A stretch of 47,255 nucleotides of DNA, taken from Lachnospiraceae bacterium. Lineage in GTDB: Bacteria > Bacillota > Clostridia > Lachnospirales > Lachnospiraceae. Of this stretch, positions 1 through 47,255 are shown in pieces. Made by a program: the position numbers and the translations under genes. Under the pieces are notes generated by a model. That model was not told the origin of the DNA and did not search any database. It saw nothing but the letters and a program-made list of their open reading frames with translations. The DNA lies in the NCBI GenBank assembly GCA_021199655.1, contig JAJQHQ010000042.1, positions 1 through 47,255 of the forward strand, given 5' to 3'. Positions within the stretch are counted from its first letter, which is position 1. Every line of letters starts with the position of its first letter.

Positions 1-52
1 GCATATAGCCTTCGAAGAAGGCGGTCTGTGGCCTGCTGTTCTGAATAGTTAC
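1..52 (+). repeat. Right end of a truncated MITE-family repeat at the window edge
   Basis: The segment ends in CTGAATAGTTAC, the right terminal repeat of the 133-bp elements described below. It also carries a small hairpin (GCCTTC-GAA-GAAGGC). Its reverse complement shares CTATTCAG and CAGGCCACAGA-type blocks with the divergent copy at 29305, so the two form a second subfamily. The left part lies outside the window and no target duplication can be tested. Confidence 0.6.
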
Positions 53-123
53 TTTGTTTTCAGCTTTACTTAAAAAATAAAAAGCAGTACAATAACAGCA
101 TTACAGAGAAAGGAACATTTATT

Positions 124-720
124 ATGGAAAGCAATCGAATCCGGCAGCAGTTCGACTTCTGCCTTGAAATGGATAAGGAAAAAAACATCGGACGGCAGAC
201 ATATCTGTCTGACGGCGCAAGAAAAGAAAATGACGCGGAGCATGCCTGGCATATGGCGGTCATGACGCTGATCCTGAGCGAATACGCCAACGAAAAGATT
301 GATGTGCTTAAGACCATCAGTATGCTGCTGATCCACGACGTCGTGGAGATTGACGCGGGCGATACCTACGCCTACGACGAAGAAGGGAAAAAAACACAGC
401 GGCAGCGGGAGCTGGCCGCTGCCGAACATCTTTTTGGCCTGCTTCCGCCGGATCAGGGTGTAAAAATGCGCGCGCTCTGGGATGAATTCGAGGCAGAAGA
501 AACCGCAGAAGCGAAATTTGCCCGTACAATGGACAACATCCAGCCCGCCATGCTGAACGCGGCAGCAGGCGGAAAATCCTGGAGTGAAAAAGGTGTGCAT
601 CTTAGCCAGATACTGAACCGGAATAAAAATACCGCAAAAGGTTCCGAAACGCTCTGGAACTATTCGCGGGAACATTTTATCGAGCCGAATGTGGAGGCCG
701 GAAACATCCAGCCGGATTAA
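124..720 (+). CDS. HD-domain phosphohydrolase (YfbR/HDDC2-like)
   Basis: This 198-aa soluble protein belongs to the HD_3 type of metal-dependent phosphohydrolases. The metal-binding pattern is visible as H in ENDAEHAWHM (about residue 40), the HD doublet in LLIHDVVEIDAGD (about residues 76-77) and a later Asp in ARTMDNIQP. Family members related to YfbR and human HDDC2 dephosphorylate deoxynucleoside 5'-monophosphates; that activity is inferred here. Length matches the family. The start is supported by GAGAAAGGAAC about 10 nt upstream. The gene stands alone between a MITE remnant and the convergent sulfotransferase gene, so no operon partner hints at its substrate. Confidence 0.85.
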   Translation: MESNRIRQQFDFCLEMDKEKNIGRQTYLSDGARKENDAEHAWHMAVMTLILSEYANEKIDVLKTISMLLIHDVVEIDAGDTYAYDEEGKKTQRQRELAAAEHLFGLLPPDQGVKMRALWDEFEAEETAEAKFARTMDNIQPAMLNAAAGGKSWSEKGVHLSQILNRNKNTAKGSETLWNYSREHFIEPNVEAGNIQPD

Positions 721-788
721 AGAGCTGCCTCAAAGAGGCTTACACCTGTCCTGCTCCCCTGACGCACGAATGCAGACCACAAAAGGAT

Positions 789-1862
789 CTAAGCGGCATC
801 TTCCGGGCGTCTTCCGGAGCAGGCTGCACTTCTGGCATCCTGTACCCTGTTAAGATACGGTTCCGCCGGATACCAGAGCGTATCGAGGCTTCTGCCGGAA
901 AGCCGTTCGATCTGACGTACTTCCCCGGCAAAATATGCTTCCAGATATTTCCTTGTTTGCGGAAGCAGCACGCTCTTATCCTCATCCGGCAAAAGGCTCT
1001 CCTTTCGTTTCCTATCATAATATCCTCTAAATTTCTTATACGCGCCCGGGAGCCAATAGGTCAACGCCACAAACTCGTAGAAACCATAATGGAAGCCTTT
1101 GATGATCTGGAACTTTTTCGCCGCGTCGTCCGAAGCAGCCCGTTCATTCCCCTCGTTGGCACGAATCGAACAGTCGACATTCTCATCCTCTTCGATCCCG
1201 ATAAAGTCAAACAATTCCCGGCAGGCAGACTTCTCGTCGCGCACAAACTCTTCAAAAAAGACCAGATGGATATTCTCCTTCGGAAAAGTTCCCAGATATT
1301 CCTGAATGCAGGAATAATACCGACTCTGTGAAAACACAAGGTATTTCAGTCGTTTCCGCATGATCTGCTTTTCCTGCGCAGGATCATCCAGTACCGAATG
1401 CACATAACGATCAAACGCCTCTGCGTGCCCGTATTTCTGATCCTCACGCACAGCGCCCTTCGGAAGAAAGCCGCGTGCCAGAAAATATTTATACGCGGAA
1501 TATGCGCGATCCACCGGGTTGCGCATCATAAATATCAGTTTCGTATCGGGAGAAAAATCATGGCAGATCTTTTTCGCACATCCGGTAAACGTCAGCCCGG
1601 CGTTCACTTCTCCGCATCTTCGCGGGTCATCCGCATCGATATGACCGTAATAACGGCGCTTATAATACCATTTCCGTCCAAAAAACCACAGGCCCTCTAC
1701 ACGGTAATACATCGGCTCCTTTACATCACGGCATAACACGACATCTTTGTGCTGCTTTAGAATCTCAAAGAGGGTCGTCGTACCGCATTTCTGAAATCCC
1801 ATACAGAGAAATTCCGGATTCCGGCCACGTACTTTCCCGTTCTTTCTGTCTATCGCATCCAT
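789..1862 (-). CDS. Sulfotransferase family protein
   Basis: The 357-aa product looks like a PAPS-dependent sulfotransferase. The 5'-phosphosulfate loop is seen near the N-terminus as GFQKCGTTTLFEIL, where the Lys-Cys-Gly-Thr-Thr segment binds the PAPS 5'-phosphosulfate. The 3'-phosphate-binding motif appears as MRNPVDRAYSAYKYFL (about residues 112-127), with the conserved Arg and Ser. No signal peptide or membrane segment is evident, so it should act in the cytosol, probably on a carbohydrate or surface-polymer precursor; the acceptor cannot be read from the sequence. GGAGG lies 7 nt before the ATG. No PAPS-synthesis genes are nearby. The 3' end converges on the HD-domain gene. Confidence 0.85.
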   Translation of the reverse strand: MDAIDRKNGKVRGRNPEFLCMGFQKCGTTTLFEILKQHKDVVLCRDVKEPMYYRVEGLWFFGRKWYYKRRYYGHIDADDPRRCGEVNAGLTFTGCAKKICHDFSPDTKLIFMMRNPVDRAYSAYKYFLARGFLPKGAVREDQKYGHAEAFDRYVHSVLDDPAQEKQIMRKRLKYLVFSQSRYYSCIQEYLGTFPKENIHLVFFEEFVRDEKSACRELFDFIGIEEDENVDCSIRANEGNERAASDDAAKKFQIIKGFHYGFYEFVALTYWLPGAYKKFRGYYDRKRKESLLPDEDKSVLLPQTRKYLEAYFAGEVRQIERLSGRSLDTLWYPAEPYLNRVQDARSAACSGRRPEDAA

Positions 1863-1890
1863 TTCTGTTCCTCCGGTTCCGCGTCATATT

Positions 1891-2100
1891 CTAAAAGCGC
1901 TCTCCGCTTCACTCGGCGCTAATGGAAGCACTCTCCGCTCCGCTTCGGTCGGCGCTAAACGTCTCCGCTTCGCTACGGTCGGTGCTAAGCGAACATCCAC
2001 TGGATGTTCAGCACCGTCCACTGGACGATCAGCGCCCTCGCTCACTCGGCGGCAGGTAGCGCCGATGATGTAAAAAACGCTTCGCGTTTCATCGGCGCTA
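1891..2100. repeat. Cluster of degenerate short palindromic units
   Basis: Between the sulfotransferase start and the transporter stop lies a chain of modules, each a variable palindrome followed by a GCGCTAA/AGCACC/AGCGCC-type tail. Examples are units with CTCCGCTTCGCTACGG, GAACATCCA-C-TGGATGTTC (1991-2009) and GTCCA-C-TGGAC (2016-2026). The last is a large hairpin with 12-bp perfect arms, 2057-2068 and 2089-2100, plus an inner AACGC-TTC-GCGTT stem. The distal arm contains the stop codon of the transporter gene, so the hairpin may terminate or protect that transcript. No T-tract is seen. Confidence 0.75.
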
Positions 2101-2868
2101 CAGGAACGACTCCCACAGCATCATCAGCCCCAGCCCAAACAGCACGACTCCAGTCACACGGTTCGTCGTCTTGTCTTTCAGATGGTTCGATATTGCCGCG
2201 GAGACCAATGCGGCAATCAGAGTAGACACAACGCAGATCACCAATGCCGGAATATAATTTACAACATCTCCGAAATAAAAATGTGAGACGGCACCGGTAA
2301 ACGCAATGAAAGTCATTACAAAAACGCTTGTCCCGACCGCTGTCTTCAGATCATAGCGGAGAATCGTCGTCAGGATAAACAGCATCATCATTCCGCCGCC
2401 CAGTCCCATAAATCCGCAGTAAAATCCGATCACAACTCCGCAGATCACAGAGAGCAGCGGGCGATATTTCTCTGGAATAAAGAGACCAAGCTCTGCCTGC
2501 TTTGTTGCAGGAAAGAGAATAAAACGAAGCCCCAGAAAAGTCGTAAATACGACGGACAGACGTCCCATCTCCAGATCCGGCATATATTGTGAAAAATAAC
2601 TTCCCAGAATGGTCATGAGCAACACCGCCGCTACCATCATCATTCCGTGCTTAATATCCAGATTGTCATTCTTCTTATAAACATAAGCGGAGCACGCAGA
2701 GGCAAGCACATCGGAAGCCAGCCCGATCCCTACCGCCTCATACCACGGGACTCCGAGAAATGTCACCAGCATCGGCACGATCGCCGTCGTCGCCGACATC
2801 CCGGCGAATCCGGTACCCAGTCCCGCCGCAATACCGGCTGACACGCAAACCATAAGTAACCTGTACAT
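2098..2868 (-). CDS. TSUP-family (TauE/SafE) membrane transporter
   Basis: A 256-aa hydrophobic protein with about eight membrane segments in two similar halves, typical of the TauE/SafE (TSUP) family. Each half has a glycine-rich stretch: AGLGTGFAGMSATTAIVP near the N-terminus and GFYCGFMGLGGGMMMLF about residue 148. Members move sulfite, sulfoacetate, organosulfonates or related small anions across the cytoplasmic membrane; the substrate here is unknown. The neighbouring sulfotransferase is in the same orientation but lies 235 bp downstream across a repeat cluster, so a functional link through sulfur metabolism is only a possibility. The stop codon lies in the arm of a 12-bp hairpin. Confidence 0.85.
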   Translation of the reverse strand: MYRLLMVCVSAGIAAGLGTGFAGMSATTAIVPMLVTFLGVPWYEAVGIGLASDVLASACSAYVYKKNDNLDIKHGMMMVAAVLLMTILGSYFSQYMPDLEMGRLSVVFTTFLGLRFILFPATKQAELGLFIPEKYRPLLSVICGVVIGFYCGFMGLGGGMMMLFILTTILRYDLKTAVGTSVFVMTFIAFTGAVSHFYFGDVVNYIPALVICVVSTLIAALVSAAISNHLKDKTTNRVTGVVLFGLGLMMLWESFL

Positions 2869-3054
2869 AAAATTTTATCCTTCAACAGTAAACCTGATAG
2901 TCATAGTAATACAATCAGCATGTAATAACAAGAAAAATAGAATTAAAAAAATATAAAAACTGAATAAAATTCGAATAAACTCGAAATATTCCCTTAAGTT
3001 TTCCATCAGTTATTATAAAGTTCCCACGTCTTTTGTCAAGCAAAAAAACTGTGT

Positions 3055-3309
3055 TCACCCCTTCATGTGAAGATACTTCTCCCGCGTAGCCATTCCCCCG
3101 CGCAGATGCCGCTCCTGCTTGTTCACGTCCAGCACTCTGCGCACATCCTGCGACAAAGACGGATTGATCTCCCGCAGTCTGTCTACCATATCCTTATGTA
3201 CTGTGCTCTTACTGACACCAAACCGCTTTGCAGCCTCTCTCACGGTCGCCCTGCTCTCAATGATATAATCCGCTATTGTAAGAACCCGCTCTTCTATGTA
3301 CTCTTTCAA
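3055..3309 (-). CDS. spoIIID: Sporulation transcriptional regulator SpoIIID
   Basis: An 84-aa DNA-binding protein of the mother-cell sporulation programme. It matches SpoIIID throughout: KEYIEERVLTIADYI, then the helix-turn-helix TVREAAKRFGVSKSTVHKD (about residues 22-40), then the basic C-terminal tail RHLRGGMATREKYLHMKG. In Bacillus, SpoIIID modifies sigma-E-dependent transcription, and this role is expected here. I chose the internal TTG at 3309 over a TTG 30 nt upstream because GGGGGA lies 7-8 nt before it and because the protein then aligns with the known N-terminus. That Shine-Dalgarno sequence sits inside a long hairpin (see 3314-3356). The gene is monocistronic in this window. Confidence 0.95.
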   Translation of the reverse strand: MKEYIEERVLTIADYIIESRATVREAAKRFGVSKSTVHKDMVDRLREINPSLSQDVRRVLDVNKQERHLRGGMATREKYLHMKG

Positions 3310-3313
3310 GGAA

Positions 3314-3356
3314 ATTCCCCCGAAACGACTTCTTAACAAAGTCTATTCGGGGGAAT
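3314..3356 (-). promoter_or_regulatory. Hairpin sequestering the spoIIID ribosome binding site
   Basis: On the coding strand, arms ATTCCCCCGAA and TTCGGGGGAAT (11 bp, perfect) enclose a second stem GACTT/AAGTC with a 7-nt loop. The 3' arm contains the GGGGGA Shine-Dalgarno sequence of spoIIID, which ends 7 nt before the TTG start. An RNA with this sequence would hide the ribosome site. It lacks a downstream U-tract, so it is not a terminator. A role in translational control is inferred. Confidence 0.7.
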
Positions 3357-3391
3357 CGTAAAACAGACCTTTTGCCAGCAACAGGAATCTG

Positions 3392-3871
3392 TCAATCGTG
3401 CTTTCCGCGCCTGGTCCCTGATGTGAACGAAAAAACAAAGTTTAATTCCAGAAGTCCGTCATCTCTCACAGCAAAGTCCATGCTGTCCGCCTCCCGGATC
3501 AGCATGATAAGAATTTCCTTCATTTCAGGCGGTGTAGATGACATGATCATCATACGATCAGCGCTAAAGGTTACGGAGCCAAAAGATTGTCCTGCTTCTG
3601 CGACTATATCAAGCGGCAGCGTCTCTGCAAATTCCATGGCACTGTTGCATATACTTTCGAACAGATCAAATTTTTCCCTTTGAACGACATGAAAATTATG
3701 TCTCCGATCACTCAGGGTCCGCTCCAGCGTCTCCTGAGCCTTCAGCGAAGGATCCCGTTCATCTTCATCCATCTCGCTTTCTGAAAAGGACGTCATTTCT
3801 TTCTCCGCTTTTTGCTCTGCCTTTTTCCAGAGTGCAGCTTCCTCTGTATAAAATTTTCTTTCCAGTTTCAT
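3392..3871 (-). CDS. Hypothetical protein, predicted cytosolic
   Basis: I do not recognise this 159-aa protein. It is highly charged, with a Lys/Glu-rich N-terminal helix (about residues 5-50: repeated EKE, DEDERD) and a C-terminal half resembling a small alpha/beta domain (LDIVAEAGQSFGSVTFSADRM, then LELNFVFSF). No signal peptide, membrane segment or metal motif is visible. AAAGGG about 9 nt before the ATG supports the start. It is transcribed divergently from the XRE regulator gene (start 4025), with a 153-bp AT-rich spacer that presumably holds both promoters. This arrangement makes it a plausible target of that regulator. Confidence 0.6.
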   Translation of the reverse strand: MKLERKFYTEEAALWKKAEQKAEKEMTSFSESEMDEDERDPSLKAQETLERTLSDRRHNFHVVQREKFDLFESICNSAMEFAETLPLDIVAEAGQSFGSVTFSADRMMIMSSTPPEMKEILIMLIREADSMDFAVRDDGLLELNFVFSFTSGTRRGKHD

Positions 3872-4024
3872 ACTTGTTTTCCCTTTCCGCCTGTTTCGGA
3901 TGAAATCCGTATTCTAAAGGCTTACAAGATATAGTCTATCAGAATCTATTAAAAACTACAATCGTAATGTATGCTAAAAACGCACAAAAAACTATCTGAC
4001 TGTTTACGAGGTACAGGTGATAAA

Positions 4025-4366
4025 ATGAATCAGAACTCCATAGGAAAAAGGATCAGTGAAGTAAGGAAAGACCGCGGTTACAGCGGCGAACAGTTCGCAG
4101 AACTGGTACATATCACTCCTGTCTATGCAAGGCAGATTGAATCCGAAAAATCCAAAAAGGCCCCAAGCCTGCCGTTGCTGATCGATATCTGCAACACGCT
4201 CCGTGTCTCCCCTGATTATCTGCTGCGTGATCTGCTCATCAACAACGAAATAACGGAAATCCATGAGCTGGAAACTCTCTGGATGACTCTGCCGCCTTCA
4301 AAACAGAACCTGGCGGTTTCGATGATTAAAGCCGCTTTAAAATGCTGCGAGGATTCAGCTGAATAA
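4025..4366 (+). CDS. XRE-family helix-turn-helix regulator
   Basis: A 113-aa protein with an N-terminal Cro/C1-type helix-turn-helix (about residues 6-62): IGKRISEVRKDRGYSGEQFA, then VHITPVYARQIESEKSKKAP and LPLLIDICNTLRVSPDYLL. The C-terminal 45 residues form a helix-rich tail (LETLWMTLPPSKQNLAVSMI) that probably mediates dimerisation. This layout is common in clostridial single-domain regulators; its target is unknown. I place the start at 4025 rather than the upstream ATG at 3971 because GAGGTACAGGTG precedes it and the domain begins directly after. It is divergent from the unknown gene ending at 3392. Confidence 0.88.
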   Translation: MNQNSIGKRISEVRKDRGYSGEQFAELVHITPVYARQIESEKSKKAPSLPLLIDICNTLRVSPDYLLRDLLINNEITEIHELETLWMTLPPSKQNLAVSMIKAALKCCEDSAE

Positions 4367-4463
4367 ACCCGCCGTCAATATATGTCAGGCTCCGGTCATA
4401 TGGCTGCGTATGCCAGTGGCTGTTATTTGTTTCGCGTTTTTTCGCCGAACAGGATGTGCAAAA

Positions 4464-4500
4464 TGTCGGCATCAGTTCCGTCCGGATAAAGATGCCGACA
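4464..4500 (-). terminator. Intrinsic terminator of the DUF6809-like gene
   Basis: Arms TGTCGGCATC and GATGCCGACA form a perfect 10-bp stem. On the minus strand the stem is followed by ATTTTG. It lies 14 nt after the stop of the leftward gene 4514-4819. Confidence 0.6.
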
Positions 4501-4513
4501 CCATCGGAATTCT

Positions 4514-4819
4514 TTAAGCATTCTCCTGCTCTTTATCCTCACTCATAAGAAAAGGAGATTCATACGCTTCCCGCATTAGCCGCATTCCCATGGACATACC
4601 ATATCTGAATATTTCCTTGTTCTGTATATCCTCGGAAACGGAAAGCAGATCACAAAGCTCCTCTACCATGTCGTACTCTTTTTTCTCAAGCGTTTCCTCA
4701 AGCCGCTTCATCAGGGCATCGATTTCCCGATTGGTCTTATCATACTCCGGATTGTCAGGCACAATCTGCTCTCCCGGATAGATTTTGCCGTCAAAAAGCG
4801 AATCCATAACGCTCATCAT
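4514..4819 (-). CDS. Small helical protein, DUF6809-like
   Basis: This 101-aa protein has the features of the DUF6809 group seen in Lachnospiraceae: a short N-terminal LFDGKIYPGEQIVPDNPEY segment, a long charged helix (ALMKRLEETLEKKEYDMVEE), and a C-terminal IFRYGMSMGMRLMREA helix. The assignment is from memory of family appearance, not from a search. The family's function is unknown. AAAGGAGG precedes two adjacent ATG codons (4819 and 4816), and either could be the start. There is no signal peptide. It is followed by a clear intrinsic terminator, so it forms a single-gene unit convergent with the XRE regulator. Confidence 0.65.
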   Translation of the reverse strand: MMSVMDSLFDGKIYPGEQIVPDNPEYDKTNREIDALMKRLEETLEKKEYDMVEELCDLLSVSEDIQNKEIFRYGMSMGMRLMREAYESPFLMSEDKEQENA

Positions 4820-4998
4820 TTAGCCTCCTTTCGCATTCCTGCCATTTTTCTGATACGATCAGCGGGATCAATCACAGAATCACTATATCACAGTCCCGGT
4901 GATAGGGCAAGCGTTTTTGTGATTTCATCTTATCATCTGTGATATAATATCGATCTCCGTCCGTTCCCGCAAAATTATAGTTCTATCTTACCACAATT

Positions 4999-5131
4999 GT
5001 AACTGTTCAGTACCTTCACAGTTACGAGGGAAAATCCATTTAAAATCGCTTCGCGATAGGATTTTCCCTTGCAACATTTACGTTTCATACGTACCTCGCA
5101 GCAAGTGCGAGGTACTGTCCTGAATAGTTAC
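4999..5131 (+). mobile_element. MITE copy A (IS66-like ends), 133 bp
   Basis: The element starts GTAACTGTTCAG and ends CTGAATAGTTAC, giving imperfect terminal inverted repeats. It is flanked by a perfect 8-bp duplication, CCACAATT (4991-4998 and 5132-5139). Inside are three stems: the left-end hairpin GTAACTGT/ACAGTTAC, a middle stem GGGAAAATCC/GGATTTTCCC (5028-5037, 5059-5068) with inner ATCGC-TTC-GCGAT, and a right hairpin GTACCTCGCA/TGCGAGGTAC (5091-5115) with loop GCAAG. It has no coding capacity. GTAA tips with 8-bp duplications fit the IS66 transposase family, so mobilisation in trans by an IS66-type element is inferred. Confidence 0.85.
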
Positions 5132-5191
5132 CCACAATTTTACTATGATTTTCCCGATTTCGTGGTAAAATATATGATACAAGGGACAAAA

Positions 5192-5217
5192 GGTCAGGAA
5201 TGGAACGCTCGCGTTCC
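5192..5217 (+). repeat. Short hairpin repeat sharing GGTCAGGAATGGAACGC
   Basis: The 17-mer GGTCAGGAATGGAACGC (5192-5208) overlaps a perfect GGAACGC/GCGTTCC hairpin. The same 17-mer occurs on the opposite strand at 8305-8321, again in a palindrome. It lies in the 467-bp intergenic stretch 4820-5286, which otherwise holds MITE copy A and, between 4860 and 4950, several TGTGAT/ATCACA motifs whose meaning I cannot assign. Confidence 0.5.
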
Positions 5218-5286
5218 TATTCATAGCCTTGGGGACCGCAACAATATAAAGCAGCAAAAAAGAATAAAACACAGGAGGAAGCTTCT

Positions 5287-6078
5287 ATGCCCGCAATATA
5301 CGCCCATGACCGTTTTGGCACCGATGTCCGCAATCACATGAATGAATCCTTAAACACACTTACCAGCCGCTTTCATCCGGCCTACAGGGAAGGGCTTCAG
5401 GGTCCGGACATTTTCTTTTTCTATCATCCGTGGTGTAAAAATCAGGTACAGCGGTACGGCACACATCTTCATGAAGCGGGAGCTGCCCCTTTTTTCCGCC
5501 ACGCGCTCTCTGTCATTCGCAAGTACGGCCGCGACAGCAGCCAATACGCCTACCTGCTCGGCTATATCTGCCACTTCACTCTGGACAGTGAATGCCATCC
5601 TTATATCGAAGATCAGATTTTGCAAAGCGGTGTCGCACATCTGGAGATTGAAGCTGAATTTGAAAAATATCTGCTTCGTGAAGACAATGAAGACCCGGTA
5701 GGCTTCCATTCGGCAGACCTCATCTATACGGATTCAGATACCGCAGAAGCGATCGCGCCGTTTTTCCCTTCGATGGATACCGGAAAAGTACAGTCCTCCC
5801 TGCGCGGTATGCGCTTTGTAAAGGACCTCTTCCGCGCGCCAAATCCGCTGAAGCAGGGCACGATCAACACCATCATGAAGCTCATAAGGCAATATCATAA
5901 AATGAATGGGCTGATGAACCAGCGGAAAGACAATCCACTCTGTGATGAGAGCAACCGAAAGCTGCGGGAGCTTTATGAAAACGCGGTTCCGCTGGCTGTC
6001 TCACTGCAGGAACAGTTTGACGAATGTCTGCGCACCGGGAAAAAGCTGCCTGAACGCTTTCACCGGAATTTTGAATGA
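5287..6078 (+). CDS. Zinc-dependent phospholipase C family protein
   Basis: A 263-aa protein resembling the Zn_dep_PLPC (phospholipase C/S1-P1-nuclease fold) family. Candidate metal ligands are the histidines and acidic residues in YAHDRFG near the N-terminus, GTHLHEAG (about residue 60) and the signature GYICHFTLDSECHPYIED (about residues 92-109). No signal peptide is visible, so this member is probably cytosolic, unlike secreted clostridial alpha-toxin; lipid hydrolysis is therefore not certain. ACAGGAGGAAGC precedes the ATG by a few nucleotides. It is followed 78 bp later by the co-directional MFS transporter. MITE copy A is inserted about 150 bp upstream, between this gene and whatever drives it. 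Confidence 0.75.
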   Translation: MPAIYAHDRFGTDVRNHMNESLNTLTSRFHPAYREGLQGPDIFFFYHPWCKNQVQRYGTHLHEAGAAPFFRHALSVIRKYGRDSSQYAYLLGYICHFTLDSECHPYIEDQILQSGVAHLEIEAEFEKYLLREDNEDPVGFHSADLIYTDSDTAEAIAPFFPSMDTGKVQSSLRGMRFVKDLFRAPNPLKQGTINTIMKLIRQYHKMNGLMNQRKDNPLCDESNRKLRELYENAVPLAVSLQEQFDECLRTGKKLPERFHRNFE

Positions 6079-6156
6079 TCATGGAACAATTTCCAAAAAC
6101 AATCGAACGTATGTGAAAGAACCGTAACAGGAACAAGAAACAGGGAGTACAAAAAT

Positions 6157-7539
6157 ATGAGTGAGAATAAGAACAACACCGGCAGCAGGCACAACAAAAA
6201 TAGCAATGGCAGCAGCACAAAAAAAGAGCATCTGACCCGGCTTGAAATCTACTGGATCCTCTATGACGTGGGGAATTCCGCTTTTGTGCTGCTCGTCGCG
6301 ACGATTTTGCCGATCTATTTTAATTATCTGGCAGACTCGGCCGGCATCAGTGAGGTGGACTATCTTGCGTACTGGGGCTACGCGGCGTCAGTTGCGACCA
6401 TTGCAGTCGCGCTGATCGGTCCGGTGCTCGGAAGCATCGCGGACACACAGAATTACAAAAAACCGCTGTTTACGATCTGCATGATGATCGGCGTTATCGG
6501 CTGTGCCGCACTTTCCGTCCCGACCTCATGGATCATCTTTCTGGCCGTTTTTGTTGTTGCAAAGATTGGTTTCAACGCCAGCCTGATCTTCTATGACTCC
6601 ATGCTTACGGATATCACGACGGAAGACAGATTCGACTCCGTCTCCTCCAGCGGCTATGCCTGGGGATATATCGGCAGCTGCATTCCGTTCGTAATTTCGC
6701 TCGTCTTCGTGCTGCTCTATGATTCAATTGGAATTACGTTCCGGACGGCTATGACGATTGCATTTTTCTTAAACGCCGTCTGGTGGCTGCTTGTCACACT
6801 GCCTCTGCTGAAAAATTATAAGCAAACGCATTTTGCAGCAGAAAGTACACCCGGGCAAGCCGGCAGTGAGAGCCTTTCCGGGCAGGGGAACAATGCATCC
6901 GGCATAGTCAGCGATACAACACGGAAAACATCACTGGTACGGGACAGCTTCTCCCGTCTCGGTCATACCTTTGCGGAAATATTCAGGCAGAAAAATATCT
7001 TTTATTATCTGCTTGCATTCTTTTTCTTTATTGACGGCGTGTACACTATCATCGATATGGCGACCGCCTATGGCAGTGCGCTTGGTCTTGACAGCACAGG
7101 TCTTCTGCTTGCCCTGCTCGTAACTCAGATCGTCGCCTTCCCGTTTGCGCTGATCTTTGGACGCCTCTCCAAAAGCTTCCGCACGGACCAGCTCATCCGC
7201 TTCTGCATCGGTGCATACACGCTCATCGCCCTTTTTGCGATCCAGCTGGACCGGCAATGGGAATTCTGGCTTCTCGCCGTCTGTGTCGGTATGTTTCAGG
7301 GTGCCATTCAGGCACTGTCCCGCTCCTATTTCGCGAAAATCATTCCGCCTGAAAAATCCGGCGAATATTTCGGCATCTATGACATCTTCGGCAAAGGCGC
7401 TTCTTTCATGGGCACTTTTCTGGTTGGTGTCGTCGCGCAGATCACCGGCCTTGCAAATGCGGGAGTCGCCGTTCTCGCAGTTCTCTTCGTTATCGGTTTT
7501 CTGCTGTTCGGCAAAGCTGCAAAGCTGAACCGGGTATAA
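6157..7539 (+). CDS. UMF1-family MFS transporter
   Basis: This 460-aa protein has the features of the UMF1 (Atg22-like) branch of the major facilitator superfamily. After a hydrophilic Ser/Asn-rich N-terminal tail comes EIYWILYDVGNSAFVLLVAT, the characteristic first membrane segment with the Asp-x-Gly-Asn-Ser motif. Eleven to twelve membrane segments follow, with a long cytosolic loop (about residues 225-265, Gly/Ser-rich) between the two halves. Yeast Atg22 exports amino acids from the vacuole; substrates of bacterial members are mostly unknown. The ATG follows CAGGGAGT. The gene ends before a GC-rich hairpin (7551-7588) and a bidirectional terminator. Possibly co-transcribed with the upstream phospholipase-like gene. 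Confidence 0.85.
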   Translation: MSENKNNTGSRHNKNSNGSSTKKEHLTRLEIYWILYDVGNSAFVLLVATILPIYFNYLADSAGISEVDYLAYWGYAASVATIAVALIGPVLGSIADTQNYKKPLFTICMMIGVIGCAALSVPTSWIIFLAVFVVAKIGFNASLIFYDSMLTDITTEDRFDSVSSSGYAWGYIGSCIPFVISLVFVLLYDSIGITFRTAMTIAFFLNAVWWLLVTLPLLKNYKQTHFAAESTPGQAGSESLSGQGNNASGIVSDTTRKTSLVRDSFSRLGHTFAEIFRQKNIFYYLLAFFFFIDGVYTIIDMATAYGSALGLDSTGLLLALLVTQIVAFPFALIFGRLSKSFRTDQLIRFCIGAYTLIALFAIQLDRQWEFWLLAVCVGMFQGAIQALSRSYFAKIIPPEKSGEYFGIYDIFGKGASFMGTFLVGVVAQITGLANAGVAVLAVLFVIGFLLFGKAAKLNRV

Positions 7540-7550
7540 AACAGAATGCG

Positions 7551-7588
7551 CCCTGACGCTCTCCCGCGCCCGTTGCTGAGCGTCAGGG
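7551..7588 (+). other. GC-rich hairpin downstream of the MFS gene
   Basis: Arms CCCTGACGCTC and GAGCGTCAGGG form a perfect 11-bp stem just after the transporter stop codon. No T-tract follows immediately, so it may stabilise the mRNA end or act together with the terminator at 7597. Confidence 0.5.
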
Positions 7589-7596
7589 GCATACAG

Positions 7597-7633
7597 AAAA
7601 AGAGTTCCGATCTTCATGATCAGAACTCTTTTT
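7597..7633. terminator. Bidirectional intrinsic terminator
   Basis: AAAAAGAGTTC and GAACTCTTTTT bracket an inner GATC-type stem. The hairpin has a T-run on both strands, so it can end the rightward MFS transcript and the leftward tRNA transcript. Confidence 0.85.
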
Positions 7634-7637
7634 ATCA

Positions 7638-7710
7638 TGGACCTGAAGGGATTCGAACCCTCGACCTCTCGGATGCGAACCGAACGCTCTCCCAACTGAG
7701 CTACAAGCCC
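7638..7710 (-). tRNA. tRNA-Ala(CGC)
   Basis: A 73-nt cloverleaf fits without gaps. It has a 7-bp acceptor stem including the G3-U70 pair that specifies alanine, a D-arm GCTC/GAGC, an anticodon stem TTCGG/CCGAG with loop TTCGCAT, and a T-arm with TTCGAAT. Anticodon is CGC. CCA is not encoded. The terminator at 7597-7633 follows directly. Confidence 0.93.
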
Positions 7711-7766
7711 ATCTGTAATTGTACTGCAACACTTCTCAGGCTGAATGTCAAACGGAAGTATTGCGA

Positions 7767-7840
7767 TGGAAGTAAGGAGGCTCGAACTCCTGACCTCTCG
7801 CGTGTGAGGCGAACGCTCATCCCAGCTGAGCTATACTTCC
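7767..7840 (-). tRNA. tRNA-Val(CAC)
   Basis: A 74-nt cloverleaf with acceptor GGAAGTA/TACTTCC, anticodon stem TTCGC/GCGAG with loop CTCACAC, and T-loop TTCGAGC. Anticodon is CAC. CCA is not encoded. It is the first gene of a two-tRNA leftward unit, with a 56-nt spacer to tRNA-Ala. Confidence 0.93.
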
Positions 7841-7848
7841 TGAATAAA

Positions 7849-7880
7849 TTCTGTTCGAGAGATATTTCTGTCGAACAGAA
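7849..7880. repeat. 10-bp inverted repeat upstream of the tRNA pair
   Basis: TTCTGTTCGA and TCGAACAGAA are perfect inverted repeats separated by 12 nt, about 9 nt before the mature 5' end of tRNA-Val. It could be a regulatory site or a precursor-processing hairpin; which one cannot be told from sequence. Confidence 0.5.
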
Positions 7881-7995
7881 CTTATTATACACGTTTTTCG
7901 CAAAATTACAAGAGGGAATTTATAAATCCGTCAAAAACATTTTCCCGTCAAAAAATCATTTTCAGCAAAACAGTTCAAACACATTTTCCCGCTTT

Positions 7996-8133
7996 TCATT
8001 CACAATGCCCTTTGCAGTGACTGCAGTCGCCGCCGCACTGCAGGGATTTTCCGGCTTTTTTATCTTTGATCATGCTGCGTATGATGAGTGCTACGACTAC
8101 TACAAGGATTCCTCCTACGATAATTGTTCCCAT
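7996..8133 (-). CDS. FeoB-associated Cys-rich membrane protein
   Basis: A 45-aa reading frame. It begins MGTIIVGGILVVVVALIIRS, a single membrane helix, followed by a basic stretch (KDKKAGKS) and a Cys-rich tail with four cysteines (CGGDC, C, C) plus two His in SHCKGHCE. This is the layout of the small proteins often encoded after feoB in Firmicutes. The cysteines could bind iron or interact with the FeoB pore; the role is inferred. AAGGAG lies 9 nt before the ATG. The gene is co-directional with feoB, 212 bp downstream, which places it at the end of the feo operon. Confidence 0.88.
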   Translation of the reverse strand: MGTIIVGGILVVVVALIIRSMIKDKKAGKSLQCGGDCSHCKGHCE

Positions 8134-8285
8134 ACACTGACTCCTTACTTCTTTTTAATGACAGCGAACTCCCCATCGCCTAAAGTAAATGGGATTGTGG
8201 TCGGCCTGTTTCAAAATTTTCATCCATAATCAGACCAGATGTATCCGTATCTGTACTGTAAAGCAAATCAAACCGGGAAGCAAGA

Positions 8286-8320
8286 GTCAGGAACAGAACC
8301 GTATGCGTTCCATTCCTGAC
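8286..8320. repeat. Palindrome after feoB sharing a 17-mer with 5192-5208
   Basis: Outer arms GTCAGGAA and TTCCTGAC enclose GAAC/GTTC. The right side contains the reverse complement of GGTCAGGAATGGAACGC. It sits 25 nt after the feoB stop codon on the minus strand. It may attenuate transcription between feoB and the small Cys-rich gene; no T-tract is evident. Confidence 0.5.
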
Positions 8321-8345
8321 CTTCTGTTCCCGATTGATCAGATTA

Positions 8346-10874
8346 TTAAACTGTCGCTCTCACGGCCTTTCCGGCTTTTCCGGTCTCCTTATTCGGATCC
8401 GGACGGAACAGCATGTAGAGGAACATCACTACAATGACAAGCGCCACGATCGTGAAAATGCCAAAACTGCACTCTCCGGTCGTCAGGCCGACCAGCTGGT
8501 ATACCACCAGAGATACCAGATAGGCGAAACCGCACTGATAACCAATCGCGAACCAGAACCATTTGATGTTGTTCATCTCCCGCTTGATCGCACCCATCGC
8601 CGCGAAGCACGGTGCACACAGCAGGTTGAAAAGCAGGAACGAGAAGCCTGCAGCCAGAGAGGAGCCGCCTGTCGTGAATGCAGCCTGCATGTTCTGCCAT
8701 ACGGTGCCCTCACCGCCGGCATAGAGGATACCCATCGTACCTACAATGTTTTCCTTTGCAACCAGGCCGGTGATGGAAGCCACTGCCGCCTGCCAGTTGC
8801 CCCAGCCCTGCGGGATGAAGATCCAGGCAATCGCGCCGCCGATCGCTGCCAGAATACTGTGGTCGATCTCGTCCTCCGCCAGCATGCGGAAACCGTCTTC
8901 CGTGAATCCAAAGTAAGTCGTAAACCAGATGACGATCGTAGAAAGCAGGATGATGGTACCGGCTTTCTTAATGAACGACCAGCCGCGCTCCCACATGCTG
9001 CGGAGCACTGCGCTGACCTTCGGCATATGGTATGCCGGGAGTTCCATCACGAACGGAGCCGGATCACCGGCGAACATCTTCGTCTTTTTCAGAATGATGC
9101 CGGAGCAGATAACTGCCGCCACACCGATGAAGTAAGCCGCAGTCGCCACCAGCGGATTGCCGCCAAGAAGAGCACCTGCCACCATCGCAATGAACGGAAC
9201 CTTTGCACCGCAGGGGATGAACGTCGTCGTCATGATCGTCATCCGGCGGTCTTTTTCATTTTCAATCGTACGGCTTGCCATAACGCCCGGAACGCCGCAT
9301 CCCATGCTGACCAGCATCGGGATGAAGGATTTTCCGGAAAGGCCGAACCTGCGGAAGATACGATCCAGGATAAACGCGATACGCGCCATATATCCGCAGT
9401 ACTCGAGGAATGCCAGCAGGATGAACAGCACCAGCATCTGCGGAACGAAGCCGAGCACTGCGCCGATACCTGCCACAATACCGTCAAGGACAAGACCAGA
9501 GAGCCAGTCCGCGCAGTTCAGCGCGTTCAGCGCGCTCTCAAAGAGCATCGGGATACTTGGAATATAAATGCCGTAATCTCCCATCTCCGGAGCTGTATAT
9601 TCATATGCCGCATACACCTCAGCCGCCGCGGTCAGGTCTTCATAAGAAGCTTCCGCGTCAGAAACCTCTAATGTTTCTTCATCTTCTACAGTATACTCCG
9701 CAACAGAGTCTTCGTCAAACATCGCGATCAGTTCGGTAAGCGCTTCAGCAGCCGCGTCTGCGTCGTACTCTTCTGACTCCTCATCGAGTGCCTCCGCGAT
9801 CGCGTCCACATCCATGCCCTGCTCTGACGCGTAATCAACAAAACCGGTCACAACCTCAGCCGCACCCGCGTATTCTTCGTCTGCTTCCGACCATGCCGAT
9901 GTGCCGATACTAAAAAGATGGAAACCGTCGCCGAAGAGATTGTCATTCGTCCAGTCCGTCGCCGCTGCACCGATGGTCGACATTGCGATATAATAAACAA
10001 GGAACATGACCAGTGCAAAGATCGGCAGGGCCAGGATCCGGTTGGTCACGATCCGGTCGATCTTATCCGATGTCGTCAGTTTTTCTTTCGCTGCCGTCTT
10101 TTTTACGCAGGAATCTATAATAGAAGAAATATACGCATAGCGCTCGCTTGTGATGATACTTTCAGTGTCGTCGTCAAACGCCTCTTCCAGCGCTTTGATC
10201 TCCGCAGATACATCCGGTGCGTTCTTCATCTGTTCCGCGATCTTTTCATCCTTCTCCAGAAGCTTGATCGCAAAGAAACGCTTCTGCGCGTCCGCGACGC
10301 TGCTGTTGCTCAGCTTAGCCTCAACTTTTTCGATCGCGTCCTCTACCTCATCAGCAAACTTATGTACACGGCTCACCGCCTTTTTCGAATTGGCGGCGGC
10401 TACCGCCTTCTTTGAAAGCTCGTCGATACCGGTGCCTTTCATCGCGGAAATCTCTACCACATCACAGCCCAGACTCTTCGAGAGTGCCTTTGTATTGATC
10501 TTATCGCCGCTCTTCTCCACCAGATCCATCATGTTGACAGCAAGCACTACCGGGATGCCAAGCTCGATCACCTGCGTGGTCAGATACAGGTTCCTCTCGA
10601 TATTTGTACCATCGATGATGTTGATGATCGCGTCCGGATGCTCACTGATGATATAATTTCTTGCCACGACCTCTTCCAGCGTGTACGGGGAGAGGGAATA
10701 GATACCCGGAAGATCCATGATCTCCACATCCTTCTGCCCTTTCAGCTTACCGCCTTTTTTCTCAACAGTCACACCCGGCCAGTTGCCGACGTACTGGTTG
10801 GAACCCGTCAGAGCATTGAACAATGTCGTCTTGCCGCAGTTCGGGTTTCCCGCAAGTGCAATTTTAATCGCCAT
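8346..10874 (-). CDS. feoB: Ferrous iron transport GTPase FeoB
   Basis: An 842-aa inner-membrane Fe2+ transporter. The N-terminal G domain shows G1 GNPNCGKTT (residues 9-17), G3 DLPGIYSL and G4 NMMD. A helical spacer domain follows, then the membrane domain with the two Gate motifs (GYMARIAFILDRI and, in the second half, FLLFNLLCAPCFAAMGAIKRE). An unusual insert lies at about residues 305-425, between the first and second membrane segments. It is rich in Asp, Glu and Ala and is predicted to be extracytoplasmic; the equivalent loop of E. coli FeoB is much shorter. The gene follows feoA after a 239-bp spacer with a 20-bp tandem repeat. The start has GAAAGAAGGAGAAAG-type ribosome binding. Confidence 0.97.
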   Translation of the reverse strand: MAIKIALAGNPNCGKTTLFNALTGSNQYVGNWPGVTVEKKGGKLKGQKDVEIMDLPGIYSLSPYTLEEVVARNYIISEHPDAIINIIDGTNIERNLYLTTQVIELGIPVVLAVNMMDLVEKSGDKINTKALSKSLGCDVVEISAMKGTGIDELSKKAVAAANSKKAVSRVHKFADEVEDAIEKVEAKLSNSSVADAQKRFFAIKLLEKDEKIAEQMKNAPDVSAEIKALEEAFDDDTESIITSERYAYISSIIDSCVKKTAAKEKLTTSDKIDRIVTNRILALPIFALVMFLVYYIAMSTIGAAATDWTNDNLFGDGFHLFSIGTSAWSEADEEYAGAAEVVTGFVDYASEQGMDVDAIAEALDEESEEYDADAAAEALTELIAMFDEDSVAEYTVEDEETLEVSDAEASYEDLTAAAEVYAAYEYTAPEMGDYGIYIPSIPMLFESALNALNCADWLSGLVLDGIVAGIGAVLGFVPQMLVLFILLAFLEYCGYMARIAFILDRIFRRFGLSGKSFIPMLVSMGCGVPGVMASRTIENEKDRRMTIMTTTFIPCGAKVPFIAMVAGALLGGNPLVATAAYFIGVAAVICSGIILKKTKMFAGDPAPFVMELPAYHMPKVSAVLRSMWERGWSFIKKAGTIILLSTIVIWFTTYFGFTEDGFRMLAEDEIDHSILAAIGGAIAWIFIPQGWGNWQAAVASITGLVAKENIVGTMGILYAGGEGTVWQNMQAAFTTGGSSLAAGFSFLLFNLLCAPCFAAMGAIKREMNNIKWFWFAIGYQCGFAYLVSLVVYQLVGLTTGECSFGIFTIVALVIVVMFLYMLFRPDPNKETGKAGKAVRATV

Positions 10875-10939
10875 TTCTTTCTCCTTCTTTCCTGATTGAT
10901 AGAACCATGCTGTAACCGGTTTTGTTTGAAACTGCTATT

Positions 10940-11019
10940 AGAGGTTTTAATATTCTGTCAGAGGTTATGACAATCTGCCAAAAGTTATAATATTCTGCCA
11001 GAAGTTTTGTGTTTCTGAT
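10940..11019. repeat. Four tandem 20-bp repeats between feoA and feoB
   Basis: Four contiguous units start at 10940, 10960, 10980 and 11000. Their consensus is AGARGTTWTAATATTCTGCC; the third unit begins AAAAG and the fourth is the most diverged. Exact 20-bp phasing spans about two helical turns per unit, so a protein could bind all four on one DNA face. The repeats lie in the 239-bp gap between feoA and feoB. Confidence 0.85.
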
Positions 11020-11113
11020 ATCAGTCCGATGTCTCTAACCATTATGTAAAAAAATATCCTTCAATTACTGAATGTGATATAAAAACACCTTTCCATCTGC
11101 TGCGCAGCGCGCA

Positions 11114-11335
11114 TCAGGAAACCTGTATCATCTGCGCGTCCTCTTTGCGAAGTGACAGCTCATAGCCCCGCACCGTGACTTCAACCGGATCTCCCAAAGG
11201 CGCTACCTTGCGGACAAATATCTCCACACCCTTTGTAATGCCCATGTCCATGATCCGTCTCTTGATCGGACCGTCGCCGGTAAGCTTCTGGACAGTGACA
11301 GTCTCCCCTACCGTAACATCTCTCAATGTTTTCAT
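11114..11335 (-). CDS. feoA: FeoA family protein (second of two)
   Basis: A 73-aa SH3-like FeoA protein. The family pattern is clear: MKTLRDVTVGETVTVQKL, IKRRIMDMGITKGVEIFVRK, and PVEVTVRGYELSLRKEDAQMI. FeoA proteins assist FeoB-dependent Fe2+ uptake, probably by contacting its cytosolic domain. GGAGGACATC precedes the ATG. It lies between a second feoA-like gene and feoB, all leftward, which gives the order feoA-feoA-feoB-Cys-rich protein. Two separate FeoA proteins are common in clostridial feo operons. Confidence 0.95.
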   Translation of the reverse strand: MKTLRDVTVGETVTVQKLTGDGPIKRRIMDMGITKGVEIFVRKVAPLGDPVEVTVRGYELSLRKEDAQMIQVS

Positions 11336-11425
11336 GATGTCCTCCTTTTTCTTCTCACTGAAAAATTTCGCAATGCTGCTGTTCCGTATATACCGGATGC
11401 AGCAAACAGCCAGACCTGATATATA

Positions 11426-11635
11426 CTATACCAGAATATGGTTGGCCATCTCTTTGCCGATGGCGACCCGGGAGTCCTTGATGTTCACGATCAGGTTCCC
11501 GCTGGCCTCAGAGATAACGGTGACCACACTTCCCACGACAAATCCCAGCTTCTCCAGGAAGAGCCGGGTCTCCTCTTTTCCGCCTATTCTCCTGATAATG
11601 TTCTCTTCTCCGGTCGCTGCCATGCTAAGCGGCAT
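11426..11635 (-). CDS. FeoA family protein (first of two)
   Basis: A 69-aa FeoA-type SH3-like protein, more divergent than its neighbour: GEENIIRRIGGKEETRLFLE, LGFVVGSVVTVISEASGNLI and VNIKDSRVAIGKEMANHILV. I set the start at the ATG at 11635, which has AAGGGG 8 nt upstream, rather than at the in-frame GTG 18 nt earlier. It is the promoter-proximal gene of the leftward feo operon, about 50 bp from a predicted promoter with an overlapping palindrome. A 90-bp gap separates it from the next feoA gene. Confidence 0.9.
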   Translation of the reverse strand: MPLSMAATGEENIIRRIGGKEETRLFLEKLGFVVGSVVTVISEASGNLIVNIKDSRVAIGKEMANHILV

Positions 11636-11683
11636 ATCATCGTCCCCTTTCACAAAACAAATCCTTGTTTCTCACTTCAACCT

Positions 11684-11718
11684 TTAGTTAGTATACTCTA
11701 ACGTTTTGTGTACGTCAA
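11684..11718 (-). promoter_or_regulatory. feo operon promoter with candidate DtxR-family operator
   Basis: On the minus strand, TTGACG (11713-11718) and TATACT (11690-11695) are 17 bp apart, a strong sigma-A promoter. A palindrome of GTTAG-6-CTAAC type (11684-11702 overall) overlaps the -10 box. It resembles, imperfectly, the 19-bp iron box that begins TTAGGTTAG and ends CTAACCTAA. Because a DtxR-type gene is divergent from this promoter, iron repression is a reasonable inference. Confidence 0.75.
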
Positions 11719-11886
11719 GCTGTTTTTTTGCACAAAATATATCCTCTGCTTCCTCGCGTTACTGGACTTTTTTAAGGATTTTTCTTTACGGTTTTGGGAA
11801 TTAATGATATACTGAACAGAAACAAAGGCTGCGTAATATATTTGCGGAATAGATTTAGTTTCAATATTGTATTGTGAGGTATGCAA

Positions 11887-12285
11887 ATGAGTGCAACAAA
11901 TGAATCTGCGGAAAACTATCTGGAAACCATTTTGATATTGAGTGAACGTCTGCCCGTGGTTCGCTCGGTTGATGTCGCCACAGAGCTTGGCTTTAAGAAG
12001 TCCAGCGTCAGCATTGCAATGAAGAATCTGCGCATGAAGAACCATATTACGGTCACGGACGCCGGCTATATCTATCTGACCGAATCCGGCAAGGCCATTG
12101 CTGACGAGATCTATGAGCGACATAAATGGATCTCATCCTGGCTGATCTCCCTCGGTGTCGATGAAAAGACAGCGACCGAGGATGCCTGCAAGATGGAGCA
12201 TGTGATCAGCCGTGAAAGCTTTGACGCGATCCGGACTCATATTCATCTGAACTCCGAAGCCGTGAAAGAGGAGCCCCGATCGTAA
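11887..12285 (+). CDS. DtxR-family metal-dependent regulator
   Basis: A 132-aa regulator of the DtxR/MntR family. It has an N-terminal winged helix (VVRSVDVATELGFKKSSVSI) and a C-terminal metal-binding dimerisation domain, without the SH3 domain of long DtxR proteins. Aligned by eye, the first-helix ligand position (Asp8 in B. subtilis MntR, Met10 in DtxR) is Asn in SAENYLETI. The second cluster reads ACKMEHVIS, very like DtxR ACRWEHVMS, with the Cys of iron-sensing DtxR rather than the Glu of MntR. Iron sensing is therefore more likely than manganese. The ATG at 11887 is preferred over 11881 because GAGG is then 7 nt upstream. Divergent from the feo operon. Confidence 0.88.
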   Translation: MSATNESAENYLETILILSERLPVVRSVDVATELGFKKSSVSIAMKNLRMKNHITVTDAGYIYLTESGKAIADEIYERHKWISSWLISLGVDEKTATEDACKMEHVISRESFDAIRTHIHLNSEAVKEEPRS

Positions 12286-12417
12286 CGATTTAAAACAGAG
12301 CTTTGCACAGTCTGTCTGAACATGACTGGCTGTTTTTGTCTCATATTTTAACGTTCCGCTTCATATCTTTTTTTAACAGATGTCCGCGGCATTTCTTCCC
12401 TGCCGCAGGGAGTTTTT

Positions 12418-14403
12418 ATGAATTCATCTTTCTCAACGTCTGTCAGCCGTGAAATGTTTGCGGACGGAAGTGCTCAAAGGCAGACACAGCCTGCCCTCTC
12501 TGAAGAATATTCTGACATGATCGTCCGGACAGCCCCGGGCGGGGATCTCCTTTCCTTATCCGGAATTCCGGCGTATCTTCGGGGAGTTTTCGATTCCCGG
12601 GCGGATTTTCAGCGCACGGCTGTCCTATCCGGCACAGAAGCTGTACAGCCGGTCAATGAGCAGTACACGATCATTTATGCTCCTCTTTCCGACCATCTTT
12701 CCACAGTAGAAGAAATCGGCTATTCCTCTGTTCCCAAGCTGTTCACGGAAATCAATGTCGTGAGTCTGGAAGCCGCAGGCATTCTGTCCGTGCGCATCCA
12801 GCCGTTTCTGGAATTGTCCGGAAAAGGCGTACTTATCGGTTTTCTGGATTCCGGAATCGACTGTACGCATCCTGCTTTCCGCCATGCGGATGGTACGACA
12901 CGCATCGTAAGGCTCTGGGATCAGGATGATACCACCGGTGTCCCGCCGGAAGGGATCCTCTATGGAAGCGAATATACAGAGGAAGACATCAACAGAGCAC
13001 TTTTCGGGGGAACCGGCACGGCTGACGCATTCCTGTCCGGTTCCGGTGAGGCCGCAGACCGGGGTGCAGCGCCATGGATTCCCGGAACAGATCCTACCGG
13101 TCACGGCACTGCTGTCGCCGGAATTGCCTGCGGCAGCGTGGACGCAGGAGAAGGCTTTACCGGAGCCGCTCCGGAAAGTGCCATTGCATTTGTGCGGCTC
13201 AAACCCGCAAAGCAATATCTGCGCGACTACTTTCGCATTCCGGAAGATGCCGTCGCTTATCAGGAAAACGATCTGATGGTCGGTGTACGTTATCTCCTTG
13301 ACTGTGCCAGAAACCTTAAAATGCCGCTGGTGATCTGCCTCTCTCTCGGTACCAGTCAGGGCGGGCATACCGGAAATACCCCTCTTGAAAATGTGCTGGA
13401 ATCCGCATCAGAAGTGCCCGGTGTCTGCGCTGTTGCAGGAACCGGCAATGAGACAGGGCTCGCCCATCATATTTCCGGGAAGCCGGCCTTGGCCGGTTCC
13501 GGCGCCAATACAGATGTGGAGCTTCTTGTGGATCAGGAAACCGGCGGATTCTCCGTTGAAGTCTGGACAGATTCCTCCGCACTCTGTGCGCTTGGCTTCA
13601 CTTCCCCGCTCGGCGAAACCTTTTCACCGGTTTTCCCAGACATCGGCACGGCAAGGGAATTTTCTTTTCTGCTGGAGCGCAGCCGGGTCTTCCTCACCGG
13701 GGCCGTCACGGAAGCGCCGTTTCTTTCGAGGGTAACGCTGATTCGTTTTCTCGACCCGACACCCGGTATCTGGCGGATTCGGGTTGCTTCCATCGGCTCC
13801 GCATCAGATGACAGTTCCGTCTCCAGCCTTTTGGCGCTTCCTGAAATAACCGGGTCTGACACCAATGCAGTCCATGATCTCACCAATGCCGGAAGCTTTC
13901 ATATGTGGCTTCCCATCAGCGGGCTGGCAGTTCCGGGCATCCGGTTTTCTGCCCCGGATCCGGACACGTCACTGGTAATTCCCTCCTGTGCACCGTCCGT
14001 TCTTTCTGTCGGCACATACAACGCCTACGACGACCGCCTTTATCCGTACTCCGGCCGCGGCTATACACGCAATGATCTGGTCAAACCGGATTTTGTCTCT
14101 CCCGGAGTCCGTCTGACCTGTCCTGCTGCCGGTGGAAGCTACTCCTCCATCACCGGTTCCTGCGCGGCTTCCGCCCTTGCCGCCGGTGCCGCTGCCCTTC
14201 TGTTCGAAAGCGGTCTGAAGCAGGAGCCTCCCCGGTATTTTTCTGCCGAAGAACTAAAAGAACTCTTTTGGCATGGAGTGCAGGAAAGATCTGGTGAGCC
14301 CCGTCCGGATCAGGCATGGGGATATGGAATCATGAACCTGTACCGGATCTTCCGGAACTATTCTGCGTCCGGGAAATCTGCGTCTGAGAAATCCGAGATC
14401 TGA
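12418..14403 (+). CDS. S8 subtilase-fold protein with catalytic Ser replaced by Cys (Csp-like)
   Basis: A 661-aa subtilisin-fold protein with no signal peptide, like the clostridial Csp germination proteases. The catalytic Asp is D144 (GFLDSGIDCTHPAF), His is H229 (DPTGHGTAVAGIACG) and the oxyanion Asn is N344 (AGTGNE). At the nucleophile the consensus SGTSMAAPHVAGAAALL reads TGSCAASALAAGAAALL without gaps, so the catalytic Ser is Cys582 (codon TGC at 14161). The conserved Pro-His after it is also changed. The protein may be a Cys-nucleophile variant or a pseudoprotease such as C. difficile CspC, which acts in germinant sensing without catalysis. An insert domain lies at about residues 355-500. 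AGGGAG precedes the ATG. No sleC-like gene is nearby. Confidence 0.88.
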   Translation: MNSSFSTSVSREMFADGSAQRQTQPALSEEYSDMIVRTAPGGDLLSLSGIPAYLRGVFDSRADFQRTAVLSGTEAVQPVNEQYTIIYAPLSDHLSTVEEIGYSSVPKLFTEINVVSLEAAGILSVRIQPFLELSGKGVLIGFLDSGIDCTHPAFRHADGTTRIVRLWDQDDTTGVPPEGILYGSEYTEEDINRALFGGTGTADAFLSGSGEAADRGAAPWIPGTDPTGHGTAVAGIACGSVDAGEGFTGAAPESAIAFVRLKPAKQYLRDYFRIPEDAVAYQENDLMVGVRYLLDCARNLKMPLVICLSLGTSQGGHTGNTPLENVLESASEVPGVCAVAGTGNETGLAHHISGKPALAGSGANTDVELLVDQETGGFSVEVWTDSSALCALGFTSPLGETFSPVFPDIGTAREFSFLLERSRVFLTGAVTEAPFLSRVTLIRFLDPTPGIWRIRVASIGSASDDSSVSSLLALPEITGSDTNAVHDLTNAGSFHMWLPISGLAVPGIRFSAPDPDTSLVIPSCAPSVLSVGTYNAYDDRLYPYSGRGYTRNDLVKPDFVSPGVRLTCPAAGGSYSSITGSCAASALAAGAAALLFESGLKQEPPRYFSAEELKELFWHGVQERSGEPRPDQAWGYGIMNLYRIFRNYSASGKSASEKSEI

Positions 14404-14547
14404 ATACTTTTGAAAACATGGTCATGCATTCAGCAGACGATTCTGCCACTGTCCAAAACAACAGCTGCACGTTTTTTATTTTCTCCTGTCACATCTTCGA
14501 TTCTGAAACATATGATACACTGTAAATCATCTTCGGAGGACTACGAA

Positions 14548-14754
14548 ATGAGCGATTTGGCAGCTACCAACTGTGGATGCGGATGTGGATGTGATGGTGG
14601 AAATTCCATCCTCTGGATTCTCATCCTTCTGATTCTTTTCAGCGGAAACGGATGCGGCAGTTCCTTTGGTACGGATAACACCTGCCTTTGGGCGATCATC
14701 CTCCTGTGCTGCTGCGGCGGCAATTCTCTTTGCGGCGGAGGCTGCGGCTGCTGA
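14548..14754 (+). CDS. Small Cys/Gly-rich membrane protein (high-cysteine HCB type)
   Basis: This 68-aa protein begins MSDLAATNCGCGCGCDGGNS, then has two hydrophobic segments (ILWILILLILF and LWAIILLCCC) separated by a Gly/Cys/Asn loop, and ends in GGGCGC. It resembles the short Cys-rich proteins annotated in clostridia as chorion-class high-cysteine HCB protein and, more distantly, YjcZ-type sporulation proteins. A spore-coat or membrane role is only a guess. GGAGG is 8 nt before this ATG, which rules out longer upstream starts. It follows the Csp-like gene by 144 bp in the same direction. Confidence 0.75.
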   Translation: MSDLAATNCGCGCGCDGGNSILWILILLILFSGNGCGSSFGTDNTCLWAIILLCCCGGNSLCGGGCGC

Positions 14755-14787
14755 CAGCACGCAGCGTACCCTGTAAAACAGAAAACG

Positions 14788-14812
14788 CCGGCAGTGGAAA
14801 TCCCACTGCCGG
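14788..14812 (-). terminator. Intrinsic terminator between convergent genes
   Basis: A perfect stem CCGGCAGTGG/CCACTGCCGG with a 5-nt loop. On the minus strand a T-rich run (GTTTTCTGTTTT) follows, so it best fits the end of the leftward gene 14844-15098; it may also stop the rightward Cys-rich gene. Confidence 0.75.
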
Positions 14813-14843
14813 CCGGCAATTCTTATAGAAACCTTCCTAATCT

Positions 14844-15098
14844 TTACTCAGCTGTCAATTCCGTCAGATAATCATCCAGCGCAGCTGTATCTACCGTATA
14901 AGACGGCAGCTCTACCGTCGTCGTTTCTTCTGTCGTACCGGTATAATTATAAACAGAGAAACCTACCCAGGCAACCACCAGGACTGCTACCAGCACTCCT
15001 CCCACTTTCATCAGCATCCACTGGCGTTTCTCTTTCTTAATGATCTTGGAACGGTTCTTCTTTTCTTCTTTATAGCGATCAACCTTTTCCTGACTCAT
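14844..15098 (-). CDS. Small single-pass membrane protein of unknown function
   Basis: An 84-aa protein with a strongly basic N-terminus (residues 1-27: repeated KEEKKNRSKIIKKEKR), one membrane helix (VGGVLVAVLVVAWVGFSVYN) and an acidic Thr-rich C-terminal tail outside the membrane (TEETTTVELPSYTVDTAALD). By the positive-inside rule the tail is extracytoplasmic. I do not recognise the family. The start at 15098 is set by AAAGGAGA 8 nt upstream; a longer frame lacks such a site. It lies downstream of degV in the same orientation (102 bp gap). Confidence 0.75.
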   Translation of the reverse strand: MSQEKVDRYKEEKKNRSKIIKKEKRQWMLMKVGGVLVAVLVVAWVGFSVYNYTGTTEETTTVELPSYTVDTAALDDYLTELTAE

Positions 15099-15200
15099 AA
15101 TGTATCTCTCCTTTATCCGTACTGCTCCGGACACTGTTCCCGAAGCCTATCGCATATAAGTATACACGATTTTGGAGAAAGTGCAACCTTTTTTTGCATA

Positions 15201-16040
15201 TCATATGACCACAATAATCCCGCCATCGTTGGCATACATCGTCGAAATTCCCGCTGTATCAAGGAATATAACCCCCTTGACCTTAATTCGCTTTGTAATC
15301 GCATCCAGCACCATGCGGCCGCGCTCCGGACAGTTGCAGTGTGAGAGAGCAAGTATCTTCTCTGCCGGATTCTCAACCTGTTCTACGATGTAATCCACCA
15401 TCTTCACCAGCGCTTTGTTGATCCCGCGCGCCTGATCGAGCTGGATGATCGTCCCTTCCGGCGTTGCGCCGCAGACCGGCTTGATCCGCAGAGCCGATGC
15501 GAAAAAGGCTTTGAGATTGCTCAACCGGCCATTTTTACGAAGCGTCTCAAGATCTTCCAGCACAAAATACGTATTCTGACCGTCAATGTAGGCGTCCACA
15601 GTCTCCACGATCTGTTCAAACGGCATCCCGGCCTCTTCGCACTCCTGAATCTTTGCCGTGATCAACGTCTCGCCGACCGATGCGGAACGGGAATTGAACA
15701 CATGGATCTGAAGCTCTGAGCCTTCCTCTTCCAGCAGATCCCGGGCAAGCACCGCACTGTTGCACGAGCCGCTGAGTTCGGCCGAAAGTGTGACCGCATA
15801 GGCACGTTTTTGTGCTCTTTCGAATGCTTTCTTATAGAAATCCGGTGAGGGGCACGCGGATTTCGGGCAGTTCGGACTCGCGGCGATCTTTTTTAAAAAA
15901 TCGGCCTGATCAAAGCTGTCGTCATCCACAAACGAATATTCGTCAACCTGCATTGTAAGCGGTGCGGATATGATACGCTCGTCCGCCCGCATCTCCTCTG
16001 TGCGCTCCCCACAGCTGTCCATCACGATCACATAATCCAT
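15201..16040 (-). CDS. DegV family fatty-acid-binding protein
   Basis: A 279-aa DegV protein. The N-terminal motif is DYVIVMDSCGERTEEM, the place where family members start a beta-alpha-beta fold. SACPSPDFYKKAF and AVTLSAELSGSCNSA carry the Ser/Thr residues that hold the carboxylate of a bound fatty acid. DVF-like HVFNSRSASVGETL follows, and the C-terminal lobe ends ISTMYANDGGIIVVI. In Firmicutes related proteins (FakB) present fatty acids to the kinase FakA; whether this member does so is inferred, as no fakA is nearby. GGAGG lies 7 nt before the ATG at 16040, which excludes the 12-residue longer form. Confidence 0.92.
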   Translation of the reverse strand: MDYVIVMDSCGERTEEMRADERIISAPLTMQVDEYSFVDDDSFDQADFLKKIAASPNCPKSACPSPDFYKKAFERAQKRAYAVTLSAELSGSCNSAVLARDLLEEEGSELQIHVFNSRSASVGETLITAKIQECEEAGMPFEQIVETVDAYIDGQNTYFVLEDLETLRKNGRLSNLKAFFASALRIKPVCGATPEGTIIQLDQARGINKALVKMVDYIVEQVENPAEKILALSHCNCPERGRMVLDAITKRIKVKGVIFLDTAGISTMYANDGGIIVVI

Positions 16041-16168
16041 GGCAAACCTCCAAAATTTAAAAGACGGGTTTTTCATTGTTCCACAACGTGGTTTTTAAGT
16101 CTACGTTTGTTTTCTGTTACTATATCATACTCCATCGCACTTGAAAAGAGGCAAATGGATTTTTTTCA

Positions 16169-16188
16169 AACAGTTCTTTAAAACTGTT
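16169..16188. promoter_or_regulatory. Palindrome in the degV / DUF5721 divergent spacer
   Basis: AACAGTT and AACTGTT are inverted repeats 6 nt apart, lying upstream of both divergent genes. The size and position suit a repressor operator. No regulator can be named. Confidence 0.4.
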
Positions 16189-16209
16189 CCATTTTTTCAA
16201 AATCCGTTG

Positions 16210-16238
16210 TTGCATGTCCATTCCGCTTTCATTATAAT
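16210..16238 (+). promoter_or_regulatory. Sigma-A-type promoter of the DUF5721-like gene
   Basis: TTGCAT (16210-16215) and TATAAT (16233-16238) are separated by exactly 17 bp. The predicted transcription start, about 16245, coincides with the first base of the 63-bp tandem repeat. Confidence 0.75.
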
Positions 16239-16245
16239 GTGACCC

Positions 16246-16371
16246 GAAGAGATTTGCGCTGCTTGCAGCAGGAAATCTCGAGGGTCAACGAGCAGCTGTG
16301 CCGCGAGTGAAGAGATTTGCGCTGCTTGCAGCAGGAAATCTCGAGGCCGGATGAGCAGCTGTGCTGCGAGT
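16246..16371 (+). repeat. Two tandem 63-nt structured units in a 5' leader
   Basis: Unit 1 is 16246-16308 and unit 2 is 16309-16371. The first 37 nt are identical and the rest differs at a few positions. Each unit folds into a hairpin GAGATTT/AAATCTC with inner GCTGC/GCAGC, followed by a second stem around GCAGCTGTGC. The pair would make up almost the whole 5' untranslated leader of the downstream gene. The rest of the 358-bp gap 16041-16398 holds the two regulatory sites listed above. Confidence 0.8.
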
Positions 16372-16398
16372 ACAATTTAATCAAGGGAGGATCTTTTC

Positions 16399-16899
16399 TT
16401 GCGCTCTTTTCAGATTCAGGATAATCTCGGCTTTATGAAAAAGCTTCTGACCGGTGATGTCTTTGACACATTCCTGCTCTCGGAGGCATCCATCACCACC
16501 TTTGCCTCCTTTCAGATTGACGGGACTTTCCATCCCGAATATCTGAGCGCCTCCGAAGCGGAACAGCTGGAAGCGGAGGCTTCCGGTTATACGCTGTGGC
16601 GGCGTGTACGCCCTTTCTTTTTTGATCTGATGAAGGGGAAAAATACACCGCTGAAATTCCGCATCGTTCTCAGGCTGGCTCCGCACAATGTTGAAAAACT
16701 GATCACGCAGAATGGGGTCGGCATCAGCGCGGACCAGGTGGACGGATTGTTCCTGAATATACACTTTGACGGAAAAACGATTTCCTGCGTCAGCGGTACC
16801 TCCATAAAGGTATTTACTTTAGATAAGACACTTGAGCATGCCTGGGATGAGATGCTGGAAAAGTTCTTTCGGCGGGAGCAGATTCCGTTTCTTTTGTAA
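16399..16899 (+). CDS. DUF5721-like protein
   Basis: A 166-aa cytosolic protein of a family common in Lachnospiraceae (DUF5721, assigned by recall of its appearance: a KLLTGDVFDTFLL block, then the EASITTFASFQIDGTF strand pair and a C-terminal EHAWDEMLEKFFRRE helix). Its function is unknown. Translation starts at TTG 16399, with AAGGGAGG about 9 nt upstream. The gene has its own promoter and an unusual leader of two tandem 63-nt hairpin units. It is followed after 69 bp by the CIRCE element of htpG, so it is probably a single-gene unit. Confidence 0.75.
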   Translation: MRSFQIQDNLGFMKKLLTGDVFDTFLLSEASITTFASFQIDGTFHPEYLSASEAEQLEAEASGYTLWRRVRPFFFDLMKGKNTPLKFRIVLRLAPHNVEKLITQNGVGISADQVDGLFLNIHFDGKTISCVSGTSIKVFTLDKTLEHAWDEMLEKFFRREQIPFLL

Positions 16900-16967
16900 G
16901 ACAGTATTATCTGACGGTACTCTTTTATCCCCGGATCTGCAGGTCTTTGCTATATGAAATCTCTTTG

Positions 16968-17030
16968 TTAGCACTCACTAAAAATGAGTGCTAATTTTTT
17001 CTTGACATTTCCTGCTGATGGTATTATCAT
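16968..17030 (+). promoter_or_regulatory. CIRCE operator and sigma-A promoter of htpG
   Basis: TTAGCACTC (16968-16976), nine spacer bases and GAGTGCTAA (16986-16994) match the CIRCE consensus perfectly, the binding site of the heat-shock repressor HrcA. Directly downstream are TTGACA (17002-17007) and TATCAT (17025-17030), 17 bp apart. This places htpG under HrcA control. Confidence 0.95.
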
Positions 17031-17077
17031 GTGTTCAGTTTTTGTGGAAGGCCGTATTTTTCGCCGGTTCTACACAC

Positions 17078-17131
17078 GATAACCGCAATTATCGTAACAA
17101 TTCAGGGCGGCTGTCTCTCCTGAATCATTAC
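17078..17131 (+). repeat. htpG leader hairpins, one made of paired MITE-type ends
   Basis: ACGATAA-6-TTATCGT (17077-17096) is followed by GTAACAATTCAGG and CCTGAATCATTAC (17094-17131), which pair with each other and match the terminal repeats of the MITE family without its core. No 8-bp duplication flanks it. It lies in the untranslated leader of htpG. Confidence 0.55.
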
Positions 17132-17175
17132 CTGATTCATTATTTTAAATCAAAAAATCTAAGGAGTGGTAATTC

Positions 17176-19329
17176 ATGAGTAAGAAAACAGGAAGTCTTT
17201 CTATCAACAGTGAGAACATTTTTCCCATTATCAAAAAGTGGCTGTATTCGGATCACGACATCTTCGTGCGTGAGATGATCTCCAACGGCTGCGACGCGAT
17301 CACAAAGCTGCAGAAGCTGGAAATCATGGGCGATTACACGTTCCCGGAGGACTACAAAAAGAGGATTCAGGTAATCGTGAACCCGGAGGAGAAAACGCTG
17401 AAGTTCATCGATTCCGGTCTCGGCATGACAGCGGACGAGGTCGAGGAATACATCACACAGATCGCATTCTCCGGCGCAATGGATTTCGTAGAAAAATACA
17501 AAGATAAGACGACGAATGACGAGATCATCGGTCATTTCGGTCTCGGCTTCTATTCCGCGTTCATGGTAGCGGATGAGGTGCACATCGACACCCTTTCTTA
17601 TCAGAAGGATGCGAAATCCGTACACTGGGAGTGCGACGGCGGTACCGAATATACCATCGAAGAAGGAACCCGCACAGAAGTCGGCACGGAGATCACTCTG
17701 TTCTTAAACGAGGACTGTCTGGAATTTGCGAACGAATACCGTATGCGTGAAGTGATCGAGAAGTACTGCTCTTTCATGCCGGTACAGATCTTCCTCTCCA
17801 AGGCAAACGCCGAGCAGGAATACGAGACGATTGATGAGAGCGAGCTTCGCGAGGATGATGTGGTCGTCGAGCACATTCACGAAGATGCGAAGACTGAGGA
17901 GAAAGAAAATGAGAACGGTGAAAAAGAGACCGTTGAGGTTTCACCAGCCCGTGAGCGTGTAAAGATCAACAAGCGCCCGGTGTCCTTAAGCGATACCAAT
18001 CCGCTGTGGACCAAGCATCCGAATGACTGCACGGCGGAGGAATACAAGGATTTCTACCGCAAGGTCTTCCAGGATTACAGGGAGCCTCTGTTCTGGATCC
18101 ACCTCAATATGGACTATCCGTTTAACTTAAAAGGTATCCTCTACTTCCCGAAGATCAATACGGAGTATGATTCCATCGAGGGCACGATCAAGCTTTACAA
18201 CAACCAGGTCTTCATTGCGGATAATATTAAGGAAGTGATTCCGGAATTTCTGATGCTCTTAAAGGGCGTCATCGACTGCCCGGATCTGCCGCTGAATGTT
18301 TCCAGAAGCGCGCTGCAGAATGACGGTACTGTGAAGAAGATTTCCGATTATATCACCAAGAAGGTCGCGGATAAGCTGATCGGCATGTGCAAGACAGACC
18401 GCGAATCCTATGAAAAATACTGGGACGATATCAGCCCGTTCATCAAATACGGCTGCATTAAAGACAGTAAGTTCAGCGAGAAGATGAACGACTACATCCT
18501 TTACAAAGATATCGACGGCAAGTACCAGAAGCTGGAAGATCTTCTGAAAGCGGCCGAGGACGCAAAGGCAGCTGTAGAGAATGGCGCGGATGAGACCGTC
18601 GAAGGCGAAGTAGTCGAAGACGAAGTGGTCGAAGGGGAAACTAATGAGTCTTCTGAAAGTGAAGCAGCCGGGGAAAGTGCAGACGAAACTGTAGATGAGG
18701 CTGAAGACGATGAGGAGAAAGAGCCGGAGAAGACGACCATCTATTACGTGACAGATGAAGTACAGCAGAGCCAGTACATCAACATGTTCCGTGAGTCCGG
18801 CCTGAACGCGGTCATCTTAAAGCACAACATCGATGCGCCGTTTATCTCGCACATGGAGCAGATCAACGAGAAGGTGAAATTTGAGCGCATTGATGCGGAT
18901 GTCACGGACACCGTAAAGGAAGAAGCCGACGTGGATGAGCTTAAAGAGACTGCGGACACCCTGACAGAAGTATTCCGCAAAGCGCTCGGCAAGGAGAAGC
19001 TTGACGTCAAGGTCGAAAAGCTCAAAAACGCGAACATTTCCTCAATGATCACCCTCTCTGAAGAGAGCCGCCGGATGCAGGAAATGATGAAGATGTACAA
19101 TATGTACGGCATGGATCCGTCCATGTTCGGTGGTGAGGAAACACTGGTGCTGAACGCGAACAACAAGCTGGTACAGTACATTGCTGCGAATAAAGATTCC
19201 GACAAAGTACCGATGCTCTGCGAGCAGCTCTACGATCTGGCCATGATCGCACACAAGCCGCTGCAGCCGGAAGAGATGACGAAGTTCATCTCCAGAAGCA
19301 ATGAGATCCTGATGCTGCTGGCACAATAA
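17176..19329 (+). CDS. htpG: Molecular chaperone HtpG (bacterial Hsp90)
   Basis: A 717-aa Hsp90-type chaperone. The ATPase domain has EMISNGCDAITKL, DSGLGMTADEV and GHFGLGFYSAFMVAD. The middle domain includes LPLNVSRSALQND, and a C-terminal dimerisation domain follows. It is about 90 residues longer than E. coli HtpG. Most of the excess is an acidic low-complexity insert at about residues 461-520 (repeats of VEGEVVEDEVVEGE and D/E runs) before the TTIYYVTDEVQQSQY strand, plus a charged linker at about 234-258 between the N-terminal and middle domains. AAGGAG precedes the ATG. Expression should be HrcA-controlled through the upstream CIRCE. A strong terminator follows. Confidence 0.97.
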   Translation: MSKKTGSLSINSENIFPIIKKWLYSDHDIFVREMISNGCDAITKLQKLEIMGDYTFPEDYKKRIQVIVNPEEKTLKFIDSGLGMTADEVEEYITQIAFSGAMDFVEKYKDKTTNDEIIGHFGLGFYSAFMVADEVHIDTLSYQKDAKSVHWECDGGTEYTIEEGTRTEVGTEITLFLNEDCLEFANEYRMREVIEKYCSFMPVQIFLSKANAEQEYETIDESELREDDVVVEHIHEDAKTEEKENENGEKETVEVSPARERVKINKRPVSLSDTNPLWTKHPNDCTAEEYKDFYRKVFQDYREPLFWIHLNMDYPFNLKGILYFPKINTEYDSIEGTIKLYNNQVFIADNIKEVIPEFLMLLKGVIDCPDLPLNVSRSALQNDGTVKKISDYITKKVADKLIGMCKTDRESYEKYWDDISPFIKYGCIKDSKFSEKMNDYILYKDIDGKYQKLEDLLKAAEDAKAAVENGADETVEGEVVEDEVVEGETNESSESEAAGESADETVDEAEDDEEKEPEKTTIYYVTDEVQQSQYINMFRESGLNAVILKHNIDAPFISHMEQINEKVKFERIDADVTDTVKEEADVDELKETADTLTEVFRKALGKEKLDVKVEKLKNANISSMITLSEESRRMQEMMKMYNMYGMDPSMFGGEETLVLNANNKLVQYIAANKDSDKVPMLCEQLYDLAMIAHKPLQPEEMTKFISRSNEILMLLAQ

Positions 19330-19376
19330 TGGGATCATTGCCGGGCGCAGCAGTCCACAGGCACTGAAAAAACATG

Positions 19377-19449
19377 AAAAACCTCCGGGCGTATGCAAAG
19401 CGTAAATGATGATAGTTATTTTCCTTTGCATTCGCTGCGGAGGTTTTTT
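19377..19449. terminator. Intrinsic terminator after htpG
   Basis: AACCTCCG and CGGAGGTT form the base of a long hairpin with a second stem ATGCAAAG/CTTTGCAT. A-run and T-run (TTTTTT) flank it, so it can act on both strands, mainly for htpG. Confidence 0.85.
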
Positions 19450-19519
19450 CATAACCGCCCTTTCTGATCCGTACATGATCAGGTGCAAAATCAGGAGCTC
19501 CGGATCTGTACATCTTTTC

Positions 19520-19548
19520 TTGACAAATCCGCGGAAAACAAGTATGCT
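19520..19548 (+). promoter_or_regulatory. Predicted promoter of the TraX-like gene
   Basis: TTGACA (19520-19525) and TATGCT (19543-19548) are separated by 17 bp, about 75 bp before the start codon. The remainder of the 295-bp gap after htpG holds only the terminator. Confidence 0.6.
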
Positions 19549-19624
19549 GTTTCGGGTTTTCTGTTTCAGAAGCCACGGAACTTCATTCATAATCACAGTA
19601 AAACGAAAAGTCAGGGATTTATTT

Positions 19625-20377
19625 ATGAAGGACAGATTAAACAGATTCGGTATCTCCGGCAGCACTTTAAAGCTGATTGCGGTCATTACCATGCTGATCG
19701 ACCACACGGGCGCGACCGTACTCCGCTCCATCACACGCCTCCCGGAGGTGACAGGCAATGCGGCGCTGCGGAATACCTGGGTGCATATTTACAATCTCTC
19801 GCGCGACATCGGGCGGCTGGCGTTCCCCATCTTCTGCTTTTTGCTGGTGGAAGGCTTTCTGCACACCCGAAGTCCGCGAAAATACGCAGGACGGCTTTTT
19901 TTATTCGCACTGATCTCTGAGATCCCGTTCGACATCGCACTGAAGGGAAGCTGGTTTTATCCGGACAAGCAGAACGTCTATTTCACTCTGCTGATCGGGC
20001 TGCTGGTCATGATGGCAATCCGGTGGCTGACGGACAACGGGACACGCCGCCTGCTGCTCTGTGTTCTGCCGATTGCAGCCGGGATGCTGCTGGCCGCATG
20101 GATCGACACGGATTACAGCTACAAGGGCGTGTTTCTGATCGCTGTCCTGTATCTGATGCGCAATTCCAGACTGTACCAGTGCATCGGCGGAGCCGCGGCG
20201 ATCTCCTGGGAGCTTCCCGCGCCGATCGCGTTCATCCCCATTTATTTTTATAATGGAAAGCGCGGCATCTCGCTCAAATACTTTTTCTACTGGTTCTACC
20301 CGGTGCATCTGATGCTGCTGTATGTGGTCAATACGTGGGGTATGCCTATTCTGGAGAGGCTGCTGTTCTCAGCCTGA
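19625..20377 (+). CDS. TraX family membrane protein
   Basis: A 250-aa polytopic membrane protein of the TraX family. The signature near the N-terminus is STLKLIAVITMLIDHTGA, with the conserved Asp-His, then DIGRLAFPIFCFLLVEGFLHT (about residues 58-78) and SEIPFDIALKG. The C-terminus has FFYWFYPVHLMLLY, a motif shared with membrane acyltransferases of the AT-3 group. F-plasmid TraX acetylates pilin, but chromosomal homologues in Firmicutes are not tied to conjugation and probably modify a surface component; that is inferred. I start at 19625 since the domain begins there, although the ribosome site (AGGGA) is modest. It has its own promoter. Confidence 0.85.
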   Translation: MKDRLNRFGISGSTLKLIAVITMLIDHTGATVLRSITRLPEVTGNAALRNTWVHIYNLSRDIGRLAFPIFCFLLVEGFLHTRSPRKYAGRLFLFALISEIPFDIALKGSWFYPDKQNVYFTLLIGLLVMMAIRWLTDNGTRRLLLCVLPIAAGMLLAAWIDTDYSYKGVFLIAVLYLMRNSRLYQCIGGAAAISWELPAPIAFIPIYFYNGKRGISLKYFFYWFYPVHLMLLYVVNTWGMPILERLLFSA

Positions 20378-20485
20378 CTGCGCGTATGCACTGTTTCGGC
20401 ACGGGCTGCCTGAACCATGCGAAAGAATCCATCTGTTTCATGCTTTCATTTTATGATTTGAATAGCAAAAGGGGGCATACACAAT

Positions 20486-21721
20486 ATGAATAAGAAAGAA
20501 GTCTCCGAGCTGAGACGCCTGTTCCACCCGGACCGCACGCCGGTCACAAGGATCTGCGGCTGCTACGTGGATGCGGAGAAAACAAAAAAAGCTACGATGA
20601 AGGAAGCATTTCTCTCCCTGCCGGAGGAAGAAATGTTCAAATATTTTGATATTTTCAAAAAAACGCTCTCCGGCACGATTGGGAAAAATCTTCTGGAGAT
20701 GGAATTTCCGCTTGTGCATTCTGATGAATACCCCACGGATCAAACAGACAGCAGTCCTGCCCTGTCCGGCTCTGTCTCAACGGATTCCTCTGCCTCCGGC
20801 ACGATCCGGGACGGCGGACTGCAGGGTTTTCTGATGAAGCTGAAAGCCAGCGCTCTTAAAGATGATGCCCTGCTGGATGAGTTTTACGACAAGGTGATTG
20901 ACACTTTTCTGTATCCGGAGAATTATTACATTATATTAATTCACGGCACGTATGACATTCCCGGAAAGGGTTCCGACGGTCTGGACATGGACGACGCCTC
21001 GGAGGATGTCTATGAATTCCTGCTGTGCTCGATCTGCCCGGTGCATTTGTCCAAACCGGGACTTTGCTACCACGAGGAAACCAATACGATCAGTGAACGC
21101 ATACGCGACTGGTTTGTCGAATCGCCGGTGACCGGATTTCTGTTCCCGACTTTTACGGACCGCAACACGGATATCCACAGCCTTCTGTATTATTCGAAAA
21201 ACCCGGATGAGCTGAACGCGGATTTTGCCAGACTGCTCTTAGGATGCGAGCTGCCGCTTACGGCCGGTTCGCAGAAGGATACGTTCAATACTCTGGTCGC
21301 CGAAACCTTAAGCGATTCCTGTACATTTGAGACCGTTAAAAACATTCATTCCTCCCTGAATGAGCTTCTGGAGGAGCACAAAGACGATCCGAACCCGGTC
21401 CTGCTTGACAAGGGGGATATGAAGCGCCTGCTTGCAGACAGCGGTGCCGACGACGAGGCACTGGAGCATTTTGACGAAAGCTTTGCAGAAGCATCCGGTG
21501 ATACCCAGGCGGAGCTCTATGTAACCAATGTGGCGCATACCCGCCGGTTTGAGATCAAAACGCCGGACATTTCGATTTCCGTGAAGCCGGAATGTGCCGA
21601 CCTGGTCGAGACGCAGGTCGTCGGCGGACGGCTCTGCTTTGTCATCCCGGTGAACGATTCCGTAGAAGTCAACGGCATTCCGGTGCAGACGGGAATACAT
21701 ACAGATGCCGAAGAAGAATAA
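20486..21721 (+). CDS. DUF4317 domain-containing protein
   Basis: A 411-aa cytosolic protein that matches the DUF4317 family typical of Lachnospiraceae: the opening KKEVSELRRLFHPDRTPVTR followed by ICGCYVDAEK and EEEMFKYFDIFKKTLSG. The C-terminal portion contains the GDMKRLLADSGADDEALEHF region and an FEIKTPDISISVKPE strand segment. The family has no established function. A low-complexity Ser-rich stretch at about residues 85-110 looks like a linker. AAGGGGG lies upstream of the ATG. A solitary MITE end starts 4 nt after the stop codon. Confidence 0.88.
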   Translation: MNKKEVSELRRLFHPDRTPVTRICGCYVDAEKTKKATMKEAFLSLPEEEMFKYFDIFKKTLSGTIGKNLLEMEFPLVHSDEYPTDQTDSSPALSGSVSTDSSASGTIRDGGLQGFLMKLKASALKDDALLDEFYDKVIDTFLYPENYYIILIHGTYDIPGKGSDGLDMDDASEDVYEFLLCSICPVHLSKPGLCYHEETNTISERIRDWFVESPVTGFLFPTFTDRNTDIHSLLYYSKNPDELNADFARLLLGCELPLTAGSQKDTFNTLVAETLSDSCTFETVKNIHSSLNELLEEHKDDPNPVLLDKGDMKRLLADSGADDEALEHFDESFAEASGDTQAELYVTNVAHTRRFEIKTPDISISVKPECADLVETQVVGGRLCFVIPVNDSVEVNGIPVQTGIHTDAEEE

Positions 21722-21724
21722 CTC

Positions 21725-21751
21725 GTAACTGTGAAGGTACTGAACAGTTAC
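21725..21751. repeat. Solitary MITE-end hairpin between DUF4317 and GH3 genes
   Basis: GTAACTGT and ACAGTTAC type arms match the left-end hairpin of the full MITEs (as at 46985-47011) almost exactly, but the two-hairpin core is absent and no 8-bp duplication flanks it. It sits 4 nt after one stop codon. Confidence 0.7.
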
Positions 21752-21801
21752 CAATTATGAACGAAAAACAGCTGCCTGACGGCGGCGGAACGGAGCTTAT
21801 G

Positions 21802-24693
21802 ATGGATTCTTATACACTTGACTGGAAAAAATACAGCGCGCTCGCCAGACAGACTGCTGCCGAGGGCTGCGTTCTTTTGCGCAATGAAAATAACACACTG
21901 CCGCTTCTTGCGGGGGATACCGTCGCCGTATTCGGACGGATTCAGTTCGATTATTATAAAAGCGGCACCGGATCGGGCGGCATGGTGAATGTTCCTTATG
22001 TCCGTTCCATTCTTGACGGGCTGATGGAATACGAAAGCCGGAACATCCGGATTTATGAACCGCTTCTTCATACCTACCGTGAGTGGGTAAAGCAGCACCC
22101 GTTCGATAAAGGGAACGGCTGGGGGCAGGAACCCTGGAGCCAGGAGGAAATGCCGTTGTCCGATGAACTTATCCGCGACGCGGCAGATCACTCTTCTGCA
22201 GCCGTAGTAATAATAGGCCGTACGGCCGGAGAAGACCGTGACAACTTTGGCCAGCCCGGAAGCTACTACCTCACAGACTGCGAGCTCGATATGCTGAAAA
22301 AGGTCTGTGCAGCATTTCCGCGCACCGCTGTTGTGCTGAATACGGGCAATATCATTTCCATGAAGTGGGCAGACGAAGTATGCCCCGGCGCCGTGCTCTG
22401 TGCATGGCAGGGCGGCATGGAAGGCGGACTGGGTGTCGCAGATGTGCTCTGCGGAGCCGTAACTCCCTGCGGGAAGCTTGCCGATACGATCGCGTATGAG
22501 CTGGAGGATTACCCGTCCTCGCGCAATTTCGGTTCAGACACGATCAATTATTATCAGGAAGATATCTATGTCGGATACCGCTATTTTGAAACCTTTGCGC
22601 CAGAAAAAGTCCAGTACCCGTTCGGATACGGGCTGTCCTACACAACGTTCTCTGTCATGGCTTCTCTTTCTGCAGATTTTTCCGTGAACGCTGCTGCCGG
22701 ATCTGGTTTTACAGCGGGTGAAGCAGCCCATTTGCAGCCTGCAGAAAATACTGACCTGTCATCAGAGCCACACATTACTGTCCGGACTACAGTCACCAAT
22801 ACCGGCAGCTGCCCCGGCAAGGAGGTTGTACAGGTCTACGTGAATCCGCCGCAGGGAAAGCTTGGCAAACCGCTGCGCAGTCTTATCGCGTTCGGAAAAA
22901 CCGGCCTGCTCGCTCCCGGTGAAACGGAAACGCTCACACTGACAGTCCTGCTTAAGGAACTCGCTTCCTATGACGACAGCGGGTTGACCGGACACAAGAA
23001 CTGCTTTGTGCTGGAACAGGGAATCTACGGAATCTATGTAGGAAACAGTGTGCGCAGTGCTGCTTTGACCGGCAGCTTTGCTCTGGATGAGACGATTGTT
23101 ACCGCCCGGTGTCAGGAGGCGATGGCCCCGACTGCTCCGTTTGAGCGGTTCCGGCCTGCGTGTCAGATAACCAAAGAGCGATATGGTTCCAGCAATGAAG
23201 CCGCCAGTTTGTCAGCTCCGCTTGCTCTTACATATGAGCCGGTCCCGCAGCGCACGATCTCACCTGCAAAGCGGCGCCTTTCGCATCTGCCCGAATGCCT
23301 GCCTTACACGGATGATCAGGGTTATCGGCTTGCGGATGTAGCGGACGGAAACGTGTCCATGGAAGAATTTCTGGCTCAGCTTCGCGATGAGGATCTGATG
23401 GCGCTCTCGCGCGGCGAAGGGATGTGCAGCCCGAAGGTAACCCCCGGTACAGCATCCGCATTCGGCGGAGTCACAAAGCGTCTGCAGGACTTTGGTATCC
23501 CGGCCGGCTGCTGTGCGGACGGGCCGTCCGGCATCCGCATGGACTGCGGCACGAGTGCCTTCTGTCTTCCAAACGGCACGCTGCTTGCCTGCACATTCAA
23601 TGAAGCGCTGGTCACGGAGCTTTTTGCCATGGAAGGGCTGGAGCTCTACGCTAACAAAATTGATGCGCTCCTGGGCCCCGGCATTAACATCCACCGCAGC
23701 CCCTTAAACGGGCGGAATTTTGAATATCACTCAGAAGATCCATATCTGACCGGCCGCATGGCAGTCGCTCAGGTAACCGGCATGGACCGCTATGCGGTCA
23801 GCGGCACGATGAAGCATTTCTGTGCAAACAATCAGGAATATTACCGCCATGCCGCCAACAGTGCCATCTCCGAACGCGCACTGCGCGAAATCTATCTGAA
23901 GCCTTTTGAAATGGGTGTAAAAAGCGGGCATACCCGTACCATCATGACTACCTACGGACCGGTGAACGGCATCTGGACCGCGGGCAGTTACGACCTGAAC
24001 ACGACAATTCTGCATGATGAATGGAACTATCAGGGCATGGTCATGACAGACTGGTGGACGCACATCAATGACGAAGGAGAACCGCCCGCCCGCAATAATC
24101 TGGCCGCGATGGTGCGCGCGCAGAATGATGTCTATATGGTGACGCAGGATGCGCTGACCTTTTCTGACAACCAGAAAAAGGCACTGAAGAAAGGCGAACT
24201 GACCCGCGCGGAGCTTGTGCGGAACGCGGCCAACATCTGCCGTTTCCTGATTGCCTCCCCCGCCATGCAACGGCTGCGCGGCACATACCATGAGGTCACG
24301 CACATCCATACACCGGAAGCTCTCGATCTGACGACCGGCGAAAATATGGAATACTTTACGATTGACCGGGACACCGTGATCCCGCTTGTGGGCCGCGAGA
24401 CATCTGCAGGAAGTTTCTTCACGATTGCGGTGGATTTTCTGCAGGAAGGGCTGTTCCGTTTTTCTCTGACTGCCGCCTCACACGGCAGCGAGCTCGCGCA
24501 GATGTCCGCGACCTTAAGTCTGGACAACACGGTGCTGAACGTCTATACCTGGCACGGCGAATCCGGGAAAACAGAGCTTTCCCGCGAAAAAGAAGTGCGC
24601 GGGAAGATGCACTATATGAAGTTCTATTTTTCACAGGGAGGACTGGAACTGGAATCACTGCGTATCCGGCTGGTGGGCGACGTCCGCAGGTAA
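21802..24693 (+). CDS. Glycoside hydrolase family 3 protein with reversed domain order
   Basis: A 963-aa GH3 enzyme. The usual C-terminal alpha/beta sandwich comes first (EGCVLLRNENNTLPL, about residue 20), then an FnIII-like domain (about residues 330-430), then the catalytic barrel (from about residue 510: GIPAGCCADGPSGIRM, LLGPGINIHRSPLNGRNFEY, GTMKHFCANNQE). The nucleophile is Asp750 in VMTDWW. This reversed order is known from some rumen Ruminococcus and Butyrivibrio beta-glucosidases. No signal peptide is seen, so it probably acts on imported oligosaccharides; sugar specificity is open. I prefer ATG 21802 (GGAG six nt upstream) over 21799 and 21757. The 3' end overlaps the convergent aminopeptidase gene by 39 bp. 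Confidence 0.92.
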   Translation: MDSYTLDWKKYSALARQTAAEGCVLLRNENNTLPLLAGDTVAVFGRIQFDYYKSGTGSGGMVNVPYVRSILDGLMEYESRNIRIYEPLLHTYREWVKQHPFDKGNGWGQEPWSQEEMPLSDELIRDAADHSSAAVVIIGRTAGEDRDNFGQPGSYYLTDCELDMLKKVCAAFPRTAVVLNTGNIISMKWADEVCPGAVLCAWQGGMEGGLGVADVLCGAVTPCGKLADTIAYELEDYPSSRNFGSDTINYYQEDIYVGYRYFETFAPEKVQYPFGYGLSYTTFSVMASLSADFSVNAAAGSGFTAGEAAHLQPAENTDLSSEPHITVRTTVTNTGSCPGKEVVQVYVNPPQGKLGKPLRSLIAFGKTGLLAPGETETLTLTVLLKELASYDDSGLTGHKNCFVLEQGIYGIYVGNSVRSAALTGSFALDETIVTARCQEAMAPTAPFERFRPACQITKERYGSSNEAASLSAPLALTYEPVPQRTISPAKRRLSHLPECLPYTDDQGYRLADVADGNVSMEEFLAQLRDEDLMALSRGEGMCSPKVTPGTASAFGGVTKRLQDFGIPAGCCADGPSGIRMDCGTSAFCLPNGTLLACTFNEALVTELFAMEGLELYANKIDALLGPGINIHRSPLNGRNFEYHSEDPYLTGRMAVAQVTGMDRYAVSGTMKHFCANNQEYYRHAANSAISERALREIYLKPFEMGVKSGHTRTIMTTYGPVNGIWTAGSYDLNTTILHDEWNYQGMVMTDWWTHINDEGEPPARNNLAAMVRAQNDVYMVTQDALTFSDNQKKALKKGELTRAELVRNAANICRFLIASPAMQRLRGTYHEVTHIHTPEALDLTTGENMEYFTIDRDTVIPLVGRETSAGSFFTIAVDFLQEGLFRFSLTAASHGSELAQMSATLSLDNTVLNVYTWHGESGKTELSREKEVRGKMHYMKFYFSQGGLELESLRIRLVGDVRR

Positions 24694-26898
24694 CACAAGG
24701 CGCAAACGATCCGTTTCATCCAGCGGCGCATTCAGTTCCTCCGTCCCCGGCAGGACAAATCGTCCGTTCTCCAGCAGGGAAATCCGGCTGCCGTCAGCGC
24801 GGATGACCTGAATGTGGCCAATCTCCTCATAGGGGATTGTAATGTCCGTGTGGCAGCCAAAATAAGCTTTGGAGGGATCCTCCTTCCGCTTCAGCGTCAC
24901 CTCATTGTCGCGCGCAATGATCTCTTTTCCGTCCGGATTGTAGACCGGCGTGTCCTCCTGCCAGCTGTAGCAGGTATCGCCGATGGCAAAATGCGGCCCG
25001 GTTTTCTCTGCGATCAGGATCGGCAGCAGTCCGGCAATGTCATATTTGCGTGCCATCACATAGGCAGTCGTATTGGTACCGATCGCGAACTCGCCAAGCG
25101 GCAGCGTCTCATGGCTGTACAGCACATTTTCAAAAAAGTATTTGCGGTTCTCTTCTTCTGAGGCAAAATTTCCGCAGCCGTAGTCCGTCACCATACCGTC
25201 CGTGAACCGAACCGAAAGGTCCACATAATTCAAAGAATCCAGATAAACCTGTTTCACATGCAGCAGTCCGTTCGTGCCGGTAAGCTTTGGCGATGTGAAC
25301 ACCTCTCCGACAGGGATATTGACGTCCGCTACACAGTTTTCAAATATTGACTGTGAATCCGGATCAGCAAGCGGTGCCAATGCAACCGTCAGATCCGTGC
25401 GGTTGCCGTTCTGCCCCTGAATATGAACCGCCACGCCCTCGTTAAGAGCGTCGATCAGCACCTGCTGGATGCGCTGATACAACGCATAATCCAGTGTGTT
25501 GACCCTGATCGTCTCCCGGAAGATCTCTCTGAACCGTTCTCCGATCTGTGGAACCGGAAAAGCGATAATAGTAAAGCTGCGTTCCTTTCCGATAATATAA
25601 TGATTCACAATCTGTGAGGCCTCATTGTCCATCCGGTTGGAAAGCTTCTGCTGCCTTTCCGAAAGCTGATACGCAGACGGTTTTGCAGAAGGAGTAAACG
25701 GCGTCTCACCAAACACCTCCACTACCGCCGGTCCGCCGTGTTCCCGCGCAAGCTGACGATTTTCCTCATACGCTGTACGCATCACGCCAAGCCTGCGCTC
25801 CACAAATTTGTTATCCAGATAGAGCGCCAGATCCGCCCGGTGGTCGTAATCATACTGCGGATTCGGCACCGCGCCCGTGTAGCCGACGCGCTGATGCTGC
25901 TTTTTGTTCAACGTACTGACTGCAGCGCGATATATGACCGGACGAAGCCCCATCTTTTCAAAGTTCAGGATTGCCCTGCGGATCATACGCTCAAATCCAA
26001 GATGATAACGGATATTGACCGTTTTCTTGCGCGAAAGGTCTTTGCCTCCGGCGAGAAAGCCGATGCGGTAGCCTTCTGTAAAGGTATCAGCCATCGCTGC
26101 GATCTCCTCCTCCGGAAGGGAGTTCAGAAATTCCGCCGTTTTCCGCTCATTTTCCGTCACATATTCTCCATACTGATAAAGATACCGCGGATCCTCCAGA
26201 TCCGAATCCATGACAATCCTCGCAGCAAAATCCAGCGACGGGTCAACAGCTTCCTGCACCCGGTGCGTTACAAACAGCTCGCTGTAATCGCTGACAAACC
26301 AGTAGAGGATCTGCTGCAGCTCCCGGTAAGAGGGTAATTCAGCGTCGGTACCGCACACAGGGCTTTCCGGACAGCCGTCAGAATCTGTGTTCTCAAAGCA
26401 GTTATAAATCTCGATAAACAGTTCCAGCAGGATCACCTGTTCCTCAAAGCGCTGCTCGTACACATAGACGATCATGCCCCGCAGCTCTGTATACAGAAAA
26501 CTCAGCAGCTTGCCGTAGCCTTCGCCGAGCATTTTTTCAGCGTATTCCGGATTGGCGTAGCTGGTCTCATAGTTGCCTGGCAGAATATCCCGGTACAGAC
26601 GCCCATTCCACTCCTCGCACTGCTGAAGGGTGTCCATTTGCGGCGCATCCTTCCTGCCGCTGTCAGCATGATCCGCTGGTATCCTGTCACGGTTCGTATC
26701 AAAGCCTGATACCATGCTGGTGCGCCCCGCATCGACCCGGTTTTTTAACTCTTCCATCATCAGAAGAAACTCTGCCGTCCGTTTAAAAAAGTCAGAAAAA
26801 GGAGCCTGCACAGTCTCCTCCCCGCCGATTTCATGAATCCGCGCGACAGAGAGATCATACCGCTCCTTTAAGAATTCCTGAAACTCATCCTCCTGCAT
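24655..26898 (-). CDS. M29-type metallo-aminopeptidase with N-terminal extension
   Basis: A 747-aa cytosolic peptidase. The C-terminal half is a thermophilic-aminopeptidase (M29) domain. Ligands corresponding to the two-metal site are visible: Glu in GEVFTSP (about residue 532), Glu in LGEFAIGTN, His in AEKTGPHFAIGD, and His and Asp in GCHTDI. The first 350 residues are a helical extension absent from the roughly 410-aa AmpS and AmpT enzymes; such long forms occur in Lachnospiraceae. The likely role is removal of N-terminal residues from peptides. GGAGG is 7 nt before ATG 26898; an upstream TTG is less likely. Convergent overlap with the GH3 gene. Confidence 0.85.
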   Translation of the reverse strand: MQEDEFQEFLKERYDLSVARIHEIGGEETVQAPFSDFFKRTAEFLLMMEELKNRVDAGRTSMVSGFDTNRDRIPADHADSGRKDAPQMDTLQQCEEWNGRLYRDILPGNYETSYANPEYAEKMLGEGYGKLLSFLYTELRGMIVYVYEQRFEEQVILLELFIEIYNCFENTDSDGCPESPVCGTDAELPSYRELQQILYWFVSDYSELFVTHRVQEAVDPSLDFAARIVMDSDLEDPRYLYQYGEYVTENERKTAEFLNSLPEEEIAAMADTFTEGYRIGFLAGGKDLSRKKTVNIRYHLGFERMIRRAILNFEKMGLRPVIYRAAVSTLNKKQHQRVGYTGAVPNPQYDYDHRADLALYLDNKFVERRLGVMRTAYEENRQLAREHGGPAVVEVFGETPFTPSAKPSAYQLSERQQKLSNRMDNEASQIVNHYIIGKERSFTIIAFPVPQIGERFREIFRETIRVNTLDYALYQRIQQVLIDALNEGVAVHIQGQNGNRTDLTVALAPLADPDSQSIFENCVADVNIPVGEVFTSPKLTGTNGLLHVKQVYLDSLNYVDLSVRFTDGMVTDYGCGNFASEEENRKYFFENVLYSHETLPLGEFAIGTNTTAYVMARKYDIAGLLPILIAEKTGPHFAIGDTCYSWQEDTPVYNPDGKEIIARDNEVTLKRKEDPSKAYFGCHTDITIPYEEIGHIQVIRADGSRISLLENGRFVLPGTEELNAPLDETDRLRLVLPADVAHQPDTQ

Positions 26899-26940
26899 AT
26901 ACAATCCTCCTCATCCCTGATACAAATCCGGTATGCGAAA

Positions 26941-26959
26941 TACTGTTCTGAATCGTTAC
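26941..26959 (+). repeat. MITE right-end remnant
   Basis: TACTGTTCTGAATCGTTAC resembles the right end of the window-start copy (TGTTCTGAATAGTTAC). No hairpins survive around it. MITE copy B lies 80 bp further on, so this spot has taken at least two insertions. Confidence 0.5.
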
Positions 26960-27039
26960 AAGCACACCAGATTCTCTGTTTTCAAATTCTAAAAGAGTTC
27001 ATCTCCAAGGTGTTGCAGCCACTGCATGAATGAACCTAC

Positions 27040-27174
27040 GTAACTGTTCAGTACCTTCACAGTTACGAGGGAAAAGCCCATTTATAATCGCTGCGCGATG
27101 AGGCTTTTCCCCACATGTTAATCGTTTTCATACGGTCTTCGCAGCAGGTGCGAAGACCTGTCCTGAATAATTAT
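27040..27174 (+). mobile_element. MITE copy B (IS66-like ends), 135 bp
   Basis: The copy begins GTAACTGTTCAG and ends CTGAATAATTAT, flanked by the perfect 8-bp duplication GAACCTAC (27032-27039 and 27175-27182). The middle stem is GGGAAAAGCC/GGCTTTTCCC with inner ATCGC-TGC-GCGAT. The right hairpin is GGTCTTCGCA/TGCGAAGACC with loop GCAGG. Relative to copy A the stem bases differ but remain paired. The right duplication contains the stop codon of the DUF6142-like gene. Confidence 0.85.
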
Positions 27175-27178
27175 GAAC

Positions 27179-27505
27179 CTACAACATATTCACAATCCCC
27201 ATACAGACCACAAAAAACCAGCCTACAATCGCCACTGTGCTCACGATCGTACCAAGCTTACAGCAAAAATAAGACTTACAGTCATCCTGAAATCCAAGAA
27301 AACCATATCGCAGCCCCATAATGGCCATTACCATCCCTGTCACTCCGCAGGCTCCGATCCACGCACCGGCGCTTCCGGAAAGCAGATACGAAACCAGAAG
27401 CAGAAGCATCAGCATTCCGGTACCGATCAGACCCAGCACGACCGATGCGATGCTGTTCGCAGAATATTTTTTATCGACAAATGAATATACTTTTCTTTTC
27501 GCCAT
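27179..27505 (-). CDS. DUF6142-like membrane protein
   Basis: A 108-aa protein with three hydrophobic segments (SIASVVLGLIGTGMLMLLLL, AGAWIGACGVTGMVMAIMGL and IVSTVAIVGWFFVVCMGIV). A short KRKVYSFVDKKYS leader precedes them. This is the appearance of the DUF6142 family in Lachnospiraceae; function unknown. GTAGGAGGC precedes the ATG. MITE copy B has inserted exactly at its 3' end; the target duplication spans the TAG stop, so the protein is unchanged but any former terminator has been displaced. Confidence 0.75.
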   Translation of the reverse strand: MAKRKVYSFVDKKYSANSIASVVLGLIGTGMLMLLLLVSYLLSGSAGAWIGACGVTGMVMAIMGLRYGFLGFQDDCKSYFCCKLGTIVSTVAIVGWFFVVCMGIVNML

Positions 27506-27586
27506 GCCGCCTCCTACTCGATTCTGTGTTCTTTGCAGGCTGTCCCTTACACCTGCCCCATCCGGTATCCGGATTTTGACCTGTCT

Positions 27587-28099
27587 TTACTTTCTGTCCG
27601 CGCACACTTCCTGTGTTTCCGCCGCAGCCGTTCTTCGTTGCTCCGCCTTATAATAGCAGCGGCTCGCCGCAAAAAACAGCACATAACCAATCAGCCCGCC
27701 CAGTGCATTCAGGATCATATCATCCACATCAAAACAGCCGACCTTAAAAATCAGCTGCGCGATCTCTACCAGTGCGCTGATCTCAAAGCTCAGCAGAGTT
27801 GTGCGCCACGCCCTGCGCGCACTGCGCCACATCAGAGGAACCAGCGCACCAAACGGCATAAAGCCGATGACATTGCCGACCAGATTCATCAGCACAGCAC
27901 GTGTGCCCAAAAGCTCCCGGTAGCGGATGTAACGGATGATCTCCCGAAACGGCTGAATATTATAATCATACTCTCCCGCTCCGCCGTGTCCGGCATCCTC
28001 TGAGAGGAACAAAAAATAGATGAGCCCGGCCATATAGAGCAGAAACACGCACGCGCCCAGAATCCGGATTCGTTTCCGCCAGGGTCTTTCTTCACTCAT
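27587..28099 (-). CDS. VanZ family membrane protein
   Basis: A 170-aa VanZ-like protein with four membrane segments. Typical blocks are YNIQPFREIIRYI, MNLVGNVIGFMPFGALVPL and a C-terminal EIAQLIFKVGCFDVDDMILN, with the Asp-Asp pair conserved in the family. VanZ proteins affect glycopeptide (teicoplanin) sensitivity in some hosts, but most chromosomal copies have unknown roles, and no van cluster is present. The ATG at 28099 overlaps the upstream stop codon as TGATG, which implies translational coupling to the 50-aa gene. Confidence 0.88.
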   Translation of the reverse strand: MSEERPWRKRIRILGACVFLLYMAGLIYFLFLSEDAGHGGAGEYDYNIQPFREIIRYIRYRELLGTRAVLMNLVGNVIGFMPFGALVPLMWRSARRAWRTTLLSFEISALVEIAQLIFKVGCFDVDDMILNALGGLIGYVLFFAASRCYYKAEQRRTAAAETQEVCADRK

Positions 28100-28251
28100 C
28101 AAAGCCCCAGTCCGGTGCCGGCTTTCCACAGCCTCGCCGCATTCAGGATCATCAGGACGCCGGATGTTACGCCCGTTACAAGTACGACAATGCCCAGCAC
28201 CAGATTCCATATTCCTGCCTTTGCCGTTGCTTTTACAATTCGTTCATTCAT
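28099..28251 (-). CDS. Small single-pass membrane protein coupled to VanZ
   Basis: A 50-aa protein with two short hydrophobic stretches in the middle (WNLVLGIVVLVTGVTSGVLM) and a basic N-terminus (MNERIVKATAKAG). It is not recognised as a named family. The start is defined by CAGGAGG 8-9 nt upstream of ATG 28251; longer upstream starts have no ribosome site. Its TGA overlaps the ATG of the VanZ gene, so the two are translated together and may act together in the membrane. Confidence 0.7.
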   Translation of the reverse strand: MNERIVKATAKAGIWNLVLGIVVLVTGVTSGVLMILNAARLWKAGTGLGL

Positions 28252-28355
28252 ATTGAATTCCTCCTGTTTCCTGTCATGTCGTGGAAAAACTCCTGCAGTA
28301 AATAATACCTGTGGATTTTTTTCTGCATACATACCCAATGCTGCCGAACCGCAGC

Positions 28356-29036
28356 TCAGTCCTGCGATGCACCATACTCTTTATAATACGCGTCAATCTT
28401 TGCCTTCATTGCATCGTCAATGACGACTCTTCCCTTATACTCTCTGCCATACAGATGCTCCACGACCTCCGCCATCGTAACGATCGCGGTCGTTTTCAGT
28501 CCGTAAGTCTCCTCAATCTCCCGAAGGGCACTCTTTGTACCCTGTCCCCGCTCCATGCGGTCCACAGACACGACCAGGCCAAGCACGTTGACATCGCCCT
28601 GCGCCCGGATGATCGGCAGCGTCTCCTGAATCGAGGTACCGGCAGTCGTCACATCTTCAATGATCACCACACGGTCGCCGTCTTTGATCGGGCTCCCCAG
28701 AAGGATGCCCTTATCTCCGTGATCCTTGACTTCCTTGCGGTTCGAACAGTAACGGATGTCCCTGTCATATTTCTCACTGATGGCCATCGTCGCCGCCACC
28801 GAAAGCGGGATGCCTTTATAGGCGGGGCCGAACAGAATATCAAAATCCAGACCGAACTTCTGCTCCACTGCCTGCGCGTAGTAGCCGCCGAGCCTGCGCA
28901 GCTGCGCACCCGTGCGGTAAAATCCCGTATTCACGAAAAACGGCGTCTTCCGCCCGCTCTTTGTCACGAAATCGCCGAAGCGAAGCACCTCACAGTCTAC
29001 CATAAATTCAATGAATTCCTGCTTGTAAGTCTCCAT
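28356..29036 (-). CDS. pyrE: Orotate phosphoribosyltransferase
   Basis: A 226-aa PyrE that joins orotate to PRPP to make OMP, the fifth step of UMP synthesis. The PRPP-binding signature is VVIIEDVTTAGTSIQETL (about residues 124-141). FGPAYKGIPLSVA holds the orotate and phosphate contacts, and GKTPFFVNTGFY is the conserved N-terminal block. AAGGAGAAAAC precedes the ATG. The gene is separate from the pyrF-pyrK-pyrD cluster 11 kb away, and no PyrR-binding leader is evident in the 428-bp gap upstream, which instead holds the divergent glgC promoter region. Confidence 0.96.
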   Translation of the reverse strand: METYKQEFIEFMVDCEVLRFGDFVTKSGRKTPFFVNTGFYRTGAQLRRLGGYYAQAVEQKFGLDFDILFGPAYKGIPLSVAATMAISEKYDRDIRYCSNRKEVKDHGDKGILLGSPIKDGDRVVIIEDVTTAGTSIQETLPIIRAQGDVNVLGLVVSVDRMERGQGTKSALREIEETYGLKTTAIVTMAEVVEHLYGREYKGRVVIDDAMKAKIDAYYKEYGASQD

Positions 29037-29304
29037 ATTCCTGTTTTCTCCTTCGATATTGTTACCATCCCTGATACTTTAAGATTCTGGTTCCGGCCTT
29101 GCCGCACCAGTTTCATGCCTTTTCATTATTCTTTAAAAATCATAAATATCAATGGAGCAAGTATAACATAAACAGGCAGACAGTTCCATACCCTTTTTAC
29201 AAAACAATCTATCCATCTGTATGTAATATGCGTGAAAATTTTTTGAAAAATTTGCACAAATAAATTCCCTTTTCCATATTTTTATGGTACAATTCTACTT
29301 AACA

Positions 29305-29436
29305 GCAGCTATTCAGTCCAACAGGCCACAGATTGCCTGCTCTGCAGACTGCAGGACCTTCGCGTGTCGTATGTCTGAGACTTGATGGTGCTCTGAATTG
29401 ATGCAAAAAGTAACTGCGAGGATACTGAACAGTTAC
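29305..29436 (+). repeat. Diverged MITE copy upstream of glgC, 132 bp
   Basis: It starts GCAGCTATTCAG and ends with the hairpin GTAACTG/CAGTTAC. Its left part, with CAGGCCACAGA, matches the reverse complement of the window-start copy. Flanking octamers differ, so it is an old insertion or an unrelated excision product. It lies in the glgC leader, 29 nt before the start. The rest of the 428-bp gap 29037-29464 is AT-rich with a TACAAT -10-like box at 29288-29293. Confidence 0.6.
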
Positions 29437-29464
29437 ACAAAAATAACAGGAGGATATCTATATT

Positions 29465-30673
29465 ATGGCTCAGGAAATGATTGCAATGCTTCTTGCCGGC
29501 GGCCAGGGTTCCAGACTGTATGCCCTGACACAGAAGCTTGCCAAACCTGCGGTTCCTTTCGGCGGAAAATATCGTATCATTGATTTCCCGCTCTCGAACT
29601 GCGTAAACTCCGGCATTGATACGGTCGGAATACTGACCCAGTACCAGCCGCTTGTACTCAACGAGTATATCGGCAACGGACAGCCCTGGGATCTGGACCG
29701 TCTGCACGGAGGCGTACATGTACTGCCGCCTTACCAGCAGGCTTCCGGCTCGGACTGGTATAAGGGCACTGCCAATGCGATTTACCAGAATCTTTCTTTC
29801 ATCGAGCGGTATGATCCGAAATATGTGATCATTCTTTCCGGCGACCAGATCTGCAAGCAGGATTACAGCGATTTCCTGCGTTTCCACAAGGAGAAGAACG
29901 CGGAGTTCAGCGTTGCGGTCATGGAAGTGCCGTGGGAGGAGGCTCCCCGCTTCGGCCTGATGGTAGCCGGTGAAGACGACAGGATCACGGAATTCCAGGA
30001 GAAGCCGAAGAATCCGAAGTCCAATCTCGCCTCCATGGGTATCTATATCTTTAACTGGGACATCCTGAAAAAATACCTGACCGAGGATGAGGCGGATCCG
30101 AATTCCGAAAATGACTTTGGCAACAACATTATCCCGAATCTGCTGCGCGACAACCGCAGAATGTATGCTTATCATTTCAGCGGCTACTGGAAGGATGTCG
30201 GGACGATCTCTTCCCTCTGGGAAGCGAATATGGAGGTTCTGGATCCGGAACACAGCGGTATCGACCTCTTTGAGGATGGCTGGAAGATTTACAGCCGGAA
30301 CAGCGGCATGACCGGTCACAAGATCAGCGCCGGGGCAACGGTTGAGAATTCGATGATCACAGATGGCTGCCGCATCGGCGGAAGTGTGAAGCATTCGGTT
30401 CTGTTCGCGGGCGTAAAAGTAGAATCCGGTGCGATCGTGGAGGACGCGGTCATCATGGGCGGCTCCGTGATCAAATCCGGTGCGGTCGTGAAGCACTGCA
30501 TCCTTGCTGAAAATGTTACAATTGGCGAGAACGCGGTTGTTGGCGCTATGCCGACAGAGGAGGAAAACGGTGTCGCTACCGTCGGCGCGGGACTTACCGT
30601 AGGCGCAGGCGCGGTCATCGGCCCGAAAGCGATGATTTACAATAATGTGGAGGGCGGTGAAAAACAATGGTAA
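29465..30673 (+). CDS. glgC: Glucose-1-phosphate adenylyltransferase, catalytic subunit
   Basis: A 402-aa ADP-glucose pyrophosphorylase, the committed step of glycogen synthesis (glucose-1-phosphate plus ATP to ADP-glucose). Visible signatures are [15 protein letters not shown] (nucleotide binding), [20 protein letters not shown], the catalytic Asp in [12 protein letters not shown] (about residue 121), [11 protein letters not shown] (glucose-1-phosphate contact) and a C-terminal left-handed beta-helix with hexapeptide repeats. AGGAGG is 11 nt before the ATG. It overlaps glgD by 7 nt, so the pair is co-translated. A diverged MITE lies in its leader and may influence expression. Confidence 0.97.
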
Positions 30674-31809
30674 ATTCAAATACGAGCGCACTCGGAATCA
30701 TTTTCCCGAATAACTATGATGCTCTGGTTCCAGAGCTGGTCAGCATCCGCAGCATGGCCTCCATACCTTTTGCAAGCCGTTACCGCATGATCGACTTTAT
30801 TCTGTCAAGTATGGTAAACTGCGACATTGACAACATTGTCATCCCGGTAAACAGCAACTATCATTCACTGATGGATCATCTCGGCACCGGCCGTGAGTGG
30901 GATCTGGTCCGCAAGAACGGCGGTCTCCACATTTTCCCGCCTTACGCGGAGAAGTCAAATAAAGTCTATAACGGACGAATCGGCACGCTGGCAAACATTC
31001 TTCCGTTCCTGCGTGAACAGAAAGAGCGTTTCGTCATCATGGCGGACTCCAGCATTGCGGTGAACTTTGACTTTACCAAAATGATCAGCGAGCATATTGA
31101 GAGCGGAGCGGACGTCTCCATCGCCTACTGTGAGAAAGAGCTTCCGGAATATCTGATGCGCACACAGGACAACAGCAGAGGCTTCCATTATACATTCACG
31201 ATTGATAATGGCAGGATCAACCATATTTATGTGAATCCGCGTGTCAGCGGCGTGCAGAATTACTCGATGAACATATACGTGCTGGAGCGCGAGCTGCTGA
31301 TCAACATGGTCAACACTGCGTTTGTGCGCGGTCTGGAGCATTTCAACCGCGACGTGCTGCTGAACCAGCTCTCCTGGCGGAATGTACATGCCTACAAATA
31401 CGAGGGCTACACCGCACGCATCACCGGTATGAAGAGCTATTTTGATGAGAATCTCAAGCTTCTTGACGATTACAATCTGAACGCTCTGTTTGACGGTGCT
31501 CCGATCTACACCAAGATCCGTGACGACAACCCGACCCGCTATATCAACGGTGCAAAGGTGTCTAATGTGATGTGCGCCGATGGCTGCGTCATCGAGGGCG
31601 AAGTGGAGAACAGCGTTCTCTTCAGAGGCGTAAAGATTGAGAAGGGCGCGGTTGTCAAAAACTGCGTACTGATGCAGGATACCGTAGTCGAAGCCGGAGC
31701 AAGCATTGATTATCTGATCACAGATAAGAATGTAAAGGTCAGCGCAGGCAAAGAAATGAAGGGCACCGACAGCTTCCCGGTCTACGTTGCCAAGGGACAC
31801 ACGGTGTAA
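30667..31809 (+). CDS. glgD: Glucose-1-phosphate adenylyltransferase subunit GlgD
   Basis: A 380-aa paralogue of GlgC that forms the heteromeric ADP-glucose pyrophosphorylase of Firmicutes. It keeps the fold ([16 protein letters not shown], beta-helix with [20 protein letters not shown]), but the N-terminal nucleotide loop is degenerate ([18 protein letters not shown], without GGxGxRL). The catalytic Asp motif reads [10 protein letters not shown] in place of SGDQ. It is therefore expected to modulate GlgC rather than catalyse. ATG at 30667 lies within the last codons of glgC, with GGAGGGCGG upstream. A terminator follows the operon. Confidence 0.95.
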
Positions 31810-31873
31810 TGAAACGAAAAGAAGCCGAAAACTTCCCGATCTGCAGTGAAGAGAGGCATATGGTTTCATAAAT

Positions 31874-31916
31874 GAAGAAGGCGCCGGATGGATTTTATTC
31901 CCCGGCGTCTTCTTTT
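31874..31916. terminator. Intrinsic terminator between glgD and the HD-GYP gene
   Basis: GAAGA-bulge-CGCCGG pairs with CCGGCG-TCTTC, followed by TTTTAGTTCTTTT on the plus strand. It separates two convergent genes. Confidence 0.75.
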
Positions 31917-31931
31917 AGTTCTTTTATTCTT

Positions 31932-34900
31932 TTAATTCTCCTGCTTCACCTGTTCTACAAACCCTTCGTCGATCATGGCAACCATATATCCGACGATCTG
32001 CGGGTCGAACTGTGCCCCGCTGCAGCGCAGCAGCTCCTCTCTCGCATATTCCAGTGTATTGCCGGCCTGATAGCGGCGTGTGCTGCACATCGCGTCAAAG
32101 GAATCCGCAATGGCGATAATACGGGCTTTCAGAGGGATTTCCTCCCCTTTCAGACCTTCACAGTACCCTTTCCCGTCATAACGTTCATGATGGTATTTCG
32201 CCCCATCCGCGATATCCGGGATTACGGTAAATTCGCTCAAGATCTCGCCGCCGATACGCGGATGTGTCTTGACCGTTTCCCATTCCTCCGGACTCAGCTT
32301 CCCGGCTTTTTTCAGAATACTGTCCGGAATCCCGATCTTTCCGATATCATGAAGCAGTGCCATATAGGAAATCTCTTCCTGCTCCGCCTCGGAAAAGTTC
32401 ATGCGGCGGGCAATCTCTCTTGAATATTTCGAAACACGTATGGAATGTCCATTGGTATCTTTATCCTTTGCATCGATCGCGTTCGCAAATGTCCGCAGAG
32501 ACTGATCGATGATCATCTTGTATTCCGCCTGCCGTTTTTTCAGGCTGTTGACCCGATACTGACAGGCCGCCAGAAAGATCAGCACCACGATCAGCAGGAT
32601 CAGGACAACGATCAGGATCAGAAAGGCCGTCGTCTGCCAGAAATAAATCTCCTTATGCAGAGTCAGGATAATCTCATCCCCTTCCACGCCATCCTCATTG
32701 CAGACAGCAAAATGGAACTCATAATCTCCGCCTCCGAGATTCGTATAGCTGACCGCTGTCATCGAGGCCGCGCTTCCTGTGATCATCTCCTCGTCAAAGC
32801 CTTCCAGGCAATACTCCACTGTCTTTTGCCCCGGTGTGAAAGACAGCACGGAAAACTCAAACGTCACTCGGGTCGCGGAGGCCGGTATCGTGATCTCATC
32901 CGTGACCGCGCAGGTCTCCTGGTCGATTAAGACTTTGGATACCGCAGCCAGAGGTTTCGTCTCATTGGTCGGAATATGCCCCGTATCGATCACTGAGACG
33001 CCATTGTTGGTACAGAGCCAGAGCGTTCCTTCCTCCTCGTCCAGCCAGTTCCAGGAATTGGCGACCAGAGTGCCTGTCAACCCGTATCCGGTCCCAAGCT
33101 CGCGAAGCGAAGCCGTTCCCGCAAGCAGATCCTCTCTGTCAGCAATCAGAATCCCGCTGCTCTTTTCCAGCCAGATCTCATCGTCTATGATCTGTATATC
33201 CAGTATACTGCCCGCGCTTTCCGGCAGAGAAATCTCCCGAATTCCATCCTCATCCCGATAATAAAGGGAACTGCCCGCGCTGATCCAGACCCCTTCTCCA
33301 TCGGAAGTCATACGCATCACCGAACCGGATGTCAGTCCGTCTTCTTTATAATATTGTATCACACCGTCCTCAGTAATCTCATAAAAGCCCTGCCCGTCGC
33401 TTCCGGCTACCAGCGTACCGTCTTCCGCCTCATACATACAGAGGATAAACGAATACGGCAGTTTATCAGAACCATAGCTTGCGCGGATCTCACCGTTCTT
33501 TATGATATCAACTCCGCTGCTGCCCGCGACCGCAATGCTTCCATCGGAGAGCTCAAGCGTCATACGCACCTGATTGCTTAAAAGCCCGTCCTCGTCTGTC
33601 AGCAGCAAAATGGTCTCATTCTCAGGAACATAATTAATAAGCCCGGTTCCGTACACGCAGAACCAGAAGCTGCCGTCTTCTGCACACATAATGTGCCGTA
33701 CCCGTCTGGAGTCCATGGCTTCCGTCAGTTCATTTTCCACGCGGTCAAAATTCTCATCCAGAAGGATCAGACCGCTGTCCGTACCGATATAGGTATAACC
33801 GTCCTGCCGCACGATCGCGTTTACCGAAACTCCTTCAAGTCCGGCCTGATCATTGTAGTTATAAAATTTGCCTTCTGAATAGTATGTAAGACCGGTCCGG
33901 CTAGAGGTTACCCAGAAATTTCCTTCATAGTCCTCAATCATCGAACTGCAGGAAATCATCCCGGACATACCGCCAGGTGTGTGAAATGCATCCTCCTCAT
34001 CAATCTGCGCGATTCCGTTGTCACAGAGCGCCCAGATTGTCCCATCCACAGTTTCATAAAAACGGTTCACGGCATACAGATCACCTGTATCGATCGTATA
34101 CGCTTCAAAATCATCCGCATCATATCCGTCATCTGCACTATTTTCTGAGTCATTAGCCGTATCTTCTTCTGTACCATCCAGCCGGCGCAGCCGCACGGCC
34201 TCACTTCCGCCGCTGCCAAGATAAACGCTGCCGTCCGAAGCACAGAGCACGCTGTAACAGTCATTTTCAAACCAGGAATCCGCGTTCATTGTACCCACGA
34301 GAATGCCATCCCGCACGAGAAACAGATCGCTGTTATCCGCACAGCCCCACAGTATGCCGTCTTCATCGCAGGACAGGTCATAGACTACGCGTCCCTCCGT
34401 TCCTTCTACAGGTACAAGAACAAACGTCCCGTCCGCTTCCTCATCAATACGCGCCAGACCGGAGGTAGTGCCGACATACACGGTCCCTGATGCGTCCTCC
34501 GCAAAGGAACGCACAGAGTAGAAGCTCCCGTCCTCGTCCTGAATATCCGTGAACCCTCCGTCCTTATATAAGAACACGCCCTCGTCGTTTGTGCCAATAA
34601 AAAGACGGCCACTTTCGTCCTCGTAAAGCGCACGAATACTCGAAGAAGAGACCGCATTGTCTCCAATGCTGAAATTCTCGAATGTCATACCGTCATAACG
34701 AAGCAGGCCGCCGTAGCTGGCAATCCATATGTAGCCGTCGGAAGTCTGGAGCACGGCATTTGCCTCACCGGTATCCAGACCGTTATTTTCATTATATACC
34801 GTTTTAATCCATTGATCCGCGCCGGATTCCTCAGCATATCCCCTGCAGCAAACGAATAGCCACACCAAAAGGGGCAGCAGGCACAGCCAAACCGTGCCTG

Positions 34901-34943
34901 CCGAAACCCGTCGGACTTTCAAGTCATTACCTGATCCACACAA
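31932..34943 (-). CDS. Beta-propeller sensor with Y_Y_Y and HD-GYP output domains
   Basis: A 1003-aa membrane sensor. A signal-anchor (VWLCLLPLLVWLFVCC) leads into about twelve reg_prop-type beta-propeller repeats (DGYIWIASYGGLLRYDG and similar, residues 50-640). A Y_Y_Y domain follows (about 660-760), then one membrane helix (about 768-795) and a cytosolic HD-GYP domain. The HD-GYP has HDIGKIGIPDSILKK and HHERYDGKGYCEG; the GYP triad is GYC here. HD-GYP enzymes degrade cyclic-di-GMP, with the propeller sensing an extracellular ligand, perhaps a glycan. Translation starts at TTG 34943 with GGGGGA nearby. No histidine kinase domain is present, unlike Bacteroides hybrid sensors. Confidence 0.9.
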   Translation of the reverse strand: MCGSGNDLKVRRVSAGTVWLCLLPLLVWLFVCCRGYAEESGADQWIKTVYNENNGLDTGEANAVLQTSDGYIWIASYGGLLRYDGMTFENFSIGDNAVSSSSIRALYEDESGRLFIGTNDEGVFLYKDGGFTDIQDEDGSFYSVRSFAEDASGTVYVGTTSGLARIDEEADGTFVLVPVEGTEGRVVYDLSCDEDGILWGCADNSDLFLVRDGILVGTMNADSWFENDCYSVLCASDGSVYLGSGGSEAVRLRRLDGTEEDTANDSENSADDGYDADDFEAYTIDTGDLYAVNRFYETVDGTIWALCDNGIAQIDEEDAFHTPGGMSGMISCSSMIEDYEGNFWVTSSRTGLTYYSEGKFYNYNDQAGLEGVSVNAIVRQDGYTYIGTDSGLILLDENFDRVENELTEAMDSRRVRHIMCAEDGSFWFCVYGTGLINYVPENETILLLTDEDGLLSNQVRMTLELSDGSIAVAGSSGVDIIKNGEIRASYGSDKLPYSFILCMYEAEDGTLVAGSDGQGFYEITEDGVIQYYKEDGLTSGSVMRMTSDGEGVWISAGSSLYYRDEDGIREISLPESAGSILDIQIIDDEIWLEKSSGILIADREDLLAGTASLRELGTGYGLTGTLVANSWNWLDEEEGTLWLCTNNGVSVIDTGHIPTNETKPLAAVSKVLIDQETCAVTDEITIPASATRVTFEFSVLSFTPGQKTVEYCLEGFDEEMITGSAASMTAVSYTNLGGGDYEFHFAVCNEDGVEGDEIILTLHKEIYFWQTTAFLILIVVLILLIVVLIFLAACQYRVNSLKKRQAEYKMIIDQSLRTFANAIDAKDKDTNGHSIRVSKYSREIARRMNFSEAEQEEISYMALLHDIGKIGIPDSILKKAGKLSPEEWETVKTHPRIGGEILSEFTVIPDIADGAKYHHERYDGKGYCEGLKGEEIPLKARIIAIADSFDAMCSTRRYQAGNTLEYAREELLRCSGAQFDPQIVGYMVAMIDEGFVEQVKQEN

Positions 34944-35099
34944 AATAAATCCCCCATCTGCTCGGCCGGGAGGCCGCTCTTTTGTGTATTGTTAAATATG
35001 AACTGTCAAAACTATTTTACACAGGAATGGAAAAATGTGCAATCTTATTTTGGTAAAAAAACTCCTGTTTTTAAGAAAATCTGTGAAAATCCTGTCAGA

Positions 35100-35615
35100 T
35101 CAGTGATTTTCCTGTCCGGAAGTGTGAAGCATCGGGTTGGTCATCTCGGTCACCTCATCGACATAAGGCCAAAGCTCCTCGCAGCGGCTGGTGCCTGTCA
35201 GATAAAGCTCCGTATTTTCTCCCACTGAGTCGATCAGCGTACGCAGCTCGTCCACAGTAACGATTCCCCGATCCGTCAGCCCCAGGATCTCATCAAGGAT
35301 CAGGACATCACATTCCGCCGTAACAAGAACCTTCCTGGCAAAATTCAATCCATTCTTGATGTTCCGGCATTCATCTTCTCTCTCTTTCTCCGTCAGGCTC
35401 TCGTAATCCTCCGGAAACTTTTCAAATCGAAACAGCCGGAACTCCGGCTCCAGACGTTTGAAATAGTCCGCAGTCGTCTCATTATTTTTCTCCTTCAGAA
35501 ACTGGATCACGATCACGCTTTTCCCCGCACTCGCCTCGCGGATACCTTTGCCAAGTGCGGCTGAGGTTTTCCCCGTACCGCTGCCGCAAAAGATATGTAT
35601 CTTCCGTTCACTCAT
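35100..35615 (-). CDS. Corrinoid adenosyltransferase (CobA/BtuR-type)
   Basis: A 171-aa ATP-binding protein. The P-loop is FCGSGTGKTSAALGKG near the N-terminus, where typical family members have GKGKT. The Walker-B-like CDVLILDEILGLTDRG (about residues 104-119) and LYLTGTSRCEELWPYVDEVTEM are characteristic of CobA/CobO/BtuR. The enzyme attaches the 5'-deoxyadenosyl group to cob(I)alamin or a corrinoid precursor. No cobalamin riboswitch or other cob gene lies in the window. GGAGGG is 8 nt before the ATG. The SSB-like gene upstream is co-directional, 72 bp away. The atypical P-loop leaves some doubt about exact substrate. Confidence 0.8.
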   Translation of the reverse strand: MSERKIHIFCGSGTGKTSAALGKGIREASAGKSVIVIQFLKEKNNETTADYFKRLEPEFRLFRFEKFPEDYESLTEKEREDECRNIKNGLNFARKVLVTAECDVLILDEILGLTDRGIVTVDELRTLIDSVGENTELYLTGTSRCEELWPYVDEVTEMTNPMLHTSGQENH

Positions 35616-35687
35616 ACTTAAGTCCCTCCAGGCTTTCTCAAAGACGCGCCTATTGTACTACAACTTTTCATAAAACGCAATGTATTC

Positions 35688-36314
35688 TCAATCCAGATAT
35701 TCCAGTTTACTCACGGAAACCTCATAGGCGATGCGGCGTTCCGCTGATTCCTCATCCAGTTTTTTCACATACTCCCTGCTCTGTATGCGCCCCCATACCT
35801 GCACATGACCTCCCACCTCGAACCCCGAAGCGAAGCGGGCGTTTCTCCCCCAGCAGATACAGGGAATATAATCCGATTTTCCGTACGGCCGGTTTACAGC
35901 CAGCAGCATATCCGCGATTTCTCTTCCAAGAGGTGTACGGCGGTATACCGGTGTCTTACAGATATAGCCATCCAGAAAAATCTGATTGCTTTTTACTTTA
36001 TCCGTGTCATCCTCCGTAAAATTTAATTCTCTGGCAAATACCGAAAGTACCAGCCGGTTTTTCTTCTCTTCATGCCGGTTATAAGAGCGGAACTGGCCGA
36101 AGACCTGTATGATAGAACCATGATAATTCTTTCTTACGTCAATCAGCCGTTCTGATACCATCACAGGAATGATATCAGTCGAGTCGCTCAGCCTCTGCAC
36201 GGAAATATCCACCATGTAAAATCCTTCTCCGAATACTTCGTGGCTGAAAGAAAAATCGGATATGATTTTTCCCATGATGGATACCTGATTGTTTTCAATA
36301 ATTTTATCTGTCAT
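35688..36314 (-). CDS. Tandem OB-fold single-stranded DNA-binding-like protein
   Basis: A 208-aa protein that appears to contain two SSB-type OB folds. The first is at residues 10-95 (SIMGKIISDFSFSHEVFGEGFYMVDISVQR split across strands, then HGSIIQVFGQFRSYN). The second is at about 108-205 (IFLDGYICKTPVYRRTPLGRE, DYIPCICWGRNARFA, GGHVQVWGRIQSREYVKK). The second repeat carries the typical PVYRRTPLGREIADMLLAVN block. It lacks the acidic C-terminal tail of the replicative Ssb, so it is probably a specialised paralogue rather than the housekeeping SSB. Function in the cell is not established. GGGAG precedes the ATG. Confidence 0.75.
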   Translation of the reverse strand: MTDKIIENNQVSIMGKIISDFSFSHEVFGEGFYMVDISVQRLSDSTDIIPVMVSERLIDVRKNYHGSIIQVFGQFRSYNRHEEKKNRLVLSVFARELNFTEDDTDKVKSNQIFLDGYICKTPVYRRTPLGREIADMLLAVNRPYGKSDYIPCICWGRNARFASGFEVGGHVQVWGRIQSREYVKKLDEESAERRIAYEVSVSKLEYLD

Positions 36315-36515
36315 GTCTGAAGATCTCCCTTCCTTCGTATGGTAGAAGTGATTCCCGGAGCGTTCCTTAGCGGAACAGCCACGGAAAAATCATCCTGTAT
36401 ACATTATGTTTATTCACCGGATAGTCCTTTTAGAACCGGTTTTTGCAAAATAATTTTGAATCACCCTTGTTTTCTATCGGATTTGTGATAAACTTGCATA
36501 GGTTTGTATGCACAC

Positions 36516-36582
36516 TGACGCACGAGGAATGGCAGCTTACGCCGCCTTGCGTCAGGCGCGAAGTAAATCGACTTACGTCGCG
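36516..36582 (+). other. Structured leader of bipA
   Basis: Two consecutive hairpins occupy the space before bipA: TGACGCA/TGCGTCA (36516-36554) and CGCG-AGTAA/TTAC-CGCG (36557-36582). They sit in the 305-bp gap 36315-36619, which otherwise shows only AT-rich promoter-like sequence. A regulatory role is possible but unproven. Confidence 0.45.
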
Positions 36583-36619
36583 TTTACTATGTAAGAATGA
36601 TTTCAGGAGAGAGATTGAA

Positions 36620-38449
36620 ATGATAAGAGAAGATGTAAGAAATATTGCGATTATCGCGCATGTAGATCACGGCAAGACAACTCTGGTAGATGAGCTCTTA
36701 AAACAAAGCGGTGTATTCCGGCAGAATCAGGAGGTTGCGGAGCGTATCATGGATTCCAATGATCTGGAACGTGAGCGCGGCATTACCATCCTGTCAAAAA
36801 ACACCGCGGTTACTTATAAAAATACGAAAATCAACATTATTGACACGCCCGGTCACGCGGATTTCGGCGGTGAGGTGGAACGTGTGCTGAAGATGGTAAA
36901 CGGCGTCATTCTGGTTGTAGATGCTTTCGAAGGAGCGATGCCGCAGACCAAGTTTGTCCTGCGCAAGGCACTGGAGATGGATCTTCCGGTCATTGTCTGT
37001 ATCAATAAGATTGACCGCCCGGAAGCCAGACCGGCGGAGGTGGTCGATGAGGTGCTGGAGCTGTTTATCGAGCTGGAAGCCTCAGACGAGCAGCTGGACT
37101 GCCCGTTTGTCTACGCTTCCGCAAAGGGCGGATATGCCAGTCTGGATCCGGCAGTTCCCGGGACGAATATGGAACCGCTTTTTGAGACGATCGTAAACTA
37201 TATCCCGGCTCCGGAAGGCGATGAGACCGGCCCGACCCAGGTGCTCATCAGTACGATCGATTACAACGAATATGTCGGCCGCATCGGCGTCGGCAAGGTG
37301 GACCGCGGTACGATCTCTGTCAATCAGGAAGTGGTCATTGTCAACCACCATGATCCGGACAAAAAACATAAGGTCAAGATCAGCCGGCTCTATGAATTCG
37401 ACGCATTAAATAAGGTGGATGTTCAGAGTGCGACCATTGGTTCGATCGTAGCCATCTCCGGCATTTCGGATCTGCACATCGGTGATACGATCTGCGCGCC
37501 CGAGGCACCGGATGCAATTCCGTTCCAGAAGATTTCCGAACCGACGATCTCCATGAACTTCATCGTCAACGACAGCCCGCTGGCCGGACAGGAAGGCAAA
37601 TATGTCACCTCCCGCCATATCCGCGACCGTCTCTACAGAGAGCTGAACACAGACGTCAGCCTGCGCGTGGAGGATACGGAGGACACCGATACCTTCAAAG
37701 TATCCGGGCGCGGAGAGCTGCATTTGTCTATCCTGATCGAGACCATGCGCCGGGAAGGCTTTGAATTTGCCGTGAGCAAAGCGGAGGTCATCTACAAGAC
37801 CGATGAGCGCGGCAAAAAGCTGGAGCCGATGGAGCTCTGCTATATCGATGTCCCGGAGGAATTTTCCGGCACCGTCATCCAGAAGCTGAGCCTGCGCAAG
37901 GGTGAACTGCAGGGTATGAGCATCGGCCAGGGCGGATACTCCCGCCTCGAGTTCTCGATTCCGTCCCGCGGCCTGATCGGCTACCGCGGCGAATTCCTGA
38001 CCGACACCAAGGGCAACGGCATCATGAACACCATTTTTGACGGCTACGGTCCTTATAAGGGAGACCTCACATACCGTAACTTAGGCTCCCTGATCGCGTT
38101 TGAGTCCGGCGAGTCAGTCGCTTACGGTCTTTTCAATGCGCAGGACCGCGGCACACTCTTTATCGGGCCGGGTGAAAAAGTCTACTCAGGTATGGTCATC
38201 GGCCAGAGCGCAAAGCCGGAGGATATCGAGCTGAATGTCTGCAAAACCAAGCATCTGACCAACACACGTGCGTCAGGCTCCGATGAAGCACTGAAGCTGA
38301 CGCCGCCGAAGGTCTTAAGTCTTGAACAGGCGCTGGAATTCATCGATACAGACGAGTTGCTTGAAGTGACGCCGAAGAGCCTGCGTATCCGCAAGAAAAT
38401 CCTCGATCCGACCTTAAGAAAGAGAGCCGGATTTAAAAGGGCGCAGTAA
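36620..38449 (+). CDS. typA: Translational GTPase TypA/BipA
   Basis: A 609-aa ribosome-associated GTPase of the EF-G family. G1 is AHVDHGKTT (residues 12-20), the switch region [13 protein letters not shown]3 [12 protein letters not shown] and G4 [10 protein letters not shown]. Domains II, III and V follow ([19 protein letters not shown]), with the family-specific C-terminal domain ([18 protein letters not shown]). BipA helps late 50S assembly and adaptation to cold and stress. I start at ATG 36620, with AGGAGAGAG upstream, and not at an earlier in-frame codon. The 3' end overlaps the convergent spoIIR gene by 17 bp. Confidence 0.97.
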
Positions 38450-39086
38450 ACCACCGAAAGCTTATTTTCCACTGCCCTGGGGACTGCAGCAGACTCTCGT
38501 ATTCTTCGACAGTCAGTACATCCTCCAGCCTGATCAGATCTTCTTCATTGATCACGGCATGGAGGCAGTCGGAAAAGCAGAGCGCCGGATAGAGCACGCA
38601 CCACCAGTTCTGCCCTTTTGCCTCCCCGAGGCGGATACGCAGTGCTTCATACCAGCCTGCGGGGAAAGTACAGTCCCCGTAGGTACGATCCGGGAACCAA
38701 CTTTGTGTAAGCTCGGCGGAAGCGCGGTATGACATTCCCTGCCCTTCCAGCACAGCATTCGCGATCTCTTCGATCTGCGTCAGATTTTCAGACACAAACT
38801 CTGCTGCTTCTTCCCGGCCGGTCTGTTCTTCCTGTGTCAATTCTTCTTCCATCCACTCCAGCACCGCGTCCCGCACCTGTATTTTTACCTTCTGGTCTTC
38901 CTCACTGTCGCTGTTCGCAAGCACATGAAATCTCAGAACTTCCTCAGCAATGCCCTGTTGAAGGATGTTTTGCCGGGCTGCAGCCACTGTTGCATTGAGA
39001 AAAACGGCCATCAGCAGAAACAGACCGCACCTGCTGATCCATGACTGATACCGGATTTTATATTTATATTTTTGATCTATAAGCAT
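38433..39086 (-). CDS. spoIIR: Stage II sporulation protein R
   Basis: A 217-aa secreted signalling protein. An N-terminal membrane segment (CGLFLLMAVFLNATVAAA) leads into the conserved block EVLRFHVLANSDSEEDQKVK and, in the C-terminal half, YPALCFSD. SpoIIR is made in the forespore under sigma F and activates the SpoIIGA protease so that pro-sigma-E is processed in the mother cell; this role is inferred by family. The chosen ATG at 39086 has GGGAGG 9 nt upstream; an in-frame TTG 9 nt earlier overlaps that site. The spacer between ribosome site and ATG is one arm of a 10-bp stem. It follows pyrD in the same direction. Confidence 0.93.
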   Translation of the reverse strand: MLIDQKYKYKIRYQSWISRCGLFLLMAVFLNATVAAARQNILQQGIAEEVLRFHVLANSDSEEDQKVKIQVRDAVLEWMEEELTQEEQTGREEAAEFVSENLTQIEEIANAVLEGQGMSYRASAELTQSWFPDRTYGDCTFPAGWYEALRIRLGEAKGQNWWCVLYPALCFSDCLHAVINEEDLIRLEDVLTVEEYESLLQSPGQWKISFRWFTAPF

Positions 39087-39139
39087 TACAGGCAACCTCC
39101 CTTTTCTATCCCGGAGTGTTGCCTGTATTATTTTTTTTA
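39087..39139 (+). terminator. Hairpin at the spoIIR start / plus-strand terminator
   Basis: Arms TACAGGCAAC (39087-39096) and GTTGCCTGTA (39118-39127) form a perfect 10-bp stem, followed on the plus strand by TTATTTTTTTT. It reads as a terminator for rightward transcripts that run antisense through spoIIR. On the minus strand the proximal arm abuts the spoIIR ATG and the GGGAGG ribosome site lies in the loop. Confidence 0.65.
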
Positions 39140-39150
39140 TTCAGTTATTT

Positions 39151-40059
39151 TTATCTCACTGCCCCGATCAGACTGCAGATGTCTTCCACCTTCTGAGAGC
39201 ACATGTAGTCCTCAATGCCTTCTATCACATCCAGAGTTGCGCGCGGATTACGGAAGTTCGCCGTGCCGACCGCGACCGCTGTCGCCCCGGCGAGGATAAA
39301 CTCCAGTGCATCCTCCGCGGAAGAAATCCCGCCCATACCGATGATGGGAAGCTTTACCGCCTGCGCCGTCTGGTACACCATACGTACCGCAATCGGGTGG
39401 ACAGCCGGTCCGGATACGCCGCCCGTGTGATTCGCCAGAGCAAACGTACGGCGGTTTACATCGATCTTCATGCCGGTCAGGGTGTTGATCATGGACAACG
39501 CGTCCGCACCGCCCGCCTCCGCTGCGCGGGCAAGCTCCGTGATATCCGTTACGTTCGGGCTGAGCTTCATGATCACCGGCTGCCTGGCGTGCCGTTTGAT
39601 CTCGCGCGTGATCGACTCCACCGAATCCGGATTCTGGCCAAAGGCAATGCCGCCGCAGCGAACATTCGGACAGGATATGTTGATCTCCAGAAGATCCACT
39701 GCTGCTTCGTCCGAAAGCCGCTCGACCACTTCCACATATTCCTCCGCCGTATGCCCGCAGACATTCACGATCACCGCGGTATCATACTGCGCAAGAAATG
39801 GCAGATCACGTGCACAGAACGTCTCAATGCCCGGATTCTGCAGGCCGATCGCGTTCATCATACCGCCGCGGATCTCTGCCACACGCGGCGTCGGGTTCCC
39901 GGGCCAGGGGATGTTTGCCACTCCCTTCGTAACGACCGCTCCCAGACGGGAGAGATCGACAAATTCACTGTATTCCATGCCGGAACCAAACGTTCCGGAT
40001 GCGGTCATCACCGGATTTTTCAATTCGACTCCGGCGATGCGAACCTTCGTATTTATCAT
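39151..40059 (-). CDS. pyrD: Dihydroorotate dehydrogenase B, catalytic subunit
   Basis: A 302-aa class 1B enzyme that oxidises dihydroorotate to orotate with FMN. The catalytic Cys is in NISCPNVRCGG (about residues 126-136), the active-site loop of this class. Other signatures are NPVMTASGTFGSGMEY and GMGGISSAEDALEFILAGA, the FMN phosphate site. It partners with PyrK, encoded just upstream. I prefer ATG 40059, which has GGAG six nt upstream, over two ATGs 12-15 nt earlier. It lies in pyrF-pyrK-pyrD order. Confidence 0.95.
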   Translation of the reverse strand: MINTKVRIAGVELKNPVMTASGTFGSGMEYSEFVDLSRLGAVVTKGVANIPWPGNPTPRVAEIRGGMMNAIGLQNPGIETFCARDLPFLAQYDTAVIVNVCGHTAEEYVEVVERLSDEAAVDLLEINISCPNVRCGGIAFGQNPDSVESITREIKRHARQPVIMKLSPNVTDITELARAAEAGGADALSMINTLTGMKIDVNRRTFALANHTGGVSGPAVHPIAVRMVYQTAQAVKLPIIGMGGISSAEDALEFILAGATAVAVGTANFRNPRATLDVIEGIEDYMCSQKVEDICSLIGAVR

Positions 40060-40131
40060 AGCGAACTCCATCATTTTCTATAAGCTGAGCGTACCAGTGC
40101 CGTATACGGTAACCTGTCAGAAACAAACATC

Positions 40132-40959
40132 CTACAAAACAACTTCCTCCGCCGCAAACACCGGCCCTTCCTTACAGATGCGTTTGTTTTTTACCTGAGA
40201 ATGTGCGTCCGTCTCCGCTGACTCACAGACACAGGCCAGACAGGCGCCGACTCCGCATGCCATCCGCTGCTCCAGTGACAGCCAGCACTCAATATGTTTC
40301 TCCTTCGCGTAAGTCTGAGCCGCGCGAAGCATCGGTGTCGGACCGCAGGCAAAGAGCACATCTGCGTTCAAATGGTTTTCCCGGATGCAGTCGAGCACAT
40401 TGCCATGCACAACTGTGCCGCAGATAATTCCACCGAAATCTGTCTGCACTTTTTGAAAGAGACCATCATCTTCCACAGCTACATATACCTTCCCATACAG
40501 GGCAAGCTCATCCGTCAGAAACAGTTCATCCCGATATCCCACGACTGCGATCACATTGCCTTCCAACTGCTTTGCAAGCTCGACCATCGGCGGAATTCCA
40601 ATCCCTCCGCCGATCAGAATCGCCGCGCGGTCCGCCCGGCAGCGATCAAGCGGATACCCATTGCCAAGGGGACCCAGGATATCCAGGCAGTCCCCTGCCT
40701 TACAGCCGGAAAACTCAGCCGTACCCTTCCCGGCGACCCGATATACAAGACGAATTCTGCCCTTTTCTTTATCTGTCTCACAGATGCTGATCGGCCGCGG
40801 CAGCAGCCGTCCGGAATCATTACTGTATACAGAGACAAACTGTCCGGGGCAGGCCGCAGAGGCGATAGAATCCGCCTGAAGCCACATACTGAAGATCTGA
40901 TCTGCGATCTGCTCCTGCGAACAGACTGCTGCTTTAAGCATAGTTTTCTGGGGGTTCAT
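40132..40959 (-). CDS. pyrK: Dihydroorotate dehydrogenase B, electron transfer subunit
   Basis: A 275-aa FAD and [2Fe-2S] protein that passes electrons from PyrD to NAD+. FAD contact: LLPRPISICE. NAD contact: AILIGGGIGIPPMVELAK. Cluster cysteines: ACGVGACLACVC, with a later Cys in NKRICKEGPVF. Length is about normal (B. subtilis PyrK is 256 aa). An AGGAG-type site lies rather far (about 13 nt) from the ATG, so an alternative internal ATG seven codons in is conceivable. It lies 103 bp after pyrF and before pyrD. Confidence 0.95.
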   Translation of the reverse strand: MNPQKTMLKAAVCSQEQIADQIFSMWLQADSIASAACPGQFVSVYSNDSGRLLPRPISICETDKEKGRIRLVYRVAGKGTAEFSGCKAGDCLDILGPLGNGYPLDRCRADRAAILIGGGIGIPPMVELAKQLEGNVIAVVGYRDELFLTDELALYGKVYVAVEDDGLFQKVQTDFGGIICGTVVHGNVLDCIRENHLNADVLFACGPTPMLRAAQTYAKEKHIECWLSLEQRMACGVGACLACVCESAETDAHSQVKNKRICKEGPVFAAEEVVL

Positions 40960-41062
40960 ATTATTTACACCACTCCTGTTTTTCTTTCATCATCCTGTTG
41001 TCCTGCAGTCTTTTCATCCAGTTCAGGCACAGGTATCCATGCCTCGTCAACTGCCCTGTCTG

Positions 41063-42067
41063 TCAGCGCCGTCCGAGTGCTCCGTTGATATCCTCAATCA
41101 TATCTGTCACCGCCTGACGGCTCGCTTCCGCGAAATGTTCTGCGCCATAGGAAGCGTATTTTTCCTGCCTATACGCTGCTATGATGCCGCGTGAGGAATT
41201 GACGATCGCGCCGAGCCCGTCCTCATTAAAGAACGGAGCCAGGTCTGCAGCCTTTCCGCCCTGTGCGCCATAGCCCGGCACCAGAATAAAGCTCTTAGGC
41301 ATTACACGGCGAAGCGTTTTGCCCATCTCCGGATAGGTTGCTCCAACCACCGCACCGACATAGCTGTAAGTCTCTCCCATACAGGAATCTGCCCATTCGG
41401 CGACTTTTTCTCCTACCAGCTCATACAACGGCTTTGCGCCGGCCTCACGGCGCTGTCCGATCTGCGTAAAATCTGTCCCGGCAGAAGTGCCCCCAATGGC
41501 GTCCGCAGGCGCATCCGCCACCAGCCGATCCTGAAATTCTCCGCTGGACGGATTGGATGTCTTGACAAGGACAAAAATCCCCTTCTTTTCCTCACGGCAT
41601 ACATCAAGAAACGGCCGGATTCCGTCCGTACCAAGGTACGGATTCACGGTCGCAAAATCCTCGCCGAACGGCGTCAGCCATTGCGAACCGATCTGTATCC
41701 TGCCAAGATGCGCCGTGGCATAGGCCGCGGAGGTGGAGCCAATATCGCCGCGCTTCACATCACCGATCACCACAAGTCCTTTCTCATGACAGTAGTGAAC
41801 CGTCTTCTGAAATGCCTCAAGTCCCGGAATGCCGAACTGTTCATACATCGCAATCTGCGGCTTTACCGCCGGGATCAGATCCCAGACCGCGTCAACAATC
41901 TTCTTATTATACTGCCAGACGGCTTCTGCGGCTCCTTCCAGAGTTTCTCCGTATTCCGCAAAAGCAGCCTTTGTAATCTGTTCCGGGATATAAGAAAGCA
42001 TCGGATCAAGTCCGACCACGATCGGTGCGTTTGTCTTTTTGATGTTTTCAATCAGCTTCTGTATCAT
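41063..42067 (-). CDS. pyrF: Orotidine 5'-phosphate decarboxylase, type 2
   Basis: A 334-aa OMP decarboxylase, final step of UMP synthesis. The active-site Asp-x-Lys-x-x-Asp motif is in VIGDVKRGDIGSTSAAYA (about residues 101-118). Other matches are VVGLDPMLSYIP at the N-terminus and FVLVKTSNPSSGEFQD. The long form (about 300 aa) is the type-2 group found in clostridia and mycobacteria. It begins 18 bp after the exopolysaccharide transferase gene, so it probably shares its transcript, and is followed by pyrK. Confidence 0.95.
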   Translation of the reverse strand: MIQKLIENIKKTNAPIVVGLDPMLSYIPEQITKAAFAEYGETLEGAAEAVWQYNKKIVDAVWDLIPAVKPQIAMYEQFGIPGLEAFQKTVHYCHEKGLVVIGDVKRGDIGSTSAAYATAHLGRIQIGSQWLTPFGEDFATVNPYLGTDGIRPFLDVCREEKKGIFVLVKTSNPSSGEFQDRLVADAPADAIGGTSAGTDFTQIGQRREAGAKPLYELVGEKVAEWADSCMGETYSYVGAVVGATYPEMGKTLRRVMPKSFILVPGYGAQGGKAADLAPFFNEDGLGAIVNSSRGIIAAYRQEKYASYGAEHFAEASRQAVTDMIEDINGALGRR

Positions 42068-42085
42068 AAGTTGTCTCCTCCGTAG

Positions 42086-44281
42086 TCATTCGTTTTCATC
42101 AGCGTCCCACCTGCTCAGAAAAGCAGCGGAATATTTCAGTACCCCATTCACCGCATAGGCGCAAAACAGGCCTGCGGAAGCCGCCCTGCCGAAGCCGGCA
42201 TAACGGTAAGCGCGATAGGTCATGCGCGCTGAGTGAAGTTTTCCTCCGGATTTGCCGGAGTCAGTCAGGCGATATTTTAAAAGCGGCTCATTGACAGCCA
42301 CGGCCTGTCCGTATTTTTTCAGAACACGCAGCCAGGTAATATAATCCTCATGGCTGTCCTCATGCTCCATCGGGAATTCCCTTGCCACATCCGTGCGAAG
42401 TAATACCGAAGAGCAGTTGATGCAATTGTGCAGCAAAAGCCGCCTGTAGGAGATCGTCTCATGCACCGGAATCACATGTCCGGTCAGTTCTCCCTCATAT
42501 GTGACAAGCTCCCGGGCGGTCGAGCAAAGGACAGGAGCAGACTTTCCCGTTGTAAGAAGTGCCAGCTGCTTTTTGAGCTTGTCATTGGCCCACCAGTCGT
42601 CCGCGTCCAGAAATGCAACATACTTTCCTCTGGCCATCTGTACGCCGCGGTTGCGCGTCGCGGCCGCTCCCATACTGATCTCATTTTTACAGTACTGTAT
42701 GCAGGATTCCGTCTGATACCGTTCCATAACCGCGTCCAGATCATCCGGTGAATTATCATTGATCACCAAAATCTCCAACGGCACCTCCTGTGCCAGCGCG
42801 GAATCGATTGCACGGCCAATTGTGTCCGCGCAGCCGCAGGCAGGTATGATCACCGACACAAGCGGCTCTTTCTGCGCAGAATCATCGTTTTGCACGACAT
42901 TCTCCGGCTTCACACCGGCGGTTGACGCTGTCCTCTGCCATTGCTCCACACCTTCTGTATTCTCCTTCTGGAACAGGATCTTGACAGTCGTGGCAATCAG
43001 CTGCAGATCCATCAGAAATGAAAAGTTCTCAATATAAGTGAGATCAAGTTTCAGCTTATCATAAGGGGTCGTATTGTATTTCCCGTAAACCTGTGCATAG
43101 CCGGTCAGACCCGCCTTTACTTTCAGTCGATAATGGAATTCCGGAATTTCTTTTTCATACTCCGCCGCAATCTCCGGACGTTCCGGGCGCGGTCCGACCA
43201 GAGACATATCCCCCGCCAGAATATTCAGAAGCTGCGGAAGTTCATCAAAGTGAATATTGCGCAGTACTCTGCCGACCGGGGTCACCCGGTCATCCCCCTT
43301 TGCAGCAAGGCGCGCACCCTGCTTTTCCGAATCGATCCGCATGCTGCGGAATTTATAAACCATGAAAACCCGGCCGTTCTTCGTCAGCCGCCTCTGCCGG
43401 TAAAAGACAGGTCCGCCGTCGTATGCCTTGATCAGCAGCGCGATCAGCAAAAAGAGCGGAAACAGCACGACCAGAAGCACAGCAGAAACGATCACGTCAA
43501 AAACACGCTTGATTGCCTGCTGCTCCACAGTGAGTCCGCGGTTTCGAAACAGCAGCAGCGGCGTGTCAAACAGATTGATCTCTTCTGAGCTCATCACCAT
43601 GATATCGGATATCTTCGGCTGACTGTAGCACCGGATATCATGTTCAAAACAAAATTTTAAAAAGAGATTACGTTCATGCGAAGAAATATCGCAGATCATG
43701 ACAGCCTGATGCTTCAGGATCTCCTCTTCGATCTTCTCTACACCCTCATCCAGCGAAATGGTTCCTTCAATGGTATACTTATCCTTCCGCCCTTCCATCT
43801 TTTTGATCAGGGAAGACGGGTCAAAATCCCCGTAGATCAGAAGGATCGCATGCGGCGGATAGATCCTCGTATAGACCCACCGCATAAACAGCACCCAGAT
43901 GACTACAGCAGCCAGATTGATCCCGCACACGCGAAGCATCGGCTGTATGTGTTCCAGAAATTTCCAGCGCCCGATCAGCGCCAGCTGAATATAAACGACT
44001 CCGTTTACGATGATCACGGAAAAAATCTGAGACAGAAGGACATCCAAAACCCTCTGATAGCCGACCTTGAACGCAGAAAACAGCTTTGATACCACGACCA
44101 CCAGAAACGCATACAGCGCGATCAAAGCACAATGCCCCCAGAAGCTGTAACGTCTTCCGATCACAGCCGAAGAATGATAAAAATGAAACCAGGTGTACGC
44201 AAATACGCCTGTCTGAATTGCCACGATCAGTACCGAAGCCATAAACATGATCAGTCTCTTGTACTGTTCTCTTCTTTTCAT
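42086..44281 (-). CDS. Fusion: polyprenyl glycosylphosphotransferase + GT2 glycosyltransferase
   Basis: A 731-aa bifunctional protein. Residues 1-130 contain four membrane segments, followed by a CoA-binding-like domain. A bacterial sugar-transferase domain (about 255-450) has KRVFDVIVSAVLLVVLFPL, YKFRSMRID, DELPQLLNILAGDMSLVGPRP and GLTGYAQVYGKYN; it would load a sugar phosphate onto undecaprenyl phosphate. From about residue 480 a family-2 glycosyltransferase follows (VSVIIPACGCADTIGRAIDS, FLDADDWW), which could add the next sugar. Such a fusion is unusual, as these activities are normally separate proteins. I start at ATG 44281 (AAAGG six nt upstream). It lies between an HPr-like gene and pyrF. 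Confidence 0.9.
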   Translation of the reverse strand: MKRREQYKRLIMFMASVLIVAIQTGVFAYTWFHFYHSSAVIGRRYSFWGHCALIALYAFLVVVVSKLFSAFKVGYQRVLDVLLSQIFSVIIVNGVVYIQLALIGRWKFLEHIQPMLRVCGINLAAVVIWVLFMRWVYTRIYPPHAILLIYGDFDPSSLIKKMEGRKDKYTIEGTISLDEGVEKIEEEILKHQAVMICDISSHERNLFLKFCFEHDIRCYSQPKISDIMVMSSEEINLFDTPLLLFRNRGLTVEQQAIKRVFDVIVSAVLLVVLFPLFLLIALLIKAYDGGPVFYRQRRLTKNGRVFMVYKFRSMRIDSEKQGARLAAKGDDRVTPVGRVLRNIHFDELPQLLNILAGDMSLVGPRPERPEIAAEYEKEIPEFHYRLKVKAGLTGYAQVYGKYNTTPYDKLKLDLTYIENFSFLMDLQLIATTVKILFQKENTEGVEQWQRTASTAGVKPENVVQNDDSAQKEPLVSVIIPACGCADTIGRAIDSALAQEVPLEILVINDNSPDDLDAVMERYQTESCIQYCKNEISMGAAATRNRGVQMARGKYVAFLDADDWWANDKLKKQLALLTTGKSAPVLCSTARELVTYEGELTGHVIPVHETISYRRLLLHNCINCSSVLLRTDVAREFPMEHEDSHEDYITWLRVLKKYGQAVAVNEPLLKYRLTDSGKSGGKLHSARMTYRAYRYAGFGRAASAGLFCAYAVNGVLKYSAAFLSRWDADENE

Positions 44282-44306
44282 GAAATACCTTTCCATTTAA
44301 TGTATT

Positions 44307-44567
44307 TCAGTGCAGCCCGTTGATAAACGCAGAAATCCTCTCAGCCGCCTCTTCTTCATCCGGGCCTTCAAAGCACATGACGATCTCATCGCCGCTCTGT
44401 ACACATGCGCTCAGAACACTGAGCAGACTCTTGGCATTGTATTCCCGGTCACGAAAGTGTATGGTAATCTTTGAATCATATTCCATAGCCAGTGTGCATA
44501 ATTCACCGGCCGGACGCAAATGGAGTCCCAGTTCATTATTTACTATCAGTCTCTTCTCCATTCTCAT
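44307..44567 (-). CDS. HPr-family phosphocarrier protein
   Basis: An 86-aa HPr-like protein. The phosphorylatable His is in GLHLRPAGE (usual form GLHARPA) and the regulatory Ser in AKSLLSVLSAC, at the place of HPr Ser46. Both sites are kept, so PTS transfer and HPr-kinase control are both possible, unlike Crh, which lacks the His. The rest (GDEIVMCFEGPDEEEAAERI) is typical. Its ATG overlaps the cdaR stop as TGATG; an ATG 6 nt later is an alternative start with better spacing from GGAGG. It may be a regulatory paralogue rather than the main HPr. Confidence 0.88.
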   Translation of the reverse strand: MRMEKRLIVNNELGLHLRPAGELCTLAMEYDSKITIHFRDREYNAKSLLSVLSACVQSGDEIVMCFEGPDEEEAAERISAFINGLH

Positions 44568-45925
44568 CAATCCTCCGTAGAAGCTTCCTGCTGCTCCTGT
44601 TCGGCGGCATTTACCATCAGCGTCACCTCAGACACAAGCGTAAACCCGTCCGGCAGCTCAATCTCCACCGGTATCTCGAAATCGCCCGCTTCTGAGCAGG
44701 CAGATAAATCAATCGTTGCCTCGATCTCCCCGGACGTGATCGTGCTTTCCTCATCATCCGCATGAACCGTCACGGAAATCGCGTCAGCAGGAGTAAATGT
44801 CAGCAGCATATTTTCCGGACGGTTCAGAACCGTCAGATCCGAAAGAGCAATCTGTACAGTCTGATTTCCGTTCTGTTCCACCACCACAGTCACAGTAATC
44901 ACCGAATCCGTACCGGAAGCAAGCCGCACATCCTCCATGGCACTGAGCGTTTCTGAAAGATCAAGTTCCTGTGTAAAGGTCTCTGTCGCTCCCGCCACAG
45001 AGACGGGCGTGCTCACGGAAAGTGCTTCGATCAGGGTGAGCGCTTCCGAAGTTCCAACCAGATTGACCGTGGTCGGCAGCGTTGTAACCTCCGTCACCTC
45101 GTAACCCTGTTCCGGTGTCCCGCTGGTCTCGATCATGATCGGAACCTCATATAAAACTTCCCAGAGCTCCACATCCACGGTCACCGTATTATCAGAGAGA
45201 AGCACACCTGAAGAATTCTTGATCTGCAGCCGGCTCATCTGTGTCTCGCTGAGCGCATCGCCGTTTTTATCTGTAATGGTCAAAGTGGAGGTCAGCCGTT
45301 GATCCGTAGAAATCCCGTTCACTGAAATCGTCGCCGTCACCTGCCCGATCCGTTCCAGCAGGCTTTCCGGTCCGGCAATCTGTATCGTCTTGCCATCCAC
45401 CACATCCGTCGTTCCGACCTCATAACCGCTCTGCGGCGTACCCGTCGTCTCGACCGTGATCACAAATTCACTCTCCTGAATCTGCTCCAGCTCCACCTTC
45501 ATAGAAGCCGGAACCACCGTGATCTCATCCAGCGTCACAGCAGAATTGGAACAGGTGACCGTCAGAGGAACCGTATTCATCTCTGTCAGGTTTTCCATAT
45601 CAGCTACGACCGTAAAATCTGAGGCGGAGAGACTTTCCAGCACCCGCCTGCGTTCGGTAACCTTGATCACCACAGAATCCTCAGATACTATATCAAATGC
45701 CTTATCAATTTCCGTCACACTGTCTTCATTGATAATCTCTATCTTAATGTCGCGAAACAGCTTTGACATGGTCGGATTGCTGACATTGGCAACCACCAGC
45801 CAGATGACAAAAGCGACTCCCACGGAGATCAGCTTCAGCGGCAGGTTTCTTCGCAGACTCCCAACCAGTTTTTTCCACAGTTCTTTCGGAAATTTGGGAA
45901 ATTTGAGAGATATCTTAAGCTTCAT
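44567..45925 (-). CDS. cdaR: CdaA regulatory protein CdaR (YbbR repeats)
   Basis: A 452-aa membrane-anchored regulator of the diadenylate cyclase CdaA. One N-terminal membrane helix (LISVGVAFVIWLVVANVSNP) is followed by four extracytoplasmic YbbR repeats, each with an EVLYEVPIMIETSGTPEQGY- or FVITVETTGTPQSGYEV-type strand pattern. The C-terminus (residues 370-450) is a less regular beta domain. CdaR modulates c-di-AMP synthesis from outside the membrane. GGGCGG precedes the ATG at 45925, which overlaps the end of cdaA by 11 nt, so translation is coupled. Confidence 0.94.
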   Translation of the reverse strand: MKLKISLKFPKFPKELWKKLVGSLRRNLPLKLISVGVAFVIWLVVANVSNPTMSKLFRDIKIEIINEDSVTEIDKAFDIVSEDSVVIKVTERRRVLESLSASDFTVVADMENLTEMNTVPLTVTCSNSAVTLDEITVVPASMKVELEQIQESEFVITVETTGTPQSGYEVGTTDVVDGKTIQIAGPESLLERIGQVTATISVNGISTDQRLTSTLTITDKNGDALSETQMSRLQIKNSSGVLLSDNTVTVDVELWEVLYEVPIMIETSGTPEQGYEVTEVTTLPTTVNLVGTSEALTLIEALSVSTPVSVAGATETFTQELDLSETLSAMEDVRLASGTDSVITVTVVVEQNGNQTVQIALSDLTVLNRPENMLLTFTPADAISVTVHADDEESTITSGEIEATIDLSACSEAGDFEIPVEIELPDGFTLVSEVTLMVNAAEQEQQEASTED

Positions 45926-46793
45926 TCTTCGTCCGCCCTTTCCAGAGCTTAAATTTCCTTGGGGCAACAGATTTATTCTGTAAAATCTCCAGTTGCTTTT
46001 TCAGCTCCTCCGAGGAAATCCCGTGCAGCAGCTCCCCTCTGTATGCGACAGAGATATCTCCGGTCTCCTCCGAAACGATCACTGTCATCGAATCTGTCTC
46101 CTCACTGATGCCGACGCCGGCTCTGTGTCTGGTGCCAAGTGCCTTATTCAGCATCATATTATCAGACAGCGGCAGATAACAGGTCGCCGCCGTGATACGA
46201 TTGCCCTTGATGATCACTGCACCGTCATGGAGCGGGGTATTATGTTCAAAAATATTGACCAGAAGCTGACTCGTCACGATGGAATCAAGCATGATCCCGG
46301 TCCTTTCGTATTCCTCCAGTCTTATATTCTGTTCCACCACGATCAGGGCTCCCGTCCTTGCCCGGCTCATTTCCACGGATGCTTTCACAATCTCGTTGAC
46401 CGTCTTATCACTGAATCGTTCGGAAACATTTTTTCCGTCGTCTCCCAGCTGGAGCAGGCCGGAAAAAATCGGTTTCTCACCAAGCTGCTCCAGCGCCTTG
46501 CGTATCTCCGGATGAAACACGACAACTGCAGCCGTGATTGCAATGTCCACCACCCGATTCACAAGATACATCAGCGTCGTCATCTGCAGTACATACACAA
46601 GTGCAATGCAGGCTGACAGGATCGCAATACCTTTCAGAAGATTCCAGGCTCTGGTATTCTGAATCCAGAGCAGCAAATTATACACGAGGAAAGCCAGAAT
46701 CAGAATTTCAAGAATATCCGTGAGCGTAATCGACACGGTCGGTATGGTCAGCCAGGAAAGGCTGTCCTTCAGCCAAAACAGAAACCCGCTCAT
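45915..46793 (-). CDS. cdaA: Diadenylate cyclase CdaA
   Basis: A 292-aa membrane c-di-AMP synthase. Three membrane helices at the N-terminus (ILEILILAFLVYNLLLWI, LLKGIAILSACIALVYVL, MYLVNRVVDIAITAAVVVF) precede the DAC domain with the two catalytic motifs: LHDGAVIIKGNRI (DGA) and GTRHRAGVGISEETDS (RHR). c-di-AMP controls potassium and osmolyte transport and cell-wall homeostasis. ATG 46793 follows GGAGGGGG; a longer frame is not supported. In many Firmicutes cdaA-cdaR is followed by glmM, but here an HPr-like gene comes next. Confidence 0.97.
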   Translation of the reverse strand: MSGFLFWLKDSLSWLTIPTVSITLTDILEILILAFLVYNLLLWIQNTRAWNLLKGIAILSACIALVYVLQMTTLMYLVNRVVDIAITAAVVVFHPEIRKALEQLGEKPIFSGLLQLGDDGKNVSERFSDKTVNEIVKASVEMSRARTGALIVVEQNIRLEEYERTGIMLDSIVTSQLLVNIFEHNTPLHDGAVIIKGNRITAATCYLPLSDNMMLNKALGTRHRAGVGISEETDSMTVIVSEETGDISVAYRGELLHGISSEELKKQLEILQNKSVAPRKFKLWKGRTKNEA

Positions 46794-46819
46794 TTTGCTT
46801 CCCCCCTCCATTCCATTTC

Positions 46820-46847
46820 AGTATAGCACAGTTTCCGAGTCATGCAA
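46820..46847 (-). promoter_or_regulatory. Predicted promoter of the cdaA operon
   Basis: On the minus strand TTGCAT (46842-46847) and TATACT (46820-46825) are separated by 16 bp, about 27 bp before the cdaA start codon. MITE copy C ends 30 bp upstream of the -35 box. Confidence 0.7.
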
Positions 46848-46876
46848 ACGTTTTTTTGCCATTCTTAAGAAAGAAT

Positions 46877-47011
46877 GTGACTATTCAGAACAGTACTTCG
46901 CACTTGCTGCGAAGTACGTATGAAAACGTATATTATATGGGGAAAAGCCTCATCGCGCAGCGATTCTAAATAGGCTTTTCCCTCGTAACTGTGAAGGTAC
47001 TGAACAGTTAC
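46877..47011 (-). mobile_element. MITE copy C (IS66-like ends), 135 bp, inverted
   Basis: This copy is reversed relative to A and B. It begins GTGACTATTCAG and ends CTGAACAGTTAC, with a perfect 8-bp duplication GAAAGAAT (46869-46876 and 47012-47019). On its own sense strand the middle stem is GGGAAAAGCC/GGCTTTTCCC and the right hairpin GTACTTCGCA/TGCGAAGTAC with loop GCAAG. Confidence 0.85.
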
Positions 47012-47046
47012 GAAAGAATGCGTTTGTGAACATCGGTCGCGCCAGT

Positions 47047-47203
47047 ACAGGTCACGTCCAGACCAAATCCATGTTAACAAACCTGTGTAAGCGTGACCTG
47101 TAGGCATCCGGCCAATGAAATCGCTTTGCGATGGAGCCGGATGCCTGTTGCCACTACGTTTTCAACCCTGACCACGCAGCAAGTGCGTGGTCGGGTTGTG
47201 AAC
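47047..47203 (+). repeat. Related two-hairpin element D with different ends
   Basis: The same architecture as the MITE core occurs with different stem sequences: ACAGGTCACG/CGTGACCTGT (47047-47056, 47092-47101), then AGGCATCCGGC/GCCGGATGCCT (47102-47112, 47136-47146) with inner ATCGC-TTT-GCGAT, then GACCACGCA/TGCGTGGTC (47170-47192) with loop GCAAG. The GTAAC tips are missing. A group II intron starts 11 nt after the last stem. Confidence 0.75.
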
Positions 47204-47255
47204 GTGCGCCCGGCGGCGCACGTTTCTAACCGGTGCAAGTCCGGAATCCGCCCGG
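47204..47255 (+). mobile_element. 5' end of a group II intron (partial)
   Basis: The sequence GTGCGCCCGGCGGCGCACG followed by CTAACCGGTGCAAGTCCGG is the characteristic start of bacterial group II introns: the GUGYG 5' end and a CCGGUGCAAGUCCGG hairpin of domain I. Only 52 nt are in the window, so the reverse transcriptase gene and catalytic domain V are not seen. Insertion directly after a GC-rich hairpin with TTGTGAAC between is the site preference of group IIC introns, so that class is favoured by inference. Confidence 0.82.

Follow-up and report, generated by a model that had tools for sequence, protein, structure and literature searches.

A candidate Lachnospiraceae superfamily of miniature mobile elements with covarying hairpins and ends resembling those of IS66-type loci

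Miniature inverted-repeat transposable elements (MITEs) of bacteria, such as RUP, NEMIS, ERIC, bcr1 and QMITE, are described in the accessible text of two accounts as short, non-coding, intergenic sequences with terminal inverted repeats, target duplications and stable folds that are moved in trans by a transposase (PMC3733652, PMC10969869). The element described here resembles them in being short and non-coding and in having inverted ends, target duplications and a stable fold, but it differs from bacterial MITEs in general in that one architecture with free sequence recurs in 63 of 334 sampled genera, in covariation that withstands control for phylogeny and in an almost complete lack of G-U pairs. 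The terms IS66, Lachnospir, Clostridi and compensatory are all absent from the available text of a 2024 review of bacterial MITEs. The nearest precedent for compensatory hairpin changes in mobile DNA, as far as the accessible text of the source goes, is that of the REPINs, hairpin-forming mobile units whose singlets are read there as defunct remnants (Bertels & Rainey, 2011; PMC3116915). Our element is likewise a hairpin-forming mobile unit, and its solitary hairpins are comparable to REPIN singlets; unlike REPINs, which on the same partial account consist of two inverted REPs and depend on a Y1 transposase (RAYT), it has three hairpins, IS66-type ends and 8-bp duplications. REPINs are not known to make a target duplication, and the 8-bp duplications place the element outside that class. 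Cyanobacterial small dispersed repeats of 21–27 nt are reportedly ‘very small mobile repeated elements’, and the 27-nt solitary hairpins considered below resemble them in size; we know of no IS66-type link for those repeats. For two members of the IS66 family, a duplication of 8 is listed in the accessible part of the source (PMC3281130). Our element shares the 8-bp duplications with that family and an end motif with a divergent group of PF03050 transposases, but unlike IS66 insertion sequences it does not code for protein, and its core did not appear beside IS ends.

Structured MITEs and hairpin-compensating REPINs are therefore already known, and a search of Rfam and of open-access papers returned no description of the superfamily itself. 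We lean, with moderate confidence, towards the view that the element is a MITE of a Lachnospiraceae-wide superfamily with IS66-type DDE ends and 8-bp duplications, the hairpins of which are kept for mobilization at the DNA level. The ends would be recognized by a divergent IS66-type DDE transposase that makes the 8-bp target duplications, and the interior holds three hairpins, a left one, a central one built in two steps and a right one. Efficient mobilization would be limited to copies with a good DNA fold, whether as a single strand or as a cruciform, with the result that the sequence would drift through paired changes in spreading lineages. After insertion a copy would enjoy little visible protection and would decay, shrinking to hairpin remnants, chiefly the 27-nt solitary left hairpin, probably by slippage between CAGTTAC at the end of the left hairpin and TAGTTAC at the right end.

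Architecture, copies and mobility of the element

The window (the whole stretch of 47,255 nt that was analysed) contains two full copies and a decayed one besides element A, together with two solitary left hairpins (Table 1). The left terminal repeat of A, GTAACTGTTCAG, is formed by the first 12 nt of its left hairpin, and the inverted right terminal repeat matches it at 11 of 12 positions. A folds into the left hairpin (or an alternative stem that closes the element by joining its ends), a long, short-tipped central hairpin and the right hairpin, with folding z-scores against shuffled sequences of −9.7 on the plus strand and −7.0 on the minus strand. In the central hairpin, the outer stem pairs AGGGAAAATCC at 5027–5037 with GGATTTTCCCT at 5059–5069, and the tip at 5045–5057 reads ATCGC-TTC-GCGAT. 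The interval given in the initial annotation, 5028–5115, spans the central and right hairpins, so that the inverted ends, the 8-bp duplication and the left hairpin fall outside it. Adjoining element A is a pair of 40-bp inverted repeats that are 80 % complementary, at 5183–5222 and 8291–8330.

Table 1. Positions of the element, its parts and its relatives within the window
Feature	Position	Strand	Basis or remark
Element A, 133 nt	4999..5131	+	Target duplication CCACAATT on both flanks; about 70 strong relatives in its own genome
Target-site duplication of A, left copy CCACAATT	4991..4998	.	Sequence reading
Target-site duplication of A, right copy CCACAATT	5132..5139	.	Sequence reading
Left hairpin of A, GTAACTGT...ACAGTTAC	4999..5025	+	234 genome places at ≤3 mismatches; reversed-pattern control 0
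Central hairpin of A	5027..5069	+	Fold and covariation
Right hairpin of A, GTACCTCGCA-GCAAG-TGCGAGGTAC	5091..5115	+	Fold and covariation
Right terminal repeat of A, CTGAATAGTTAC	5120..5131	+	Sequence; same motif in IS66-type loci
Element B, full, 135 nt	27040..27174	+	Target duplication GAACCTAC on both flanks
Element C, full, 135 nt	46877..47011	-	Target duplication ATTCTTTC on both flanks (element orientation)
Element D, decayed copy of related longer family	~47045..47207	+	Model R1, 50.9 bits at 47077-47209
Solitary left hairpin, 27 nt	21725..21751	-	Identical to the left hairpin of A; no clear duplication (2/8)
Solitary left hairpin, 27 nt, 3 mismatches, before a gene	29410..29436	-	No clear in-register duplication (4/8)

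B and C share the central stem GGGAAAAGCC and have right stems GGTCTTCGCA/TGCGAAGACC and GTACTTCGCA/TGCGAAGTAC, respectively. D, the limits of which are approximate, has lost its right end and keeps the central hairpin (stem AGGCATCCGGC/GCCGGATGCCT) and the right hairpin (GACCACGCA/TGCGTGGTC); an intact relative of D was located at L048:2503-2671 with the duplication CAAATAAT. All of the stem sequences previously reported for A, B, C and D were present, and the tip ATCGC-N3-GCGAT is constant in all four, although four copies alone carry little statistical weight. After D, the sequence from 47208 to the contig end at 47255 reads GTGCGCCCGG..., which we take to resemble the start of a group II intron placed behind a hairpin; a search of 46860–47255 against Rfam at E values up to 1 gave no match. 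Elsewhere in the window, at 16246–16371, a 63-bp unit forms two tandem repeats that are 90 % alike.

A covariance model built from 37 copies of the element's own genome found 122 places in that genome with E values no higher than 0.001, of which 70 score above 100 bits. Within the genus the element was detected in 31 of 47 genomes, three of which, besides its own, hold more than 60 matches, and in a sample of the family the model matched 71 of 397 genomes and 63 of 334 genera, which is a lower bound as at most eight candidates per genome were scored with strict filters. All 48 loci that matched an exact 23-mer came from named Lachnospiraceae or Clostridiales metagenome-assembled genomes, and the family was therefore taken to be Lachnospiraceae. 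At gathering scores the only Rfam matches in the window were two tRNAs, none on the element, and the three sub-threshold matches obtained from the loci of seven relatives at E values up to 0.5 did not overlap it. The plasmid search returned no match for the element, three element patterns had no match in viral contigs, and the phage search yielded four matching human-gut scaffolds, three of the same architecture. These three (L245, L246 and L247) are unannotated phage scaffolds with a covaried tip, ATCGG...CCGAT. A sister type in genus g103 (L398, L400, L403, L407 and L411) carries a different right module, TCTCGGGATTTTGGCAT...ATGCCAAAACACCTCGCGGG, and is represented at L403 by a 233-nt version. 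Head-to-tail tandem copies separated only by a duplication-sized spacer were seen at G000 C90:53-185 and 193-325 and at L074:2572-2852.

The element is mobile. Both flanks were located in the fetched loci of relatives for 26 of 41 elements of its own genome, and for 10 of these 26, in 13 of 47 comparisons, the relative lacked precisely the element together with one 8-bp copy; the empty sites were mostly clean single targets, some with base changes. The regions of G011, G010 and G007 orthologous to the B site hold no element but contain further indels, and hence do not form an exact empty site. Among 101 full copies of the main family, 63 have duplications identical in 8/8 bases and 25 in 7/8 (88 at 7/8 or better), and at least 7/8 bases match in 31 of 44 divergent copies, including 20 of the 29 from other genera. 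With its insertion seen through empty sites, its inverted ends and its non-coding length of 133–135 nt, the element has the properties of a MITE. Full copies occupy common sites in six cases, four shared with G011 (L016, L030, L040 and L045), one with G010 (L013) and one with G007 (L041). The last, L041:213-346, is common to G000 and G007 (L368), odd tip included, and its site is empty in the sister G011 and in G010 (L331, L351); its presence in G007 and absence from G011 and G010 imply either precise loss or lineage sorting and make it a candidate for precise excision. At another position (L193 vs L077) the genome of the window and G011 carry different subfamilies 2 bp apart, a possible hot spot or replacement.

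Solitary left hairpins and short derivatives

About 160 of the 234 genome places that match the left hairpin with at most three mismatches lie outside full copies as 27-nt solitary hairpins. These could be remnants or minimal mobile units, and we favour remnants generated by slippage. That the solitary hairpin is instead an element of minimal size that the same machinery inserts directly, with the 133-nt form a larger member of the series, seems to us rather unlikely. Several observations speak for it. At least 7/8 duplication bases flank 20 of 43 solitary hairpins examined, when 0.1 would be expected (the match is exact, 8/8, in 10 of the 43); the target preference NANNNNTC is common to these 20 and to the 88 full copies; one solitary hairpin with an exact duplication (L237) faces a single-target empty site in the sister G011 (L310); and 11 common sites comprise five at which G000 and G011 both hold a solitary hairpin and six at which both of the genomes compared hold a full copy, with no mixture of the two. 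Against direct insertion, the remaining 23 of the 43 have no clear duplication, the end of the solitary hairpin is that predicted by slippage between CAGTTAC and TAGTTAC, and derivatives of 41–47 nt with exact duplications (L404–L406; in G148 and G439, another genus) have differing internal junctions, as local deletions would give. In addition, 27 bp would be very short for a DDE transpososome.

Of the two solitary hairpins in the window, that at 29410..29436 corresponds to empty sites in G010 and G007 and to a doubled hairpin in G011. For that at 21725..21751 an origin as a remnant of a full copy present in G007 was considered and rejected, since the G007 copy has a different duplication and orientation. 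Target-primed reverse transcription with truncated copies is not favoured either, on the weak evidence that in five truncated copies (L050, L053, L073, L087 and L088) the left flank is not exactly repeated within 260 nt (best matches 6, 6, 7, 6 and 7 of 8, respectively) while 10 of 43 solitary hairpins have 8/8.

Pairing in the hairpins and where it is kept

The compensatory stem changes reported for the window copies proved to be a correct observation, as the three hairpins persist while their sequence turns over. In 37 copies from the same genome (alignment A1), two-sided changes affect 9 of 42 pairs and 98.5 % of cells pair. In 40 diverse copies (alignment A4, made with MAFFT and not fitted to the structure), two-sided changes affect 25 of 35 structure pairs and pairing holds in 90.3 % of 1,372 cells; the number of cells with two-sided changes is 176, compared with 46.5 after shuffling, and the covariation score is 0.352, compared with 0.105 for shuffled alignments and at most 0.105 when slid. 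On one of five measures, the number of further pair types, neither A4 (29 of 500 shuffles reach the value) nor A1 (500 of 500) exceeded shuffled alignments. We then have a phylogenetic null, a home-made stand-in for R-scape in which columns were simulated 60 times along a FastTree tree with the changes observed per column; of 8,646 column pairs in A4, five fell below an E value of 0.05, and all five (42-72, 58-64, 106-126, 109-123 and 110-122) belong to the 35 structure pairs. The covariation check proposed in the initial annotation was thus borne out, with 30 structure pairs below significance, five of which never vary, and with a left hairpin whose covariation is no more than suggestive (its best pair has an E value of 0.42). 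When inverted repeats were sought without an alignment, a central stem of at least eight pairs was found in 51 of 53 diverse copies, in 33 sequences that form 16 groups without a common exact 8-mer, and a right stem in 45 of the 53, in 24 sequences and 16 groups. Gene conversion between just two fixed subfamilies, which had been raised as a competing explanation of the stem differences, is inadequate given 16 central-stem groups with no 8-mer in common. Central and right stem types combine differently among copies, and the loop and spacer motifs GCAGYAARTGC and TTACGG are kept in most diverse copies. The covariation under the phylogenetic null supports the view that pairing is maintained; the original argument that neutral decay would break pairs overlooks copying between arms by template switching.

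It had also been suggested that the element functions as RNA or as single-stranded DNA. We consider it unlikely that the hairpins act as RNA, whether as a transcribed terminator, a stabilizer or a small RNA at host loci, with selection on RNA folding, even though A folds strongly and bacterial MITEs are reported, in the accessible text of two sources, to be transcribed and folded (PMC3733652, PMC10969869). Of the features of a structured RNA, covariation beyond phylogeny is present and tolerance of G-U is not seen: G-U makes up 13 of 1,239 standard pairs in A4 (1.0 %), compared with 31 of 247 (12.6 %) in 11 tRNAs of the same loci, a small yardstick obtained with a tRNA finder that itself admits G-U. 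Central stems have 547 Watson–Crick cells of 553, with two G-U, one A-C and three others, and in right stems 31 other mismatches were counted, many of which come from a single type whose stem is mismatched internally. On the plus strand, G-U (7) and A-C (10) are about equally rare in the diverse set, giving no clear sign of one RNA strand, and in the main family A-C exceeds G-U (17 vs 6, P=0.03), where A-C would correspond to G-U on the opposite strand. The rarity of G-U relative to tRNAs, and the fact that it is no commoner than its mirror A-C, speak against an RNA role, and no Rfam family matches the element. Genomic context points both ways. In 23 of 27 tandem contexts the solitary hairpins run opposite to both flanking genes (38 loci, rough ORF calls), in keeping with an RNA role, but 29 full copies with exact coordinates (L098–L126) are found in mixed contexts, 10 divergent, nine tandem, four convergent, five inside called ORFs and one undecided; this count leaves out L002–L008, in which an offset element start could cause the strand to be misread and three loci of which repeat later ones. 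In G148, a complete genome, 33 or 32 of 47 elements are oriented with the replichores when the terminus is set at 1.68 or 1.795 Mb (P=0.008 and 0.019), and 35 of 47 when it is placed at 1.57 Mb, a value picked by eye from the list of elements, whereas the skew flips between 1.66 and 1.80 Mb; the 47 are those left of 63 matches after partner ends or ambiguous ends were dropped. As genes are co-oriented too, replication and gene direction are inseparable as causes of this bias.

Parsimony was applied to a tree of 101 main-family copies, with stem changes split between terminal and internal branches. Single changes from Watson–Crick pairs on terminal branches led to G-U in 17 cases, to A-C in 24 and to other mismatches in 15, alongside nine compensated doubles; the corresponding numbers on internal branches were 2, 8 and 6, alongside 14 compensated doubles and 11 single repairs. 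Private changes thus break pairs freely, with no visible filter for pairing, and constraint seems to act on the spreading lineages, which are compensated, and not on each resident copy. Consistent with this, stems are mismatched in 121 of 3,424 cells, near the 35 of 744 for target duplications, the neutral yardstick, in copies matching at 6/8 or better (74 of 808 over all 101 copies, partly from misassigned duplications). Against this reading, stem breakage did not rise with duplication decay in an ageing test (rho 0.11, P=0.29) and was if anything lower in copies with decayed duplications (32 of 1,287 vs 89 of 2,137). Two further observations, which would accord with an RNA role, point the same way. 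Paired columns change less than unpaired ones, with 69 changes in 52 columns compared with 122 in 41 on terminal branches and likewise fewer on internal branches, which together with the nine terminal compensated doubles hints at constraint or copying in resident copies. Furthermore, six pairs of orthologous full copies differ at 9 of 806 positions compared with 71 of 720 in the near flanks, partly through ascertainment, as for four of the six the copy in the relative had been located by a high score or an exact match; the two pairs reached from the flanks alone (L030/L343 and L041/L368) give 6 of 268 compared with 16 of 240, and orthologous solitary hairpins show about the divergence of their flanks (2 of 135 vs 15 of 589, P=0.75). 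From the near-absence of G-U, together with private changes unfiltered for pairing, we infer a need for folding at the DNA level, in mobility rather than in a host-cell job performed as RNA at each locus, which would narrow the function originally suggested towards its DNA alternative.

Pairing might also be kept by mechanism, through template switching in imperfect palindromes or conversion from other copies that recopies one arm. The near-perfect Watson–Crick arms, the different combinations of central and right stem types, the nine compensated doubles on terminal branches and the mere two G-U steps on internal branches would all fit such a process. We nevertheless judge it improbable as the explanation, since the persistence of 56 single changes off Watson–Crick on terminal branches, 17 of them to G-U, indicates that correction of resident copies is not efficient, and arm copying leaves the kept motifs GCAGYAARTGC and TTACGG unexplained. 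A combination in which an IS66-type DDE system would act on folded DNA, with the hairpins as substrate, the 27-bp left hairpin as smallest insertable unit and the arms recopied at each jump, so as to give near-perfect Watson–Crick stems with free sequence, appears quite improbable.

A divergent IS66-type transposase as candidate helper

Mobilization at the DNA level, the reading that we prefer, would call for a transposase acting in trans. A candidate came from a scan of all fetched loci in which the end motif had to be accompanied by matching 8-bp duplications. The element at L183:1218-3484 (G009) is 2,267 bp long, has the ends GTTACTATTCAC and the duplication ACTATTTT, and codes for a 102-aa protein and a 520-aa IS66-family transposase (PF03050, 1.9e-10) that scores 140 bits against the NCBIfam IS66 model, under the cutoff of 180. 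First scans of ordinary IS66 elements of the genus gave no matching ends, which were found only with a looser motif plus the duplication; the motif occurs in only three of 29 IS66 loci of the genus (L169, L181 and L183), and the element ends, GTWWCWRTTCA, differ from the apparent ends GTAAGTG and GTAAACG of two others (L160 and L163), for which no duplication gives confirmation. The looser scan returned three pairs above 260 bp, namely L183, the tandem pair L074 and window positions 17094–21751. This last pair, with a 7/8 duplication, was taken as a chance match as it encloses genes for Hsp90, a TraX-like protein and a DUF4317 protein but none for a transposase. Another left/right pair, 2.75 kb long and seen in G148 and G439, was likewise rejected as an autonomous element, for it holds a uracil-DNA glycosylase gene and a MurJ-like gene between two separate elements.

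A family-wide search with the L183 transposase yielded 24 loci, spread over 19 of the 397 genomes; in 17 of these loci the identity to it is only 23–32 %. The motif GTWWCWRTTCA is present somewhere in 20 of these 24 loci, with 26 matches compared with 1.2 expected under equal base use, and the element and IS66-type loci thus have an end motif in common. Inward pairs 1.8–2.4 kb apart occur in six of the 20 motif-bearing loci; the complete-looking IS66-type elements, L183, L453 (motif ends, duplication GCCGGAAT) and L450 (near-variant ends GTTACCATTCAC, duplication CAAAGCCC), are 2.3–2.4 kb long with exact 8-bp duplications, and the remaining inward pairs lack a matching duplication or, in the case of L455, extend beyond the contig end. 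The end types GTTACTGTTCAC, GTAACAGTTCAG and GTATCTGTTCAG recur in both MITE and IS66-type elements. Judged from these ends and duplications, the divergent transposase group is likely to be the helper of the element, and we infer that an IS66-type transposase of this kind would act on it. In the genome of the window the sole IS66 fragment shares 56 % identity over 109 aa with the C-terminus of the L183 transposase and has the same end GTTACTATTCAC behind it; no complete transposase of the L183 kind was found there, in an assembly of 110 contigs from which it could have been lost. With no intact helper in that genome, IS66-type membership is claimed by ends and duplication. Across the family, co-occurrence of a transposase relative (19 of 397 genomes) and the element (71 of 397) was no more than chance (five genomes, P=0.24). 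The 75 nt inside the IS66-type ends contain no three-hairpin core, which argues that the core is not a simple deletion product of such elements.

Many bacterial MITEs are said to fold, yet selection on folding, and whether it acts on RNA or DNA, has rarely been testable. The presence here of many copies, of many sequence families with one architecture, of exact empty sites and of a helper candidate with matching ends makes the question directly testable, and the solitary 27-bp hairpins raise the further question of the minimal size of a transposable unit.
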